A DNA stretch of 64,000 nt. Source: Panagrolaimus kolymaensis (taxonomy: Eukaryota > Nematoda > Chromadorea > Rhabditida > Panagrolaimidae). The position numbers and the translations under genes are program-made. Location: NCBI GenBank assembly GCA_028622995.1, contig JAJQJQ010000052.1:1736001-1800000 (forward strand), written 5' to 3'. Below, piece by piece: positions 1 through 64,000 of this stretch. Numbering within the stretch: the first letter of the stretch is position 1; each line of letters starts with the position of its first letter. The notes under the pieces were generated by a model. That model was not told the DNA's origin. It saw only the letters and a list, made by a program, of their open reading frames with translations, and did not search any database.

Positions 1-199
1 AAAAAATCTTAAAGTTGTTATTTCTACTATATTTTTTGTTGTTGTTTTGTTGCTTATCAATTTTTTAAGGCAAAAAAGGTGGAGCTTTTTATTTTAGAGA
101 TCGTTTTTTTCTTAGGTTTTTCTTTGTTTCATTTCATTCATATTGTTGTTTCAAAACTTCTGTACTCAAAAAAATAAAATAATGTTATTGCAGGGTAAA

Positions 200-1798
200 A
201 TGCAATTTTATCCTTACATGTTAAGTTTTAATAATGAACCACCAACACAACTATACTCTCCTGAACGATATGAACCACAAAAAGCTATAGGAAAGGGTTC
301 ACAAGGAATGGTTTAGTATGTTTTATTTTTTGTCTTCAAAGTTAAAAATAAATAAATTAATAATTAAACCTTTTTATTTTAAGTGTTGCATATGATATAA
401 AGAAAATGAAATTTGTTGTTATCAAACAATTCACTCGATCATTTTCAAATGCTGAAGATGTGAAACGATATTGTCGAGAATTTGATTTGCACAGAATTGT
501 AAATCATAAAAATGTAAGCTTTTAAAAGTTTAGATGCTAGCTAAAATGTGGCTCATTTAAATATAAAGCTATAAATTGTAAAAATTTAATTACTAAATTC
601 TACAGTAAATTTTTGTGATTAAAAAAAGGACAAAAAAATTCCTTTTATTCAGCCTTGTTATTAGTCGGTTATAAAATACATATACTATTTTTATAACGAA
701 CACGTTTTACAGATCCTTAAATTAGAATATGCTTATACGACTGCAGATTCAATTTCAAACTTTAATGATATGTACCTAGTTACTGAACTTATGGATTCCA
801 ACCTTAATCAATTTCAAAAAAATAATCGAGGTCATTTTACACATCGATGTGGAGGAGATTTCATTGGATTATTAATACATTCAATTTTATCCGCTCTCAC
901 ATATTTACATCTAAATAATCTTGCTCATCGCGATATAACACCAGCAAATATTTTGGTTAAAAAATATCCAGAACATAAATTCAATTATGTTTTCAAACTT
1001 GCTGATTTTGGTTTATCCCGTAAACTTCCTGAGGATGTAAATCAAAATATCACTAAAGATATTGGAACTATGTTTTATCGAGCCCCAGAAATTATTTTAA
1101 CTGGAAACTATCGACTGTCGGTGGATTTGTGGTCGGTTGGATGTATCCTATATGAAATGATTATAGGCAACATTTTGTTTAAAATAAAAAATCAACATGA
1201 TACCCATGCTTTGCTTAATTTAATCGTTGATAAAATTTCACTCAGTGATGAAGAATTTTTTTCATTACCTAAATATATTATCGATTACACTTTAAAGCGT
1301 AACATCAATTATTATCAAGACAAATTGGACCAATTCTTACCTGATGACCTTCATGTATGGCCGGTCTCACATATTGGAATGAAAGAGTTTAGAAATCTTT
1401 TGCATCAAATGTTAGAATTTGATCCACAAAATCGAATAACTGCTGCTAAAGCATTAAACTTAGATATTTGGGATTATTTACAAAAGTGTAGTTTTTACCC
1501 TTTTGAAAATGATATGGAAATTATAAACCAAAACAGAGGTGAATATGATAGCAATGGAGATGCTGAATATTATAAAAGTAAGTGATTGAAGAAAAAATTT
1601 TCGTTTATCCGCTTCAAAAAATGTAATGAAAGCATGCCTTGAAAATTGAGTTTAAGACTCCATCACATTGCACCATCCTCTTTAGCAGTTATTGTGTTAA
1701 CTCATTGACTATGAAGCGTAACATTGTAATTTTTAGAGATACTATTCGAGCGACTAAATGAATATCAAGCAATGATTGCAAATAACTCCAACTCTTAA
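200..1798 (+). CDS. MAPK-like (CMGC group) protein kinase, divergent
   Basis: Four exons keep one frame: 200-315, 384-513, 713-1577 and 1737-1798, about 390 residues. Visible kinase landmarks are a glycine-rich loop (GKGSQGMVY), a VVIK lysine, the catalytic loop HRDITPAN, an intact ADFG, and YRAPEII followed by DLWSVGC. The order and the C-lobe motif LEFDPQNRITAAKAL are those of MAP kinases. Two departures stand out: the catalytic-loop lysine of HRDxKxxN is threonine, and there is no TxY dual-phosphorylation motif before YRAPE. The last exon encodes a short tail ending MIANNSNS. A TTGCAG acceptor lies just before the start and may be a trans-splice or 5'UTR splice site. It is a paralogue of the kinase at 48772 and of the fragment at 3719. 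Substrate and pathway are unknown; family assignment is firm, exact orthology is not. Confidence 0.85.
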
Positions 1799-1870
1799 CT
1801 TTGCTACCAACAAAAAGAAAATGTAAATAACAGAATATTTCCCACGATCTCATACATATTCGACTATGCC

Positions 1871-2141
1871 TGTTCTCCAAATACATGAATAATCAAGCCA
1901 AGCAAACGGCTATAAAAGCAGCCCGATTCCACTCAATATTCATTCGAAGGCAGCCGCCAGCAGTCTCACTGGTTGAAAATGAAGGGTTACTACGAAATCA
2001 TCTCTTACTATTTAGTTTATAAGCTCCGCGTTTAATGTAGTTTAGCCCTTATAAGTCTATAGCCTAGGTGTAACCTTTATTTATATTATTAGTATCTATT
2101 TATCTTTAAGCATGTATAATAAACTCTTCTAATATGTAACA
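1871..2141 (+). mobile_element. Candidate solo LTR of a retrotransposon
   Basis: A 271-bp segment begins TGTT and ends AACA. It contains a strong TATAAAAG box (1911), a richer start-like region (ATTCATTCGAAGGCAGCCGCC, about 1938-1958) and an AATAAA signal (2118-2123). This order of promoter, start and poly(A) signal is that of a retrotransposon LTR, of BEL/Pao or Gypsy type. The flanking five bases do not match, no gag or pol coding is present nearby and no second LTR was seen. It could instead be an unrelated promoter-like stretch. Confidence 0.4.
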
Positions 2142-2610
2142 TCTGACTCTACCACAAAAAACTAGGCCGGAGAACGTGCACAGTTTCTTTTGACCTTACA
2201 GTACCACCATCATCTTTGGTAGTTTACAATTATGGAAGTACTTTTACCACCAAAAGAACCATCTGGCCGCATGCCCTGATAAACAAAAAAACTTACATTT
2301 ACAAGAAGAAAAACTTTATTTTATTTATTATAAACAAACATACATCATAAATCACATACATATACAAAAAATATACATAAAACGAAATAAAGTAACACGG
2401 ATTGGGAATTAAAAAAGCAAGAGAAAAGAAATGTTTATATATTGGGATATTTTTAAATATTTTTTGAAACAATGGATCCGTACATGAAAGTGGGTATGGA
2501 ACTTTTCAACATCATATACAAGAAAAGCCGTATTTTAGATCATAGAAAGAAGCTCAAAAAAAAAATAAGCGCAAAAAACCTATGTGTTGAAGCGGCAGAA
2601 ATACTATTGT

Positions 2611-3026
2611 GGATAAAGGAAGAAAGTTATTCTTTAGAAAATTTGTATGGAAGCATGGCATGGCGAGACTATAACCAATACTCCAACGAATCCGCCAGGC
2701 CCGAAGGATAAGCATCATCTCATACATCCTTTCCAAGAAAAACCATAACTCAAAGCACAATAAAAAGCGCGAGAAAAGAAGCGTTCATACTATCATAAAC
2801 CTATTTTATGCATTCTGTAATGCAATCAAAAATCAAGGGAAATAAAGGAAGAAGGAAGGTAGTTCTTTAGAAATTCTGTATGGAAGCAAGGCATGGCGAG
2901 ACTATAACCAATACTCCAACGAATCCGCCAGGCCCGAAGGATAAGCATCATCTCATACATCCTTTCCAAGAAAAACCGTAACTCAAAGCACAATAAAAAG
3001 CGCGAGAAAAGAAGCGTTTATACGGA
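2611..3026. repeat. Tandem direct repeat, period about 233 bp
   Basis: Two near-identical units lie at about 2611-2790 and 2841-3026. The core, from GTATGGAAGC through CCAATACTCCAACGAATCC to GCGCGAGAAAAGAAGCGTT, is repeated with few changes at an offset of 233 bases. A weaker third match to the last segment is near 2417-2435. A 79-codon open frame starts at 2472 and runs into the first unit, but it resembles no protein I know and the second copy does not keep it, so I treat this as non-coding repeat DNA between the kinase gene and its fragment. Confidence 0.75.
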
Positions 3027-3718
3027 AAAAATATTGTTGTGAGAGCTATATAGTAGTGAACGACTATAAGTTTACTAATGGAACAGGAAAAGATAAATGT
3101 TTTCTCAAATAAGAAATCGATGGGAGTAAAAATGTATGGAGGAATGGAATATGAGCTCAACTAAACGAATCAACCGAATAAAAAATATATGAAACACGTG
3201 AGGTGATAAAGGACGCCATTAAGTAAATCAACGATATAAGGAAAGGAAAGGTTCAATAAGGTCATAAAAATGGAAAAAGCAAAGCTTTGGTGAAAAAAAG
3301 AGAAGAAGAAAAGCTGCATCATCGTTTTTTTTGTTTCGAAAACAACGCCAAAAGCAACGAGTAAAAAAAAGCGAGAGAGAAAAAAAAGAGCGTGGAAGAG
3401 AAAAGCAACAAAAAAAGTCGTTCATGTTTTCCTTTCTTTTTTGTTTGAAAGAAAAATTCTCCCGAAAACAAATCTGATTTTACATTTGTTTTGTTGATAT
3501 CATACATACTCTTTTTTCATCCTCAAAATTGGTTACTGAAGTTGCATCATCATGTTGAAAATAAATAAGTAAACATAGTCGTATCATTTTTTGGGTTTAC
3601 AGTTCTTTCATATTTGAAAGAGCAAAGGCAAATTATTAGATTAATTCAAAATATTTTTAACGATGTTTCTTTAACTTTCGATTTCAATTTGTAAAAAAGT
3701 AATAAAATAGTTTTTATT

Positions 3719-4165
3719 ATGGAACAATTTAGCGCTTTGTTACAATACCTGCTAGAATTTGATCAACAAAATCGAATAACAGCTGGTGAAGCATTAAGCT
3801 TGGATATGTGGGATTCTTTAAAAAGATGCAAATTCTATGACTTTGACAATCCACCTGAAATTGAAAATGAACTCATAGTCAAATATGATGATAATGGCAA
3901 CGGTGATTATTATAAAAGTAAGTAAATAAAGAATAAGAAAAATCCATAGGCAAAGAAAAAGAAGTTATCGTAAAGCTGAATAAGCATTTCTAAATGTAAT
4001 TTTAAAGATGCTTTTTGGTTGTTGTTGTTGTGCCTACCTAATTTTCTTGCCTCCTATTTCATCTCTGCACATTTGTAATGAATCTGATTGCCACAATTTT
4101 TAGATACACTATTCAATCGACTAAACGAATATCAGGCAATGATTTCAAATAATTCCAACTCATAA
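3719..4165 (+). pseudogene. 3' fragment of a duplicated MAPK-like kinase gene
   Basis: Two blocks match only the end of the kinase at 200-1798. Block one (3719-3917) reads through LEFDQQNRITAGEALSLDMW, the end of the C-lobe. Block two (4104-4165) encodes the C-terminal tail ending MISNNSNS. The intron between them is kept at the same position and phase, so the copy arose at the DNA level, not from mRNA. Everything upstream, including the ATP-binding and catalytic loops, is missing; the sequence before 3719 is simple AT-rich DNA. The remaining frame is intact, so a short transcript cannot be excluded, but it cannot encode a kinase. Confidence 0.75.
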
Positions 4166-4416
4166 CTTATCCATCCATCACATTTAAAAAGAAAAGTGTG
4201 TGCTTCAAAAGCAATTGTAAATAACAGAATAACATAGTTAAAAAACCAAACAAGAAAAATTGTCATGTAAAAGAATATCAAAGTTGACACGTTTTGGATG
4301 AAATAAAGTTTTATACGTAAAAAAAAAGCAAAACAAAATATACAAAACAACAATAATAAAAAAGAGATTGGAAAAAAGTAAGATACTAAACAATAATAAT
4401 AAAAGATAATGGAGGA

Positions 4417-5210
4417 TCAAGCAACTTGTACAATAAGCTTTTTGTTTTTCATTTTGATTTCAGATGGTTGAGCAAGGAATTTATCATTTGAGTTATCAGA
4501 AGAAACCACATGAGAACGGAATGAAGTAGCAGCAATGGATTCCTAAAAGGAGAAAAGTATTAGTAAAGTTAAACCATAACATCGTAATTCGTAGAGTAGT
4601 GAACAAATACAAACCTCAGAAAGGTCATTCAATTCAGCCATGAGATCACTTTCGTCATAATCACAATGAAGAGGATTTGAAATTGCACCAGAAATTTGTT
4701 GACCAATATCATATTGTTCGGATATATCTTCCATAATATCATGCACTTTATCAACATCCATATTCTTGTTAGCAATTTTGGCAGTCTTTGAAGTTGTAGC
4801 AAGAACATCCAAAATATTGGCATGGAGTGAAGCATTTTCAAGCGATGTTTTTTGATTCTCTAAAGTTTGAAGGACGCCATCGATATGTTGTTGCTGCTTC
4901 TCCAGATTCTTCTTTCTTTTCAAAGCTTGAATGGCGAGTCGTTTGTTTGTAGAAGCATGAGTTCGAGCAAGAGCATCTTGCTAAAATGGAAAAAAGTAAG
5001 TAACGATTATAAGCATAAACATAAGATATACGATGTGAAGATAAACTCAATAAAAACACAAAAGCTTACTTCTTGTATTTGCTTTTCTAAAGCTTCTTGT
5101 TTCTTCATAAGTTGTTGTTCTGTTTCCATAATTTGACCAATAGAATCTTTCTTAGATACGGTAGAAGTCTTCTTCTTATGAGAGAAAAGTTTTTTGAGAA
5201 TCGTTGCCAT
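4417..5210 (-). CDS. vps-32: ESCRT-III subunit CHMP4/Snf7 (VPS-32 type)
   Basis: Three exons read 5070-5210, 4615-4980 and 4417-4542, 210 residues. ESCRT-III CHMP4 proteins polymerise on endosomal and other membranes and drive membrane scission after ubiquitin-dependent cargo sorting. The N-terminal basic helix, the long KKQEALEKQIQE helix, the ALKRKKNLEKQQQHIDGVL segment and the acidic second half with MEDISEQYDIGQQIS are typical, and the length fits the family. Odd feature: CHMP4 proteins normally end in a short amphipathic helix (pattern MxELExWA) that binds ALIX. This protein ends in a basic stretch, KMKNKKLIVQVA, with no such helix. The copy at 8874-9521 has the reverse pattern. No other gene lies within 250 bp downstream. 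Confidence 0.9.
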
Positions 5211-6990
5211 ACTTCTTCAATTGAGTGAGTAAAAGAAACTAAAAAGTTAAAAACGTTAACAAAAAATAAACCAAAACAAAAAAGAAAGGTTAACTAACCT
5301 TGAAAACAAAACAAAAAAATCGAACCTTAGCGTCTAACCTTTTCTCGAATGAGAGCCAATTTTCTTTTTTCTTGATCGATGGTGGGTATTTGCAAATGAC
5401 GATGAGAACTGAACAGAAAACATATTTGAGCGCTTTTTGAATGAAAGGGTTTGAAATAAAAGTGTGTAATTTTCCCCTGAGAGCTGAAAAAAAAAATTTG
5501 TTGTTTCAAGAAAAATAAAAAGGTCACGATCGCCAAGAAAGAAAGAAACGGCAATGATTTATGAAAAAAAAGCCTGTGAGTCTTTTTCACGATAAAAAAA
5601 AGAAAGAAGGAATAAATGAAAATGTATGTTATTAGCTAGCAGCAGCCGAAACTACAAAGATAAAAGATATCTATGATTATAAAATGTTTAATTAGCGAAA
5701 AGATAGGGGATGATGATGAAAGAGTAAAAATGCAATAATACATGAAAAAGCAGCTAGCTAAACACGTAAGAATAAAATCCATTATTTTTTGTTTGACAGC
5801 AAAATCTTGATTGAATAAAGGTGTAAAAAAGCAAACTTCAAAAATTGAAAGAGGTTTAAAAAAATTGGCGATGTGATGACTCATTCGAGTCAAACATGGG
5901 AAAGGTCCATCAAACTAACTTGAATGAATGAAAGCATAAAAGCTATGTTCGAGTTAGTAAACCAATTAATCATCCATCAGCTACAAAAAAAAAGTTTGAA
6001 TTGTTTAGATATGTACATACAATTAGTGGATTGGAAAATGAAAGCAGCCACTTTTGTTAGTGATAAAATCATCCAACAAAAAAAAACTTGAGCTGAATGA
6101 AGAAGCTCTTCTGAAAACTATTTTTGTTGTTGTTGCTTGTGTTGCTTAAAATTGAAATCCATTAAGTGAATCTTTATTTGTGATACATTTTTGGGTTTTG
6201 TAAATGCTTATTGCTTTCCAACCTTAACATGTTCAGGTACATATATCTAACAACAGCTACTACTAGAATTTCACGGTCATTTCACATATGTAAATCAAAA
6301 ATAAATAAACAAACAACCAAAAACATGATTAATGAAAGTTTAAAAAATATGAAACGTTTTTTTTGACATACAAGCTTTTTTAAACGGGTTTGTTGTTGTG
6401 CGTTTTTATATGTCGTCAGACTTCTTTGATTTTTTACTTGCTTCATTTAACAAGCAGACAGACGACAGACAAAAAAAAACTTCTGATGATTATATTCATG
6501 CGAACTTGTAAAAAAGCAAATTGCTTCTTCTATTTTTCATTTAGTTCAATGTCACTCACCTTCGTGAAATGAAGGAAGGAAGAGTTGATTAGTAAACGAA
6601 AATGAGTAAATACAATCCAAATTGAATGCTTCTAAGCTCCAGCGTTATTTATCATAAATCGTTTTTTAAAACCATTCCTTACTTAAAAAATTTTTTTTTA
6701 TTAATCTCTCATCTTTTTTATTTTCATCATCCGTTGTTTTCTTATATCAAAAATTATCAATGATAAAAAAAAGTATATACAAAATTTAGGTCAACAGCCT
6801 CGTCGTTCATTTCTTTCTATTGTATTTCATTTTTTTGACAAAAGGATAAAATAAAAATATAAAATTTTAATCAGGTTTGGCTGCTGGCTGAAGTTCATTA
6901 ACCCAAAGAAGAAAGAGGAAGAAGGAAGAACAACATCATTCGGTGGAAGTTGCAGAGCGGCGGCGGCAGCGGTGTAAATACAAAGAAAAA
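5211..6990. other. Intergenic, no supported gene
   Basis: This AT-rich stretch lies between the divergently transcribed CHMP4 gene (minus) and the small secreted-protein gene (plus), so it probably holds both promoters. Open frames here are low-complexity F/K/S-rich runs with no family match. The last 60 bases before the downstream start are purine-rich with CGGCGGCGGCAGCGG, likely 5'UTR. Confidence 0.6.
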
Positions 6991-7736
6991 ATGAATTCCT
7001 TTTTTAATATTATTTTTGTTTTCACATTTATTATTATTGCTTTTTTGACTTATGTTAAAGCTTGTACCATTGAAATTTTAATTAAATCACAAACGGTTAA
7101 ACCTGTTTATGCCCAATTTACTTCTCCCGATGGACAACAATCACCCATGTAAGTTTTAACCCTTAAAAGTTTTTTTTTTCTCCAACTTTCAAATCCTAAA
7201 TCTTTATTGCTTTTTACCTATGTATTTACATATACTTGCATTTCTAGCTAGCTTTATCGCCTCCATTTTTCTTTCAAAATCCCAAAAAAACTTTTAAAAA
7301 TTTAGCGATTGCAACTTTACTACCAAAACTCAAAACAAAAATTAATTTATCTTCCTAAATTTGAACTCAATAAACTATTTGCAGGTGGCTTTTCCGAAAT
7401 ATGCATCAAAATGAGCGATTTCAAATTAAAATGAATGATTGTTCCAAATCTCCTATGATAGTGGATACATATAAAGTGGAAGGAAAAAATAAACGTGGAG
7501 CTTTAGTTCATTCCACTAAAGCTTTTGTAAATGGAAATGGTTATATTGATTATGCAGTGAGTTACTAACAATCCTCAAAATTGCCAATAAATATGTACAT
7601 ATATGGCTTTTAGATTACCGATGATAGACACGCAAAAATGGCTGGCAGAGTTGGAGTATTATGCAGCTTTGGAGAATGTGGAGCTCGAGGCAAACGTTCC
7701 ATTTTTGTTGTTACTCGAGCTGATCGTCGTCATTAA
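6991..7736 (+). CDS. Small secreted protein, unrecognised
   Basis: Three exons (6991-7148, 7385-7556, 7614-7736) give 150 residues in one frame. The first 25 residues form a clear signal peptide (hydrophobic FFNIIFVFTFIIIAFLTYV, then KAC). The mature part starts CTIEILIKSQTVKPVYAQF and has four cysteines (CTI, DCS, LCSF, ECG), consistent with a small disulphide-bonded beta-rich secreted domain; it ends basic (TRADRRH). I do not recognise the family; transthyretin-like proteins are of similar size but I see no diagnostic motif. The gene ends 372 bp before the transposon and an AATAAA lies about 60 bp after its stop. Confidence 0.75.
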
Positions 7737-8099
7737 ACAAAAAAATTTTTCTTTATCTTTACAAACTTGAGTGAAATGGTTTCTATGTTTTTTTAAAATA
7801 AAGATTGTTTTAATAAATAAATACATTTCAATAATTACTAAAGTTGTGATCAAAAAAAATCCATAAAATTGTAAACAAAAATTTCAAACATCAAAAAAAA
7901 GCTTTGAATCTTCCTTGTTCCAAACACGAAATATGTATTCTCGCTTCCTCTTTTATGGGATCCTTTTTTTTACTCGCAGCAGCATCGTCGATTCAGGAAT
8001 TTGTCAAAATCAAAAAATTCATCATTCGTTCTTCTATCAAACTTTGTACCTTTTTTTGCTTCATTCACTATTTTTCTTTCCTGTTTTTTGATTCCATCA

Positions 8100-8108
8100 A
8101 AAATATTG
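8100..8108. repeat. Candidate 9-bp target site duplication (left copy)
   Basis: AAAATATTG directly precedes the left terminal inverted repeat and recurs exactly at 13675-13683, directly after the right one. Nine bases is the usual duplication length of Mutator-like elements. The AT-rich composition leaves some room for chance, and the left end of the element looks about five bases shorter than the right. Confidence 0.65.
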
Positions 8109-8668
8109 AGAGTGTAGAATTTCTCCGAATAAGGAAACTCCGAATATGGAAACCGCAATGGAAACTCCGAATACGGAAACTTTGCTATTTTGAGGATTTA
8201 TAAGTATGAAACTTACAGAATAAGGTAATTTAGAGTCGATTTAACGATTTTTAATATTTCCAAACCCTTATGCATACAATATTAAGGATTGGCTGATGCC
8301 CTCAGGTGATGAATATGAAAACTTTACCATTTTGAAGGTTTATAGTTATGAAATTATCAGGATATGGTAATTTAAAGTTGATTTACCGATTTTTAATATT
8401 TCCAAACCCTTATGTTATTCACTATTAAGGATTTTGTTGATGCTCTGTGGGGAAAAACTTCTTTTTCTTCAAATTTTTGCATTTTACTTAGTATTTATTG
8501 GAGATTAATTAAAAAGGCTATTAAATAACTTTTAAAACCTTTTTTAACCATGAATATGCAAATTGATCCATATTTTTCAAATATTTTTAACTGCTGCAAT
8601 TATCAATAATTTTGCGAATCGCCTGTTGCTCATGGGCTTGATGCTTTCATTAATTTCTTTTACAACTT
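8109..8668 (+). repeat. Left terminal inverted repeat of the MULE
   Basis: Outer sequence CTCCGAATAAGGAAACTCCG and inner sequence CGCCTGTTG followed by ATGGGCTTGATGCTTT reappear in reverse complement at 13266-13674. Identity is high across the outer 200 bp and lower inward. This arm is about 150 bp longer than the right one because an internal segment is duplicated (8175-8450). The extreme left end lacks about five bases (the GGGAC of the right end), suggesting slight erosion. Confidence 0.85.
8175..8450. repeat. Internal tandem duplication inside the left inverted repeat
   Basis: Two units of about 135-140 bp (8175-8316 and 8317-8450) each contain GATTTTTAATATTTCCAAACC and end in a GATGCYCT segment. 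The first unit matches the right arm almost exactly, including GGCTGATGCCCTCAG; the second is more divergent (GTTGATGCTCTGTGG). The right arm has a single unit. The duplication is therefore specific to the left end and not recent. Confidence 0.75.
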
Positions 8669-8873
8669 TATATTATATAATCTTTTTTTGATAATAATAA
8701 TATTTTTATTCAATCAAAAACAAAAGTAACAAACAAACAAAAAAACAAAACAATAAAGTAAAAAATGTGTACATAATTAAATAATACAAGCAAAAGAAGG
8801 GACCAAGAGACCATTGACCCATAGGGAAGATGAATCGAATGACGAAATAAGTTTACATAATCCTTGATTGAAG

Positions 8874-9521
8874 TTACGATGTTGCCCATTGTTCCAATTC
8901 AGCCATATCATCTTCTTCTTTCTTGTTCTTTTGACCAACAGTAATAAGTTTTTCATTGATAGTTTCCTAAAAGTTAGCAAAGAATATAATAATAGTCATA
9001 CAAACAAAAAATAAGCAACTTACTTCTTCAAATTCTTCTAATTCAGCTAAAAATACACTTTCATCGATATCATTACCAAAACCAATGGGATTTGCGATAG
9101 CTCCAGCGATTTCATTTGCGACATCTTGTTGTTCAGAGATAAAAATTGATAAATTTCTTTCTAAACTTTTTCTTTGATATTCAATTCTTTGTAATACTCC
9201 GTCAATATGTAGTTGTTGCTTTTCATGATGCTTCTTTCTTTTCAATGCTTGTAAAGCGATACGCTTATTTGCCGAAGCATTTTTACGAGCTGTTTGAGTT
9301 TCCTATAAAAGTTTCATGTAATTAAAAAGAAAGAAAAAAAACAAAAATAAGCTTACCTGCTGAATCTTCTTTTCGAGGAAGTCTTGCTTTTTCATTAACA
9401 TTTTTTCAGTTTCACGTAGCTTTAAGATGGATTCTTGCGGTGTTGCCGCACATTCTTTTTTTATTAATTTTTCGAGCATCTTCTTCACTTTCTTCAAGAA
9501 CATTTTAATAAGTTGAGCCAT
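8874..9521 (-). CDS. Transposon-borne CHMP4/Snf7 paralogue with core deletion
   Basis: Three exons (9357-9521, 9024-9302, 8874-8966) give 178 residues. It shares with the host-like gene at 4417 the segments KKQDFLEKKIQQ, NASANKRIALQALKRKK, QQLHIDGVLQ and ISEQQDVANEIAGAIANP, and both introns at the same positions, so it derives from a genomic copy. Exon 2 is 29 codons shorter: the part of the core between LER and ISEQ (37 residues in the other gene, about 5 here) is missing in frame. The C-terminus ends in DDMAELEQWATS, the canonical ALIX-binding helix pattern that the other copy lacks. Frames and splice sites are clean. It may be a functional, altered ESCRT-III protein or a partial decoy; expression is unproven. 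Confidence 0.85.
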
Positions 9522-10048
9522 ATCTTCAAATCTAAAAAAACAAAAAATAAATATTTGACAATCAATTTGATGAAATTGTTTGCACGCCGCCGTCAAACAC
9601 ATTGAATACCGATGTTGGAAAACTTTCTGCAAATGAATAACTAAAAAAAGGCTTTGGCGCCTAATTCATCTCTCAAACATATTTCAAAGAGAAACAAATC
9701 AAAGAGAATGCTTTGAAGCACCTTTGAGGATATCTCAATCACACTTAAGTACCACTTGACATATGTTAATGAAGCAAGCATTTTTTTAACCGCCAACTTC
9801 TGAATCATTCAAAAACTTCATTCATTCAATACTTCCAGCGATCAGTTGCTTTTCTTCATTTCTCTTGAAAATATTTTAAAATACGCGAATTATTATTTTT
9901 TTGATATTTATTTCCAAATTATTATTTCATAGTTGATTAGAATTAGAATAAATTTATTTCAATTTTTATTCATCGGTTTATAATTTTCCGTCATTATCAA
10001 ATTTATGATTTCCATTTATGATTTTACCATTACAAATTTTATAGTACA

Positions 10049-13000
10049 ATGGCTTCTCAAAAACGTGTTATTGTTAGCGTTACCAATGAAGTGTCTTTGG
10101 ACGGTGACCAACTTATCAAAAATTTACTTGCATCTGGTTGGGCTCCCGCTGATATCAAGAAGCTCGCTAATGATCCAAATGCTGCTGCTTCTTTGGCAAA
10201 TGCAATTAAATCACAACCCGTAGAAGACATCCCTTCCCAACGTATTCCTTGGGATGATATTGAAATTCAAGATGCTATTTATGTATTTGAAGATAAAAGC
10301 AATAATGAAATAGAAACGCAAGAAGCTCTTGGAATCAAAATTGGCCAAATTTTGAATAGAAAAGCTGTATTAAAAGGCACTGTTTGCAAATATCTAAAAA
10401 GCCGTTCAACTCGACCCCAACAGTCTTATAGCAGGACGTAAGTTAATAGTTATTAGAATTTCATATTTAAATTTCAATTTTTTAAGGAATGATTATGAAT
10501 TACTTATGTCAGAAAAGCTCAATAAACATATTATTGTTATCAAAAAACCTGTATGCCGTATGTTTGTTCTCAATCAAAAAACAGAACAAACTTTATATTT
10601 TCGATGTGAAAAATGCAAAACACTTAAAGAAACTCATCCCAAATATCAAAAAATTATCGCCACTGCAATTTTAAATATGGTAACAAAAGAGTTGCGCTAC
10701 AAAGAACAACATCATGAACTTTGTGATGCCCATAATCCTCACCAAATTGCTGCGACCCAAATTATTAGAGAAGTGCATGAAAACCTCGAAAAAAATGATC
10801 ATGTAAATATTCAACAAGCCTTTGAAGAAGTTAGTTTATTTTAATTTTAATTTTGCATTATATTTATTCCGCAATTGTAGGGAAAGAAAAAAGCAGAATC
10901 TCAGGGAGATGCAATACTTTTTTACGACCCTTTGTCTCAGCAACGATATGGTCTTTATCGTGCGTCTAATAAGAATAAAAAAGAAATGGAAATTGCTCAG
11001 ACTAAAATGATTGGATTTGAACGTCAATTAGGAAAACGTTGCTGGGTAATTAATGAAAATGATAATGCAATGCTTGTCAGTACTCCTCGATTATTAAGAA
11101 CCCTTTCCGAAGCTACAATTGTCATGAGTGATTCAACTTTTCAATGTGCACCCAAAGATTGGAAACAAGTATTGTGTATTGTTGCTCTTGTCATCCCTGA
11201 TCACAATAAACCCACTGAACGAGAATGGGTTTGTGTAGCAATGGCGATAATGAAAAACAAGGAAAAGAAAAATTATTTAAATATTTTCGGATGGTTGAAG
11301 AAAGCTTTGGACCAATGTGGATTGAGATTATCGGCTGAGAGATGGCATGTAGATTTCGAAAAGGCTGCTTGGTCCGCTATTGAAAAACATTTTGGAAATA
11401 TTGTTCGTGGTTGCTTGTTCCATAGTAGCCAAGCTATTATCCGAAAAGCAAATACTTTGCATCTTATGCAACTTTACCAAACCCATGATACTGTTCGCCA
11501 ATGGATTAGAAATTTAATGGCTTTGCTATTGCTTCCCCATGATCATGCAATTATCGTATTTGATATGAAACTTGCAACACCTCCAGGAAGACCAAGAAAT
11601 GTTAAAAAAGAAGACTGGCCTATTAAGGAAATGAAAGTAAGATTAATTTTAATTTGTCAATTCGATAAATTTACAATTTATTTTTAGCAAATGATTGATT
11701 ATATGCGAAGCACATGGTTGAATGAAAATTTCAAAATATCATTTTATGGCATGCGATATTTCCGAAATACAAACCCTGTAGAATCATACAATGCATTTTT
11801 AAAGAGATCTGAATATATTCGAATTCATCCCGCATTATCCACATTTTTGACAACTTTAAAACGCCTTTTTTTGGATGCTAGCAATCGAGTGAAACAACTT
11901 AAATACAAACGACACACAAAGCATGTGCAAGTGAAATACCTCGATTTGGATGGTGACTTAGAAACCTTTGAAAACCGATATCGTACAGAAGTTATTGAAA
12001 TGGAAGATGAATTATCAGATGAAGAAATTGCAGAAAAAGCTTTGGAGCATGTCATTCGAGTTAGCTATTTGTTGCAAAAGGCTAAAAAAGTGAAATCTTC
12101 TCTTAAAAAATGTGGAATAGATTTGAATGCAACTGAAATGGGGGATGATAATGATGATGGCGATTCTGAAGAAAGCGATGCTGAAGAAAGCGATAATGAA
12201 GAAGAAATTGACAATTACCTTAACTTTTTTGCCTCAGATAATGATGCGGATGATGATTCTGATTTTATCGATGAACCCTCCAAATTATCAGAAACCTTGG
12301 TCAAAAATGTGGATGGATATGATACGGATGGAGAATTCATAAATGATGAAGATGATATCGAAAAACCTTTCGTTAATGCCAAAAGCTTTGATTATGATTA
12401 TGGCGATTATCACACACCTCCAGCTTACAGAGATGGTTATGTGCCAAGCCAAAAAGAAGAAAAAATCACGTCATTCTCTCGTTCTCGATCACCCCAGTCT
12501 TCTTTCAGCAGTTCCTTTAAAAGAAAAGCTCCAATGGAAGAAAGCAATTTTAAATCATCAAAATGTTTGAAGCCCTCAAATAGCCCTCAAAAAATTATAA
12601 TTCAAAGAGAATCATTACGAAATCATAGTGCATTGGCCGGCTTTAGACCTCCATCAGAAAAATTCTTTGCTGATACTTGTGATTATTTAAGAATTCCTAT
12701 TACAAAAACAAAAAATTCACCTTTAAGAAATATGAAAAATTTTGAAAGTCTTACTTTGCCCTTGACTGTTACCAACGTTCTTGGCGATGGAAATTGTGGA
12801 TACAGAGCATTCTCATATATACTTTTTGGAAAAGATAAATACCATTGGATGTTGAGAAAAAGAATTACTGAATGGCGTAATTTCAAAGAAGGTAAAAAAG
12901 GCGATGCAAAAAGACAATTAGATTTGATAGAACAAATGGAAAAGGAAAATAAAGATGGTAAAGCCGTGGGTGAAGAATTATGGATGGGTGCTGAAGATAT

Positions 13001-13193
13001 AAAAGCATTTGCTCAATTGTTCTTGGTTAATGTATTTTGTTATACAAAATATATCGATGCAGACACTCACAGATGGAATGTTTACAGCCCCGAAGAGAAA
13101 AAGAATTATGAACACAAACCTGGTTATCCAGATATTTGTTTATATTTCAAAAATAATCATTATCAACCCGTTTTGAAGACAAATGAACAATAA
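10049..13193 (+). CDS. MULE transposase fused to OTU cysteine protease
   Basis: Four exons (10049-10437, 10487-10829, 10881-11636, 11688-13193) give 997 residues. A 120-residue N-terminal region of unknown kind is followed by a zinc-finger-like FRCEKCKT...HHELCDAH segment (C2H2/C2HC order). The MULE transposase core follows, with MSDSTFQ (first acidic residue), WHVDFEKAAWSAI, GCLFHSSQ and NPVESYNAFLKR. After an acidic low-complexity linker (about residues 630-740) comes an OTU domain with GDGNCGYRAFS and a terminal NNHYQPVL, so the Asp, Cys and His expected of an active OTU deubiquitinase are present. The transposase would cut and insert the element; the OTU may trim ubiquitin from host or element proteins (inference). 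The start is chosen at the first in-frame ATG with a conserved reading frame. Confidence 0.9.
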
Positions 13194-13265
13194 TATGTTA
13201 TTTCTTTTTTGTTTTGTTTGTTATTTATATATTGCTAGAAAAATAAAAAAATTAAAATAATATTA

Positions 13266-13674
13266 AGTTGTAAAAGAAATTAAGCAAAGCATCAAGCCCA
13301 TTATCAACAGGCGATAAACTAATAATGGTAGCAGTAAAAAAATAGGTCAATGTGGAAAAATTTGCATATTCATAGTTTTAAAAAATGTCAAAAGTTATTT
13401 AATAGCCTTTTTAATTAATCTCCAATAAATTCTAAGTCAAATGCAAAAATTTGAAGATAAAAAAAATAATTTTCCCCTGAGGGCATCAGCCAATCCTTAA
13501 TATTGTATGCATAAGGGTTTGGAAATATTAAAAATCGTTAAATCGACTCTAAATTACCCTATTCTGAAAGTTTCATACTTATAAATCCTCAAAATAGCAA
13601 AGTTTCCGCATTCGGAGTTTCCATTGCGGTTTCCATATTCGGAGTTTCCTTATTCGGAGAATCGCACTCGTCCC
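13266..13674 (-). repeat. Right terminal inverted repeat of the MULE
   Basis: This is the reverse complement of the left arm, single-unit form. Its outer end reads CTCCGAATAAGG preceded by GGGACGAGTGCGATT on the reverse strand. It begins 72 bp after the transposase stop codon, so it probably also carries the transcript terminator. Confidence 0.85.
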
Positions 13675-13683
13675 AAAATATTG
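13675..13683. repeat. Candidate 9-bp target site duplication (right copy)
   Basis: AAAATATTG, identical to 8100-8108, abuts the right end of the element. Confidence 0.65.
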
Positions 13684-13792
13684 CGTGTTTCCGATAATTG
13701 CCTTTCACCTTTTTATCTTTGATCTTTCTTTATAATGCTTTTCATTTTTTTCAGGAAAAGATCATCAATATCTTGATAACAGAAGTCCAACG

Positions 13793-15250
13793 ATGGTGGC
13801 ACTAAAGAATAAGAAAGAGAACGTCTTCGAATCCTCAACTGAAACTAATCCATCTCCTTCATCAAATGGTAAATCAAGATTATCAATCCTCAAACGTTCA
13901 GCAAAGAAACCGAAAGGTTAGTTGTTTACTTTCTTTATCTTCTTTTCATTTTTTTTTTTTTTTTCAGCTGCTAACATGTCTTCAAATGATCCATTTCGAT
14001 TTCAAGGAAGTGGAATTGATTTCAAAGGAAAGCTCATTGGATCAACTATAGTTCAAGAAGCTCGTCGAGAAGAAGTCTGTTCTGATGCTATGAAACTTGT
14101 CAAAGATGTTATCAAAGCTTCTGGAACTCATAAGCAACGAATTATCCTGAATGTTTCAATCGATGGTCTCAAACTTCGTGATGAAAGATCTTCAAATGGC
14201 ATTCGTGATTTCAATGTTTCCAAGATCTCATATGTTGCTCGTGATTCAACTGATCCTCGTGCTTTTGGTTTCATCGTTGGTAATGATGAAGGAAGATACA
14301 AATTCTATGGAATCAAAACAGCTCAAAATTCTGAACTTGTTGTTGCTGCCATTCGTGATATGTTTCAAGTTGTTTTTGAAATGAAGAACAAGCAAATTGG
14401 TGTCGTCAAACAAGGAACTGCTGAGGTTGGTTTGGATGGTTGTTAATAGCTTATTATAAACGTTTTTGTCTTTTAGGATTCTCTTCAAGCGTCTGCTGAT
14501 GATGATACTTTACGTGTTGAAACTCTCATCGACCTTGAATCAGAATACCATCAGCGGGTACCTCGGTTAACTGGCCAACCTCAACAATTACAACATTTAT
14601 TATATGGCCCTGGTGTTCATCACTCGTTTCCGTATTATGATGGTCATTATTATCGTCAACCTATTCCTCAACAGCTTTCTATGTCATTGCCTCAAACATT
14701 TGCTTCACCTCAACTTCAAACATTTTCATCTCCTCAACCTCAAGCATTCTCGACATCTCAACCATCACCGTATGCTCATCCATCAATTATGCATCGACCT
14801 CTTCAACTTTCCATGAATTCATCAAGTCAATCTGGTAATGGTTCAATGCTCAATTCTAGCATGTAAGTTTATTTTCTTACGTTTGTGTCTGTACTCGGTT
14901 TTACTTTTGTATGGTAGCTCAGCTGCCATTTTGCTTCATCTAATCGTTCATTTTTTAGGCCAAAAAGTGATGAAAGAAAAAGAAATATTGATGATCTTTT
15001 CAATGAACTAACCTTCGACACCAATGTATTAATGCAAAAGGTTCCTGCTGATGATGGAAAGAAAAATCCCTTCGAACATCTCATCAATCCACCAAAGCCA
15101 TCAATCGTTTCAATGGCATCTCAACGTGCTGGTTCTCCTCCAAATGCTGATGGAATTCCTCCTGGTGTTCAAAAACCTCAACATGGACTTTCAACTCGTA
15201 TGGATCCTATGAATGATGATCGCTTCAACAAAAGTATCAATGGCTTCTGA
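13793..15250 (+). CDS. dab-1: Disabled-like PTB-domain adaptor
   Basis: Exons 13793-13916, 13968-14425, 14477-14862 and 14959-15250 give 419 residues. Residues about 50-200 form a PTB domain of the Disabled type: GIDFKGKLIGST, HKQRIILNVSIDGLKLRDE, ISYVARDSTDPRAFGFI and IKTAQNSELVVAAIRDMFQVV. Dab proteins link LDL-receptor-family tails to clathrin-mediated endocytosis. The rest is Gln/Pro/Ser-rich with a KNPFEHL motif (NPF binds EH-domain proteins). The frame is open upstream of the chosen start back to a TTTTTTTCAG acceptor at 13754 (codons KDHQYLDNRSPT), so an upstream coding exon may exist. If so, the transposon would lie in the first intron. An AATAAA follows about 100 bp after the stop. 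Confidence 0.88.
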
Positions 15251-15647
15251 AGAAACTTTCCCTCTCATTATTTTCTTTGTATTTTATATGTTGTAATATA
15301 TTTTGTGATATGTTTTAATATTTTTGTCAGGATTTAACTTTGTAAATGTATGAATAAATTTAACCTTGTCTTGTTTATATTTTTCTTCTTCTCTTGTTTA
15401 ACTTTTTGGATTCATTGTTATTAGACTTACTTGGCAAAGACTTTGCAGCATTATTTTCTTTCCACTTTTCTTCTTTTTGTCGACGAACACATTACTCGAT
15501 TTTATGTTGTAGTTTGTTTGCAAATGCATATTGCTTATCAGCATTCAATAAGAAGCATGAGTCTTTGCTATAAACAAACAGCACCGTTGAACCTCATTAA
15601 TCGATTAGTTTGTTTGCACATATTTTATGCATTCAAAGCATTGATCG
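15251..15647. other. Intergenic between dab-1 and the esterase-like gene
   Basis: Contains the dab-1 poly(A) signal (AATAAA near 15353) and then the presumed promoter of the next gene. No supported gene is seen. Confidence 0.6.
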
Positions 15648-18600
15648 TTGTTAACCATGACTAAACTAATTTTACTACTTGCATTATGTTGTTGTATTAG
15701 AGGATATTGTTCCACTGATGAAGCTGATGATTCTCCATCGAAAATTGGATTAATACTAACTACAACTTTAGGTCCCATTGAAGGGTTTAGTTTGAAGGAT
15801 GATAAAGTTAAAGCATTTTTGGGAATTCCATATGCTGAAGCTCCATTAATTGAAAAACGATTCACGGTTTGTTGTTTTTGTGGTTACTAATTCTGGCGAA
15901 AGTGAAATGAATTTTAGTTGTTTGTATGTTTGTTTTTAGCTTCCAACGCCATATAAAAAACCTTGGACGGAAGTGAGAAAAGCTAAACATTGGCCAAAAC
16001 GATGCCTTCCATTTCGAAGGAATTTTAATGATTTTGATACATATGGTGAAGATTGTTTGTATTTGAGTTTTTTAATTCCAAATGAATCTCAAAATGTTAG
16101 AAGATTTTTGCATTTCAATTCTGTGGCTTTAGAACTCAAATTTTTTTAGGCAAATTTGATTGTATTCTTTTCAAACGAAAATCTCAATGTTATTCGACTT
16201 TTAAACTTAATGAAACGTGAAGTTGCAATTGCTGTTGTTCATTTTCGCGAAGGACTCCAAGGTTAATATTTGTCTTCTTCTTTTCATCCATTTTAACTAA
16301 CTTTTTTTAAGGTTATGCTACTCTTGATCCTAATTCAGGTTCATATGGAATTGAAGATATTAAAGTTGCATTAAATTTTATTGAAGCAAATGCAAAAAAT
16401 TTTGGTATTACAGAAAAAATTATTTTAGTATCAGAAAATGATGGAGCATCAGCTTTGCATTTAGCTTTTGATTCATGGAAGAAGGAAAATGAAGCAACTG
16501 CTGCTGCCACAGATAAAAGTAAGGGAGTTTATTGAAGAGAATTAATTAATGACGATGAATGTGATGAGCTTCAACATCTCGAACTCGACGGGTTTTAATT
16601 TCGTTTCCAGTTGATAAAACAAGCTAAAAATTAATTCGCTGATTAATCGAAGAACAAAAAATTGTTGGACATTCAAATTTTTTTAAATAAATCAAACAAA
16701 AAGTGGAGGTTGAGACACATACATGCTCGCCCGGAATTATTTTTTGGCCACCAAAAAAATGCTGGACTTTTTATTATTTTTTCGCGATGGCAAATTTTTT
16801 TCCTTTTTGGGTGTAATTTCCAAACAAAAAGCTTTACTTACCTCTTCTCCATCAATTTGTAATTGTGCATTAACGACGGCGGCAAAAATAATAGCAAAAA
16901 TAAAGATTAAACAAGCAAATACACGCATAGTTTTTTTTTCTTTCACAAACTTTTTTTATGGATCTCTCCTCAAAAACTGACTGACTGAAGACTATTTATT
17001 TTCGTGTGTTTAGTTAGTTGTTATAAAAATTTTGCGATGAACATACATAAACTTTTTTAAAAAGGAAAAAAATTTAGGTCAAAAGATTCTTCAATCCATT
17101 TTTTTTTTAAATTTCGTCAGCGCAAAATTGATTTTTTTTATTTTTTCAAAAACAAAAAAGTCGTTGAACTCATTTATTTATTTTTTCGTTCTTCTTTCAT
17201 TTTTTTAAATTTTTTTGGAGAATTTTTTTATTAAAATATAAAAGTGAATAAAAATAATTTTAGCTAATATTTTTTTAGCGAATCAAAAATATCAATTGGT
17301 TCTTTTAAATGGAAATAAAAACATTGAAAGATTTAAACCTAATTTTGAAAGGGTTCAAAAGAATACTCATGCATTGATGAAAGAATTAGATTGTGATATT
17401 CCATCAAATCAACAAGCATTTGATTGTGCAAGAACTAAATCTTATTCAGAAATAGTGAAAGCATATCAAAAATTGGTAAGACTTTTTTGTTCTGTGGCTG
17501 AAAAAGGATTATGAATAAATATTTCGAGTTTTACGAATTTAACTGAAAAAAACCAATGAATGACATGGAGTCTCACAATGAAAATAAAAAAAAGCTAAAA
17601 GTTACTGTATTTTTTCTAAACCTTTCTTTGTGGCTCAAAAAATAGGACTAAAAAAGAGATTTTCTGGCGTTAAAAATATGCATATAAAATTTGTGACACG
17701 GGATCTCGAAGCAAAACCAAATTTTAACTAAAAAAGCTTATTTTATTTTTCTTAAAACTTTTTAGCCACTGCATGAAGAATATGGAGCTCCATTTCGACC
17801 AGTTATTATTACTCCTAATTCAGAAGAACTTGAATCTCCTGTTCCAGTTATTATTGGTTTGGAAAAAACCATTTCAGCCCATTATTATCAAACCATCGAT
17901 GAATTTAATGTTGAATATAATTATACTACCTTTAAAACTTTGTTAGCGAGATTGATATCAGATAAAAAATATAAAAATGGTGCAGTTATTCGTCGATTAA
18001 TTTGGCATGAATATATTCGTTCAATTGGAGATAAAAAAGATACATATTTTTTGTGGCAACAAGGCAGACAAGTAAGCTTGAGAGAACTTTTTTTTTGTCG
18101 AGAATTTTTACTAAATTAAAAACTTTTTTTCTTTCTTTGTTTTTTTAGATAATGTTGGATAAAGCTTTTAATGCGCCCACAGCAAAATTAATTCAAGAAT
18201 GGAGTTCAAAAGAAGATGATATCTTTGTATTTAAATATTTAGTTCCAAATCCATTAGCTACGTGTCTAGGACCATATATTCCTGAATTTCAAGAAAAATT
18301 TTGTGAAACATGGAATAAATTTTTATTGAGATTTACAATTAAAGGGTTAGTTTTTTGAAGAAAAAAACCCATTCTTTTAGAAGCAAACGATTGAGAGAGT
18401 AAACTTTATATTTAAAAAATACCGTTGCAAAGATCCAAAAAAAAACAAAGAAAGCAATTTTAGTTATCTGAATTTTTCTTTTTAACATTTTTTGAGCAAA
18501 GTTTTTCTAATTTTTTTTATGCAAATTTAAAAGTTTTAAAATGAGAAAATTAATAAAACGAAAAATATTTTAGTTCTCCAACTCAACGAGGATGTGAACC

Positions 18601-18862
18601 AGGAAAAGCTAAATGGCCGGCATTAAAATCAGGCAAACGAGAATATTATATTATTCTTGATGTTGAAGGAAAAATTGAATGGGATCATAATTTCAATCTT
18701 GCGGCGGATGCATTTTGGAATGATTTGGTTCCTTTGATGGAAGAATTGGAGTTGGTTGGAAAGCGAGCTCCAGCAAATGAAGATGACATAGAATTGTTGC
18801 ATCCATTGGAAGAGGAAGATGATATCCAACAATATCATCAAGAAATGAAAGAAGATCTTTAA
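15648..18862 (+). CDS. Carboxylesterase-like protein lacking the catalytic serine
   Basis: Eight exons (15648-15866, 15940-16095, 16150-16261, 16312-16518, 17279-17475, 17766-18071, 18149-18345, 18574-18862) give about 560 residues. An N-terminal signal peptide (LILLLALCCCIRGYC) is followed by carboxylesterase features: GPIEGFSL, FLGIPYAEAP, GEDCLYLSFL, NSGSYGIEDIKVALNFIEANAKNFG and a C-terminal KWPALKSGKREYYII. Where active enzymes have GESAG the sequence is SENDGAS, so the nucleophile is missing. The alpha/beta-hydrolase fold is probably kept and used for binding, as in neuroligins and glutactin; no transmembrane segment is obvious and the C-terminus is acidic. Another gene lies antisense within intron 4. 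It could also be a digestive or secreted decoy esterase. Confidence 0.8.
16546..16928 (-). CDS. Tiny secreted peptide, nested antisense in an intron
   Basis: Two exons, 16842-16928 and 16546-16623, give a 54-residue protein. The first exon encodes a strong signal peptide (MRVFACLIFIFAIIFAAVVNA) followed by QLQIDGEE. A GTAAGT donor and a TTTTTAG acceptor join it in frame to LVLSTGNEIKTRRVRDVE and a His-rich end (AHHIHRH). The whole gene lies inside intron 4 (16519-17278) of the esterase-like gene on the other strand. The KTRR site could be a processing site, so a secreted peptide or neuropeptide-like product is possible. I do not recognise a family. The clean splice frame is the main support. 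Confidence 0.65.
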
Positions 18863-19542
18863 TTAAAATAATTATTAAATAAAAAAACTTAGGAAATGGT
18901 TTAGCTTCTAAAATTTTGGTTGCAAGAGTCAGGTGTCTCGTGTATCAAGTTTTAAATTTTTGTTGTATTATGAAAAATATTTTATTAACCAGAAATAAAT
19001 AAATAAAACTATTCTTCTTTCTTTTATTTTTTCTCTTGAGAAAACTTTTAATTAATAAACATTCTGCTTATTTGTTTTTCAGTAAAATATTTTGAGTCCA
19101 GCATAATTTTTCTAAATTTATTCAAAAACTCATGATTGGATTCTTCGAAACGTAAAAATAATGTAAAGTTTTTCGCCATATTTTTCTGCAAACAAAAAGT
19201 TATTTTTTTTGGTTATTCTGAAATCAAAATACTAAACTCAATTTCGACATAGTCATTCGTGATGAATGCAACTTTCCATAAACGATTTTTTCATTTTTGC
19301 GATGGGTTAGATATTACGCTGTCCATTATTTCATACATACACATTTTTTGGCTTTTTAGTTGAAATTTTTTTATAAAGAAAAACAACAACGTACATAGAT
19401 GTTATTTTGACTTTTTCTTTTATTTTTTTTTATTTCTCACTGAAATTTGTCGGCATTAATAAACATTGTATATTGATTTTACCATCATTTTTTTTTTGTT
19501 AGCATTTTTCGAAGAAGAAAAAATCAGTGTTTTAATTAATAA
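18863..19542. other. Intergenic, AT-rich
   Basis: AATAAA signals for the esterase-like gene appear soon after 18880. The rest is AT-rich with no supported coding sequence. Confidence 0.55.
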
Positions 19543-20211
19543 ATGGAAAATAAGAAAATATTATCAAACATGGAAGATGATCCGTCACCATTTGATCCAC
19601 AATCAGATGAGTATCAATTTAATTGTTGTTATTGTTGCTTTAAATATAATATTATAACGGAAATTAAAATTCTTTGCATTTTTGATCTTCTTTTTTCGTT
19701 GGTTTTTAATCCATTTAATTATCCATTTGGATTTATTGTTATAGCTTTTTTCATTTTTATTAATTTAATTTCAATTATTTCATTTAAATATTTACAACCT
19801 AAATGGCTTATTCCTTTATTTTGTCGTCATGTAAGTTATGAATTTGAGATTAATAACAAAAAATTAGCGGACGCAAAAAAAAAATTAATTAGTTTTATAA
19901 CAAAGTATTTTTGTTGCTGCAAGAAATTTTAATAATTTGTATATTTATATTTATTTTTCCAGATGGTGGAATTTGGTTATATAATTTATGCTACCATTTT
20001 TAATATTATCAAATATATTTCTGGCACGGGTTCTTTCTATGATATTGGCTTTTCTCTTTTTGATATTGCATTTGAAATAGAAATTTTAAAAGCGATTTAC
20101 AAATGTTATAAATATATTTATGAAATGAAAATTCAACGTGAGAATAAACTTATGGATGAGGAAGAACAAAGACATCAACAAAGTGCTCTTCCTTTTTCAA
20201 CTTATGTTTAA
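19543..20211 (+). CDS. Small multi-pass membrane protein, unrecognised
   Basis: Two exons (19543-19830 and 19963-20211) give 178 residues; translation might instead start at the second Met (19570). After an acidic N-terminus and a Cys-rich CCYCCFKY, hydrophobic segments occur at about residues 40-56 and 61-86 in exon 1 and about 98-112 and 123-138 in exon 2, so probably four membrane spans. The C-terminus is charged and cytosolic-looking (KIQRENKLMDEEEQRHQQ). This layout resembles small nematode four-span families, but I cannot name one. Confidence 0.65.
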
Positions 20212-20849
20212 TTAAATAATCTTTAATAAAAAATCTTTTCTGATAGTTAATTTCCGACTCCAAAAAATGAAATGCACCATTAAAATAAGGAAGAAATTTT
20301 TCTGAAAAAAAACCGCTGTCATATTTTTTTTTTCAAATCCGAAAATCCCACATTTATTATTTTTTTCAAAAAAATCTGAAGAAAATATTATCTCCGGGCT
20401 GCATTCAACTTTCAATCTTCTTTTTTTTCTTCTAACAAATTTTTTCTTTCTTCTTCCTATTCCCATTAACTTAATAGGTGTTAAAAAAAAGTTAAATTAA
20501 GAAATTGACTTGTCGCAGTTAATTAGTCTTCAATCAAATTTTTTTTGTAATGCAAAAAACTGTCAATAAAAAAAAAAGTTGGAAATTTCAAACAAAAAAT
20601 GAAAATAGAAAATTAAGAAGTTCGTTTATTAATGAAGAACGCCTTTAAATTTTTTTTCGAACAAAAAAAAGTTGAACACTTCTTTACAATTTTTGGTTAA
20701 TCTTTTAATTCCATCTTTTTTTCTAACACCTAATTTTTATTTTTATTTTTTACCAAACATAAAATTTAAAAAGAAAAAAAAAGTTGGTAATTTGCTTTTT
20801 TTAATTTTATTAACGAACAAATTCGAAAAAAAATTGTTTGTTGGAAACC
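20212..20849. other. Intergenic, AT-rich
   Basis: Long A and T runs and several AATAAA-like signals; no supported coding sequence. It separates two small plus-strand genes. Confidence 0.55.
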
Positions 20850-21338
20850 ATGGCTTCACTGAAATTTTGCAACAAAAACAACGACGATTCGATGGATTCC
20901 TCTAAAATTATGATCCAACAACTTTTGGATGAAATTCGAGAAATTAAAGAAATTTTGGCTTTGCAACGCCAATACCAATTTTATGGAAATAAAATGGAAG
21001 AAATGAAGTAAGTATTTTTTTTAGTTTTCCAAGAATCTTAAAATCTGATTAAAATATTTCTGAAAATGATTTCACCAAAAAAATTTATGCTTTTTAGTCA
21101 AAATCTTAAAAATCAATCCAAAGAATTAATTAAAAAAGATTATGAAATTTCCATGCTTAAAGCAGAAGTCGATCTTCTCACTCAAGGTATTCAAAAAAAT
21201 GAATATATCGTTGAATGGCTTCATGATACAAATGGAAATCAACAAAATCTTCATCATCATTCGATGCAGCGATATTCCGAGAGAAAACGATATAGAAAAT
21301 TTTTGCGATTATTTAATTATCTCAAATCAATTATTTAA
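20850..21338 (+). CDS. Short coiled-coil protein, unrecognised
   Basis: Two exons (20850-21007 and 21098-21338) give 132 residues. The start lies in a good context (AACCATGG). Residues about 15-50 (IMIQQLLDEIREIKEIL) and 52-85 (LKNQSKELIKKDYEISMLKAEVDLL) look like heptad-bearing helices; the end is basic (RYSERKRYRKFLRLFNYLKSII). No membrane segment, signal peptide or known domain is seen. The split frame across a consensus GTAAGT...TTTTTAG intron is the main support. Confidence 0.6.
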
Positions 21339-21583
21339 CAAACAAAAAAATATGTTTCTTTGATTTTTTGAATTTAATTTTTTATTATCCTTAATTTTTG
21401 CTGTCAAAAAGCATTGTTTACCGTATTTCTTTTTTGTTTCTCTCTTTAAAAAAATTTTACTTTGCTATCTTTCAAACTTTTTTCGTTTAATTATCATTTT
21501 ATTAAAATTTTATTATTTAAAAAAAAATAAAACCTAAATTACTTGACAAAGTAAATTTTAATAAAAAATAACTTTTTTTCCTT

Positions 21584-22637
21584 TCAACAATTTCGTTGCC
21601 GTTCATCTTTGAATGGATCTTCTGGATGACCACTTAAAAAATTCTTCAACCAAAATGTCCTTGGTTTTTGTGGAACATTATTCAATTGTTTCATTTCTTC
21701 ATCGGTTAATTTAAAATCAAAAATATCAAAGTTTTGTTTGATTCGAGTTTCATTGGTGGATTTTGGAATAACAGCAAAATCATTTTGAATTAAATGTTGA
21801 AGTAAAATTTGTGCTGGAGTTTTGGAATGTTTTTTGGAAAGTTCAAGAATCAAAGGATCGGTTAATGGAATTTCTTGACTAAAAGTGAAATATTTGTTAA
21901 TCTTTTTTCGAGAGTAAAATCGCTTACTTTTCGTCATCAACATTTTTAATTTTCTCACGATTTGGTGAACCAATGGGAGCATAAGCGGTTACGCTGATTC
22001 CATGGTTTTTGCAAAATTCAACCATTTCTTTTTGTTGAAAATAAAGATGAATTTCAATTTGAATATTATGAATTGGAATTTTAGCAATTTTAAGAATCCG
22101 TTGAATTTGGTTTAAATTAAAATTTGAAATTCCAATCGCTTTAGTTAATTTTTTTTCATATAATTTTTCTAAACCTTCCCAAATATTTTCAACTTTTATT
22201 CCATCATCACTGGAACAGGGGTTGTGAGCTAAATAAAGATCAACATAATCAATTTGGAGTTTAGCCAAAGATTCTTTCAAAGCAGATTCTTGTTTGTCTG
22301 GATGCAAAAAATTTTGAGGGCATTTAGTTGTAATAAATATTTCTTCACGTTTTACAATTCCTTCAGCAAAGCATTCAGTTAAAGCTTGACCAATATATTC
22401 TTCATTTTTATATGCCGCGGCAGTGTCAATCATTCGATAGCCATTTTTTATTGCAATTTTGATTGCACGTATTAAAGATTCGGAGGAGGCCTAAAATAAT
22501 TTATTTCTTTGTTAGTTTGTTAATTGAGTGGAATTTATATATATAAAAATAAAAGAAAGGCTTACAGCAGAAGTTCCAAGTCCAATCAAAGGCATTTCAA
22601 TTCCATTTGACAAAGTTAAAGTTTTGGAAGATGACAT
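21584..22637 (-). CDS. Aldo-keto reductase
   Basis: Exons 22566-22637, 21928-22490 and 21584-21878 give 309 residues, the normal family length. It reduces carbonyl substrates with NADPH in the cytosol. The (beta/alpha)8 hallmarks are present: LSNGIEMPLIGLGTS at the N-terminus, MIDTAAAYKNEEYIG (catalytic Asp and Tyr), FITTKCPQ (catalytic Lys), LYLAHNP (His), AIGISNFNLNQI and VIPKSTNETRIKQNFDIFDF for cofactor binding. The substrate is not evident. The gene converges on the coiled-coil gene 245 bp away. Confidence 0.92.
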
Positions 22638-23028
22638 TATTCTTTTAATTTAGCAATGCTTTAGTGTTGCCAAATACCAAACAAAATAATGAGAAAAAGA
22701 GTTTGATTGCAAAAAAAAATCAATGAAACAAAAATGAAAAACCAAAATATTGGAGAAAAGAAAAAGTTAAATGAAAAAGGCGATGATTTTTGGTCTGAAT
22801 TGTTGGACAGACATTTTGGTTTGGTGAACGAACATGCATGCATGCAAGCCGGCCATGATAATGTCCGACAAACAGCAATAATAAAAAGCAAAGTTTAAAT
22901 TAAAAAAATTTATTAACAAAAATATTTCCATTTTTTTTTAAATATTTCTTTCAATCATATTTTTCAATATTTATATTTTTGAAGAATCCAATAAATATAT
23001 TTAGTTTCAAAAAAAGCTTTATTTTTAT
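22638..23028. other. Intergenic
   Basis: Promoter side of the aldo-keto reductase gene and 3' side of the next minus-strand gene; includes ATGCATGCATGCAAGCCGGCC near 22834. No supported gene. Confidence 0.5.
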
Positions 23029-23870
23029 TTAATGCCAAAACCAATAAAATATTGATAAAAATTTATTTGGACAATTATCAAATTTTGAAAGTTTTTTTGT
23101 TGCAGCTAATATTGGATTTTCTTTATCCTCATCATCGCTTACCAATAATCCATTTGGAGGATTTATGTGATACACTGCAGTTAAATAAGGCATTCCATTT
23201 TCATCGCAACCATAAAAATAGGGATTTGTAATTCCACAAACTCCTATAATTCTCCTTTTCTTAATTCGTTTTATTCCTGCAGCTTCCGCAAGAATTCCAG
23301 TAAAAAGGATATCTTCCACAGAAATGAGATAAAAATTTGGAGTTTGTTGAAGGATAAATTTAATTGCAGTGGAAGTTAAAAGATAAGAAGGGCCATTGCA
23401 ATAATCTGGGGAATATGAATCTGGCCAAGCATATTTTGGAATATACCTATAAAAGATATTTTGGGTAAAATGCTGCAACAAACAAAACAAAAATATTAAA
23501 AAACTACCATTTTTCTCTTGGATTTCGTTCAGGCGATTGTTGATGAAAAACTCGACAAAATATTACTTTCATTGAATGTTCATTCGCGATGGAATCAAAA
23601 TCATTTTTAATCCAATATAATAGCCTCGGAATAATTACAACGCTATCATCATCGGTTTTAAGAATATATGGTATATTTGGACAATATTTTTGTTGCCAAT
23701 TTAATCCAGCATTAATCTTTAAAAACAATACTTATGTTAGTTATTTTTTGATTTAGAAAAATGTTTTAACAGAACCCTTACTTTCAAAGGCAAACTTTCA
23801 TAAACATCAACAAAATCGGTGATAATTAAATCATTAAAAATTATGGATTCATTTCGATTTGAGATTCTAA
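23029..23870 (-). CDS. GT31 galactosyltransferase-like, N-terminally truncated
   Basis: Visible exons are about 23782-23870, 23508-23716 and 23029-23446. They encode the C-terminal half of a beta-1,3-galactosyltransferase-type (GT31) enzyme: IITDFVDVYESLPLK, YILKTDDDSVV (DDD metal-binding motif), NGPSYLLTSTAIKFI and VEDILFTGILAEAAGI. Such enzymes sit in the Golgi with an N-terminal membrane anchor, but no anchor or upstream half is found here. The region upstream is occupied by an oppositely oriented copy of the same gene (23874-24648). The exon 23782-23870 may begin at the TTAG acceptor near 23871. It is either a truncated pseudogene with an open frame or depends on a distant 5' exon. Confidence 0.75.
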
Positions 23871-23873
23871 CAG

Positions 23874-24648
23874 AATGGATTTACAAGATTCTTATTCAAA
23901 TTTAACCTTAAAAGTAAAGTAAGCCTCTTTTGTATCAAAAATATTAATATTTGATTTTTAGACTTATGCATTGTTGGATTGGCAACAAATAAATTGCCCA
24001 GAAATAAAATATATTTTAAAAGCAGACGATGATAGTGCTGTAAACATTCAAAGATTATTATATTGGATTGAAAAGGAATTTGAGGATTTAACAATAAAAT
24101 ATTATAATAAAGTTATTTTTGGTTTTGTTATGCGATATAATCCGCCTTACAGGGATTCTAAAAGTAAATGGTAAGGATTTGTTGTTGGAAATGCAAATTT
24201 TTATTTTTATCCAAGCTTTTCTTTTTATAGGTATGTTCCAAAATATGCATGGAAAGAAAAATATTTTCCTAACTATTGCAATGGCCCTTCGTATCTTTTA
24301 ACTTCCACCGCGGCGGAATTAATTCTTCAAGAAGCTCAAAAGTTTTATCCTATTTTTGTTGAAGACGCGTTTTTCACTGGCATTCTTGCTGAAGCTGCAG
24401 GAATTCAAAGAATAGATAAACCAAATATTTTTAGTATTAAATTTGTTAATGATTCAAGTTATTATGGATGTGATGGAAATGGAATTCCATATTTAACTAG
24501 CATATATCATATTGGTGAAGATAAATTTTATTTACCTCAAGATAAAGAAAATCCTATGAAAGCTGCAAACGAAATTTTGCTTAAAACTCAATGCCCAAAC
24601 AGATTTATATCTTTTATTTATTCGTTTTGGTATTGGTCGAGGATATAA
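23874..24648 (+). CDS. GT31 galactosyltransferase-like, N-terminally truncated (inverted copy)
   Basis: Exons about 23874-23913, 23962-24170 and 24231-24648. The last two have exactly the same lengths (209 and 418 nt) and phases as those of the minus-strand copy. Motifs are LQDSYSNLTLK, YILKADDDSAVNI, NGPSYLLTSTAAELI and VEDAFFTGILAEAAGI. As in the other copy, no N-terminal anchor or first half of the catalytic domain is present. The two copies meet head to head with almost no spacer, their 5'-most exons being only a few bases apart. Frames remain open in both. Confidence 0.75.
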
Positions 24649-25463
24649 AAAAATAATAAAATTAGAAAAATTTAGAAAAATTCGCAAAATAAAAAAACTA
24701 AAGTCGCAAATTTTACAGTATCAAATCCCTTTACTTCGAATTAGCAAAGGCAAAAAAAGAAAACAAGCATAGCAGCTATTAGTTGACCAACATCTTCACA
24801 CTAAAACTTTTTTTTATTTAGTTTCCAAAAAAGAAAAAATGTTTGCAATTAATGTTGTTGATCATCATTGCTTCAAAAATTATGAATCAAAACCAAAATA
24901 AAAAACTCTGTTTCAATCAATTTTTTATCCTTCAAAAATAAAACAGACGATACAATGCTTTTATAAGTGGAGTAAATGAAGCCCAAAATGCTATCGAAAA
25001 ATGTGGCAGATATCTTTTTATGTTTTTAAAATAAGCAAACAATCATTAACTCAAAGCAGCAATGAAAATTCAAAAATGAATTGAAGAACATCAAATTACA
25101 GTAAAAATTTGGAACAAAATTTCTTTTCTTCTTTTTGCAAGTTATTAGATTGGTCCAAAGTTGTTAGTATTTACATTACATATATAATACATATGTAGTA
25201 AATTTATCACAGGTTTAGTGATAGCAACAAAAAAAAAGTTTTACTTGATTCACACGTTTCAGTCAGGCCTTTTTTAAATAGCCTGACTTTTAAAACGAAA
25301 ACAGTATATTTTTACTGGCAGTTGTGCGCGTGCAGCAAAAGCCTAGAGAATCCATTTCTCTCTCTCACAAAAAAATCAATCAAAGCTTTCAAACAAAAAG
25401 TTAAAACTTTTTTTCTTCATTTCATTTCAATTTTGGATTCTGCTGATGATTTTATGATCAACG
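24649..25463. other. Intergenic upstream of the P450 gene
   Basis: AT-rich with no supported coding. A small hairpin-like TCAGGC...GCCTGA pair lies near 25262-25288, about 180 bp before the P450 start. Confidence 0.5.
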
Positions 25464-27228
25464 ATGGGCTTGGCAACTTTCCTGATCTTTACCTCAATTG
25501 TTGGAGTAATCTATTATGCTTTCTTCAAACATTTACAACATCGTCGACGCTTTGATGGTATTCCTTCACCTCGTTCATATCCAATCTTTGGTCATATGCT
25601 GATTACAAAGCCTGATACTCAAGGATTTATGGATCAAGTTATGGGAATGGCAAATATGTATCCTGATAAACCTCGCATGGTCACTTTTTGGGCTTTTGTG
25701 AAGCCGATTGTTATGATTTATTCTCCTGAATCATTGGAACCAATCTTCACAAATCCTAAGCACCTCAACAAACCATTCCTGTATAATTTGCTTCAACCTT
25801 GGCTAGGTTTGGGACTTCTTACTGCGTAAGTTTTTGCTTATTTTTCTTTCACTTTTATTAACCATTCATCATTTTTCAGAGTTGCTGAAAAATGGCGTCC
25901 ACGAAGAAAGCTGCTTACTCCAACCTTCCATTATGATATCTTGAAGAACTTCGTCTTTGTTTTCAACAAGCAATCAGAAATCATGATCCAAGAACTTCGA
26001 AAGCATGTTGAAAAGAGGTAAGTTTTGTTTTTGAGCTTTTTCGAAACTTTTCATCTTGTTTTTGCAACTCGTGATAAACAAAAAAGCTTATAAATGAAGC
26101 GTTCTTGTTACTTAACATTTCCTTCTTTTTCAGTGATGAACATATCGATATTGGGAATTACGTCACCCTTTGTGCCTTGGATATCATCTGTGAAACTTCT
26201 ATGGGACGATGCGTGGATGCTCAATTGAAAGCTGAATCAGATTATGTCAAAGCTGTTCATCGTATCAATGACATCATTCAACGTCGGCAAAAGCATCCAT
26301 GGTTCTGGAGTGATTTGCTTTTCAATCTCTTTGGTGATGGAGCTGAACACAAATGGGCTTTGAACGTTCTTCATTCGTTCACTCGCAAAGTCATTCAAGA
26401 ACGACGTGAAGAATTTCAAAAGGATTCAATTGTTACAAATGAACGTTTGGCTTTCCTTGATCAATTGCTGATGATGGAACAACGAGGTGAAATCACTCTT
26501 GATGAAATTCAATATGAGGTTAGTTTCACATTTATTCCTTGCTCTTTTGATTGTTCACCTTTTTAGGTTGATACTTTTATGTTTGAAGGTCATGATACCA
26601 CTGCTTCTGGAATCACATGGGTATGCCATCTCCTTGGAAATTACCCCGAAGTTCAAAAGAAGGCTATTGAAGAAATCGACTCTGTTCTTGGTGAAGCTCA
26701 AGAAATTTCATATGAACATTTGAGCCAACTCAAATATGTTGAATGCATCATCAAAGAAAGTCTTCGATTGTATCCTAGTGTTCCTATCTTTGCTCGTGTT
26801 CTTGGTGATGATCAAGAAGTGGCTGGTCATATCATTCCTAATGGAACTCAAATCCTCGTCAATCCTTATCTCATTCATCGTGATCCTTCTCATTGGGATG
26901 AACCTGAAGAGTTCCGACCCGAAAGGTAAGCACTCATTGCTTCTTCCTTAACATTTTCACCTTTTTCTCTTTCAGATTCCTTCCTGAAAACTGTGTTGGT
27001 CGAAATGCCTTTGCCTTTGTTCCATTCTCTGCTGGAAGTCGAAACTGTATTGGACAGCGCTTTGCTATAATGGAAGAAAAAACTCTTATTGCTTCAATCC
27101 TGCGCAACTTTGAAATCAAAAGTGTCCTACGTCGTGATCAACAAGAATTCACAAGCGAACTCATCTTGCGTCCCATTGGTGGTGTTCATGTTCATCTTCG
27201 TCCTCGTTTACCGAAACTCGTATTTTAA
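25464..27228 (+). CDS. Cytochrome P450, CYP4 family
   Basis: Exons 25464-25825, 25880-26017, 26134-26518, 26567-26925 and 26976-27228 give 498 residues. An N-terminal hydrophobic anchor ([16 protein letters not shown]) is followed by the proline-rich hinge [18 protein letters not shown]. The I-helix is [14 protein letters not shown], the ExxR motif is [14 protein letters not shown] is EFRPERF and the haem loop is [15 protein letters not shown] with the Cys ligand. These are CYP4-type signatures; CYP4 enzymes usually omega-hydroxylate fatty acids, and the nematode substrate is unknown. It is complete and of normal length, bound to the ER membrane. Downstream it converges on the acid phosphatase gene (162 bp between stops). 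Confidence 0.93.
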
Positions 27229-27390
27229 CTTTGTAATTTTTAATATACTTATGTAACTTTGTAAAATTTGTAATTTTATCATTGTAAACTTGTAATAATA
27301 AATATTTATTTTATGTAAATCGAATTCGCTTTGGATTATTTTTATTGTGAAAGCTTTATTGCTTTTGCACACTGTCATCATTTGGAAGTT

Positions 27391-29260
27391 TTAAAGTAAT
27401 TGGTGGCTTAATACTTTGTTCATGACTAAAATAGCTAAAATAATGCTCCATGATTCAATGAAGCTTTTGGATAACGTGGAAGTAGTGGATGTTAAATCCA
27501 ACGATTGAGCACAAAGCTGAAACATGGCTTTAGTAATTTTAACACATCAATGAATAATAAACAAACATCGTGGGCAGTTGTATTAGGTCGATATATTTCT
27601 CCTCCAGATGCCAAAAGTTCAACTGTACATTTTCCATAACAATATGGAATATCCAGATCAAATTTTGAATGGCTTACACCATCCGTATTCAATGGGAAAT
27701 AAACAAACTAAAATCAAGGGAAAAGTTTTTTGATTAAAACTTTGGAAGAAGATTAATTGTGTCTTACTTTAACAGAATTAGTTCCAATATCATCATTTTG
27801 CCATAATTCCACGGCAACCGCTGAAGAATAATGAGGATATCCGTCTTCATTCCAATTAGTATGATTTAAACCCAAAACTGTAAACAATGCTGCGATTGTG
27901 GTGTCGTGCTAAAAAACCTCTGCATTGACGACATTGCTCCATTAACCTATGTTTTTTTTAACTCACAGCAGAATAAGCATAATATTTGAGATTTTTAAAA
28001 AATGGACAAAAATTCTGATTTGTATTATTCAAACAAGCTATTTTTTGTTGCATGTGCCCAATAATTGACCAAAGTAAGCTGCCTCCACGAATTTTTGGGA
28101 CTTCAATAGAGAAATCAATGCCATTCATTTTAGTCAAATCTAAAAGTATTTTTTTTATCAAATGAAAATAGATTCTTATGTGATTAACTCAAGGCACATT
28201 GGAGATACATATTTTTTTAGTGGCTAATAATTTTTGGTTGTTATAAATATTGTAATTTTTTGTTGATGGTTTTATGTATGCATGCATTGCTACAGTAACA
28301 TCCTTCCCACTCTCCTTACTTACTTAATCCATTATTCCAATATTCTACGATATCATTAGTTTTATTGATGTCATCAAACATGGCTTGATTAATTCCTTCA
28401 ACTTGTGGCCTTTTCCATACTCGCTAAAAACCTTTTTTTTTGTTTGTTGATAAAAAAAAGGGAAGAAAGAAAGACAACAAACGTCAATAAAAAGTGCATC
28501 AGCAACAATCCATAAATTTTCGAGGGTTACATTCATTCCAGTTATTTTACTTATATCATTTAATAATGTTGCTTTCTCTTTTTCTAATGCTTTATATTCG
28601 GGTGTAGTTTTAGTTAAATTCCATAATTCGCCTTGTCTTTTACAAATCATATCAGGATTTAGAGTGTAATCATAATCATCATTGATGGTATGAATTGGAA
28701 TTGGAATAAAGCCAAGTCCTAAAATTTTTTTTATTGATTTTATTTTTAGCTTTATTTGGTTTATAAAAAGTATCGAACCTTTTTCAGTTTTAGGCCATTC
28801 AGTAATATTAGGATAGCTACAACCCGCTTCTTCTTTAGGACCAGGAAACATTGCAATCATATTTGATATTGCAGAAATCATGGTTCGATTTACATCTAAA
28901 AAAAATATTCTTTCTAACTCAATTTTTAAAAGCCTTTCTTTTTTTACCCGTGGATCGAACATAAATTTCATTACTTTTATAGCTTGGATTTAAAAGTTTA
29001 TAACCTCCGTCACCATTTCCATCAACATATCGATCTCTTAAAGTTTTTCCCAAATCCATATGTTGCCTCATTCCAAGTTCAGTTAATTGTCCAAAACCTT
29101 GAGGCCAATCATTTTCTTGAGTTGGATCTTTGACAAATGTCGTTGTTGGTGTTCGATCTCCATGTCTCCAAACAACTTGAACAAAAACTAAGGTATCATC
29201 ACAAAAAGTAAAATTAATAATGAATCCAAAAATTATTGCTAAATTTATGGATAATTTCAT
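27391..29260 (-). CDS. Histidine acid phosphatase, secreted/membrane-anchored
   Basis: Eight exons (28948-29260, 28779-28895, 28483-28718, 28324-28423, 27967-28139, 27768-27908, 27567-27707, 27391-27516) give 448 residues. A signal peptide is followed by VVWRHGDRTPTT, the RHGxRxP motif with the phosphate-accepting His. The second catalytic motif, HDTTIAAL, begins exon 6. IYVRSTGDVNRTMISA-type sequence across the exon 1/2 junction is also typical. A hydrophobic stretch near the end (SWSIILAILVM) suggests a membrane anchor, as in several nematode acid phosphatases. The enzyme hydrolyses phosphomonoesters in acidic or luminal compartments. Many N-x-S/T sites occur. Confidence 0.9.
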
Positions 29261-31193
29261 TTTTTGAGGAAGGAAGCAAGGAAGGAGGATGATTACCTAA
29301 AACTTGGAAGGAAAAATTTAAAAAGAGAGTATCTGGGTTTTGAAGATGGTCAATGAAGGTTAAAAAAAAGAAAGAAGATGCAACTCGAAATGGAAATTTC
29401 TGTGATTTAATAATTTCTCAAATATTTTCTCACGAACTTCTGAAATAAAAACTTTTGTGGTGAAAATTTTTGGGAGAAAAGTTAAAACTAAAAAAGCTAC
29501 AAAAAAATTTGAAGTTCGTTAATAAACATTCAAGAATATTCGATTCAAAACTCGACGATGAACCTTTGCTTTTTATCCAAAAAAAAATCCAACAATAAAA
29601 GATAATCAAGTATTTATTTTCTCAGTTTTGTTTCAACTGTCAATCATATTTATTTATTATTGACGACCTCTTTGAAGAAGTTTTAATATTTACTCAGTAA
29701 ACACACACCCACAATTAAAAGATAGATACTTATACCTAATTTCTCTCATGACTTTTAATTTAAAAAATGCTATTTAGCTATCTTCAAATCTTCAAAGTGC
29801 CCAAACAGTCTAGAAAAATATATATATTCAAGGATTTAAGAAAAACTGAAAACTTGAAGCAACAACAACAAAAACGTGATCTTTCAGGATGGAATGTAAG
29901 AACCAGAGACAAGAAAGTCAAAGTTAAGGGCAATGACGACCACAAAAATGAAGTTGTCGACGTTTCATTTATTTTTTATTTTATTTTAAAGCCTTTTTTT
30001 GGAGGAATAAAAGAAAATTAAAGCCGATTTCACACATTTTCTTTTTCTTATCAAATTTTTTTTTGATTTTGAAGAAAATGAAATAAAAGAAGAATAAAAA
30101 AAATGAGTGTTAAAAACGCTTCGCTTTTTAGCCACAAAAAAATGAAAAGAAAAAAGATTGTGAATCATTTATTTTTTAATTTTTAAAAAAAATTTTTTTG
30201 AAGTCGGCGAAGTCATTAGTTTTTTGGGAATGAATCCCACAAAATGGATACAACAAGCTAGAAAAAAAAACCGAATGCAGTTAGAAATTTCTTCTTTTGC
30301 CATTCTTTCTTTTTCAAAACAATAAAATAATACCATTTTGCAATTTGCAAATATATGTATGTATGGTACGGTAAATATTTGAGAAAATAAAAATGTATTT
30401 TAGGTGCATAAACTCTAAACTCCTTCAAACAACAATTTTAATGACGCCATTCAGGAAGAAAGAAGAAAGATGCTTTTTATAATCTCTCTTTTTTTTTCAT
30501 TGATAATAAGTTTTGCCGTCGTCGTCTGATTATTTTTTATTCCCTCTTATTTTCAAGCGTAATTGAGGGTGTGACATGTTCGTTCCTTTAAACAAAAATA
30601 TTTTTTTTGAATAAATTTGCCGTAATCGAAAAAAAAATGAAGCGAGTTTTGGAGAAAAAAAAATCAAATTGCTAAAAAAACTATGCTTTAAAAAATGAAA
30701 GAAAAATTTTTATCCTCAAAAGTTTGAGTTTATGAACAAACTAAAAAAATGTAAACATAAAATTGCAGTTGATTTAACTCAAAATCATTTTGTGTTGAAT
30801 GAATGAATGGATTCCTTCGAAATTGAATCGAAGCATCAAAAAAGCTGTTTGTTGAATGAAAGCGACAAAAAAAACCTTTGATGTTTTTCAAGATTTTGAA
30901 AAAGCGCACTTTTTTTCTATCTTCACAAACAAATAAAATTCCCACAGCGAATAATTTCTTTGCTTTACTCTTTCAACTTTGAAAAAAAAAACTTTGAACA
31001 AATTTTTGATTGAAGAAATCCTTGAATTTTCTTTTTCTAATTCTTTTTTGATTTATCCTTTTTGCTATCAAACACTTTTTCCGTTATCGTCCTCGTGTTC
31101 TTTAAAAGCTTATCCACCTCTAAAAGCTAGTACCATAAAGCAGACTCGTCTAATTTTTATTTCATTTTTAGGTTTCAACAACCAAAAACCACC
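29261..31193. other. Intergenic between divergent genes
   Basis: Nearly 2 kb of AT-rich DNA between the acid phosphatase (minus) and the RNA polymerase I gene (plus). The longest open frame (29767-30021) has no family match and no splice partner. A TTCATTTTTAG acceptor at about 31171 lies 23 bp before the polymerase start and is a probable trans-splice site. Confidence 0.55.
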
Positions 31194-34100
31194 ATGTTGC
31201 GCTCAAATGATCCTCCATTTATGGATTTCGACCAATTTTCATTGAGGTCTTATTCGGCAAGAGAAGTTCAAAAGCTGAGTGTTTTAAAAGTATATCAAAC
31301 TAAAACTTTTGATGCTGTAAGTTTTATCTTTCATATTCCTTCTAATATTCATTTCTAACGCTATGATTTTCAGCTTGGACATCCCATTGAAGGTGGACTT
31401 TATGATCTCAAACTTGGTCCAGTTAATGATCATGAAAAATGTGTAACGTGCAATCTTAATGGCAAATTCTGTCCTGGTCATCTTGGATATCTTTCACTCG
31501 AAGTTCCAGTATTCAATCCTGTTCATTTTCCATTTATGTTTAACGTAAGAAATTGCTATTATTATCTTTCTTGCTTCTAATCATACATACATTTTTTAGT
31601 TATTGAAAGGTACCTGTGTTAATTGCCATAGATTCATGTGTAAAACGGATGGACCAACAACAAAAATATTGCTTGCTCAATTACGCTGTATTGAACTTGG
31701 TGTTACTGAAATCGCAGAAGCTTTAGGTACTAGTATTAAAGAAAAATTGCAAAATGCCGAAAATAAAGCTGATGTTGAAATTATGTTTACACAACTGTTT
31801 TATGAATGAAAAAGTTAATGCTTCTTTTTTTAGATCTGCTTGAAAAATTTGCAAAGTTTAATATGGATGAAATCGATGAAGTGATCAGAAATTATACTGG
31901 TAAAAGCATCGAGGAATTGGATAAAGCATCAGGCATTTCCGCAAAAAATGAAGTTGATTTTCGTCGATCATTGATGAAAGAGTATATGAAAGCCCATTTG
32001 GTACTTTGTTTTCTCTCTTTAAACCATGTCATCATTACTTATCTTTTAGTTTAAACATCGTGTGAAATGTCCTTTGTGTAAAAGAAGAAATGGCGCCTTT
32101 AGAAATGATTCTCATCGGGCTATTTTACTTGATTTTGGCGCTCAAGGAATTCATGGCAAAGCATCAATGAGAGGAGGTGGAAGACTATCTGATTTGGGTG
32201 ATAGCAAGCTTATTGCCGATACTGGTCCTATAGAAGAATATTTGGATGAAATTGAAAAAGAAAAGTCTGTGGCGCTTGGTTTCCTAAAAAAAGAAAATCC
32301 GCTAAAAATGCAACTAGAAGCAATTCAAAGTGGACGATGTACAAAGCTGATTTGGAGAGCAGCTGAAGTTCGAGAACATTTTCGTTATGTTTGGAAAAAT
32401 AATGGTGATGTTCTAAAGAAGTTATTTTCGTTGTTTTCAAATGAAGAAGATGATGTTTGTCCCATGGATATACTGTTCTATGAAACGCTTATCGTGCCGC
32501 CAAACAAATTTCGTCCTATTCGAATGTTTCAAGGAGAACAATTTGAAGATCCTCAAACAGTATCATTTCGACGAATCATGGAAACGAATCAACTTATTCG
32601 ATATGCTAAAGCTTCTGTTAATGAAACTGGTGAAATTATTGGTGATGCTGAATTTAATGCTACTGCTGAATCCAAACTTGGCTCAGGAAGTATGGTTGAA
32701 AAACTTCATCGTGTCTATGTTGATCTTCAATTGAAAGTTAATTGTTTGTACGATTCGGATCTAAACAAAACTGAACAACGTCCTGTTCCTGGTATACGTC
32801 AGCTACTTGAAAAGAAACAAGGTCTATTTCGAATGAACATGATGGGAAAAAGAGTCAATTATGCTTGCCGATCTGTTATCACTCCTGATCCATATCTTGA
32901 TGTTGATGAAATTGGTATTCCTGAAATTTTTGCAAAAAAACTCACTTTTAATGAAATGCCAAATGCAATGAATTTGGCAAAACTTCGTGAACTTGTTAAA
33001 GCTGGTCCTGGTGTTTATCCTGGTGCAAATTTTGTTATTACAGAAAAAGGATGGAAAACGAATTTATTAGCTGGTGCACAACACAGTGAAGATAGAGAGC
33101 GTGAAGCTCGCCTCCTTAGAATACCTAGTGCGTTTAATCCGGAAAAAGAAAAAACACCTTTTGAAAGTAGCACTGTGAGTTATTTTTCGATTAAACAATG
33201 TTTTGATAAATAATATTGTATAAAGCTTTGTAAAATTCTTTCATGTGTCATTATAACTTCTTTTTTTATAGGTATTACGTCATTTACAACGTGGTGAAAT
33301 GGTATTAATGAATCGTCAACCATCTCTTCATAAACCTTCAATTATGGGTCATCGAGTAAGAATCTTAAAAAGTCAACGAGCATTGCGAATGAATTATGCA
33401 CCATGTAAAGCATACAACGCTGACTTCGACGGTGATGAAATGAATGGACATTTTATTCAAAATCATATTGGACAAGTTGAAGCAGCTGAATTAGGTATGA
33501 TGTTATTATTATTATTTTTCTCGTTTCATTACCTGTTCTTATTTTAGCTGATGTTGGCAGCAGTTATCTCGTTCCAAAAGATGGCACGCCTATTCTTGGC
33601 CTCATCCAAGATCATGTTGTTTCTGGTGTTCTTCTTACTATGCGTGATACTTTTCTTGAAAAGCATGAAATTGTTCAACTTTTGCTTGCATCATTTTCTC
33701 AAACGACTCAAAGGCTTCACCTTCCGCCTCCAGCTATTCATCATCCTCGTAAACTATGGACTGGAAAACAAGTTGTTACAGCTATTGTTCAAAATTGCTC
33801 ACCTAAGAAAGCTCATCTCATCAATTTAAAAGGAAAAGCTAAAACAAGTCTCAGTTGTTGGAAAGTTGATGGATGTCCTGCACCAAAACTTGAAATGAGC
33901 GAATCTGAAGTTATTTTTAGTCGAGGGGCTTTGGTTAATGGAGTTTTGGATAAAGCACACTTTGGTGCAACTCAATATGGTCTTATTCATTGCTGTTTTG
34001 AACTTTATGGTCACAAAGTTGCAACAAGAATAATGAGCTGCTTTTCACGTTGCTTTACCACTTATTTACAAGTTTGTTTCGTTTTTTTACGTATGTTTCT

Positions 34101-37100
34101 TCAATTTCAACTTCATTTTTTCAGTCTCATGGTTTCTCTCTGGGTGTTGCTGACATTCTTGTCAAGGATAAAGCTGATAAAGCACGAACTGAGTGTATAA
34201 AACAACTTCGACAACAAGGTGATGATATCGTTAAAAAGACCTTTAATCTTCCGGATGATGCATCACGAATTCAAATCAAACATGCTCTTGCCAAGTCTTA
34301 TAACAATGCTAGAGGTGAAACAGCTGATGTTAAACTTTATGATTATAGCGTCAAACAAGCTATAGGAAAATACAATGATAAAATAAATGAGTCAGTTTTG
34401 TTGTTGTTGTTGTTTATAAACTATGAACGTAGTTTTTTAGAGCATGCGTTCCTGAAGGACTTATTCGACGTTTTCCACAAAATAGCCTTCAGTTAATGAT
34501 TCAATCAGGTGCTAAAGGTTCATCTGTCAATGCAATTCAAATCTCATGTGCTCTTGGTCAAATTGAATTAGAAGGTCAACGTCCACCTCTCTCATCAACA
34601 GGTCGAACTCTTCCATCATTTTGGCAATTTGATACTTCTCCACGTGCTGGTGGCTTTGTTGATCAAAGATTTTTAACTGGAATCAATCCTCAAGAATTAT
34701 TCTTCCACACCATGGCAGGAAGAGAAGGTTTAATCGATACTGCTGTCAAGACATCTCGTTCTGGTTATCTTCAACGCTGTATTATCAAGCATCTTGAAGG
34801 CATTACTGTTCAATACGATGGCACTGTTCGTGATCATGATGGAAGTGTTATTCAATTTCGTTATGGTGAAGATGGATTTGATGTTGGACGTGCAACTTTC
34901 TTAAATCCTAAACAATTTCCATTTCTTCTCCGTAATACCAAAGCTCTTCGAGATAGCTGCATCCCTAAGAAACTTTTTCATTCTGATTTCAACCTTGATG
35001 AAGCTTCAAGAAAATATCGTCAAATCAGACGTCGTCGAAGAAAGTATGCTGCTGCTGCAACTAAAAATCCATTTGGTGGTCGTGTTTTCTCCTCTGGCTT
35101 CGTTGAATTTTCTTCACTATTTAAAGGTCAACCTAAAGCTGATATTCAAGACAAATGGTTTGCTCTTACTCAACAAGACAGAGATGAATATAAAGCGATC
35201 GCTATTGTAATACCTGATGCAGTGGATGTTCAATTTAATCCTTATGTAACTCTTGGAGCTTTACCTGAAAAAACTTTGGATCAAATCGATGAATTCTACA
35301 AAACCGAAGGAAATAAAAATGAAAACTTTTTACGTGCATTATATTGGAAAGGTTTCCGTTCTTATGTTGAACCTGGTGAAAATGTTGGTCTTCTTGCTGC
35401 ACAATCTATTGGTGAACCATCAACACAAATGACGCTCAATACTTTCCACTTTGCTGGTCGTGGAGAAATGAACGTTACTCTTGGAATTCCACGGTTACGA
35501 GAAATTTTAATGACATCTGGTGAGAATATTTCAACACCAACAGCTGAAGTCAATATTCGTCAAATTGCAACTTTAAATGATATCGAAATGTTAAAACAAG
35601 TTTTCAATCGTGTTTATCTCAAAAACTGTCTTAAGAAAGTTACTGTAAAAGAACTTATTGATGTAAATTCAGCTGGTGCATATCGTTTTTATGAAGTTGG
35701 TATTGAACTATTACCATCAAAATCTCGTGAAGCTTTTGCAAGACATCTAACACGAAAAAGAATTTTACAAAGAATGGAACAAACATTTGGCGGTAGTGTT
35801 TGTCGTATGCTCAATCTTAAACTTCGAAATGCTGGTGATTTTGTTGCTATTACTCACAAAAAGGCTAGTACTTCATTTGCAAGAGAAGCTGGTGGAGGTG
35901 ATGATGTACCACGACGTCGATCAAATGATGATGGAATGAGTTCTGATGAAGAAGTAAACGATGGTGCTGAAGATGCTAATGAAGCTCGACTTCGCAATCG
36001 CCATATGGATGATGCTGCTGAATATGAAGGTGAAGAAGTTGAAGAAGTGGAAATTCAACCTGGTAAAGATGATATGCTAGCATCTTTCACTGCAATTGCT
36101 GATGGAGAAGATGTTGATGAGGAAGAGAATGACGACGACGATGTTAATGTCAGTGCTACGGGTGAAAATGGTACAGATGCACCTAAAGATGCAACAGATA
36201 TTCTTCGTCGTACTGTAAGTTTTTTTTTTAACGTTGTAACTTTCCACGACTCCTCAACTTTATTCATATTGAAATGTAATTATGTATCAGCTATATTTTA
36301 GAACGTTATGGAAAGTGGTAATAGTATGCTCGTGGATTATCAATTTGATTCGAAAAATAGTCGATGGTGTTTTTATAAATTCCAAGTAAGTTGTATTTTA
36401 TAAAGTTAATAGATATCAATGATGAATGTGCTCCCGGTGAGTTTTATGATTCACACTTACCATGGGACGCATTCACAATTGGTTTTCCATTATTAATGAT
36501 TGAATATTTTTAGATTCCGCTTGATCGTCATCAACTTGATGTTAATTCCATCATCTATTCATGTATTGATAGCTGCATTGTTCATGAAACACCTAACGTT
36601 GAGAAATGTGTTATTCGAGAAGAAGAAAAAAATGAAATAAATGTCAAAATTCTTCAAACTCAAGGAATCAATCTTGAAGTAAGTTGTTTTTGATTATTTG
36701 GTTAAACCCTAAGCTGAATGTGTTCATCTAGTCATGATCAAACTTTACACATGGACTAAGACGACACATCCCGCTCAGAAATTAAACTAGTTTGAAAGTA
36801 AATGAGCATTGAGATTATGAAATTTTTGATAGCTTTGCTGAAATTCCGCGTGCCAAATCAACTTTTAACGTTGTTAGATTTGGACAAGAGAACCCCAGCA
36901 AAGAGATACCAAAAAATATTGTTAGTTAGATAAAAACTTCAAAAGTGAATGCGAGCCCGGTGAGTTATTTATTAATTCAAACTAACCACAACTCACATTC
37001 CCTTTCGATATTTTTACTTTTTTCTTTGGGAAGAAAAAACAACATCTTTAACGGTGTGGGTGGCAGAAGACGCACTAATCTTTTCATACAAGTCTACTAG

Positions 37101-39801
37101 CATAAACAAAAAGGGCATCAGGATGTAGGATTTATGCACCTTTTTTGCATTTATAAGCCATGAATGCAATATTAAAGGATGGCATAAATATTGCTAGCGA
37201 CTAAACACGAGAGATGAAAAAAGTAAAAAATGACCAAAAATTAGTATTTCTGTTTTGTATTTATACCCAAGTTTGTGAACCTACAGTTTCTGTGAATAAC
37301 AATGTACTTGATTTCATCTCTTAGAGATTGTTTTGAGCGAGTGGTTTATATAGTCATAGCTGTAAGCGCATATTTGGGGGCAAATAGCAATAATGAGTTG
37401 GACATGAATAGCTGTGAATTCCTTTAAGCAAAAAACCATGCCATTTATGGATGCAACCTTAGCGCCAAAAATTTGAAAAATGGTGGCTTCGGTTTTTTTT
37501 TTGATTGAGGCATATTGTAGTTTTAAAAGACATAATCCTAACTCAAATGTTGATGAATTTTCTTCTAATATACCGTAATTTTTTAGACATTCTACAAACA
37601 TGCTAATCTTCTCGATATCAACACAATTTACTCCAATGATGTTACTTTGATGTTACGAACTTATGGTATCGAAGCTTGTCAGCGTTCAATTGTCAGAGTA
37701 TGTTATATTTTTAGATTTTTTTGACGAAAACAAAGTCGCTTTGTTCCTTCTGTTTTTGAATGCTTCTCATGCGTGAACATGTTTTTGATTAAACTATTTT
37801 TATCATTTCAAAGAAACAAAACTTGCTTTGGTTCAATCAACGAACAAAAATGGAAGAAAATTAATTACTACTACTAATGATAATACTTTTTCAGGAAATG
37901 AATAATGTCTTTGGTGTTTATGGCATTGATGTTAATCCTCGGCATTTAACTCTTGTTTCTGATTATATGACATTCACTGGACGTATCGCACCTTTCTCTC
38001 GTGGAGCTATGGCATCAAGTACTTCATCCCTTCAAAAAATGACGTTTGAAACTACAATGAACTTTATGCGCGATGCTCTCATTCTTGGTTAGTTTATTTT
38101 TTATCAATTATCTTTCTTGATTTATTGGGCTCCACGTGCATTCGTGTTTTTGTCTATGATAGATTACATAGACATTTAAAGTTTTTTGAATCAAAAAACA
38201 AGGAAATATGTACTGATTTGGTTTTTTTGTAATTACTTTGAGTTGATTACATTTTTGTATGAAACAAAATGAAACACATGGATGCTTTTTGAAGTTTAAG
38301 TATAGCTATCGTAAGCAACAGAAATTAACTTTGATGATTTTCTGAATATGTTTTTTTTGCCTATTCTCGCAAACTTTTACTTTGATATGAGCCTAATCCT
38401 AATGATGATCTTACTGAAAGCAGTTTTTGTTTTTGACTAATTACTTTATACAAATTGTTGGTGTTTGTTTACTTGTTTAAAAGTTTAAAGAATGTTAAAA
38501 AAGTAACGAAAACAATTATCTTATTCCCTTTTCATTAGTTTGATAGTCAATGATCGCAAAAATTGTTAAGGCGTAAAGACAAATGATAGGTGTTGATATT
38601 TAATCATGTTTACTTACTATTTTTGTTTTTGTCTTGTTATTTTTAGTTTAAGTTTGGCTTGTTACACCTACACCATTTTGGGCAGAAAGGTTTATTTATA
38701 GAATCTATGAGACATAATAATTATTTTTTGATCAACGTTTGTTTTCTAATGATGCAAAGCACTTAAATGCTTTAAGTTTAAAGCTTTCAAGCTTGATTTT
38801 TTTTTTGCAAAACATAATGACCGGATAATAGACAACCTTCAAAAATGAAATATGCATTATTTTGGTAACAACCTGTGCATTTCTCGGACAAAAAACTCGT
38901 ATCTTTTGTGTTTTATTTTTTTCTTCTCTCTTTTTTAAAGATGTCTGTTTTTTGATTGAACGTTTCTTATTTTGCTTTAACTTCATCTTTCTTTTTCTTT
39001 CCAATATGTTTTTTATTATTTCGGTGCTTCTTCCATTCGCATCGTTTTTTAGAAGAGCGCGATCTTTCGACGTCATAGAAGCAGTTATTAAATGCCTCTT
39101 TTTTAATGATAACGAAATGGACGACGAGAAAGGGTTTTTTTCTCATGAAACGTTTTTATTGGTCATTTGATTGAACTTTCTGCCATTTTGGTTCGTTAAT
39201 TAAAAAAGAGCCGACGCACGGGGTTTAGCCATAGTAAGAGACAGTGAACGTTCTGCACTTGATTCGATCCATTTGTTTGTCGTTCAGAGTTCCGTCTTTA
39301 TCAAGCAATAAAAGTATACTGTAGTGGAAGAATATTAATGACTTTCATAAAACTCAAAACTAAGAATTTATAAAGTTAATGACTTCTTGAAACCAAAAAG
39401 ACTCTAATTTCATTTTCTTTCAAAATGTGAAATAATAATTGAGCAAAATATTGAGTAATAATAACAATCATGCAAAGTACCTTTTTTGCTCGTTTTCTAA
39501 ATTCATAAACATCAATAACAAAAAGAGGAATCAAAGGACATTATGTTTTTGTTTAGCAAATTAATTAATATTGCAAGTATTTACCATTTTAATCTTGTTA
39601 TTTTTTTCAGGTGAAATTGATCACATCAATTCTCCATCATCTCGTATAGTTACTGGTCAATTACTCAAAGGTGGAACTGGATGTTTTCAACTTTATCAAA
39701 ATCCCTCTTATGCTCTTGGTTTGGGATCCTATGGTGTTCAACAAGCAAAAATATCAAGATGGCAACGAATCAACTTTGATGATGCTATTGATAGCGAATA
39801 A
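31194..39801 (+). CDS. rpoa-1: RNA polymerase I largest subunit (RPA1/POLR1A)
   Basis: Fourteen coding exons: 31194-31316, 31374-31544, 31600-31726, 31834-32000, 32050-33174, 33272-33494, 33548-34071, 34125-34390, 34441-36214, 36302-36385, 36514-36678, 37587-37697, 37895-38087 and 39611-39801, giving 1747 residues, close to human POLR1A. It is the catalytic subunit that transcribes rRNA in the nucleolus. Markers: zinc-binding [17 protein letters not shown] and CPLCKRR, the catalytic magnesium site [11 protein letters not shown], the bridge-helix and trigger-loop region [20 protein letters not shown] and [10 protein letters not shown]. An acidic insert about 110 residues long (DDVPRRRS to NGTDAP) precedes exon 10, as in Pol I rather than Pol II. 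There is no C-terminal heptad tail. The third/fourth exon junction was chosen because it aligns with the human protein. Introns 10, 11 and 13 are unusually structured or long. Confidence 0.95.
36424..36480 (+). ncRNA. Intronic stem-loop A, H/ACA-like candidate
   Basis: In intron 10 of the polymerase gene, GAATGTG (36424-36430) pairs with CGCATTC (36468-36474), TCCC with GGGA, and GGTGAG with CTTACC around a 14-nt loop. The outer stem is followed at once by ACA and three more bases, the placement of an ACA box. Only one hairpin is present, whereas animal H/ACA RNAs usually have two. The CCCGGTGAGTT segment also looks like a splice donor, so a cryptic exon is an alternative. Confidence 0.4.
36719..36768 (+). 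ncRNA. Intronic stem-loop B
   Basis: In intron 11, TAGTCATG (36729-36736) pairs with CATGGACTA (36750-36758, one bulge), and TGTGTT outside pairs with GACACA. An unpaired ATC/AGA pocket separates the two stems. Folding is visible by eye only; function unknown. Confidence 0.35.
36833..36911 (+). ncRNA. Intronic stem-loop C with H-box-like motif
   Basis: CTTTGCTG (36833-36840) pairs perfectly with CAGCAAAG (36896-36903). CCAAATC (36853-36859) pairs perfectly with GATTTGG (36877-36883). Between the stems lies a 12/12-nt internal loop like a pseudouridylation pocket, and two bases after the outer stem is ATACCA, a fit to the H box (ANANNA). The distance from the upper stem to the box is about 22 nt, longer than the usual 14-16. 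Confidence 0.45.
36947..37000 (+). ncRNA. Intronic stem-loop D, related in sequence to A
   Basis: GAATGCGAG pairs with CTCACATTC (one mismatch) and GGTGAGTT with AACTAACC (one mismatch). Its first 20 or so bases resemble stem-loop A in the neighbouring intron (TGAATGxGxxCCCGGTGAGTT), so the two are probably duplicated. It follows stem-loop C by about 35 nt, in the position of a second H/ACA hairpin, but no free ACA box follows the stem. Confidence 0.4.
37130..37189 (+). ncRNA. Intronic stem-loop E
   Basis: ATTTATGC (37130-37137) pairs perfectly with GCATAAAT (37182-37189) and TTGCATT (37145-37151) with AATGCAA (37163-37169), leaving an internal loop. ACTAGC near 37096 and GCTAG near 37193 could close it further. 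Function unknown. Confidence 0.35.
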
Positions 39802-42800
39802 TTTATGTTGTACTTTTTACTATTCTTTGTTGTTTTATTATTATTATTAGTCTTAGATTTCTAGACATTGTTTTACCTTGTACTTTCTTTAGACTTTCAT
39901 TGAACTTGATTTGGTAACAAAGTAGGTATTCAATGAAGTCAAAAAGGAATTTGACTTAATTTGACTTTGTCAAAATTGTTGATTTTTTGTTGTTTGTTTT
40001 ATTTGACGTATTGTGTATGTGTTTTGATTTTGAAAATAAAATCTTGTTTTTTTGTTTTGTTGATTAGCATACTTTAAATGACGATAAGAAGATGGTTGGT
40101 GGTAGTGACGACATGAAGTATGTCACCTTACATACATGCATACCTTCTCTTTCATCGAAGGTGGTGTTTAATGAGGATGGAAGGAGAAGAAAGTTTTTTA
40201 ATACATGCGGAACGACGACGACAATCACCACTAACTAACTTTGCCGCCTTTCATTTTTGATTTTTTATTATCAACGAAAGAGCGACGATGGAAGAAGAGA
40301 AGAAGAAGGAAAAAGGTGCAATTTTTATTTTTATATTTTATAAAAAAAGTAATTAAACTTTGAAAGATTGCGGGGGAGATCATTTTGGCTATAAGCCAAA
40401 TTGATTCCTTTTTCTGTGGTTAGAATTATTTTTTATGTATTTTATCATTCGTCGTTCGCTAAAAACGGGTACAAACCAAAAATAGCAGCAGCAGCACCAC
40501 CAAGCATGCATGTGCATTCCATAACCCATGGAGGCGGTACTCATCTTTTACCTCCTTGATTACCACCAACAACAACATACTCCCGTATTAGTAGCAGCGG
40601 CAGGAGTAGTAATTAAAGAAAAAAAAGTGGCGGCGAGCAATAATAAACTCTTTGGGTTGGAAAAAGAGGCGGAGATGAAGGTGGAGTTGTTTGCTTGTTT
40701 GTGTGTGCGTGCAACTAACTAAATAACTAACTTCCTCCTCCATATATTTTTTTCTTCTTTTTCTTTTTCTGATACCTATAAATAAAAATGTTTCAATCAT
40801 AATAAATTTCTTTTTTTTACCATTCAAATACCAAATACAATAACTCTCTTTTGATTTTTATAAAAAGCGTTATTTGCTTTTTCACTGTAAAAAGATAAAT
40901 ATTTCCTTTTATCTCATTTCTTTTTTTTTGTTATTAAAAGCAGCAAAACAATGATTTCAATTATTCATCCACCAACTGAAATGGTTGAATTTGCTCCAAC
41001 TCAATCTCGATTTCGACGATGCTTGAAAGTTTAAAATCCTTCAATTTTAAGGTTCGTTAAACTTTCAAAAAATTTTCTGGGATTCAATTTCTAATCAAAT
41101 TTTAATTTTTCAGGAATAAAAAGGAAATTTTTGAAATTCATTCGTTTTCCATTATTCCACCATGACAAATTATTGCTTCTTCGGCTTTTCCAAGCTTTGC
41201 TGGAAAATGCATAAGAAAAAAATATTTTTTTACTAACAACTTCTTCTTCTTTCCATCATCGATGCTAAAACCTAAACCGCAACACACACTCTTATTATTT
41301 TTGGATGTGCTTGATGAATATTAGCGGCAGCAGAATTATTATTAAAATTAATATTAAAATTATTATTATTATCCTTGAGTAAAGCCTTTTTTGATGGCTG
41401 TGTTATTTTCTTAAAAATTTATTAATTATTAATTTCGTCGATATTGTATGTATTGATATGTATATGGAATATCCATCCATGAATCTCAAAATGCTATGCG
41501 GCATCCAAACCAAACCAAAAAAAAACCAAAGATATTTTTTTAATATTTAAATCTCAAAAGTACAAAAACTAACCCAAAACAAAATCATATCACAACTTTT
41601 TTTCTTCTTCCACGAATACTTTAATTTTTTTTGTTGATCTTTCTTTTATTATTATTAATTTTTGTTCGTTTGTATGTTTGTTGTAATAATAAATTATTAT
41701 TATTTGCTTTATTTTTTAATTGTGTGTAATTCCTCGAGCATACTGTATCAATTTATAAAACAAAAAGTGTTTTTGGGGGAGAGAAAAAAAGGATGGAGCG
41801 AAATTTGGGTTTTCAATTACTCTTTTTTGGTAGCTTATTTTTTTTTGTTGCTTTGTAAAAAAAACTTGAAAAAGATAAAAAAAAGTCCATAAATTTCTGA
41901 ATCATTATTACATTTTCTAAGTCAATCAGCTTCAAACTACCAATGAACAAAAAAAAAGAAGAAGCTAAAGCCTCGCCATTATTTTTGATGGAAGTTTTTT
42001 TTGAAAAATTCTTCTGAACTGAATCTTTGAAGCTTTTTTATAAGCCAGCGACTTTAGAAAACCTTTTTATAAAGCAACAAAATTTTTTTTCGTGATTACT
42101 GTAATGTTCATTTGCTACCCAATAAACTTATCAAAAGACCATTGATAGACGCGTAACAGCAATTGCAATTGTGTCGTCATCAACACGTGTCAAAACACAA
42201 ACCTTTCATACATCGTCGCAAAAAAAAAATTTCCCTCCATTTTTGAACTAATTTTGAACTTTTAATTCAAAGAAATTTTATCTTTGATTTTAATCGTTCG
42301 AATAAAAAAAATAAATGAAACACCAGCGACGACGATGTCAAAAATTAATTTTTTTCAAAGTTATAAAAAACCAATGCAAAACCAAGCTTATTTTTTGAAA
42401 GCCAAATTCAATGAAACCCATTATCTCGAAAAATTCCATTCTCCAAAGTTTTGTCTTTTGATTGTCATGTGGTTCTTTCTTTTTTTCTTTCTGTCATCGT
42501 TGTCAAAAAACGCTAAATAAAGGTTTCAAAATAATATTATGTATTTATTACAATAATATAACAAAATACATAACTGTAGTAATTTTCACATGGGGCCTCA
42601 AATTGTGATTGTGGTTGATGCATTTGATGTATCGATGAAGAAGATGAGAAGATGAGGTGATGAATGATCAAAGGTCACAACAGAAAGCACCAACGACGAC
42701 GTGATGGAAAGGAAAAAAGAAAAGAAACAAAATTCCCTTTTTTTGGCGAATACCAATAAAGCTAAAGAGTATGGAATTTTAGAGATCATAAATTCAAATC

Positions 42801-43254
42801 CTCGAGAAAGAGAGAGAGAAAAATAGTAACAATTCCTTGAAGTGTTTTCCAAAATAAAGAGCAGCTTCCATAAAACATATTTTCATCCATCACAAAAAGG
42901 AAAAAAAGGTTTTCATTAATACACTTGAAGCAACTGATTGATATGTTTGTTGGTTGGATTACTACTACCATAAAAAGCTCGTAAAAAACGCTTTCAAAAT
43001 CAAACTGCTTTCTTCCTCCAATGTTCAAAAAGTAAAAGCTAAAATCTGCATTTTCACTTGGTTGTTTTCCTTTTTTTTTATATTACCTTTACTGACATCG
43101 TTTTTCTGGGTAAACTGAAACTATTAACTCAACCATTTTTTGCAGTACTTTCTAAACCTTTAACTTTTTTATGGTTCATGGGATGATTATTAATGATTGC
43201 TTTATATGTATGAAATACAGAACAAAATTTACAAATTATTAAAAAATGTTATGT
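39802..43254. other. Gene-poor stretch of 3.45 kb
   Basis: Poly(A) signal for the polymerase gene near 40036. Between 40080 and 40740 the composition is less AT-rich, with CGACGACG and CAGCAGCAG runs. The rest is AT-rich with simple repeats. One short open frame is listed separately (40951-41034). No multi-exon gene could be assembled. Confidence 0.5.
40951..41034 (+). other. Short open frame of 27 codons, possible first exon or microprotein
   Basis: ATG at 40951 follows a CAG acceptor-like site and opens MISIIHPPTEMVEFAPTQSR before stopping at 41032-41034. The composition is more protein-like than the surrounding AT-rich DNA (mixed residues, few F/K/I runs). No partner exon or family is recognised; it may be chance. 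Confidence 0.2.
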
Positions 43255-44348
43255 TTATCCAAAAAAGTTTGAGAAAAATCCTCCAGCTGTTGTGCTTTGA
43301 GGGAAATCAGGGATAATAATAGGTTGATCAGTTGGGAATGGTGGTGGTGGTCGATGACTTGGACGTGGACGATATTCACCTGATTCGGAATTGCTGTTGC
43401 TATTATCGTTGTCTTCATTGCTATCAGAAGAATCACCACCACGACGGCCACCTTGACCAGCGTTTTGGCGACGATCTCCACCGAATAATCCTCCAAAGAA
43501 GCCACCATCGCCATTGTTGTTGTTATTATTGTTTCCACCGAAGCTGCCGCTGCCGCCGCCATTGTTGCCTCCAAATTGTCCAGGTCCTCCAAAACCGCCA
43601 TTATTTTCTCCGCCGCCGAAGCCTCCTCCATTTTGGCCTCCAAATCCTCCATTACCGAAAGGTCCGCCTTCACCTTGTCCATGACGTCCTCCACCAAATC
43701 CACCACGGCGTTTATGATGGCAGCATTTGCCTGTGAGTCCTCGAATAGCTTTAAGTTCTCGACGAACTTCCGAAGTGATATTAGCCATGGCTTCTTTAAT
43801 TTGTGCGCATTCTTCAACGCGTGAAATATCTTGATTTTGACGAATTTCTTTAATTTGATTATAAATATTTTGAGCTTCTGAAGATAAATTTGCTGCAATT
43901 TCATCAGCTTTTGCTGTAACATTTTGAATGAAATCTGTTAATTCTTGTTTCCATTCATTGTATTCTTGCTGTAAAAAAATGAAAGGGATTATTTTAAGAT
44001 TGGGTTTAATTTTTTTTTTGGGATAAAAATAATTTTTTTTTAGAGTTACGATATTTGGGTTTTAATTAAAGCACTTACTTGAACTTCGGATGTTTGATTA
44101 TTCGACCATTCATCTTGAAGATTTTTTATTTCAGCTTTAGTAGCATTTTTATTGTGTTCAATTTCAAACCATGCACGTCTTTCCGTTCCATTAACATCTT
44201 TTAAAAATGTTGGAAATGGGAATGGTGAAGATTCAGGCATGGGTGGAGGATATCTTCCACCTTTACGACCATTGAGTTCACCAAAAGGTCCACCATAAGC
44301 TAATGAAATACCAAACAAAGCAATAAAAACTAAAGTAAATTTAAGCAT
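43255..44348 (-). CDS. SXP/RAL-2-like secreted protein with Gly-rich tail
   Basis: Two exons (44079-44348 and 43255-43968) give 327 residues. The first 18 residues are a signal peptide. Residues about 45-150 (FLKDVNGTERRAWFEIEHNKNATKAEIKNLQDEW onward in pattern, with EWKQELTDFIQNVTAKADEIAANLS) fit the DUF148 SXP/RAL-2 helical domain of nematode secreted antigens. From about residue 175 the chain becomes Gly/Asn-rich (repeated GGFGG, NNGG) and ends in a Pro-rich, Ser/Asp-rich tail. The domain call rests on pattern recognition. Such proteins are secreted by nematodes; some bind lipids or metals. Confidence 0.75.
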
Positions 44349-45949
44349 TGTGAATTAATAATATTTTTTTCCTGAGTTTTTCTAAATAAAAAAAACTGCT
44401 TGATTTTACCAAATTTGATACATGCTTTTATATGAATCTTTTTTCTTCAATTTTTGCCTCTATTATTACAAAAAATAAGATAACAAATATGGGGGCTAAT
44501 GAAATTATTTTTTTGTGTTTGTGTACACAGTATCCATTTATTCATCCTCAAACAAAACAAAAAAAAAATGAGGGAGTGGTAGTTGTTGCTTTAATTTTAT
44601 TTTTATTTTTATTTTTGTGCTTGATCTTTTTTGAAAAATACCACATTCCAATAATGCGATGGATGAATTTAAAAAAGAAAAGAATTGAGGGTTAGTTGAA
44701 TTTACACAGCTGCTGCTGCGGCAGCTATCTGTAAAAAAGGCAATCAAGCAACTGTTTTCACAAAAAATAAAAATTATTATGATGACTAATTTTTTTATTT
44801 AATGTCTGAGAGATGATAATGGAAAAAAAACATACAAATTCGGGAGTGGTTCATTTTTATTTGGATGTTGTTGATTAGTGATCTGAGATCATGTTTTTTC
44901 TTTTTTCTCCAAAAAAAGGATAGCTTGAAAAGAAAAACATTTTTTTTATTAATAATAAATTGTTTTGCTCTTTTTTTTGGGCGATTCTTTAAAAAACATT
45001 TTAGTTGCTTTGATTCTTGCTTTATTTTTAAATTTCTGGTTTTTTTTTTGCTAAACAACAGCTTTGAATGGAAAAAATTGGGTGTCAACGCTTTTATGTT
45101 TTTGTTTGATTCGAATGGTTTCAGATAATTTACGATGATGATTGCTCTTCTGCTAATTTGATTAAAGGATAATAAAAAAGAGTTATTTTTAGAAAGCGGA
45201 AAAAAGTTTGTAGCGGCGTTTAATTTTTTGTTTGTCAGTGAAGTAAATAAATCTTTTCATAGTCAATTTGATTTCTATTTTTTAGGGGCCAAAAACTTTG
45301 AGAGAAAAAAACTTCAGAAGAAAAAAAGATACGGTAGCTTTGAATAAAAAAAGTTGCAAGCCTTTGAGTTTTGAAAAAAATAGGTAACCTTTTTTGTTTA
45401 TTTATTTATTAATGTGGGTTTTGGTGAAAAACAAAAACAAAGGTTAAAGGCAAATATTTTCTTTGAATAAAAATTTGAGACAAAGAAAAAATATTCAAAC
45501 TCCTTTAAAAACAAAACATTGTTTATTTATTTTTTGAATCGACTATTAAAATTTGTTAAAAGGAAAACTAACAATTCAAAATGGTTTTTGGTTTTTTAAA
45601 TATTAAAAATAACTAAATTTCCGATAACATAATTTACACTTGGATGCTACTAATATTAAAGTTAAGAGGTTTCAGTCTTGATGAAATGAAGCAACAACAA
45701 CAAAATGGGATTATTTTCCTAAGGATTTTGTGAATTTTATTTATTGTTTTAATTCTTGATTGGCTTTACTCCTTTACTCGTACTCAAAAAATAATTTCTC
45801 ATTACAGTAAACTAACTTTTTGCATTTTTTTGTTTTGTATTAAAAACAAGTAATTGTCTTTTTTTAAATGAAAATTTTTATTACAAGTCACTTTACCACC
45901 AATAAAAAAAATTAGTTAAAAGAAGTTTTTGAAGGAAAAAAATAATTGT
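44349..45949. other. Intergenic, AT-rich
   Basis: Lies upstream of the SXP/RAL-2-like gene and downstream of the collagen gene, both on the minus strand. Open frames are low-complexity F/K runs. A short palindrome-like AGCTGC...GCAGCT occurs near 44709-44727. No supported gene. Confidence 0.5.
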
Positions 45950-47618
45950 TTAATAGCCGGGTGCTGTTCGAGGTGGTGGACAATGACTGCATTGACCATT
46001 AGATCCTAAAAAATCATTAATTTTATTTAAATTTATTTCTTTGACTAAAATTAAACTTACCAATTTCGCCTGCTTCACCTTGAGTTCCATCTTCACCATT
46101 TCGACCTGCAGGGCCATCTTTACCTGCATCACCAGATGGACCAGCTTCCCCGGCAGGACCTGGTTTTCCATCTGGTCCGGGTAGACCATTGGGGCCAGCT
46201 TCACCTGCGGGTCCAGGCTCTCCAGCTTTACCAGGCATGCCAGGAATTTCATCAAGCATTCCAGTCTCACCAGGCATACCAGGAATTCCAGCTTCTCCAT
46301 TTTTACCTGCTTCTCCAGCTGGGCCAATAGGTCCAACAGCGCCAGGCTTTCCATCGCCACCTTTTTCTCCATTAGCTCCAGGTTTACCTGAAGGTCCTTT
46401 AGGTCCTGCTGCTCCAGCTGGGCCAGGAATAGATTCTTCACAAGTTTGACAAATATCCGCAAGTTTTGACATAGCATCTGGTGCAGCATCACCACCTGGC
46501 ATACCTTCACTACCTGCATCACCATCAGATCCTTAAAAAGATTTTTAGATATTAGTATTATTAATCAAAAATTTTATAATTATACCATCTTTTCCATCTG
46601 GACCTGATTCACCTGGAGGTCCAGCAGGTCCAACACCGCATGAACACATTTCATTACTATCGTGAGAAGATGATTCACTCATCATACTTATAGGAACATG
46701 AGTTTCACTCATCATACTTATAGGAATTTGAGTTGTTGGAGGTTCAGCTGGAGGAATAGGGGAAATTTTTCCATCAAATTCAGCTGGATGATTAGTATCT
46801 GTATTTTCTCGAGTATTTCCATCGAATGTTGCTTCAGCATTTGCAGGTTCAGCTGGTGTTTCAGAACCTGGAGCAGTTGGAGCTGTTGAGGTTTCGGGTG
46901 CAACAGGATCAGAACCAGCAGGGCCAGATGAAGCTGGTGTGGGAGCAACAGAATCATATCCTCCTCCATTATTAGTTCCTGATGATGGTGAAACTTCGGT
47001 TGGATTTGCTGCAGGTTCATGGGCAGGTGGTGCAGCAGGGTTTGCTCCAGCTGCAGGAGTCTTATCATATCCATCAACAGCACTTCCTGTATTACCAGAA
47101 ACTGGAGCAGATGCACCATTAGTACCGGCAGGGGCTGCAGATCCATTTGAAGCAGCGGCTGGTGCTGTTGTAGTTCCTTCAACCACCACCAAAGCATCAT
47201 AACCTATGGCACGTTTTGAACGGAATACACGATTATAAAATTCTCGTTTATTTAATTTGGCTGCAGCGGGGCCAACAAGTCGTTGAACTCGATAATATTC
47301 GTCCCATAAATGATCAGTATTATGACGGCAATAATCAAGCTCATCCTAAAGAAAATTTTGATGTACAGTAAAACTTTAAGATGCAGATTTTAAAGCAAAT
47401 CAAAGTTATGGGAAGTTTCAATTTTTTACTCGTCCAATTCAACTCACCCTTAATTCACTTTGAATCATTTGAACATAATTATATAACATAGGAACCAAAA
47501 CAATAAGTAAAAATGTTGAAACAGTAGCTAATAAAACTCCAAAAAATGCTAATCTTTTTAATATTATCGCTTCCTTAATCCTTTTAGGATCATACATAAT
47601 TATTTTATCTGTTTCCAT
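45950..47618 (-). CDS. Cuticle collagen with a long Ala/Pro/Ser/Thr-rich insert
   Basis: Four exons (47448-47618, 46586-47345, 46061-46531, 45950-46005) give 485 residues. The N-terminus has the nematode cuticle collagen pattern: a cytosolic start, a membrane segment (RLAFFGVLLATVSTFLLIVLV), a conserved YNYVQMIQSELRDELDYC region and a furin-like RSKR cleavage site at about residue 97. Gly-X-Y repeats follow (GPAGPPGESGPDGKDG, then a domain of about 120 residues with two short interruptions) and the C-terminal CSHCPPPRTAPGY. Unusual for the family, about 170 residues rich in A, P, T and S separate the cleavage site from the first Gly-X-Y block. Cysteines flank the triple-helix blocks. Collagens of this class are secreted by the hypodermis and cross-linked into the cuticle. 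Confidence 0.92.
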
Positions 47619-48771
47619 CCTATTATTTTTTTCCTTGTTCTCGAAAGAAGACGAAAACTGATTTAATGAAAATGAAACCTTTTCTTTATTTTTTAATTTT
47701 ATTTATTTATCCTTCAGACACTTTTCTTTTTCTATTTTGTAAAAGGCGGATATTGAAAAAAGAAAAAAAATGAAGCAGTTTTTTGTTACCGGTGATGGTG
47801 GTTGTTATCAACCTCGGAAGAAAAAGGAAAGATTAACGACACAACAAAACGGATTGAAGAAAAAAAAAATGAAAGATAAAGGATAGATATATTTTTTTAT
47901 TTATTGTTAACCTAAATTTGAAAAAGTTTTTTTTGCTTTCTAAAAACTTTTTTTTGATTTGATAGTGAAAAGAAAGAAATCAGGAAAAATGAAGAAAAAA
48001 AAAGTGAAACGAAAAAGGAAGTGAAAAAAAAACTTTTTTTGTGAAACTTTTGTCGCTATTTTTTTGGGTTTTTTCTTTTACGCTTTTTAATTATTGTTAT
48101 CGGATTTAAATTAAATCTTGGAATAAACATTTGTTTTATATTCAAGTGACAGCTGCAGCCAACAAAATAATTTACATTAGAAATATTGGGATTTACAGAA
48201 AAAATGTACCAAAAAAACAATAGGTTTAGTTTACCAAAGTTTTATTAATCCATAAATTGCCGAAAGATGTGGACGAAAAGAAAATTCATGAAATGTAAGA
48301 AATGTAAGAAAAGCAATAAAATATTTTTTGTACAAAACAAAAGTTTATTAATTGATGACATGATTGTTAAACATTACACACCATTTTTGTAAAAAAAAAA
48401 TATGGAGCACCCGGAAATATATTTTTTAATTATGTTTCTTCTTTAGATGAAGAAATAAACAATTGATTTTTTTTGCGTAATAAGCTATTATCAAATTGCT
48501 TTATTTTTTATTTTTTGCTATTGATAAACTTAATGATAATGAGAGAACGAAGACACAAGACGATGAAATTAATGAAGTGAAATGCAAACACATTTAGCAT
48601 TTTTTTATTTGTTTGGTAGCATTCATTCAATCATTGCTGCTTCGATATTTTCTAAGCTTTGTCTAAAACTTATTTTATTCATGAAAAAATTAATTTTTTT
48701 GTGGTTAAAATTATAAACCATTTTAAAAATATTTGAGAAAAGTTTTGGCAACTCATAGTCAAATAAAAATC
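47619..48771. other. Intergenic between divergent genes
   Basis: AT-rich promoter region shared by the collagen gene (minus) and the kinase gene (plus). No supported coding sequence. Confidence 0.55.
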
Positions 48772-50102
48772 ATGAACGCCATTCAACATGGAAATTTTGG
48801 AACTATTAATTCTCATTTACTGAATCGTTACACTTTGGAAAATGAAGTCCTTGGCGCAGGTTCTCAAGGAAAAGTTGTGTAAGTTCTTAGTATACATTGA
48901 AACAAAACTTTTCCTTTAAAAAAATTAATTATTTTAGAAAAGCTTACGATAATGAAAATTCTCAAAAAGTTGCAATTAAAATATGTGAGAATTTTAATTC
49001 TGGCCTTGGTAATGCTAAACGACTTTATCGTGAATTTATACTTGGTTCAAGAATTCGTCATCCAAATGTATGTTTAAAAACATTTTTGGTCGAATTGAAA
49101 TTATTTTAAATAATTTTAGGTAATTAGTTTACGAAATGCATATTCGCCTCAACAAACATTTGATTCATTTTCTGATGTTCATTTAGTTTTCGATCTTATG
49201 GATCACAACCTTCGTCAATTTCGTCGCAATGCGCGGCATACGAAATTATTCACCAATTCCAGAGATGGCAGTTTCATTGCTTTTCTAATTCGTCAACTTT
49301 TATGCGCTGTAAAATATTTGCATCAACCAAATCTTCGTTTAATTCATCGAGATATAAAAACTGAAAATATTTTAATTCGCCAACGTCGAAATGGAACATA
49401 TGTTTTAAAACTCGGAGATTTGGGTTCTGCGCGACAACTTCCACCTGGGCCAGAAGAAGCAATGTCCCGATATGTGGTAACTCGACCATATCGAGCTCCA
49501 GAAATTATTCTCTCTGATAATTATAAAAGACCCGTGGATTTATGGTCGGTTGGATGTGTCTTGGTTGAACTTATAATTAATCAAGTATTATTTCGTGATA
49601 GAGATGAATTTCATTTAATTTATTCCATTATGCAATTGGTTGGATTAAATGAAAATGAAATTCAAGGATTGCTACCACATATCAGACAAAATGTTATTCA
49701 ACTAAGAGAAAATTTTTCAACAAATCGAATCACCGCATTTTTACATAATCAGGCGCCTCAATGGATGCCACATCGAGAACCTCAAATTGGAATTAATGAA
49801 TTATCCATTTTAGCTGAGCGTTTATTAACTTTTGATCCAGCTCAAAGGATAACAGCGGAAGAAGCTCTTAATTTACCCATTTGGGCGCCTTTAGGTGACA
49901 ATGGTTTTCATGAAGCTGATGTTGCAGAAGCTATAAAGATAGAGGAACATGAAAATCGCAGCAATGAACAATGGAAACGTATGTTTCATGCATTTTTTTA
50001 CCTCAAAAATATTTTACATTTTAATTTATTTTCTTTATAGAAATAATTTTCAATGAATTAATTAACTATCAAAACAACGCCAATAATCATCTGCCACTTT
50101 AA
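48772..50102 (+). CDS. MAPK-like (CMGC group) protein kinase, divergent paralogue
   Basis: Exons 48772-48878, 48938-49067, 49120-49978 and 50041-50102 give 385 residues. Exon lengths and phases match those of the kinase at 200-1798 (130-nt second exon, 62-nt last exon), so the two are paralogues. Landmarks: GAGSQGKVV, VAIKICENF, LIHRDIKTENIL, GDLGSARQL (DLG in place of DFG), MSRYVVTRPYRAPEII and VDLWSVGCVL. SRY occupies the place of the MAP-kinase TxY phosphorylation motif, and YVVTRxYRAPE is closest to JNK/p38 kinases. The catalytic-loop lysine is present here, unlike in the first paralogue, so this copy looks catalytically competent. Substrate unknown. Confidence 0.88.
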
Positions 50103-50402
50103 AAGGAGAAAAACGACGACCACATACTGTAACAACAACCTCTTCTTGGCATCTAAAAATAAACCTTTGCTCGAAGCTTGGTTGAAGCATTCCATTTTTC
50201 TTCTTCTTCACATTCATCAACAAATTATAATCATTTATTGTTACTAATTATTTTTTTATTATCTTTTTTTGTTTCAATGACTAAATTAAAATAACACTCT
50301 ATTTTTTTCTTCTTCTTTTTTTTCACATATAAAAATGTTTCTATAAACACAACACTTATCATTTATGTTTTAAAATACATACATAAATCGAAGAAGAAGA
50401 CG

Positions 50403-51675
50403 ATGATGGAATTGCTTCTTCGAAAAATGATTCTTTGCTTTTTGTTGCTCTTTTTAAACCTTCAAATTTTCGCTGAAACTTCAAAATGTTTTAATAAATC
50501 ATTCAAACTTAAACCCGCGTTTAATGAAAATCGAATTCTTGGTGGAAATGAATGTGGTGAAACTCAATGGCCTTTCGTAGTTCAAATTCCAATTGAAGGG
50601 AGTGGAAATTGCACGGGTTCCATTATTGGTGACCGATATATTCTTACCGCTTCACATTGTATGTTTCTAAAAGATGATTATTCTTTGAAACCATTGAATC
50701 CAGAAAATTTTAAAGTTATTACTGAAAGTGTTAAAAATGGAGAAAATGGTAAAATTTATGATGTTGAAGATGTCATTCCTCATTCTGGATATAATAAAAT
50801 GGGTGATTATGATATTGGTTTGTTAAAGGTAAAAATAAATATATTTTATTTATGCAAAAAAAAATTTTTCAAGCCGGAAAGTAAAAATCTTTAAAGTTCG
50901 TTTTCGAAAATTAAAACATTTTTACAGTATTTTTTTTTTTTTGCTCGAAACAATTGCGTTCTTTTTTATTTCAGCTCAAAACCCCAATCAAATTTTCTGC
51001 TCGAGCTAATCCCATTTGTTTAACAAAAAATATTCCTGAAAATGAAGAAATTTTTGATACCCATGTTATTGGATTTGGTCAAATTTTTGATGGACCTCGA
51101 GGAAATGTTCATAATGTTTCAAATCCGGTACTTACAAATGGCAAGCATTTGAGTAAATTTGCAAATATAAAAAATGTTTATAATTCCAGAAACTCATGGT
51201 AATTGGACTCCGGCGAGTTCAGGAGTTTGTCATTTTGCTGTAATTCCATTGAAATCTGATTTACATTGTTTGTAAGCAAACTTTTTGTTTGTTTGTAATT
51301 TACACAATAAAAAATAATAAACTTTTATAATTTCAGAACTCGAAATGTTTCTGATCCAGGAAAATCAGTGCATTTTACTCCGACTTTTGAAATTTGTGGT
51401 GGTGGAGTTTGGAAAGGTTCAGCACCGGCAAGATTTTCACATTTTTTCCATTTCTGAAATCTCTTTAACATAGTTTCTCATTTTTTTAGGGTGATAGCGG
51501 TGGACCTTTAATTGGTTCAATTAATGATCAATTTTTTCAAATTGGTATTGTAGCTCGTGGACTTTTGATGTCTGATGTTTATGGAAATCCAGTCGATTTT
51601 GGAGTTTACACTAAAGTTTCAAAATATTGTGATTGGATTGCAGAAATGACTAAATCAGAAATTACTTGTAATTAA
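50403..51675 (+). CDS. Trypsin-like (S1) serine protease, secreted
   Basis: Exons 50403-50828, 50975-51152, 51190-51271, 51337-51427 and 51490-51675 give 320 residues. A signal peptide (ILCFLLLFLNLQIFA) is followed by NRILGGNECGETQWPF, the activation-site pattern RILGG. The catalytic triad is visible: His in LTASHC, Asp in GDYDIGLLK, Ser in GDSGGPL. The chain ends VYTKVSKYCDWIAEM. The junction before GDSGGPL uses a GC donor (CCG|GCAAGA), and the intron between exons 2 and 3 is only 37 nt. It is a single-domain secreted protease; substrate unknown. Confidence 0.88.
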
Positions 51676-54600
51676 CTAACCTTTTTTTAAAACAATTTCA
51701 AAATTTTTAAAGAACTCCAGAAAAAAGAATTTTATTTTTAAATAAAAGCATTTCAAAACCATTATTTTTTATTTCTTCTTTAAAATTGCACCTGGACAAT
51801 CTTTCGTTGGTGGCTGACACCTTTTTTTTTAAAAAAAATTCTCGCCACTTTTTTTCTTCCAAAGATTCTATGTTGTTGGCCCAGGAAGATGCCAATTTCC
51901 GTATCATTCAGGAAGCTAGCTCTATTTCTTCCAAAAAGTGTAAAAATATTTAAAAAAATCTTTTAACCTTTCCCTTTATTTCAAACAATGACACAAAAAA
52001 AAGAAGGATGAAAAGATGAATGCAAAAATTTTCATGTTTTTTAAATTTGTATCCAGGAGCAGCAGCAAAACCCTTTAATATATTATTACACAGGAAATTG
52101 GCTGTACCAGGATCATCGAGAAAAAAAATTCTAAAAAAAAGATTCTTTGAGTTTTTTTCTTACTTTTGATTATTAAGATTTTGGGTTTTTTAGTTCATAA
52201 ATTCAAAAAACATTATTTTTACATTATTTAATTTTTTTGTCTTTGCCCGTGGACATACATGGTCGTTAACATTGTGAGCTTTTAGGATTGGCAGTTTTTT
52301 GTATGATTATTTAAAAAAAGGTAAAAGAGTATTATATTTTTTTTATTGAAGTTATTTGAAACATTTCGCTAAAATTAATAATAATATTCCACGTCAAAAC
52401 AAAATAAATCGAAATTTTAATTTTATTCTTTGAAAAAAATAATTGCTTCAAAACAAAATTAAATTTTAATGGGAAATTATTTATTATTATGATTCGAAGC
52501 GAAGCCTTTGAAATGAAAAATTATTGCAATGGGTAAGAAGATATTATTTTTAATCCTTTCTTTTGTTATTTTTTTAAATCTCTTTTTTAAAGTTAAAGAA
52601 GCTTGGCTTCAAATTGCAAAATAAAAAAGAAAAACGATCATGGAAGCCATATGTTTTTTTAATTTATTTATTGGAACTCCTACTTCCAAAAAATGCCTTT
52701 AAATAAATAAATAAAATTTTTATTCCCTTTTTTTTCTAAATTGTTGTTTAATCGAGCGTAAAAGATAAATAATATTTATTTAGTTAGTGGTTTAAAAAGT
52801 TTATTTATGCTTCGATTCACTTAATTTTGTTAACTTTATAAAATATCAATTTGTTTTTTTGTTCCTTTCTTTAAAAAGTTGAAGAAAAAAAGTATAAACT
52901 TTTTTCTACGTGCGTCAATTGAAAAAATAAATAAAAGTCTAAAACGTGTGAAAAATTTTTTTTTATTGAATTCAATTTGTAATAAAAAAATCTTAACACT
53001 TTAAATTTCCTTATTTTTTTATATGTGTAAAATGGAAAAAGGCAAAAATTAAAAAAACTAATTTTTGATTTCTTAAAAGTTTGCCGCCATTCACTGCCAG
53101 TCAGCTATGAACCGGTTCGCTATTATTTCGGAGTCGTGTATCTTGTGCTTAAGTTAGTTTTAATCCCAAAAATTATAATATTTCAAAATTAGTCAAGTGG
53201 AAAAAGAATAAATGACTTTGGTTTTTTTTATTAGAAATTTTTGAACTTAAAACACCTGTTTTTTTAATTTTAATTGATACCATGAAAAAATGGATTCTTG
53301 CGCTGAAAATTTGTAAATTTAGAGTTTATTGGAAATGTGTTATTTTTTAAATATTTTTTGCTTTTTCAATTTTTTTATTTTACCTTTGGTTTTGAAGTTG
53401 TGAAAAAAAAGAAGCTTTCATTCACGAGACAAGACACACACTATTTGGGAACCAAAAAAGGTGGTCTTAATTTTAGAAAATTCTAAAAGTCCTCCGCCGA
53501 CCTCCTAGTCACAGCTTTATTTTTTTCCACTTCCACCCACATTATTTTTTAAAATAGTTTTGTTGTTTAATGTACGTGTAAATCTTAGATTACTATTAGC
53601 TTTTTAAATCGCATTATTGTATGTATGTATTTTTATTTTTGATATGAATATATTAATTCGATTTTCTTTTATGCAAAAAAATAAATAAAAGTTTATTGAG
53701 CGAAAAATTAATTTTAGCTTCATGGAATTTTATTTTATTGTTTGGAAAATTTTTCTGAGTTTTTCCAAATCGTTTTAAACCAAAAATTTCTAAACATTAA
53801 TATGTTTAACCTTTCGGACTTCTTCCATGCTTGCCTTTTTTCCGGGAATTCCCAACGACACGCAACTTCCTGTTTTTTCTTTTCTTTTTCTTCTGTCTTT
53901 TTTGTTGTTTAAGTTTATATCCTTCAAATTTTGTTTCCACCACCAAACTTTTTTTTCCGGATAATATCAATCTTTCTTACTTTTTTTCATTTATTTGTTA
54001 AACAATTATTATTATTAGTTCCATACATTTAAATATTTTTTTAAACTCTCTCTCTGTGAAAACAATTAATCGACTTCCATGTTTTTTTTGTTAAAAATAT
54101 TTTTTTAAATTTTTTTAAAATTTAAACCACAAAACTAAAAGTTTTTTTTGCAGTTGTTTTTTCGTTTAAGTTTTTTTTTAATTAATAAATAAAAGGAAAT
54201 GCGTTTTATATTTTCACGTTTTTTTTCTAACTTAGATCGATGGACTTGCTTTTCTCGTTTCCCTTCGTCGTCGTCGTCGTCAAGGTAGCTAAGGCTCCAT
54301 TTCGGTAAAAAAAAGTAAATGGGAAAAGAAAGAAACCTTTATGGGTTAAAAAAGAAAAAGCACACCTGCTTCTTTATTATTTTTATTTTTAAGAAGAAAA
54401 AAAGTAAATTAGTAAATTTTAAATATTATTCGACGACGACGACAAAATTTGGGAAAAATAAGAAAATGAAAAAGAAAAATTAAAAAAAGTTAAGTTTTTT
54501 TTATTATTTAAAAAAAAGTTATGGAAAAGCAGCATACATATTAAAAATAAAAAGGTCTATTATTTTGAGGGTGTGTATTTTTTTTTATTATTTATTATGA

Positions 54601-55758
54601 AAAATGGAAAGGCAGGCGCGCGCTGCTATTTTTGTGGTGGTAGTGTGGTTGGTGGTTGTTATTTGGTGGTTATTAGAAAGTTGGTGGCGTTAAAGCTTTT
54701 TTTCATTTTTATTATTTTTTTATTTTCTTCGTTTGTAATTTTCTTTTTTAAAGTTGGTTGTGGATTTTTTAAATGAGTTTCTTTTTTTGTTTGAAAAATG
54801 AGTTAGATTTTTACCATACATTTGTTCCTTCTTCCATAAAAATACTTGAGAAATTTTTAGGCCAAATTTAAAGGTTTCTGTTGAGCGTATTTTTTTGCCT
54901 GTGAGAGTGTTGTTACATTGCCCTCGTGGAAAACCTACAACTGTCATTTATTATTTTTTTGTGTGTCGATAATTAATGGTTTACTTATTTTGAAACTGCT
55001 TAAAAAAGTTGCGACAGAATTAGAATTAATTTCAAGTTTATAAATGCAACAACATCCGTTATTAATGGACCCTAGTATTTTTTTTTTAAACATTTATGTC
55101 TCTGAAAAAAATGGTTTTTTGGTATAATAAAGTGGCAGCTTTTTCTAAATTGTCAGATGATTCATTTCATTTTTATTTTTAAAAGTTGTTAACTTTCTCT
55201 TTTTTTTTTGAGAGCTAATAAAGCAAAGCATCCACAGTATATTTTTCTAAATTACACGAATGCTTTTTATATATTTTTAAATCCGGAAACATTTAGTTTA
55301 TTTTTCTTTGTTTTTCTAATTTTTTTTATTACAAAAAAAGTGTTTTTTCTAAAATTTATTTGGTAAACAGCTTTCTCACATAAACCTTTACTTTTTTTGC
55401 TTGAAGCTTTTTTTTAAATACCATACTTTTATTATTTTTTTTGTTTTTATTCGTTAACCTTTTTTATTTTGCTGACTTTGACAGTTTTCTTTTTTTCTCT
55501 TTAGTTTTTACTTATTATTTTTTACAAACCTTTTTATGTTTTACAACTTTTTTTTTGCCATTCTAACCACTGACACACGGGTTGAAGCCTTGCATATTTT
55601 TGTTATTGGGATTTTCGAAGTTCTCATTTTTTAATTAAAGCTTTTAAAATTAAACAATAAATCATATTATTTTTTGTTATTAATTATTTTTATATTTTTA
55701 AGGGGTATTTTAAACGGATTATTATTTTAAATAATAATAATAAAAATATGATACTTTT
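51676..55758. other. 4-kb AT-rich gene-free stretch
   Basis: Long T and A homopolymer runs and (CGA/TCG)n microsatellites at about 54264-54282 and 54431-54442. A less AT-rich island lies at 53086-53150 (GCCGCCATTCACTGCCAGTCAGC and the following 40 bp). Open frames are low-complexity. No gene is supported. It may hold upstream control sequence for the ammonium transporter. Confidence 0.5.
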
Positions 55759-58700
55759 ATGAAAGGTAAAAATCAAAATTTATTCTTTTTTTATTCTTTG
55801 GTTTTTACCACTTTTTATTTTTGGGATTCTACAACAGCTACTATGGTGGAACCCGTTTATGCAATCGAAGGTCAATTCGATGTTCCTATATATAGTGACA
55901 ATGTTACTGCTTTATTTCAAGATGATGGAATATGGATTATGTCGGCTTCCATATCTATTTTCTCTATGACTTCAGGTTTGTTTTTGTAAAAAAAAATTTT
56001 AAAAAAATTTATTTTGAGATATATAAATCAATTTTGAGAGTTGTCTTGCTTTTACAAAAAAGTACTCTAAGCTCTTTACTTTCCCGAAAAAAAATCTTTT
56101 TTAATGAAGCTCAAAAACTTTCATAATCAAGATTCAAAATTGCTTACATACATATGTAGCATTTTTTTTTCACCTGTTAAAACAATTTAAGTATCACATG
56201 AGAGAGAGATTATTATATTTTTACTTTTTGCCTTAAAAAAACACCAGCAGCAGTTAGATATATTTATATTTGGAAATGGTATCTCATAAGATCAGCTAAG
56301 ATGAATGAATCCAATGGACTCTCTTTATAAATGGAGCTAACTTTTTTTCTCGATTCCAATAATTTCCAAATATTCATATCTTGTCAAATTTTTAAAGGAT
56401 TTTTTAATTAATTTTTTATTACTTTACAGTATTTTTTGAAATGAGCAATTATCAACTACAAAATTTTATTAAAAGTCATTTTTTACTGCTTTTTACAGCG
56501 CAATTAAATTTCTTAATAAAAATCATAAACATTCATTTTCAAGAATTGTAAAAAAAAAAATGATAATTTGTAGAAAAGGAAAGAAGGATGTTTTCTTTCT
56601 TTTTCAATGCTAGAAAAGAAAGACGATTGTTGAAAATAAAAATATGTATTTATTCCTAAAGGAATTTCTTGCAAATTTGCAAAAATACAAAATGATGCAA
56701 AAGTGGTTTTCGAAAAGTATCAAAAAAAATAATCTTTACCCGATTAAATTTTTTTAGTAGCTTTAAAAATTTTTAGTTTTAAAGATAAATAAATTTATAA
56801 GCTGATTTTATAAAAATTCTTGCCATCATAATTATTTTTGAGCTTTATTTCTTAAAATTCAATTTTATCAACAAAAAACTTTTCTTCTTCCAGGTTTTGG
56901 TTTATTAGAAAGTGGACGAGTATCTGCAAAAGATGAAGTAAATATTATGGTTAAAAATATGATTGATGTTATATTTGGTGGTTTATCATATTGGATATTT
57001 GGTTTTGGTTTTTCATTTGGTGAAGATTGGCCTAATCCATTTATTGGGATTGGAAAATTTTCTTTGATCCCACATATCAATTAGAACCTACTAATCAAGC
57101 ATGGAGCTTTGCAGCATTTTTTTTTCAAATGTCTTTTGCTACAACAACTTCCACCATTGTTTCAGGTAAGTAAAAATTTTTGAAAGGCAAAAAAAAAAAC
57201 ATGCGGTATTGTTGTGAGATTTTTATTTTTTACAAAGTTAATATTTGACGAGAGAAAAAAAAGATACAGTAAACTTAATTACTCCCACACCTCCTCCCTC
57301 GCACGCATGCATATGCCAAGTTTTTAAGGTTTTGTTTTTATATTTGCTTTTTAGAATCAATAACAAAAAAAAGCAAAATAATAAAACAAAAAAGTGAAAA
57401 AAAATTATTTTTTTTTCTTCAATAACTACAAAATTTTTCTCTCTCACTTTCATTCTTTTATTTATTTTTATTATTTTTTTTTGTAAATTGCGTTAGTATT
57501 TTTTTTTTCTTTATTTGCGTCACAACAAGAAAAGCTACGCAGCTAAATAAGTAAAAAGTAAAGTAATAATTTACAGCTGCTCATTAAAAAAAACCATTAG
57601 CAAGGAAAAAATATTACTTACTTAAAAAATAAAGTTTTTATGATTTTCGTTGAAATTTGTTTTTACCGAAAAATCATAAAAAAAAACTTTGGCTGAAGCT
57701 TTGAGAATAAAAAAAAATGTGCCGGAGAAAAAGATAATTTGAGAAGGAAAAAATTTAGCAAAATAATGTAACAAAAAATATATATGCAATCATCTGAAAT
57801 CCATCCACAAATGCCACTATAGTGAAAAAAAAGTTATGCCTGTCACTTTGATAATCATTAAGTCGCCAAACTCTTGGATTTTTGAAAATATCCTTTTTTT
57901 TGTTAAACAAAATTCAACGAAGAAATAAAAAGTTTATAAAAATCAAAAAATGCTGTATTTTTATAATTATTTTTTTTAAATTTATTTTTTTTAGCTGCAA
58001 TGGCTGAAAGAATTCGATTAAAACCATATATAGTTGTAACATTTTTTATGACTATTGTTCATTCAGTTCCAGCCCATTGGGTATGGTCGAAATTTGGATT
58101 TTTATATAAATTGGGTTGTTTGGATGCTGCGGGTTGTTCAGCTGTACATTTAGTTGGTGGAATTGCGGGTTTAACAGCTACCATGTATTTAAAGCCTCGA
58201 CAAGGTCGATTTGGTGGTAGAAGTGGTAATCAAATGTCAAATCCAACTAATGCATTATTGGGTACTTTTATGCTTATTACTGGTTGGTTAAGTTTTAATG
58301 CAGGTAAGTAAAAATAAAATAATATTGTAAAAAAAAACATTTTTTTTAAAAGTTTTATATTTTCCATGAAAAGCAAGCAGGCTTTAAAACTCTGAAATGC
58401 ATGACTATAAAATTTATTACTCCTTTGTAGCTGAGTTGAGTCGAGGGAAAAAAACATTAATAAATGTGCACTTTTTTTTTGTTGAAATGATAGGAGATTT
58501 CTCATAATTTCAATAAGGAACTAACTAACTACTTTGCTTTTTTTAAATAACACAAGTTTTATAGCTGCGAAAAAAACTGAAGGAAAAAAAGTTTTATATG
58601 TACATAGTTGTCTGTCGTCGTCAAAAAATATTGTATGTATAAAGCAAGAAATTTTGAGGAATTACATAAACTTTACACGCTGTGTATTTAGTTTGGATTA

Positions 58701-60723
58701 TTTAATTATGCTGCTTTTATAAAATTTACTTTACTTTACTTTTATAATTTTAAAAACATTGGTAAATTTATTTGCCAATTTTTTAGTGGTCTAGTAATAA
58801 GTTAAAGACTAAAATCCAAAGTAAAAAAAATTAGATAACCGAAGTTACAAAATGAAAAGCGAATAAAATTAAATAAAAAAGCATTTTGGTTGGATATCTT
58901 TGTTTTTTACTTTCAAAGTTTATGGATATGGGAAAATGAAAATTACAATCAAAATAAAGGTGCCAGAATTGAAAATCTAAAAAAAAAATCCAATTTTATT
59001 TCACCATTTTTTTTTCTTCAGGTTCAACATACGGTATTGCACAAGGTCGATGGAGATTAGCAGCTCGAGCAGCAATGAATACCATTTTAGCTGCAATTGG
59101 TGGAGGATCCGTCGCAATAACATATTCAATGACCCTTCATAAAACATGTCGAGTTGATTTACTTATTGATGGAATGTTAGCTTCTCTTGTATCCACCACA
59201 GCTGTATGTCATTGTATGAGACCCGTGTGGGCTGTATTGGTTGGTGGAATAGGTTCTGCATTAGCAGTATCATCATATCCAATAATAGAAAGGCTTGAAA
59301 TAGATGATCCTGTTGGAGTGGTTCCCGTACACGTTGTTGCAGCAATGTGGGGAATGATATGTGTTGGATTTGTTGCTCAATCGGATGAATATGATTTAAA
59401 TATAACTCGTGGAAATTCAGGTTTATTTTATGGCGGAGGTTTTCGGTTACTTGGAGTTCAAACTTTAACTATTATTTGTGTATCGGTTTGGGCTTTTATT
59501 ATTACCATTATCGTTCTTAAAGGATTAAGCTTATTTAAATGGCAAATAAGAATGGATGCTCATGATGAACAACTTGGTGCTGATTTAGTTGAACATGGTT
59601 TAGCAGGGCAAAACATTGCTCGATATTCAATGGAAACTAAATTAAATACAGGGTGAGTATAATTAATTAGTTCTTATCGTCTGTCCAAAATATATACATA
59701 CATACATTATTTGAGGTTATTCTAATTTTCGAAAATTTTTCTTTTTATCGAGTGCTTCTAAAACTTTTTTCAACAATAAAAAAAATTTGAAACTTTTTAT
59801 GCTTTTGGACAGGCGATAAAACCTTCGACTATCTCTTTTTTCTGTTTGTCTATCTTGGTGTTAATTTTGAGAACCTTAAGTACCATTCTTCGAGCTGTTG
59901 CAAAATGGAAAAGATTAGCTAAAAAAGCTAAACTTCATACCCAAGCAAATAAAGTAAATGGAAGTACATCATCGTCGATTCAATTAACTCGAATGAATGG
60001 AATTCCTAAATCCTCAACAACAACACCTAAAACTCAATCACAAAGAAGTTTGCCCAATGGCAACGCGAGAAATGCAACAATTACTAATAATGCCCCAGCA
60101 ATTGGAAGTGCAACAACAACAACAGCGACAATGACAGCAAACGAATCACAAAGAAGTTTAAATGAAAGTCGTGGAACAATTCAATCTCCACCAGGTAGTT
60201 TACAAAATGGTGTCACAGCTCATCCATCCACATTGATAATTCAATCGAAGGATGATACAGTTGGATCGGAGGATAGTAATTTAGATCAACAACAACCATT
60301 ATCAATACAAAATTTACAAAATAATAATAATAATCATCAAAATAAAGTTCGAGATATTTCTATTACAAGTAGAGTATTAAAAAATGCAGCAGCAAAAAAA
60401 AGTAGTAAGTTTTTGTTTGACTAAAATGCCAGAAGCTAAAAAGAGAAGCACGCTTGAAAGATAACCCAATTTTTTTTAGCAAGTAGTTCAACCTCGATTA
60501 TTATTGAAACAAACCAAAATGAAAATAGCAATTTTTGGACGAGACTAAAACGAAAAGCAGGGTAAGTAAAATTATATATCCATCCATTAATAAAATAGCT
60601 TGTTTATAAACAAGTTTTAATTTTAGTTTTACAAGTCATCATCGAACTGCGCCAGCATCAAACAATAAAGTTGAACCATCTCCTCGATCTCAAATAACGC
60701 AATTAAATGATACGCCGGTGTAA
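55759..60723 (+). CDS. amt: Ammonium transporter (AMT family), with apparent frameshift
   Basis: Exons 55759-55975, 56894-57165, 57995-58303, 59022-59652, 59872-60404, 60480-60561 and 60627-60723, about 713 residues if the frame is joined. AMT proteins are trimeric membrane channels that move ammonium. Hallmarks: [22 protein letters not shown] (N-terminal half), [14 protein letters not shown] (first pore His), [10 protein letters not shown] (second pore His), [20 protein letters not shown] frame break occurs within exon 2: after GKF at 57058-57061 the frame must shift by one base to continue into DPTYQLEP. One missing T in the TTTT run would explain it, and exon phases agree. The C-terminal 230 residues are a Ser/Asn/Gln-rich cytosolic tail. 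Three introns exceed 700 bp. Confidence 0.85.
57052..57066 (+). other. Single-base frame break in the ammonium transporter exon 2
   Basis: AAAATTTTCTTTG: the upstream frame reads GGA AAA TTT then leads to TAG at 57091; the downstream frame reads TTT GAT CCC. It is either a sequence or assembly error in a homopolymer or a true loss-of-function lesion. Confidence 0.8.
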
Positions 60724-61460
60724 AAAATAAAATTTACAGTTATTGTTGTTGTTGGTGTTGTATATATTTGTTATTATTTGTTAATTTAAAAAGAAAAGTT
60801 TTTCATATAACAAAAATTGTTTTGAATACTTCAAACAAAGAAGCTTGGAAAAAAGCAAAAAAAAATTATGTCCGCTATCGATAAAAATTTAACTAAAATT
60901 TTCTCATCCAATAAATACAGTTTCATTTTTCCAAATCAAGCAACAACAATAATGAATGAAAGCTTTTTAATCTTTGGACAAAAAAGAAGAAGGCTGATAA
61001 AAAGTTTTAACAAATGCATGAAATCTTAACTTTTTGTGAATATAAAAAAAAAGTCTTATCATTTTTTCAATTTCTTGCTCTTTGCTTCAATTTTGAATTA
61101 ATGATTTATTTATTCGTTGCTATGCTTGCTCTTATTAAGTCTCAATTGATACAAATACATATAAAAAAGATAAATAAATGCTTTAATAAAAAAAACAGCG
61201 AAAAAAATGTTTCAAAATTTTTTTTTCAAAGACTTTTTTTTTTGCTTTCAAAAATTGCAGCAGCAAGCAATTGCAATTCAATGCCTTGCTGGTTCTCGAA
61301 ACGATTACAATGGCTTTGGCAACTTTGAAATGGAAAGACTTTTGTTGAAAGATGAACGTAGCCTACTAATGCAAGGAGCTATGGATTCAAATAAAAAAAA
61401 TCAAAACATTTTTTCAGCGATTTTTATGCTGTTATTTAGAAATTCCATATTATTTATGCG
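60724..61460. other. Intergenic upstream of PUS3
   Basis: AT-rich. A TTTTTTCAG acceptor at 61417 is followed by 43 bp to the PUS3 start and may be a trans-splice or 5'UTR splice site. No supported gene. Confidence 0.5.
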
Positions 61461-62943
61461 ATGAATCCATCACTTGATTCAATAACATCAAATTGTGATG
61501 GAAATAAGCTTGAAAATGGCAAAAATGTAAGTTACTTTAGAGTTTATTCACTTTCATACTAAATAAAACTCATTTTTTTAAGAACAAATCTGCCAGAATT
61601 TTTGATTTTTCAAAATTTCCAAGAAGAAGGATCGCTCTTCTATTCCTGTATTTAGGATGGGATTATGATGGTTTGGTAACTCAAGATCACACTTCCAACA
61701 CCATTGAGCAGGTTTGCATTTAGCTTTGTTTTTTTTTTTTTAAATTTAACTTTTAGGTTATTTTGGATACTTTGTTGAAGACTAAACTGATTGAAAGCAA
61801 AGAAGCTGCAAAATGGTCAAGATGTGGTCGAACTGATAAAGGTGTATCAGGATTTCGTCAAGTTGGAGCTGTTACTGTTCGATCAACTGATGTTAATGGA
61901 GAAGGTGTTTTCTGGTCAGATTATAGTGTCGAAGAAGCTTCAAGAATCAAATCAACCAATGAATTAAGATATGATAACATTTTGAATAATGTATTGCCTG
62001 ATACCGTTAGAATTATTGCATGGACTCCAGCTGATATTGATTTTAACGCGAGATTTGATTGCATCTCCCGTTCATATGTTTATCTTTTTCCTCGTGCCAA
62101 ACTTAACATTGACGTTAGTTTCATTATCTTCTTCATACTTCTTAAAGTTAAAATCACTTTTTTAGAACATGCAAACTGCTTTGAATCGTATGGTTGGCTC
62201 GCACGATTTCCGCAATTTCTGCAGAATTGATATGAACAAAAGCCGTATTGATACAACATATGTTCGTGAGATCTTTGAAACTTCAATTACACCTTTGAAA
62301 GAAGATGCTAGCGAAGATCCTTATCAAATGTATCAACTTAAAGTACGTGGCTCTGGGTTCTTATGGCATCAAATTCGATGTATTGTTTCTGTTATCTACG
62401 ATATTGGAAGAGGAGTTGAAGATGTGTCTGTAAGTTTCGTTGTTATTACCAATGAAAGTTTAATATCTTCTTTTTTTTCAGCTCGTATCTAAGCTCCTTG
62501 ATATCAACTTATGTCCTGCAAAGCCTCAATATTCTATGGCTAAAGACTTGCCATTATGTTTTTTTGATGCAACTTATGCTGAAAATCGCTTCGATTGGAA
62601 ATCTCATATTAATGCTGATGTTTTGCAACGCCTGTACACTTCTCTTGAAACAAAATGGTGCGAATTAGAGACGAAAGCAGCGCTTGTTCGAACGATGATG
62701 AATGAATTGAAGGAATACAATGTTTCTTCTGATTGCTTTGATGGAATTCACGCACATATCAGCGGAAATCATCCAACCAAAAACAAGGTTTATTTGCTTT
62801 CTCTTTTGCTTTGCCATTAACATCATGTTTTTTAGGCTCACATTCCCATTTTGAAACGACCCACGTGTGACTCTTTGGAAACAAAAATGTCAAAATTTGC
62901 TAAGAAGCGGAAGCTTGATATGAACGAAGAGAATATGGAATAA
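61461..62943 (+). CDS. PUS3: tRNA pseudouridine(38/39) synthase PUS3 (Deg1)
   Basis: Exons 61461-61526, 61583-61711, 61757-62113, 62166-62429, 62482-62787 and 62836-62943 give 409 residues. PUS3 converts uridine 38/39 in the tRNA anticodon arm to pseudouridine. Markers: YLGWDYDGLVTQ, the catalytic SRCGRTDKGVSGFRQ (Asp of RTD), FNARFDCISRSYVY, GSHDFRNFCRID and GSGFLWHQIRCIVSVIYDIG. The C-terminus is basic (KFAKKRKLDMN), a likely nuclear signal. The stop codon overlaps an AATAAA (62939-62944). The next gene starts 112 bp later, as expected of an operon. Confidence 0.93.
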
Positions 62944-63029
62944 AATATTGCCATTTTTTACTTGCTTTGAATTCAACTAAAGGGTTTTGAAACCTAAAAT
63001 TATCTTTGTGTCTTTCTTTGCTTTTTGAT

Positions 63030-63043
63030 TAGTATTTTTGCAG
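63030..63043 (+). promoter_or_regulatory. Candidate trans-splice acceptor for RTRAF
   Basis: TAGTATTTTTGCAG ends 12 bp before the RTRAF start and about 100 bp after the PUS3 stop and its overlapping poly(A) signal. This spacing matches downstream genes of nematode operons, which receive a spliced leader. Confidence 0.5.
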
Positions 63044-63055
63044 CTTATTTGTAAG

Positions 63056-63839
63056 ATGTCGCATATGAAATTATCGTCTTTGCGTTATGCTAAACCTAAA
63101 CTTGATTTTAATGGTATGTTATGATTTTCTCTTTTACTTCTTTTTATCTTTGTTTTGTTTCAGATGAAGCTGATGTTTTCGATTTGATCAACTTTTTGGA
63201 TCATAAATATTTTCAACATGGTTTTTCGCATGATCGTGGTAATATGATGGAATTGGATGAACATTTGAAGCAATATGTTACTGATGTTGGTCTCATTTAT
63301 GATGATGAAAGTCGTTTAGCTCTTATCGATGTTCTCTTGAATGCTGCAATATCAAGAAACTTGCGTGAAAAGCTTGTTGGTAATGCTGGTGATGCTTGCC
63401 AAGCTGCTCATCAACTTCGTTTGGCTAAAGTTCTTGATTCCATGTCTGATGAAGGTAATAGCATTTCTTTCTTTTAGTTGTGAATAACTTTTCTCCTTTT
63501 TTAGAACGTGCAACTTTTGATGATCTTGTTACGTCCAAAGCTTCCCAACTCAAACTCTCTTCTCATCCATCAACTAAACGTATGGCTATGTCAATTTTAT
63601 CGTGTAATACTGAACCTTCTCCAAAGAGTGATGCAACTGCTTTCAAACTTTGTGATGTTCCTTCTGGTATGAAATCAACTGGTGATAACAAAGTAGACGA
63701 TGCTCTAACAATTCTTCGAATGATCAATGTATATCGTTATCGCAACTTACAAACTCAAGTCAATGAACATCTAGCTGCTTTACAAGACATTACAGCTGAA
63801 CCCAAATCTGATACTAAAATTGGTCGTGTTGGTTATTGA
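63056..63839 (+). CDS. RTRAF: RTRAF (C14orf166/CLE) homologue
   Basis: Exons 63056-63113, 63164-63454 and 63505-63839 give 227 residues, the family length being about 244. RTRAF is part of the tRNA ligase (RTCB-DDX1) complex and of RNA transport assemblies in animals. Matches: KLSSLRYAKPKLDFND at the start, HDRGNMMELD, and at the end DDALTILRMINVYRYRNLQTQVNEHLAALQDITA then PKSDTKIGRVGY. It lies in a tight cluster with PUS3, another tRNA-processing gene. The poly(A) signal AATAAA is at 63863-63868. Confidence 0.9.
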
Positions 63840-64000
63840 ATGTAATTTTATGTATTTTTGTTAATAAATGATGTTTTGTTTTTATCTTTGTATTCTCATT
63901 GTTTTGTTAGTGGCTCTGTTCCACTTTGTATCTTACACCTTTATTCCCATCATCCCTCCCACTTTAACTTTTCCCATTGACATTGTTCATTTACAGGAGG
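63840..64000. other. 3' end of RTRAF and possible next operon cistron
   Basis: After AATAAA (63863) a pyrimidine-rich region ends in TTTACAG at 63990-63996, about 130 bp on, followed by GAGG at the window edge. This could be the trans-splice or splice acceptor of a third gene in the cluster. Confidence 0.35.

What the first reader, a model, noticed from the sequence alone, without database searches (positions are those of the whole stretch)
8109..13674. Mutator-like transposon carrying an ESCRT-III gene next to a transposase-OTU fusion
The sequence shows an element with long inverted repeats and a 9-bp candidate target duplication. It holds a MULE transposase fused to an OTU protease with Asp, Cys and His all present, and an intact three-exon CHMP4/Snf7 gene. 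OTU proteases remove ubiquitin and ESCRT-III acts downstream of ubiquitin in membrane scission. Carrying both on one DNA transposon suggests either host-gene capture or a functional module acting on endosomes, the nuclear envelope or antiviral-like budding. A precedent for altered ESCRT-III copies acting on budding is retroCHMP3 in mammals; here the function is inference.
Basis: partly seen in the sequence, partly recalled or inferred. Interest (0 to 1): 0.88.

Follow-up and report, generated by a model that had tools for sequence, protein, structure and literature searches.

The report
Jumping gene carrying captured ESCRT-III gene
In this nematode genome a recently active DNA transposon has picked up most of a host gene for an ESCRT-III membrane-cutting protein, fitted it with a new front end and copied it to at least eight places, so the pairing seen in the window is real and not a chance neighbour.

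Summary
Window 8108-13674 is a 5,567-bp Mutator-like element. Eight distinct full-length insertions in this assembly are about 99.9% identical and all carry the CHMP4 gene. The target duplication is 8 bp, not 9, perfect at 9 of 10 distinct sites. Two homoeologous contigs hold the empty site.

The CHMP4 block (about 8698-9598) is an insertion into a CHMP4-less MULE-OTU: in 5 of 6 relatives aligned, the sequences flanking it are joined. The donor is the host CHMP4 gene (220 aa, three homoeologues, 93% DNA identity including introns and 3' UTR), so capture was from DNA, not by retroposition.

The cargo is not an intact CHMP4. A new basic amphipathic helix of unknown origin replaces its start; 31 residues (net) at alpha3/alpha4 and a 22-residue linker are gone. 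Reading frame, splice sites and the residues matching Shrub R59/D79 survive.

The OTU domain belongs to the transposase backbone and predates the capture, so an OTU-ESCRT module is not supported. A cargo function is possible but unproven (cargo-host dN/dS 0.22-0.24). My searches listed no printed precedent for a transposon-borne ESCRT-III gene.

The parts
8108..13674 (.). MULE-OTU transposon with CHMP4 cargo, 5,567 bp (starts with G at 8108)
   Evidence: nine assembly copies including the window's, eight distinct sites; the G is shared by all copies
8100..8107 (.). left 8-bp target site duplication AAAATATT
   Evidence: single copy at the empty homoeologous sites L043 and L044
13675..13682 (.). 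right 8-bp target site duplication AAAATATT
8108..8697 (+). left terminal inverted repeat region (outer about 190 bp 96-98% to the right arm, inner part about 82-87%)
13245..13674 (-). right terminal inverted repeat region
8123..8181 (+). 15-bp tandem repeat (4.1 copies, CTCCGAATATGGAAA) inside the left terminal repeat
8698..9598 (.). inserted cargo block; the sequences on its two sides (element positions about 589 and 1491) are contiguous in CHMP4-less relatives
   Evidence: boundaries accurate to a few bases
8762..9449 (-). part of the block homologous to the host CHMP4 gene (from within exon 1 through both introns into the 3' UTR), 93% identical
9357..9521 (-). CHMP4 cargo exon 1 (codons 1-55); codons 1 to about 24 (about 9450-9521) are new sequence coding a basic amphipathic helix
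9024..9302 (-). CHMP4 cargo exon 2; carries the alpha3/alpha4 deletion around residues 104-111
8874..8966 (-). CHMP4 cargo exon 3, stop codon included; lacks a 22-codon linker, keeps the C-terminal MAELEQW segment
9532..9533 (-). AG of a candidate splice acceptor (TTTTTTTAG) 10 nt upstream of the cargo ATG, possible trans-splice site
   Evidence: sequence; meaning of the motif recalled, not tested
10049..10437 (+). transposase-OTU exon 1
10487..10829 (+). transposase-OTU exon 2 (RYYR-CCHC domain, starting at the end of exon 1)
   Evidence: PF23674 E 2e-7, above its cut-off
10881..11636 (+). transposase-OTU exon 3: D328, D402 and the GCLFH (C422/H425) motif
11688..13193 (+). transposase-OTU exon 4: E528, acidic linker, OTU with D863, C866, H987; stop codon included
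12717..13190 (+). C-terminal OTU-like protease region

Best explanation
This is a recently active MULE, apparently autonomous, whose transposase ends in an OTU protease. In the ancestry of this triploid Panagrolaimus nematode a CHMP4-less copy acquired a genomic stretch of the host CHMP4 gene (most of exon 1, both introns, exons 2-3, part of the 3' UTR), probably by template switching while a break or gap in the element was repaired. The stretch lies between the left terminal repeat and the transposase promoter, reading outward, and gained a new upstream region and a new start that encodes a basic amphipathic helix. In the same or later events internal pieces were lost without closing the frame. 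The composite then multiplied by cut-and-paste with 8-bp duplications. Shown: element, copies, duplications, empty sites, insertion block, donor gene, open frame. Inferred: template switching, autonomy, expression, and that the cargo protein can join host CHMP4 filaments through its preserved alpha1-alpha2 surface while touching membrane through a different anchor. I put about 0.3 on the cargo doing something selected for and about 0.7 on a so far tolerated passenger.
For: Nine full-length assembly copies with 4 variable sites in 5,566, all with CHMP4. Perfect 8-bp duplications at 9 of 10 distinct sites. Homoeologues L043 and L044 carry the uninterrupted site with one AAAATATT. In L017, L018, L020, L024 and L026 (5 of 6 aligned, from two sequence groups) the two sides of the cargo block are contiguous; L017 has four transposase exons matched without stops and gives no CHMP4 match. 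Cargo versus host gene: 93% identity including introns and 3' UTR. Transposase under purifying selection against L017: dN/dS 0.16-0.27 in the four segments computed, exon 2 not computed. Identity to L017 swings between 65% and 99% in 200-bp steps of the coding region, the mosaic expected if sequence exchange between elements is frequent.
Against: No transcript, peptide or transposition assay. No other source in this assembly for the 161 bp around the new start (10 of 10 matches are copies of this element), so the capture was not one clean copy of one locus. The closest CHMP4-less relatives are only about 82-86% identical, so the direct parent is not seen. L016 lacks a duplication. L021 also lacks the block, but its junction does not align cleanly. 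Selection on the cargo after capture is only weakly indicated.
Confidence: 0.9

Rival explanations
1. On function: the cargo is a neutral or mildly harmful passenger, an accident of repair that multiplied because it sits in an active element, with the frame open only because it is young.
For: The copies are nearly identical (4 variable sites in nine copies, one of them an amino-acid change in the window's own CHMP4), so an open frame in all of them says little. Cargo-private changes are 10.5 nonsynonymous to 6.5 synonymous, only a weak shortage of nonsynonymous change (binomial P 0.03 for 10, 0.09 for 11, of 17). CHMP4-less L017 also has an open transposase, so the cargo is not needed for an element to persist.
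Against: Cargo-host synonymous divergence (0.15) is no smaller than that between the host homoeologues over the same codons (0.13), so the frame has outlasted some divergence, including a 66-bp deletion and two deletions (17 and 76 bp in the alignment) that keep the frame only together.
Confidence: 0.6
2. On function: the cargo is a working or dominant-negative ESCRT-III subunit that helps the element, for example by changing nuclear-envelope or membrane repair when DNA breaks are made, or by disturbing ESCRT function of the host.
For: Open frame with GT-AG introns and a polyadenylation signal; residues matching Shrub R59 and D79, a protomer contact described in PMC9320689 section 2.2, are kept (R69, D89, mapping mine); residues 2-22 are strongly amphipathic and basic (moment 0.62, reached by 33 of 10,000 shuffles); net charge +1 against -15 in the host protein; pairwise cargo-host dN/dS 0.22-0.24, bootstrap against C67 0.09-0.50.
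Against: The pairwise ratio includes the strongly constrained host branch (0.07 between homoeologues). Alpha3 and part of alpha4, and the linker, are missing. No expression data. The helix test was chosen after seeing the sequence.
Confidence: 0.3
3. OTU and CHMP4 were brought together as one ubiquitin-ESCRT module.
For: Both are in every full-length copy found.
Against: OTU is present without CHMP4 in L017 and in MULE families only about 32% identical in the catalytic region; OTU and Ulp1 domains are known on other transposable-element proteins (PMC2836005, passages).
Confidence: 0.04
4. CHMP4 is a chance host neighbour trapped between unrelated inverted repeats, or an assembly artefact.
For: None found.
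Against: Eight distinct sites with different duplications, and empty homoeologous sites.
Confidence: 0.01

Closest known systems
Pack-MULEs and animal Pack-TIRs (Ssk-FB4 in Drosophila), PMC8277862
   Same: A MULE-type element with long terminal repeats that carries a copy of a host gene and multiplies with target duplications; template switching (FoSTeST) is proposed there (passages).
   Different: Here the element also encodes its own transposase, the cargo is most of a gene with its introns, and the host is a nematode. That paper reports no Pack-MULE in its 100 animal reference genomes, with Ssk-FB4 found in fly populations.
KI-MULEs (Kaonashi, Ulp1-carrying plant MULEs), described in PMC13317346 and PMC8277862
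   Same: A MULE with coding capacity carrying a captured host-type protein domain.
   Different: The cargo there is a Ulp1 protease domain in non-TIR plant MULEs (passages); here it is an ESCRT-III subunit in a long-TIR animal element.
Tm1 elements of root-knot nematodes (Phantom subclass of MULEs), PMC3169594
   Same: Nematode MULE with composite terminal repeats containing 13-15-bp tandem units, unequal outermost bases, mostly 8-10-bp duplications and an N-terminal zinc-finger-type domain (passages).
   Different: The Tm1-A transposase is 496 aa and the word OTU does not occur in that paper's main text; no ESCRT gene in the passages seen.
Ginger1 transposases with C-terminal OTU or Ulp1, PMC2836005
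   Same: DDE transposase with a C-terminal OTU protease.
   Different: Ginger1 is a Gypsy-integrase-like transposase, not a MULE (passages).
retroCHMP3 (a title in the reference list of PMC7618577; content recalled)
   Same: A duplicated and altered ESCRT-III gene.
   Different: A retrocopy in mammals, truncated at the C-terminus (recalled); this cargo keeps introns and C-terminus and sits in a DNA transposon.

Membership tests
MULE superfamily (Mutator-like elements) | DDE transposase with MULE-type motifs | tested here: met
   D328, D402, GCLFH and E528 invariant in three divergent families of this genome (the L054 row was joined by hand; that these are the MULE motifs is recalled). Pfam MULE itself stays below its cut-off of 27.6 bits: 19.1, 21.3 for L017 and 14.1 for L053.
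MULE superfamily (Mutator-like elements) | terminal inverted repeats with 8-11 bp target duplications (range recalled) | tested here: met
   long terminal repeats; 8 bp at 9 of 10 distinct sites
Phantom subclass (as used for Tm1) | N-terminal FLYWCH-type zinc finger | tested here: inconclusive
   PF23674 RYYR-CCHC above cut-off (E 2e-7); no FLYWCH model listed; no tree made
OTU proteases | OTU sequence family with catalytic Cys and His | tested here: met
   Profile of 8 sequences matches OTUD1 (E 2.6e-7) and OTUD3 (4.9e-5); D, C and H invariant in 8 of 8. Pfam OTU gives 22.0 against a cut-off of 23.3 bits, and 6 of 8 members match at E 1. The single-sequence structure model was useless (pLDDT 39.6).
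OTU proteases | deubiquitinating activity | not testable with these tools
   needs protein
CHMP4/Snf7 (ESCRT-III) | Snf7 domain with CHMP4 as closest relatives | tested here: met
   Pfam Snf7 E 1.4e-14; best PDB match CHMP4B E 8.1e-22; best protein match CHMP4b of Panagrolaimus davidi
CHMP4/Snf7 (ESCRT-III) | complete core including alpha3/alpha4 and the native N-terminus | tested here: not met
   31 residues net lost at alpha3/alpha4, native N-terminus replaced, linker lost; helix names recalled
CHMP4/Snf7 (ESCRT-III) | membrane-bound filaments | not testable with these tools
   needs protein
Pack-MULE / captured-gene MULE | host-derived segment inside the element with an identifiable donor outside | tested here: met
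Pack-MULE / captured-gene MULE | non-autonomous, no transposase of its own (the strict sense) | tested here: not met
   full transposase-OTU frame in the same element

The most novel reading that the evidence does not exclude
A DNA transposon has turned a host ESCRT-III subunit into a tool of its own: a shortened, more basic CHMP4 with a new membrane-binding helix, made from the element, that co-assembles with host CHMP4 and changes nuclear-envelope or membrane repair to the element's benefit.
Probability: 0.22. Interest if true: 0.88.

Novelty: new variant of a known kind. Interest (0 to 1): 0.68.

Why it matters
Gene capture by MULEs is well described in plants, but a survey of 100 animal reference genomes reported no Pack-MULE (PMC8277862, passages). 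Here an animal MULE with its own transposase carries most of a host gene, introns included, and the donor, CHMP4-less relatives, filled sites and empty sites are all in one assembly. That makes the capture route directly readable. It also opens a test of whether transposons exploit ESCRT-III, and shows a young burst in what is probably a parthenogenetic triploid (species assignment inferred).

Tried and rejected
Chance neighbour: rejected by copies, duplications and empty sites. Retroposed CHMP4: rejected, introns are kept and are recognisably the donor's. OTU-ESCRT module: disfavoured. Source of the new N-terminus: not found by a genome search or by a short-word search of the window and 14 loci, which gave only matches of 12-25 bp outside the query itself. 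Relatives of the transposase in other species: two protein searches gave no match at E 0.001 (exon 4, 7,992 candidates scored; residues 134-620, 6,391 candidates), so its spread outside this genome is unknown. OTU structure prediction failed; no fold search was run. The exon-2 model (one helix, residues 2-70, mean pLDDT 88) lacks exons 1 and 3 and is only suggestive. The ESCRT-III inventory (PF03357) and the SL1 RNA family (RF00198) could not be searched. The first dN/dS run (0.42-0.46) included the non-homologous N-terminus and junction and was replaced. NCBIfam gave nothing for the cargo. Paper searches for ESCRT-III with DNA transposon and transposase, CHMP4/Snf7 with nematode, paralog and transposable element, MULE or Mutator with OTU, gene capture by Mutator-like elements (20 of 67 papers listed) and Panagrolaimus with Mutator listed no title that reports this element or a transposon-borne ESCRT-III gene; only an open-access library was searched, and most listed papers were not opened.

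Full report
Where it is. The window is contig C51, bases 1,736,001-1,800,000, of an assembly of 265,843,910 bases in 807 contigs. The best named protein match of the cargo is CHMP4b of Panagrolaimus davidi. Regions come in threes: host CHMP4 on C29, C67 and C63, the window's left flank on C51, C43 and C61. This fits the triploid P. kolymaensis assembly: 266 Mb, 856 contigs, with 49 mitochondrial contigs identified, and 856 minus 49 is 807 (PMC10374039, passages). The species assignment is my inference.

The element. Its inverted repeats are 196 bp at 96% plus inner arms. Part of the outer repeat is a 15-bp tandem array. A genome search with 807 bp of the transposase gave 19 matches, nine of them full length at 100%, the window's included. 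Nine full-length sequences differ at only 4 of 5,566 positions. L009 and L011 have identical flanks over 1,891 and 2,097 bp, so I count eight distinct sites. L022 and L035 are internally deleted: L022 lost CHMP4 and the first part of the transposase; L035 kept CHMP4 except its first codons and lost most of the transposase. Every copy begins with the G at window 8108, and 9 of 10 distinct sites then have a perfect 8-bp duplication; L016 has none. At the window site both homoeologous contigs have uninterrupted sequence with one AAAATATT.

The transposase. Four exons give 997 aa. A RYYR-CCHC domain scores above Pfam's cut-off; MULE and Peptidase_C65 score below theirs. Aligned with two families of the same genome that are only 33-34% identical, the D, D, E and GCLFH positions are invariant. 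A profile of eight OTU regions matches OTUD1, OTUD3 and OTUD5 in the PDB, with Asp, Cys and His invariant. The protein evolves under constraint: dN/dS against L017 is 0.27, 0.16 and 0.22 for exon 1, exon 3 and exon 4 before the OTU, and 0.16 for the OTU; exon 2 was not computed. Synonymous divergence falls from 1.2 in exon 1 to 0.09 in the OTU, and identity in 200-bp steps of the coding region ranges from 65% to 99%. The element is therefore a mosaic.

The capture. In L017, L018, L020, L024 and L026 the end of the left terminal repeat runs straight into the sequence that in the window element follows the CHMP4 block. These five fall into two groups of alike sequences, so they are not five independent witnesses. 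L021, the sixth aligned, also lacks the block but does not align cleanly at the junction; L019 and L023 do not cover it. L017 has its four exons matched without stops and gives no CHMP4 match. The block therefore most simply entered a CHMP4-less element. The donor is the host CHMP4 gene: 663-bp coding sequence, 220 aa, same two intron positions. Over the shared stretch cargo and host are 93% identical: 29 of 467 exon positions, 15 of 107 (C29) or 17 of 99 (C67) intron positions, and 2 of 112 3'-UTR positions differ. At sites where C67 and C63 agree, the cargo shares 12 states with C29 alone, 8 with C67/C63 alone, and has 32 private ones. It thus branched near or before the homoeologue split, whereas the present copies are very young.

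The cargo protein. Host MLGRIFGGKKEPA is replaced by MAQLIKMFLKKVKKMLEKLIKKEC. That part and its upstream region were found nowhere else in the assembly outside this element. Residues 2-22 are amphipathic (moment 0.62; 33 of 10,000 same-composition shuffles reach it) and basic. At alpha3/alpha4, 39 host residues are replaced by 8. In the alignment this looks like two deletions, each out of frame, that together keep the frame, though one complex event would do as well. A 22-residue linker is also gone. Kept are the alpha1-alpha2 hairpin, including R69 and D89, which I map to Shrub R59 and D79 (PMC9320689 section 2.2, read whole; alignment, in which one Shrub chain bears Glu at the position I map to R59), and the C-terminal MAELEQW segment. 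An exon-2 model is one unbroken helix across the deletion, suggestive only. Both introns are GT-AG, a TTTTTTTAG lies 10 nt before the ATG, and AATAAA signals follow both genes.

Selection. Over 145 homologous codons cargo versus host dN/dS is 0.22-0.24 (bootstrap against C67: 0.09-0.50); between host homoeologues C29 and C67 it is 0.07. Private cargo changes count 6.5 synonymous and 10.5 nonsynonymous, a weak shortage of nonsynonymous change (P 0.03 or 0.09 by rounding). These numbers allow both a constrained cargo and a passenger. The copies are too similar for a test among themselves.

OTU and CHMP4. An OTU search of the assembly gave 54 matches, including families at 23-43% identity to the query. 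L053 and L054 show the OTU downstream of a MULE-like catalytic region on the same strand. The OTU is thus old in these MULEs and the CHMP4 is a late arrival, so a joint ubiquitin-ESCRT function has no support beyond co-occurrence. OTU and Ulp1 domains on other transposable elements were noted before and a role in transposition was proposed (PMC2836005, passages).

Known or new. Gene capture by MULEs is a known kind. A survey of 100 animal genomes found no Pack-MULE in reference genomes and described Ssk-FB4 of fly populations as Pack-MULEs (PMC8277862, passages). [quoted passage not shown] My searches listed nothing on a transposon-borne ESCRT-III gene. I therefore file it as a new variant of a known kind: a multicopy animal MULE with its own transposase, carrying a re-fitted ESCRT-III gene.

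Noticed in passing
window 4606-5216 (minus strand): A second, diverged CHMP4-like gene about 3 kb from the element, with its alpha3/alpha4 region present; it has homoeologues on C43 and C61 (93% over 1.8 kb), so it looks like a host gene and not cargo.
   Followed up: partly
L037, L038, L039, L040 and related places on C34, C3, C14, C42, C214: Several further diverged CHMP4-like sequences; no terminal-repeat match in the 2.3-2.7 kb fetched for the four loci. The host seems to have an expanded CHMP4 family.
   Followed up: partly
L053 (C13:2275200-2281200) and 13 further places with an 800-aa frame: Another MULE-OTU family with an 800-aa transposase frame in many equally scoring copies, perhaps also recently active.
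   Followed up: partly
L054:3218-4729: A roughly 1,500-bp near-perfect palindrome (95.5%) between the catalytic and OTU parts of a distant MULE-OTU element.
   Followed up: no
window element versus L017: Synonymous divergence drops from 1.2 in exon 1 to 0.09 in the OTU: sequence exchange between element subfamilies.
   Followed up: partly
L016: A full-length copy without a target duplication; possible recombination between copies.
   Followed up: no
window 13775-15250: The element lies just upstream of a gene that looks (recalled, not searched) like a Disabled/Numb-type PTB protein; an effect on it is untested.
   Followed up: no
window 1379-1596 and 3719-3936: A 72% direct repeat of what looks, by eye, like the C-terminal end of a protein kinase gene; perhaps a partial gene duplication.
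   Followed up: no
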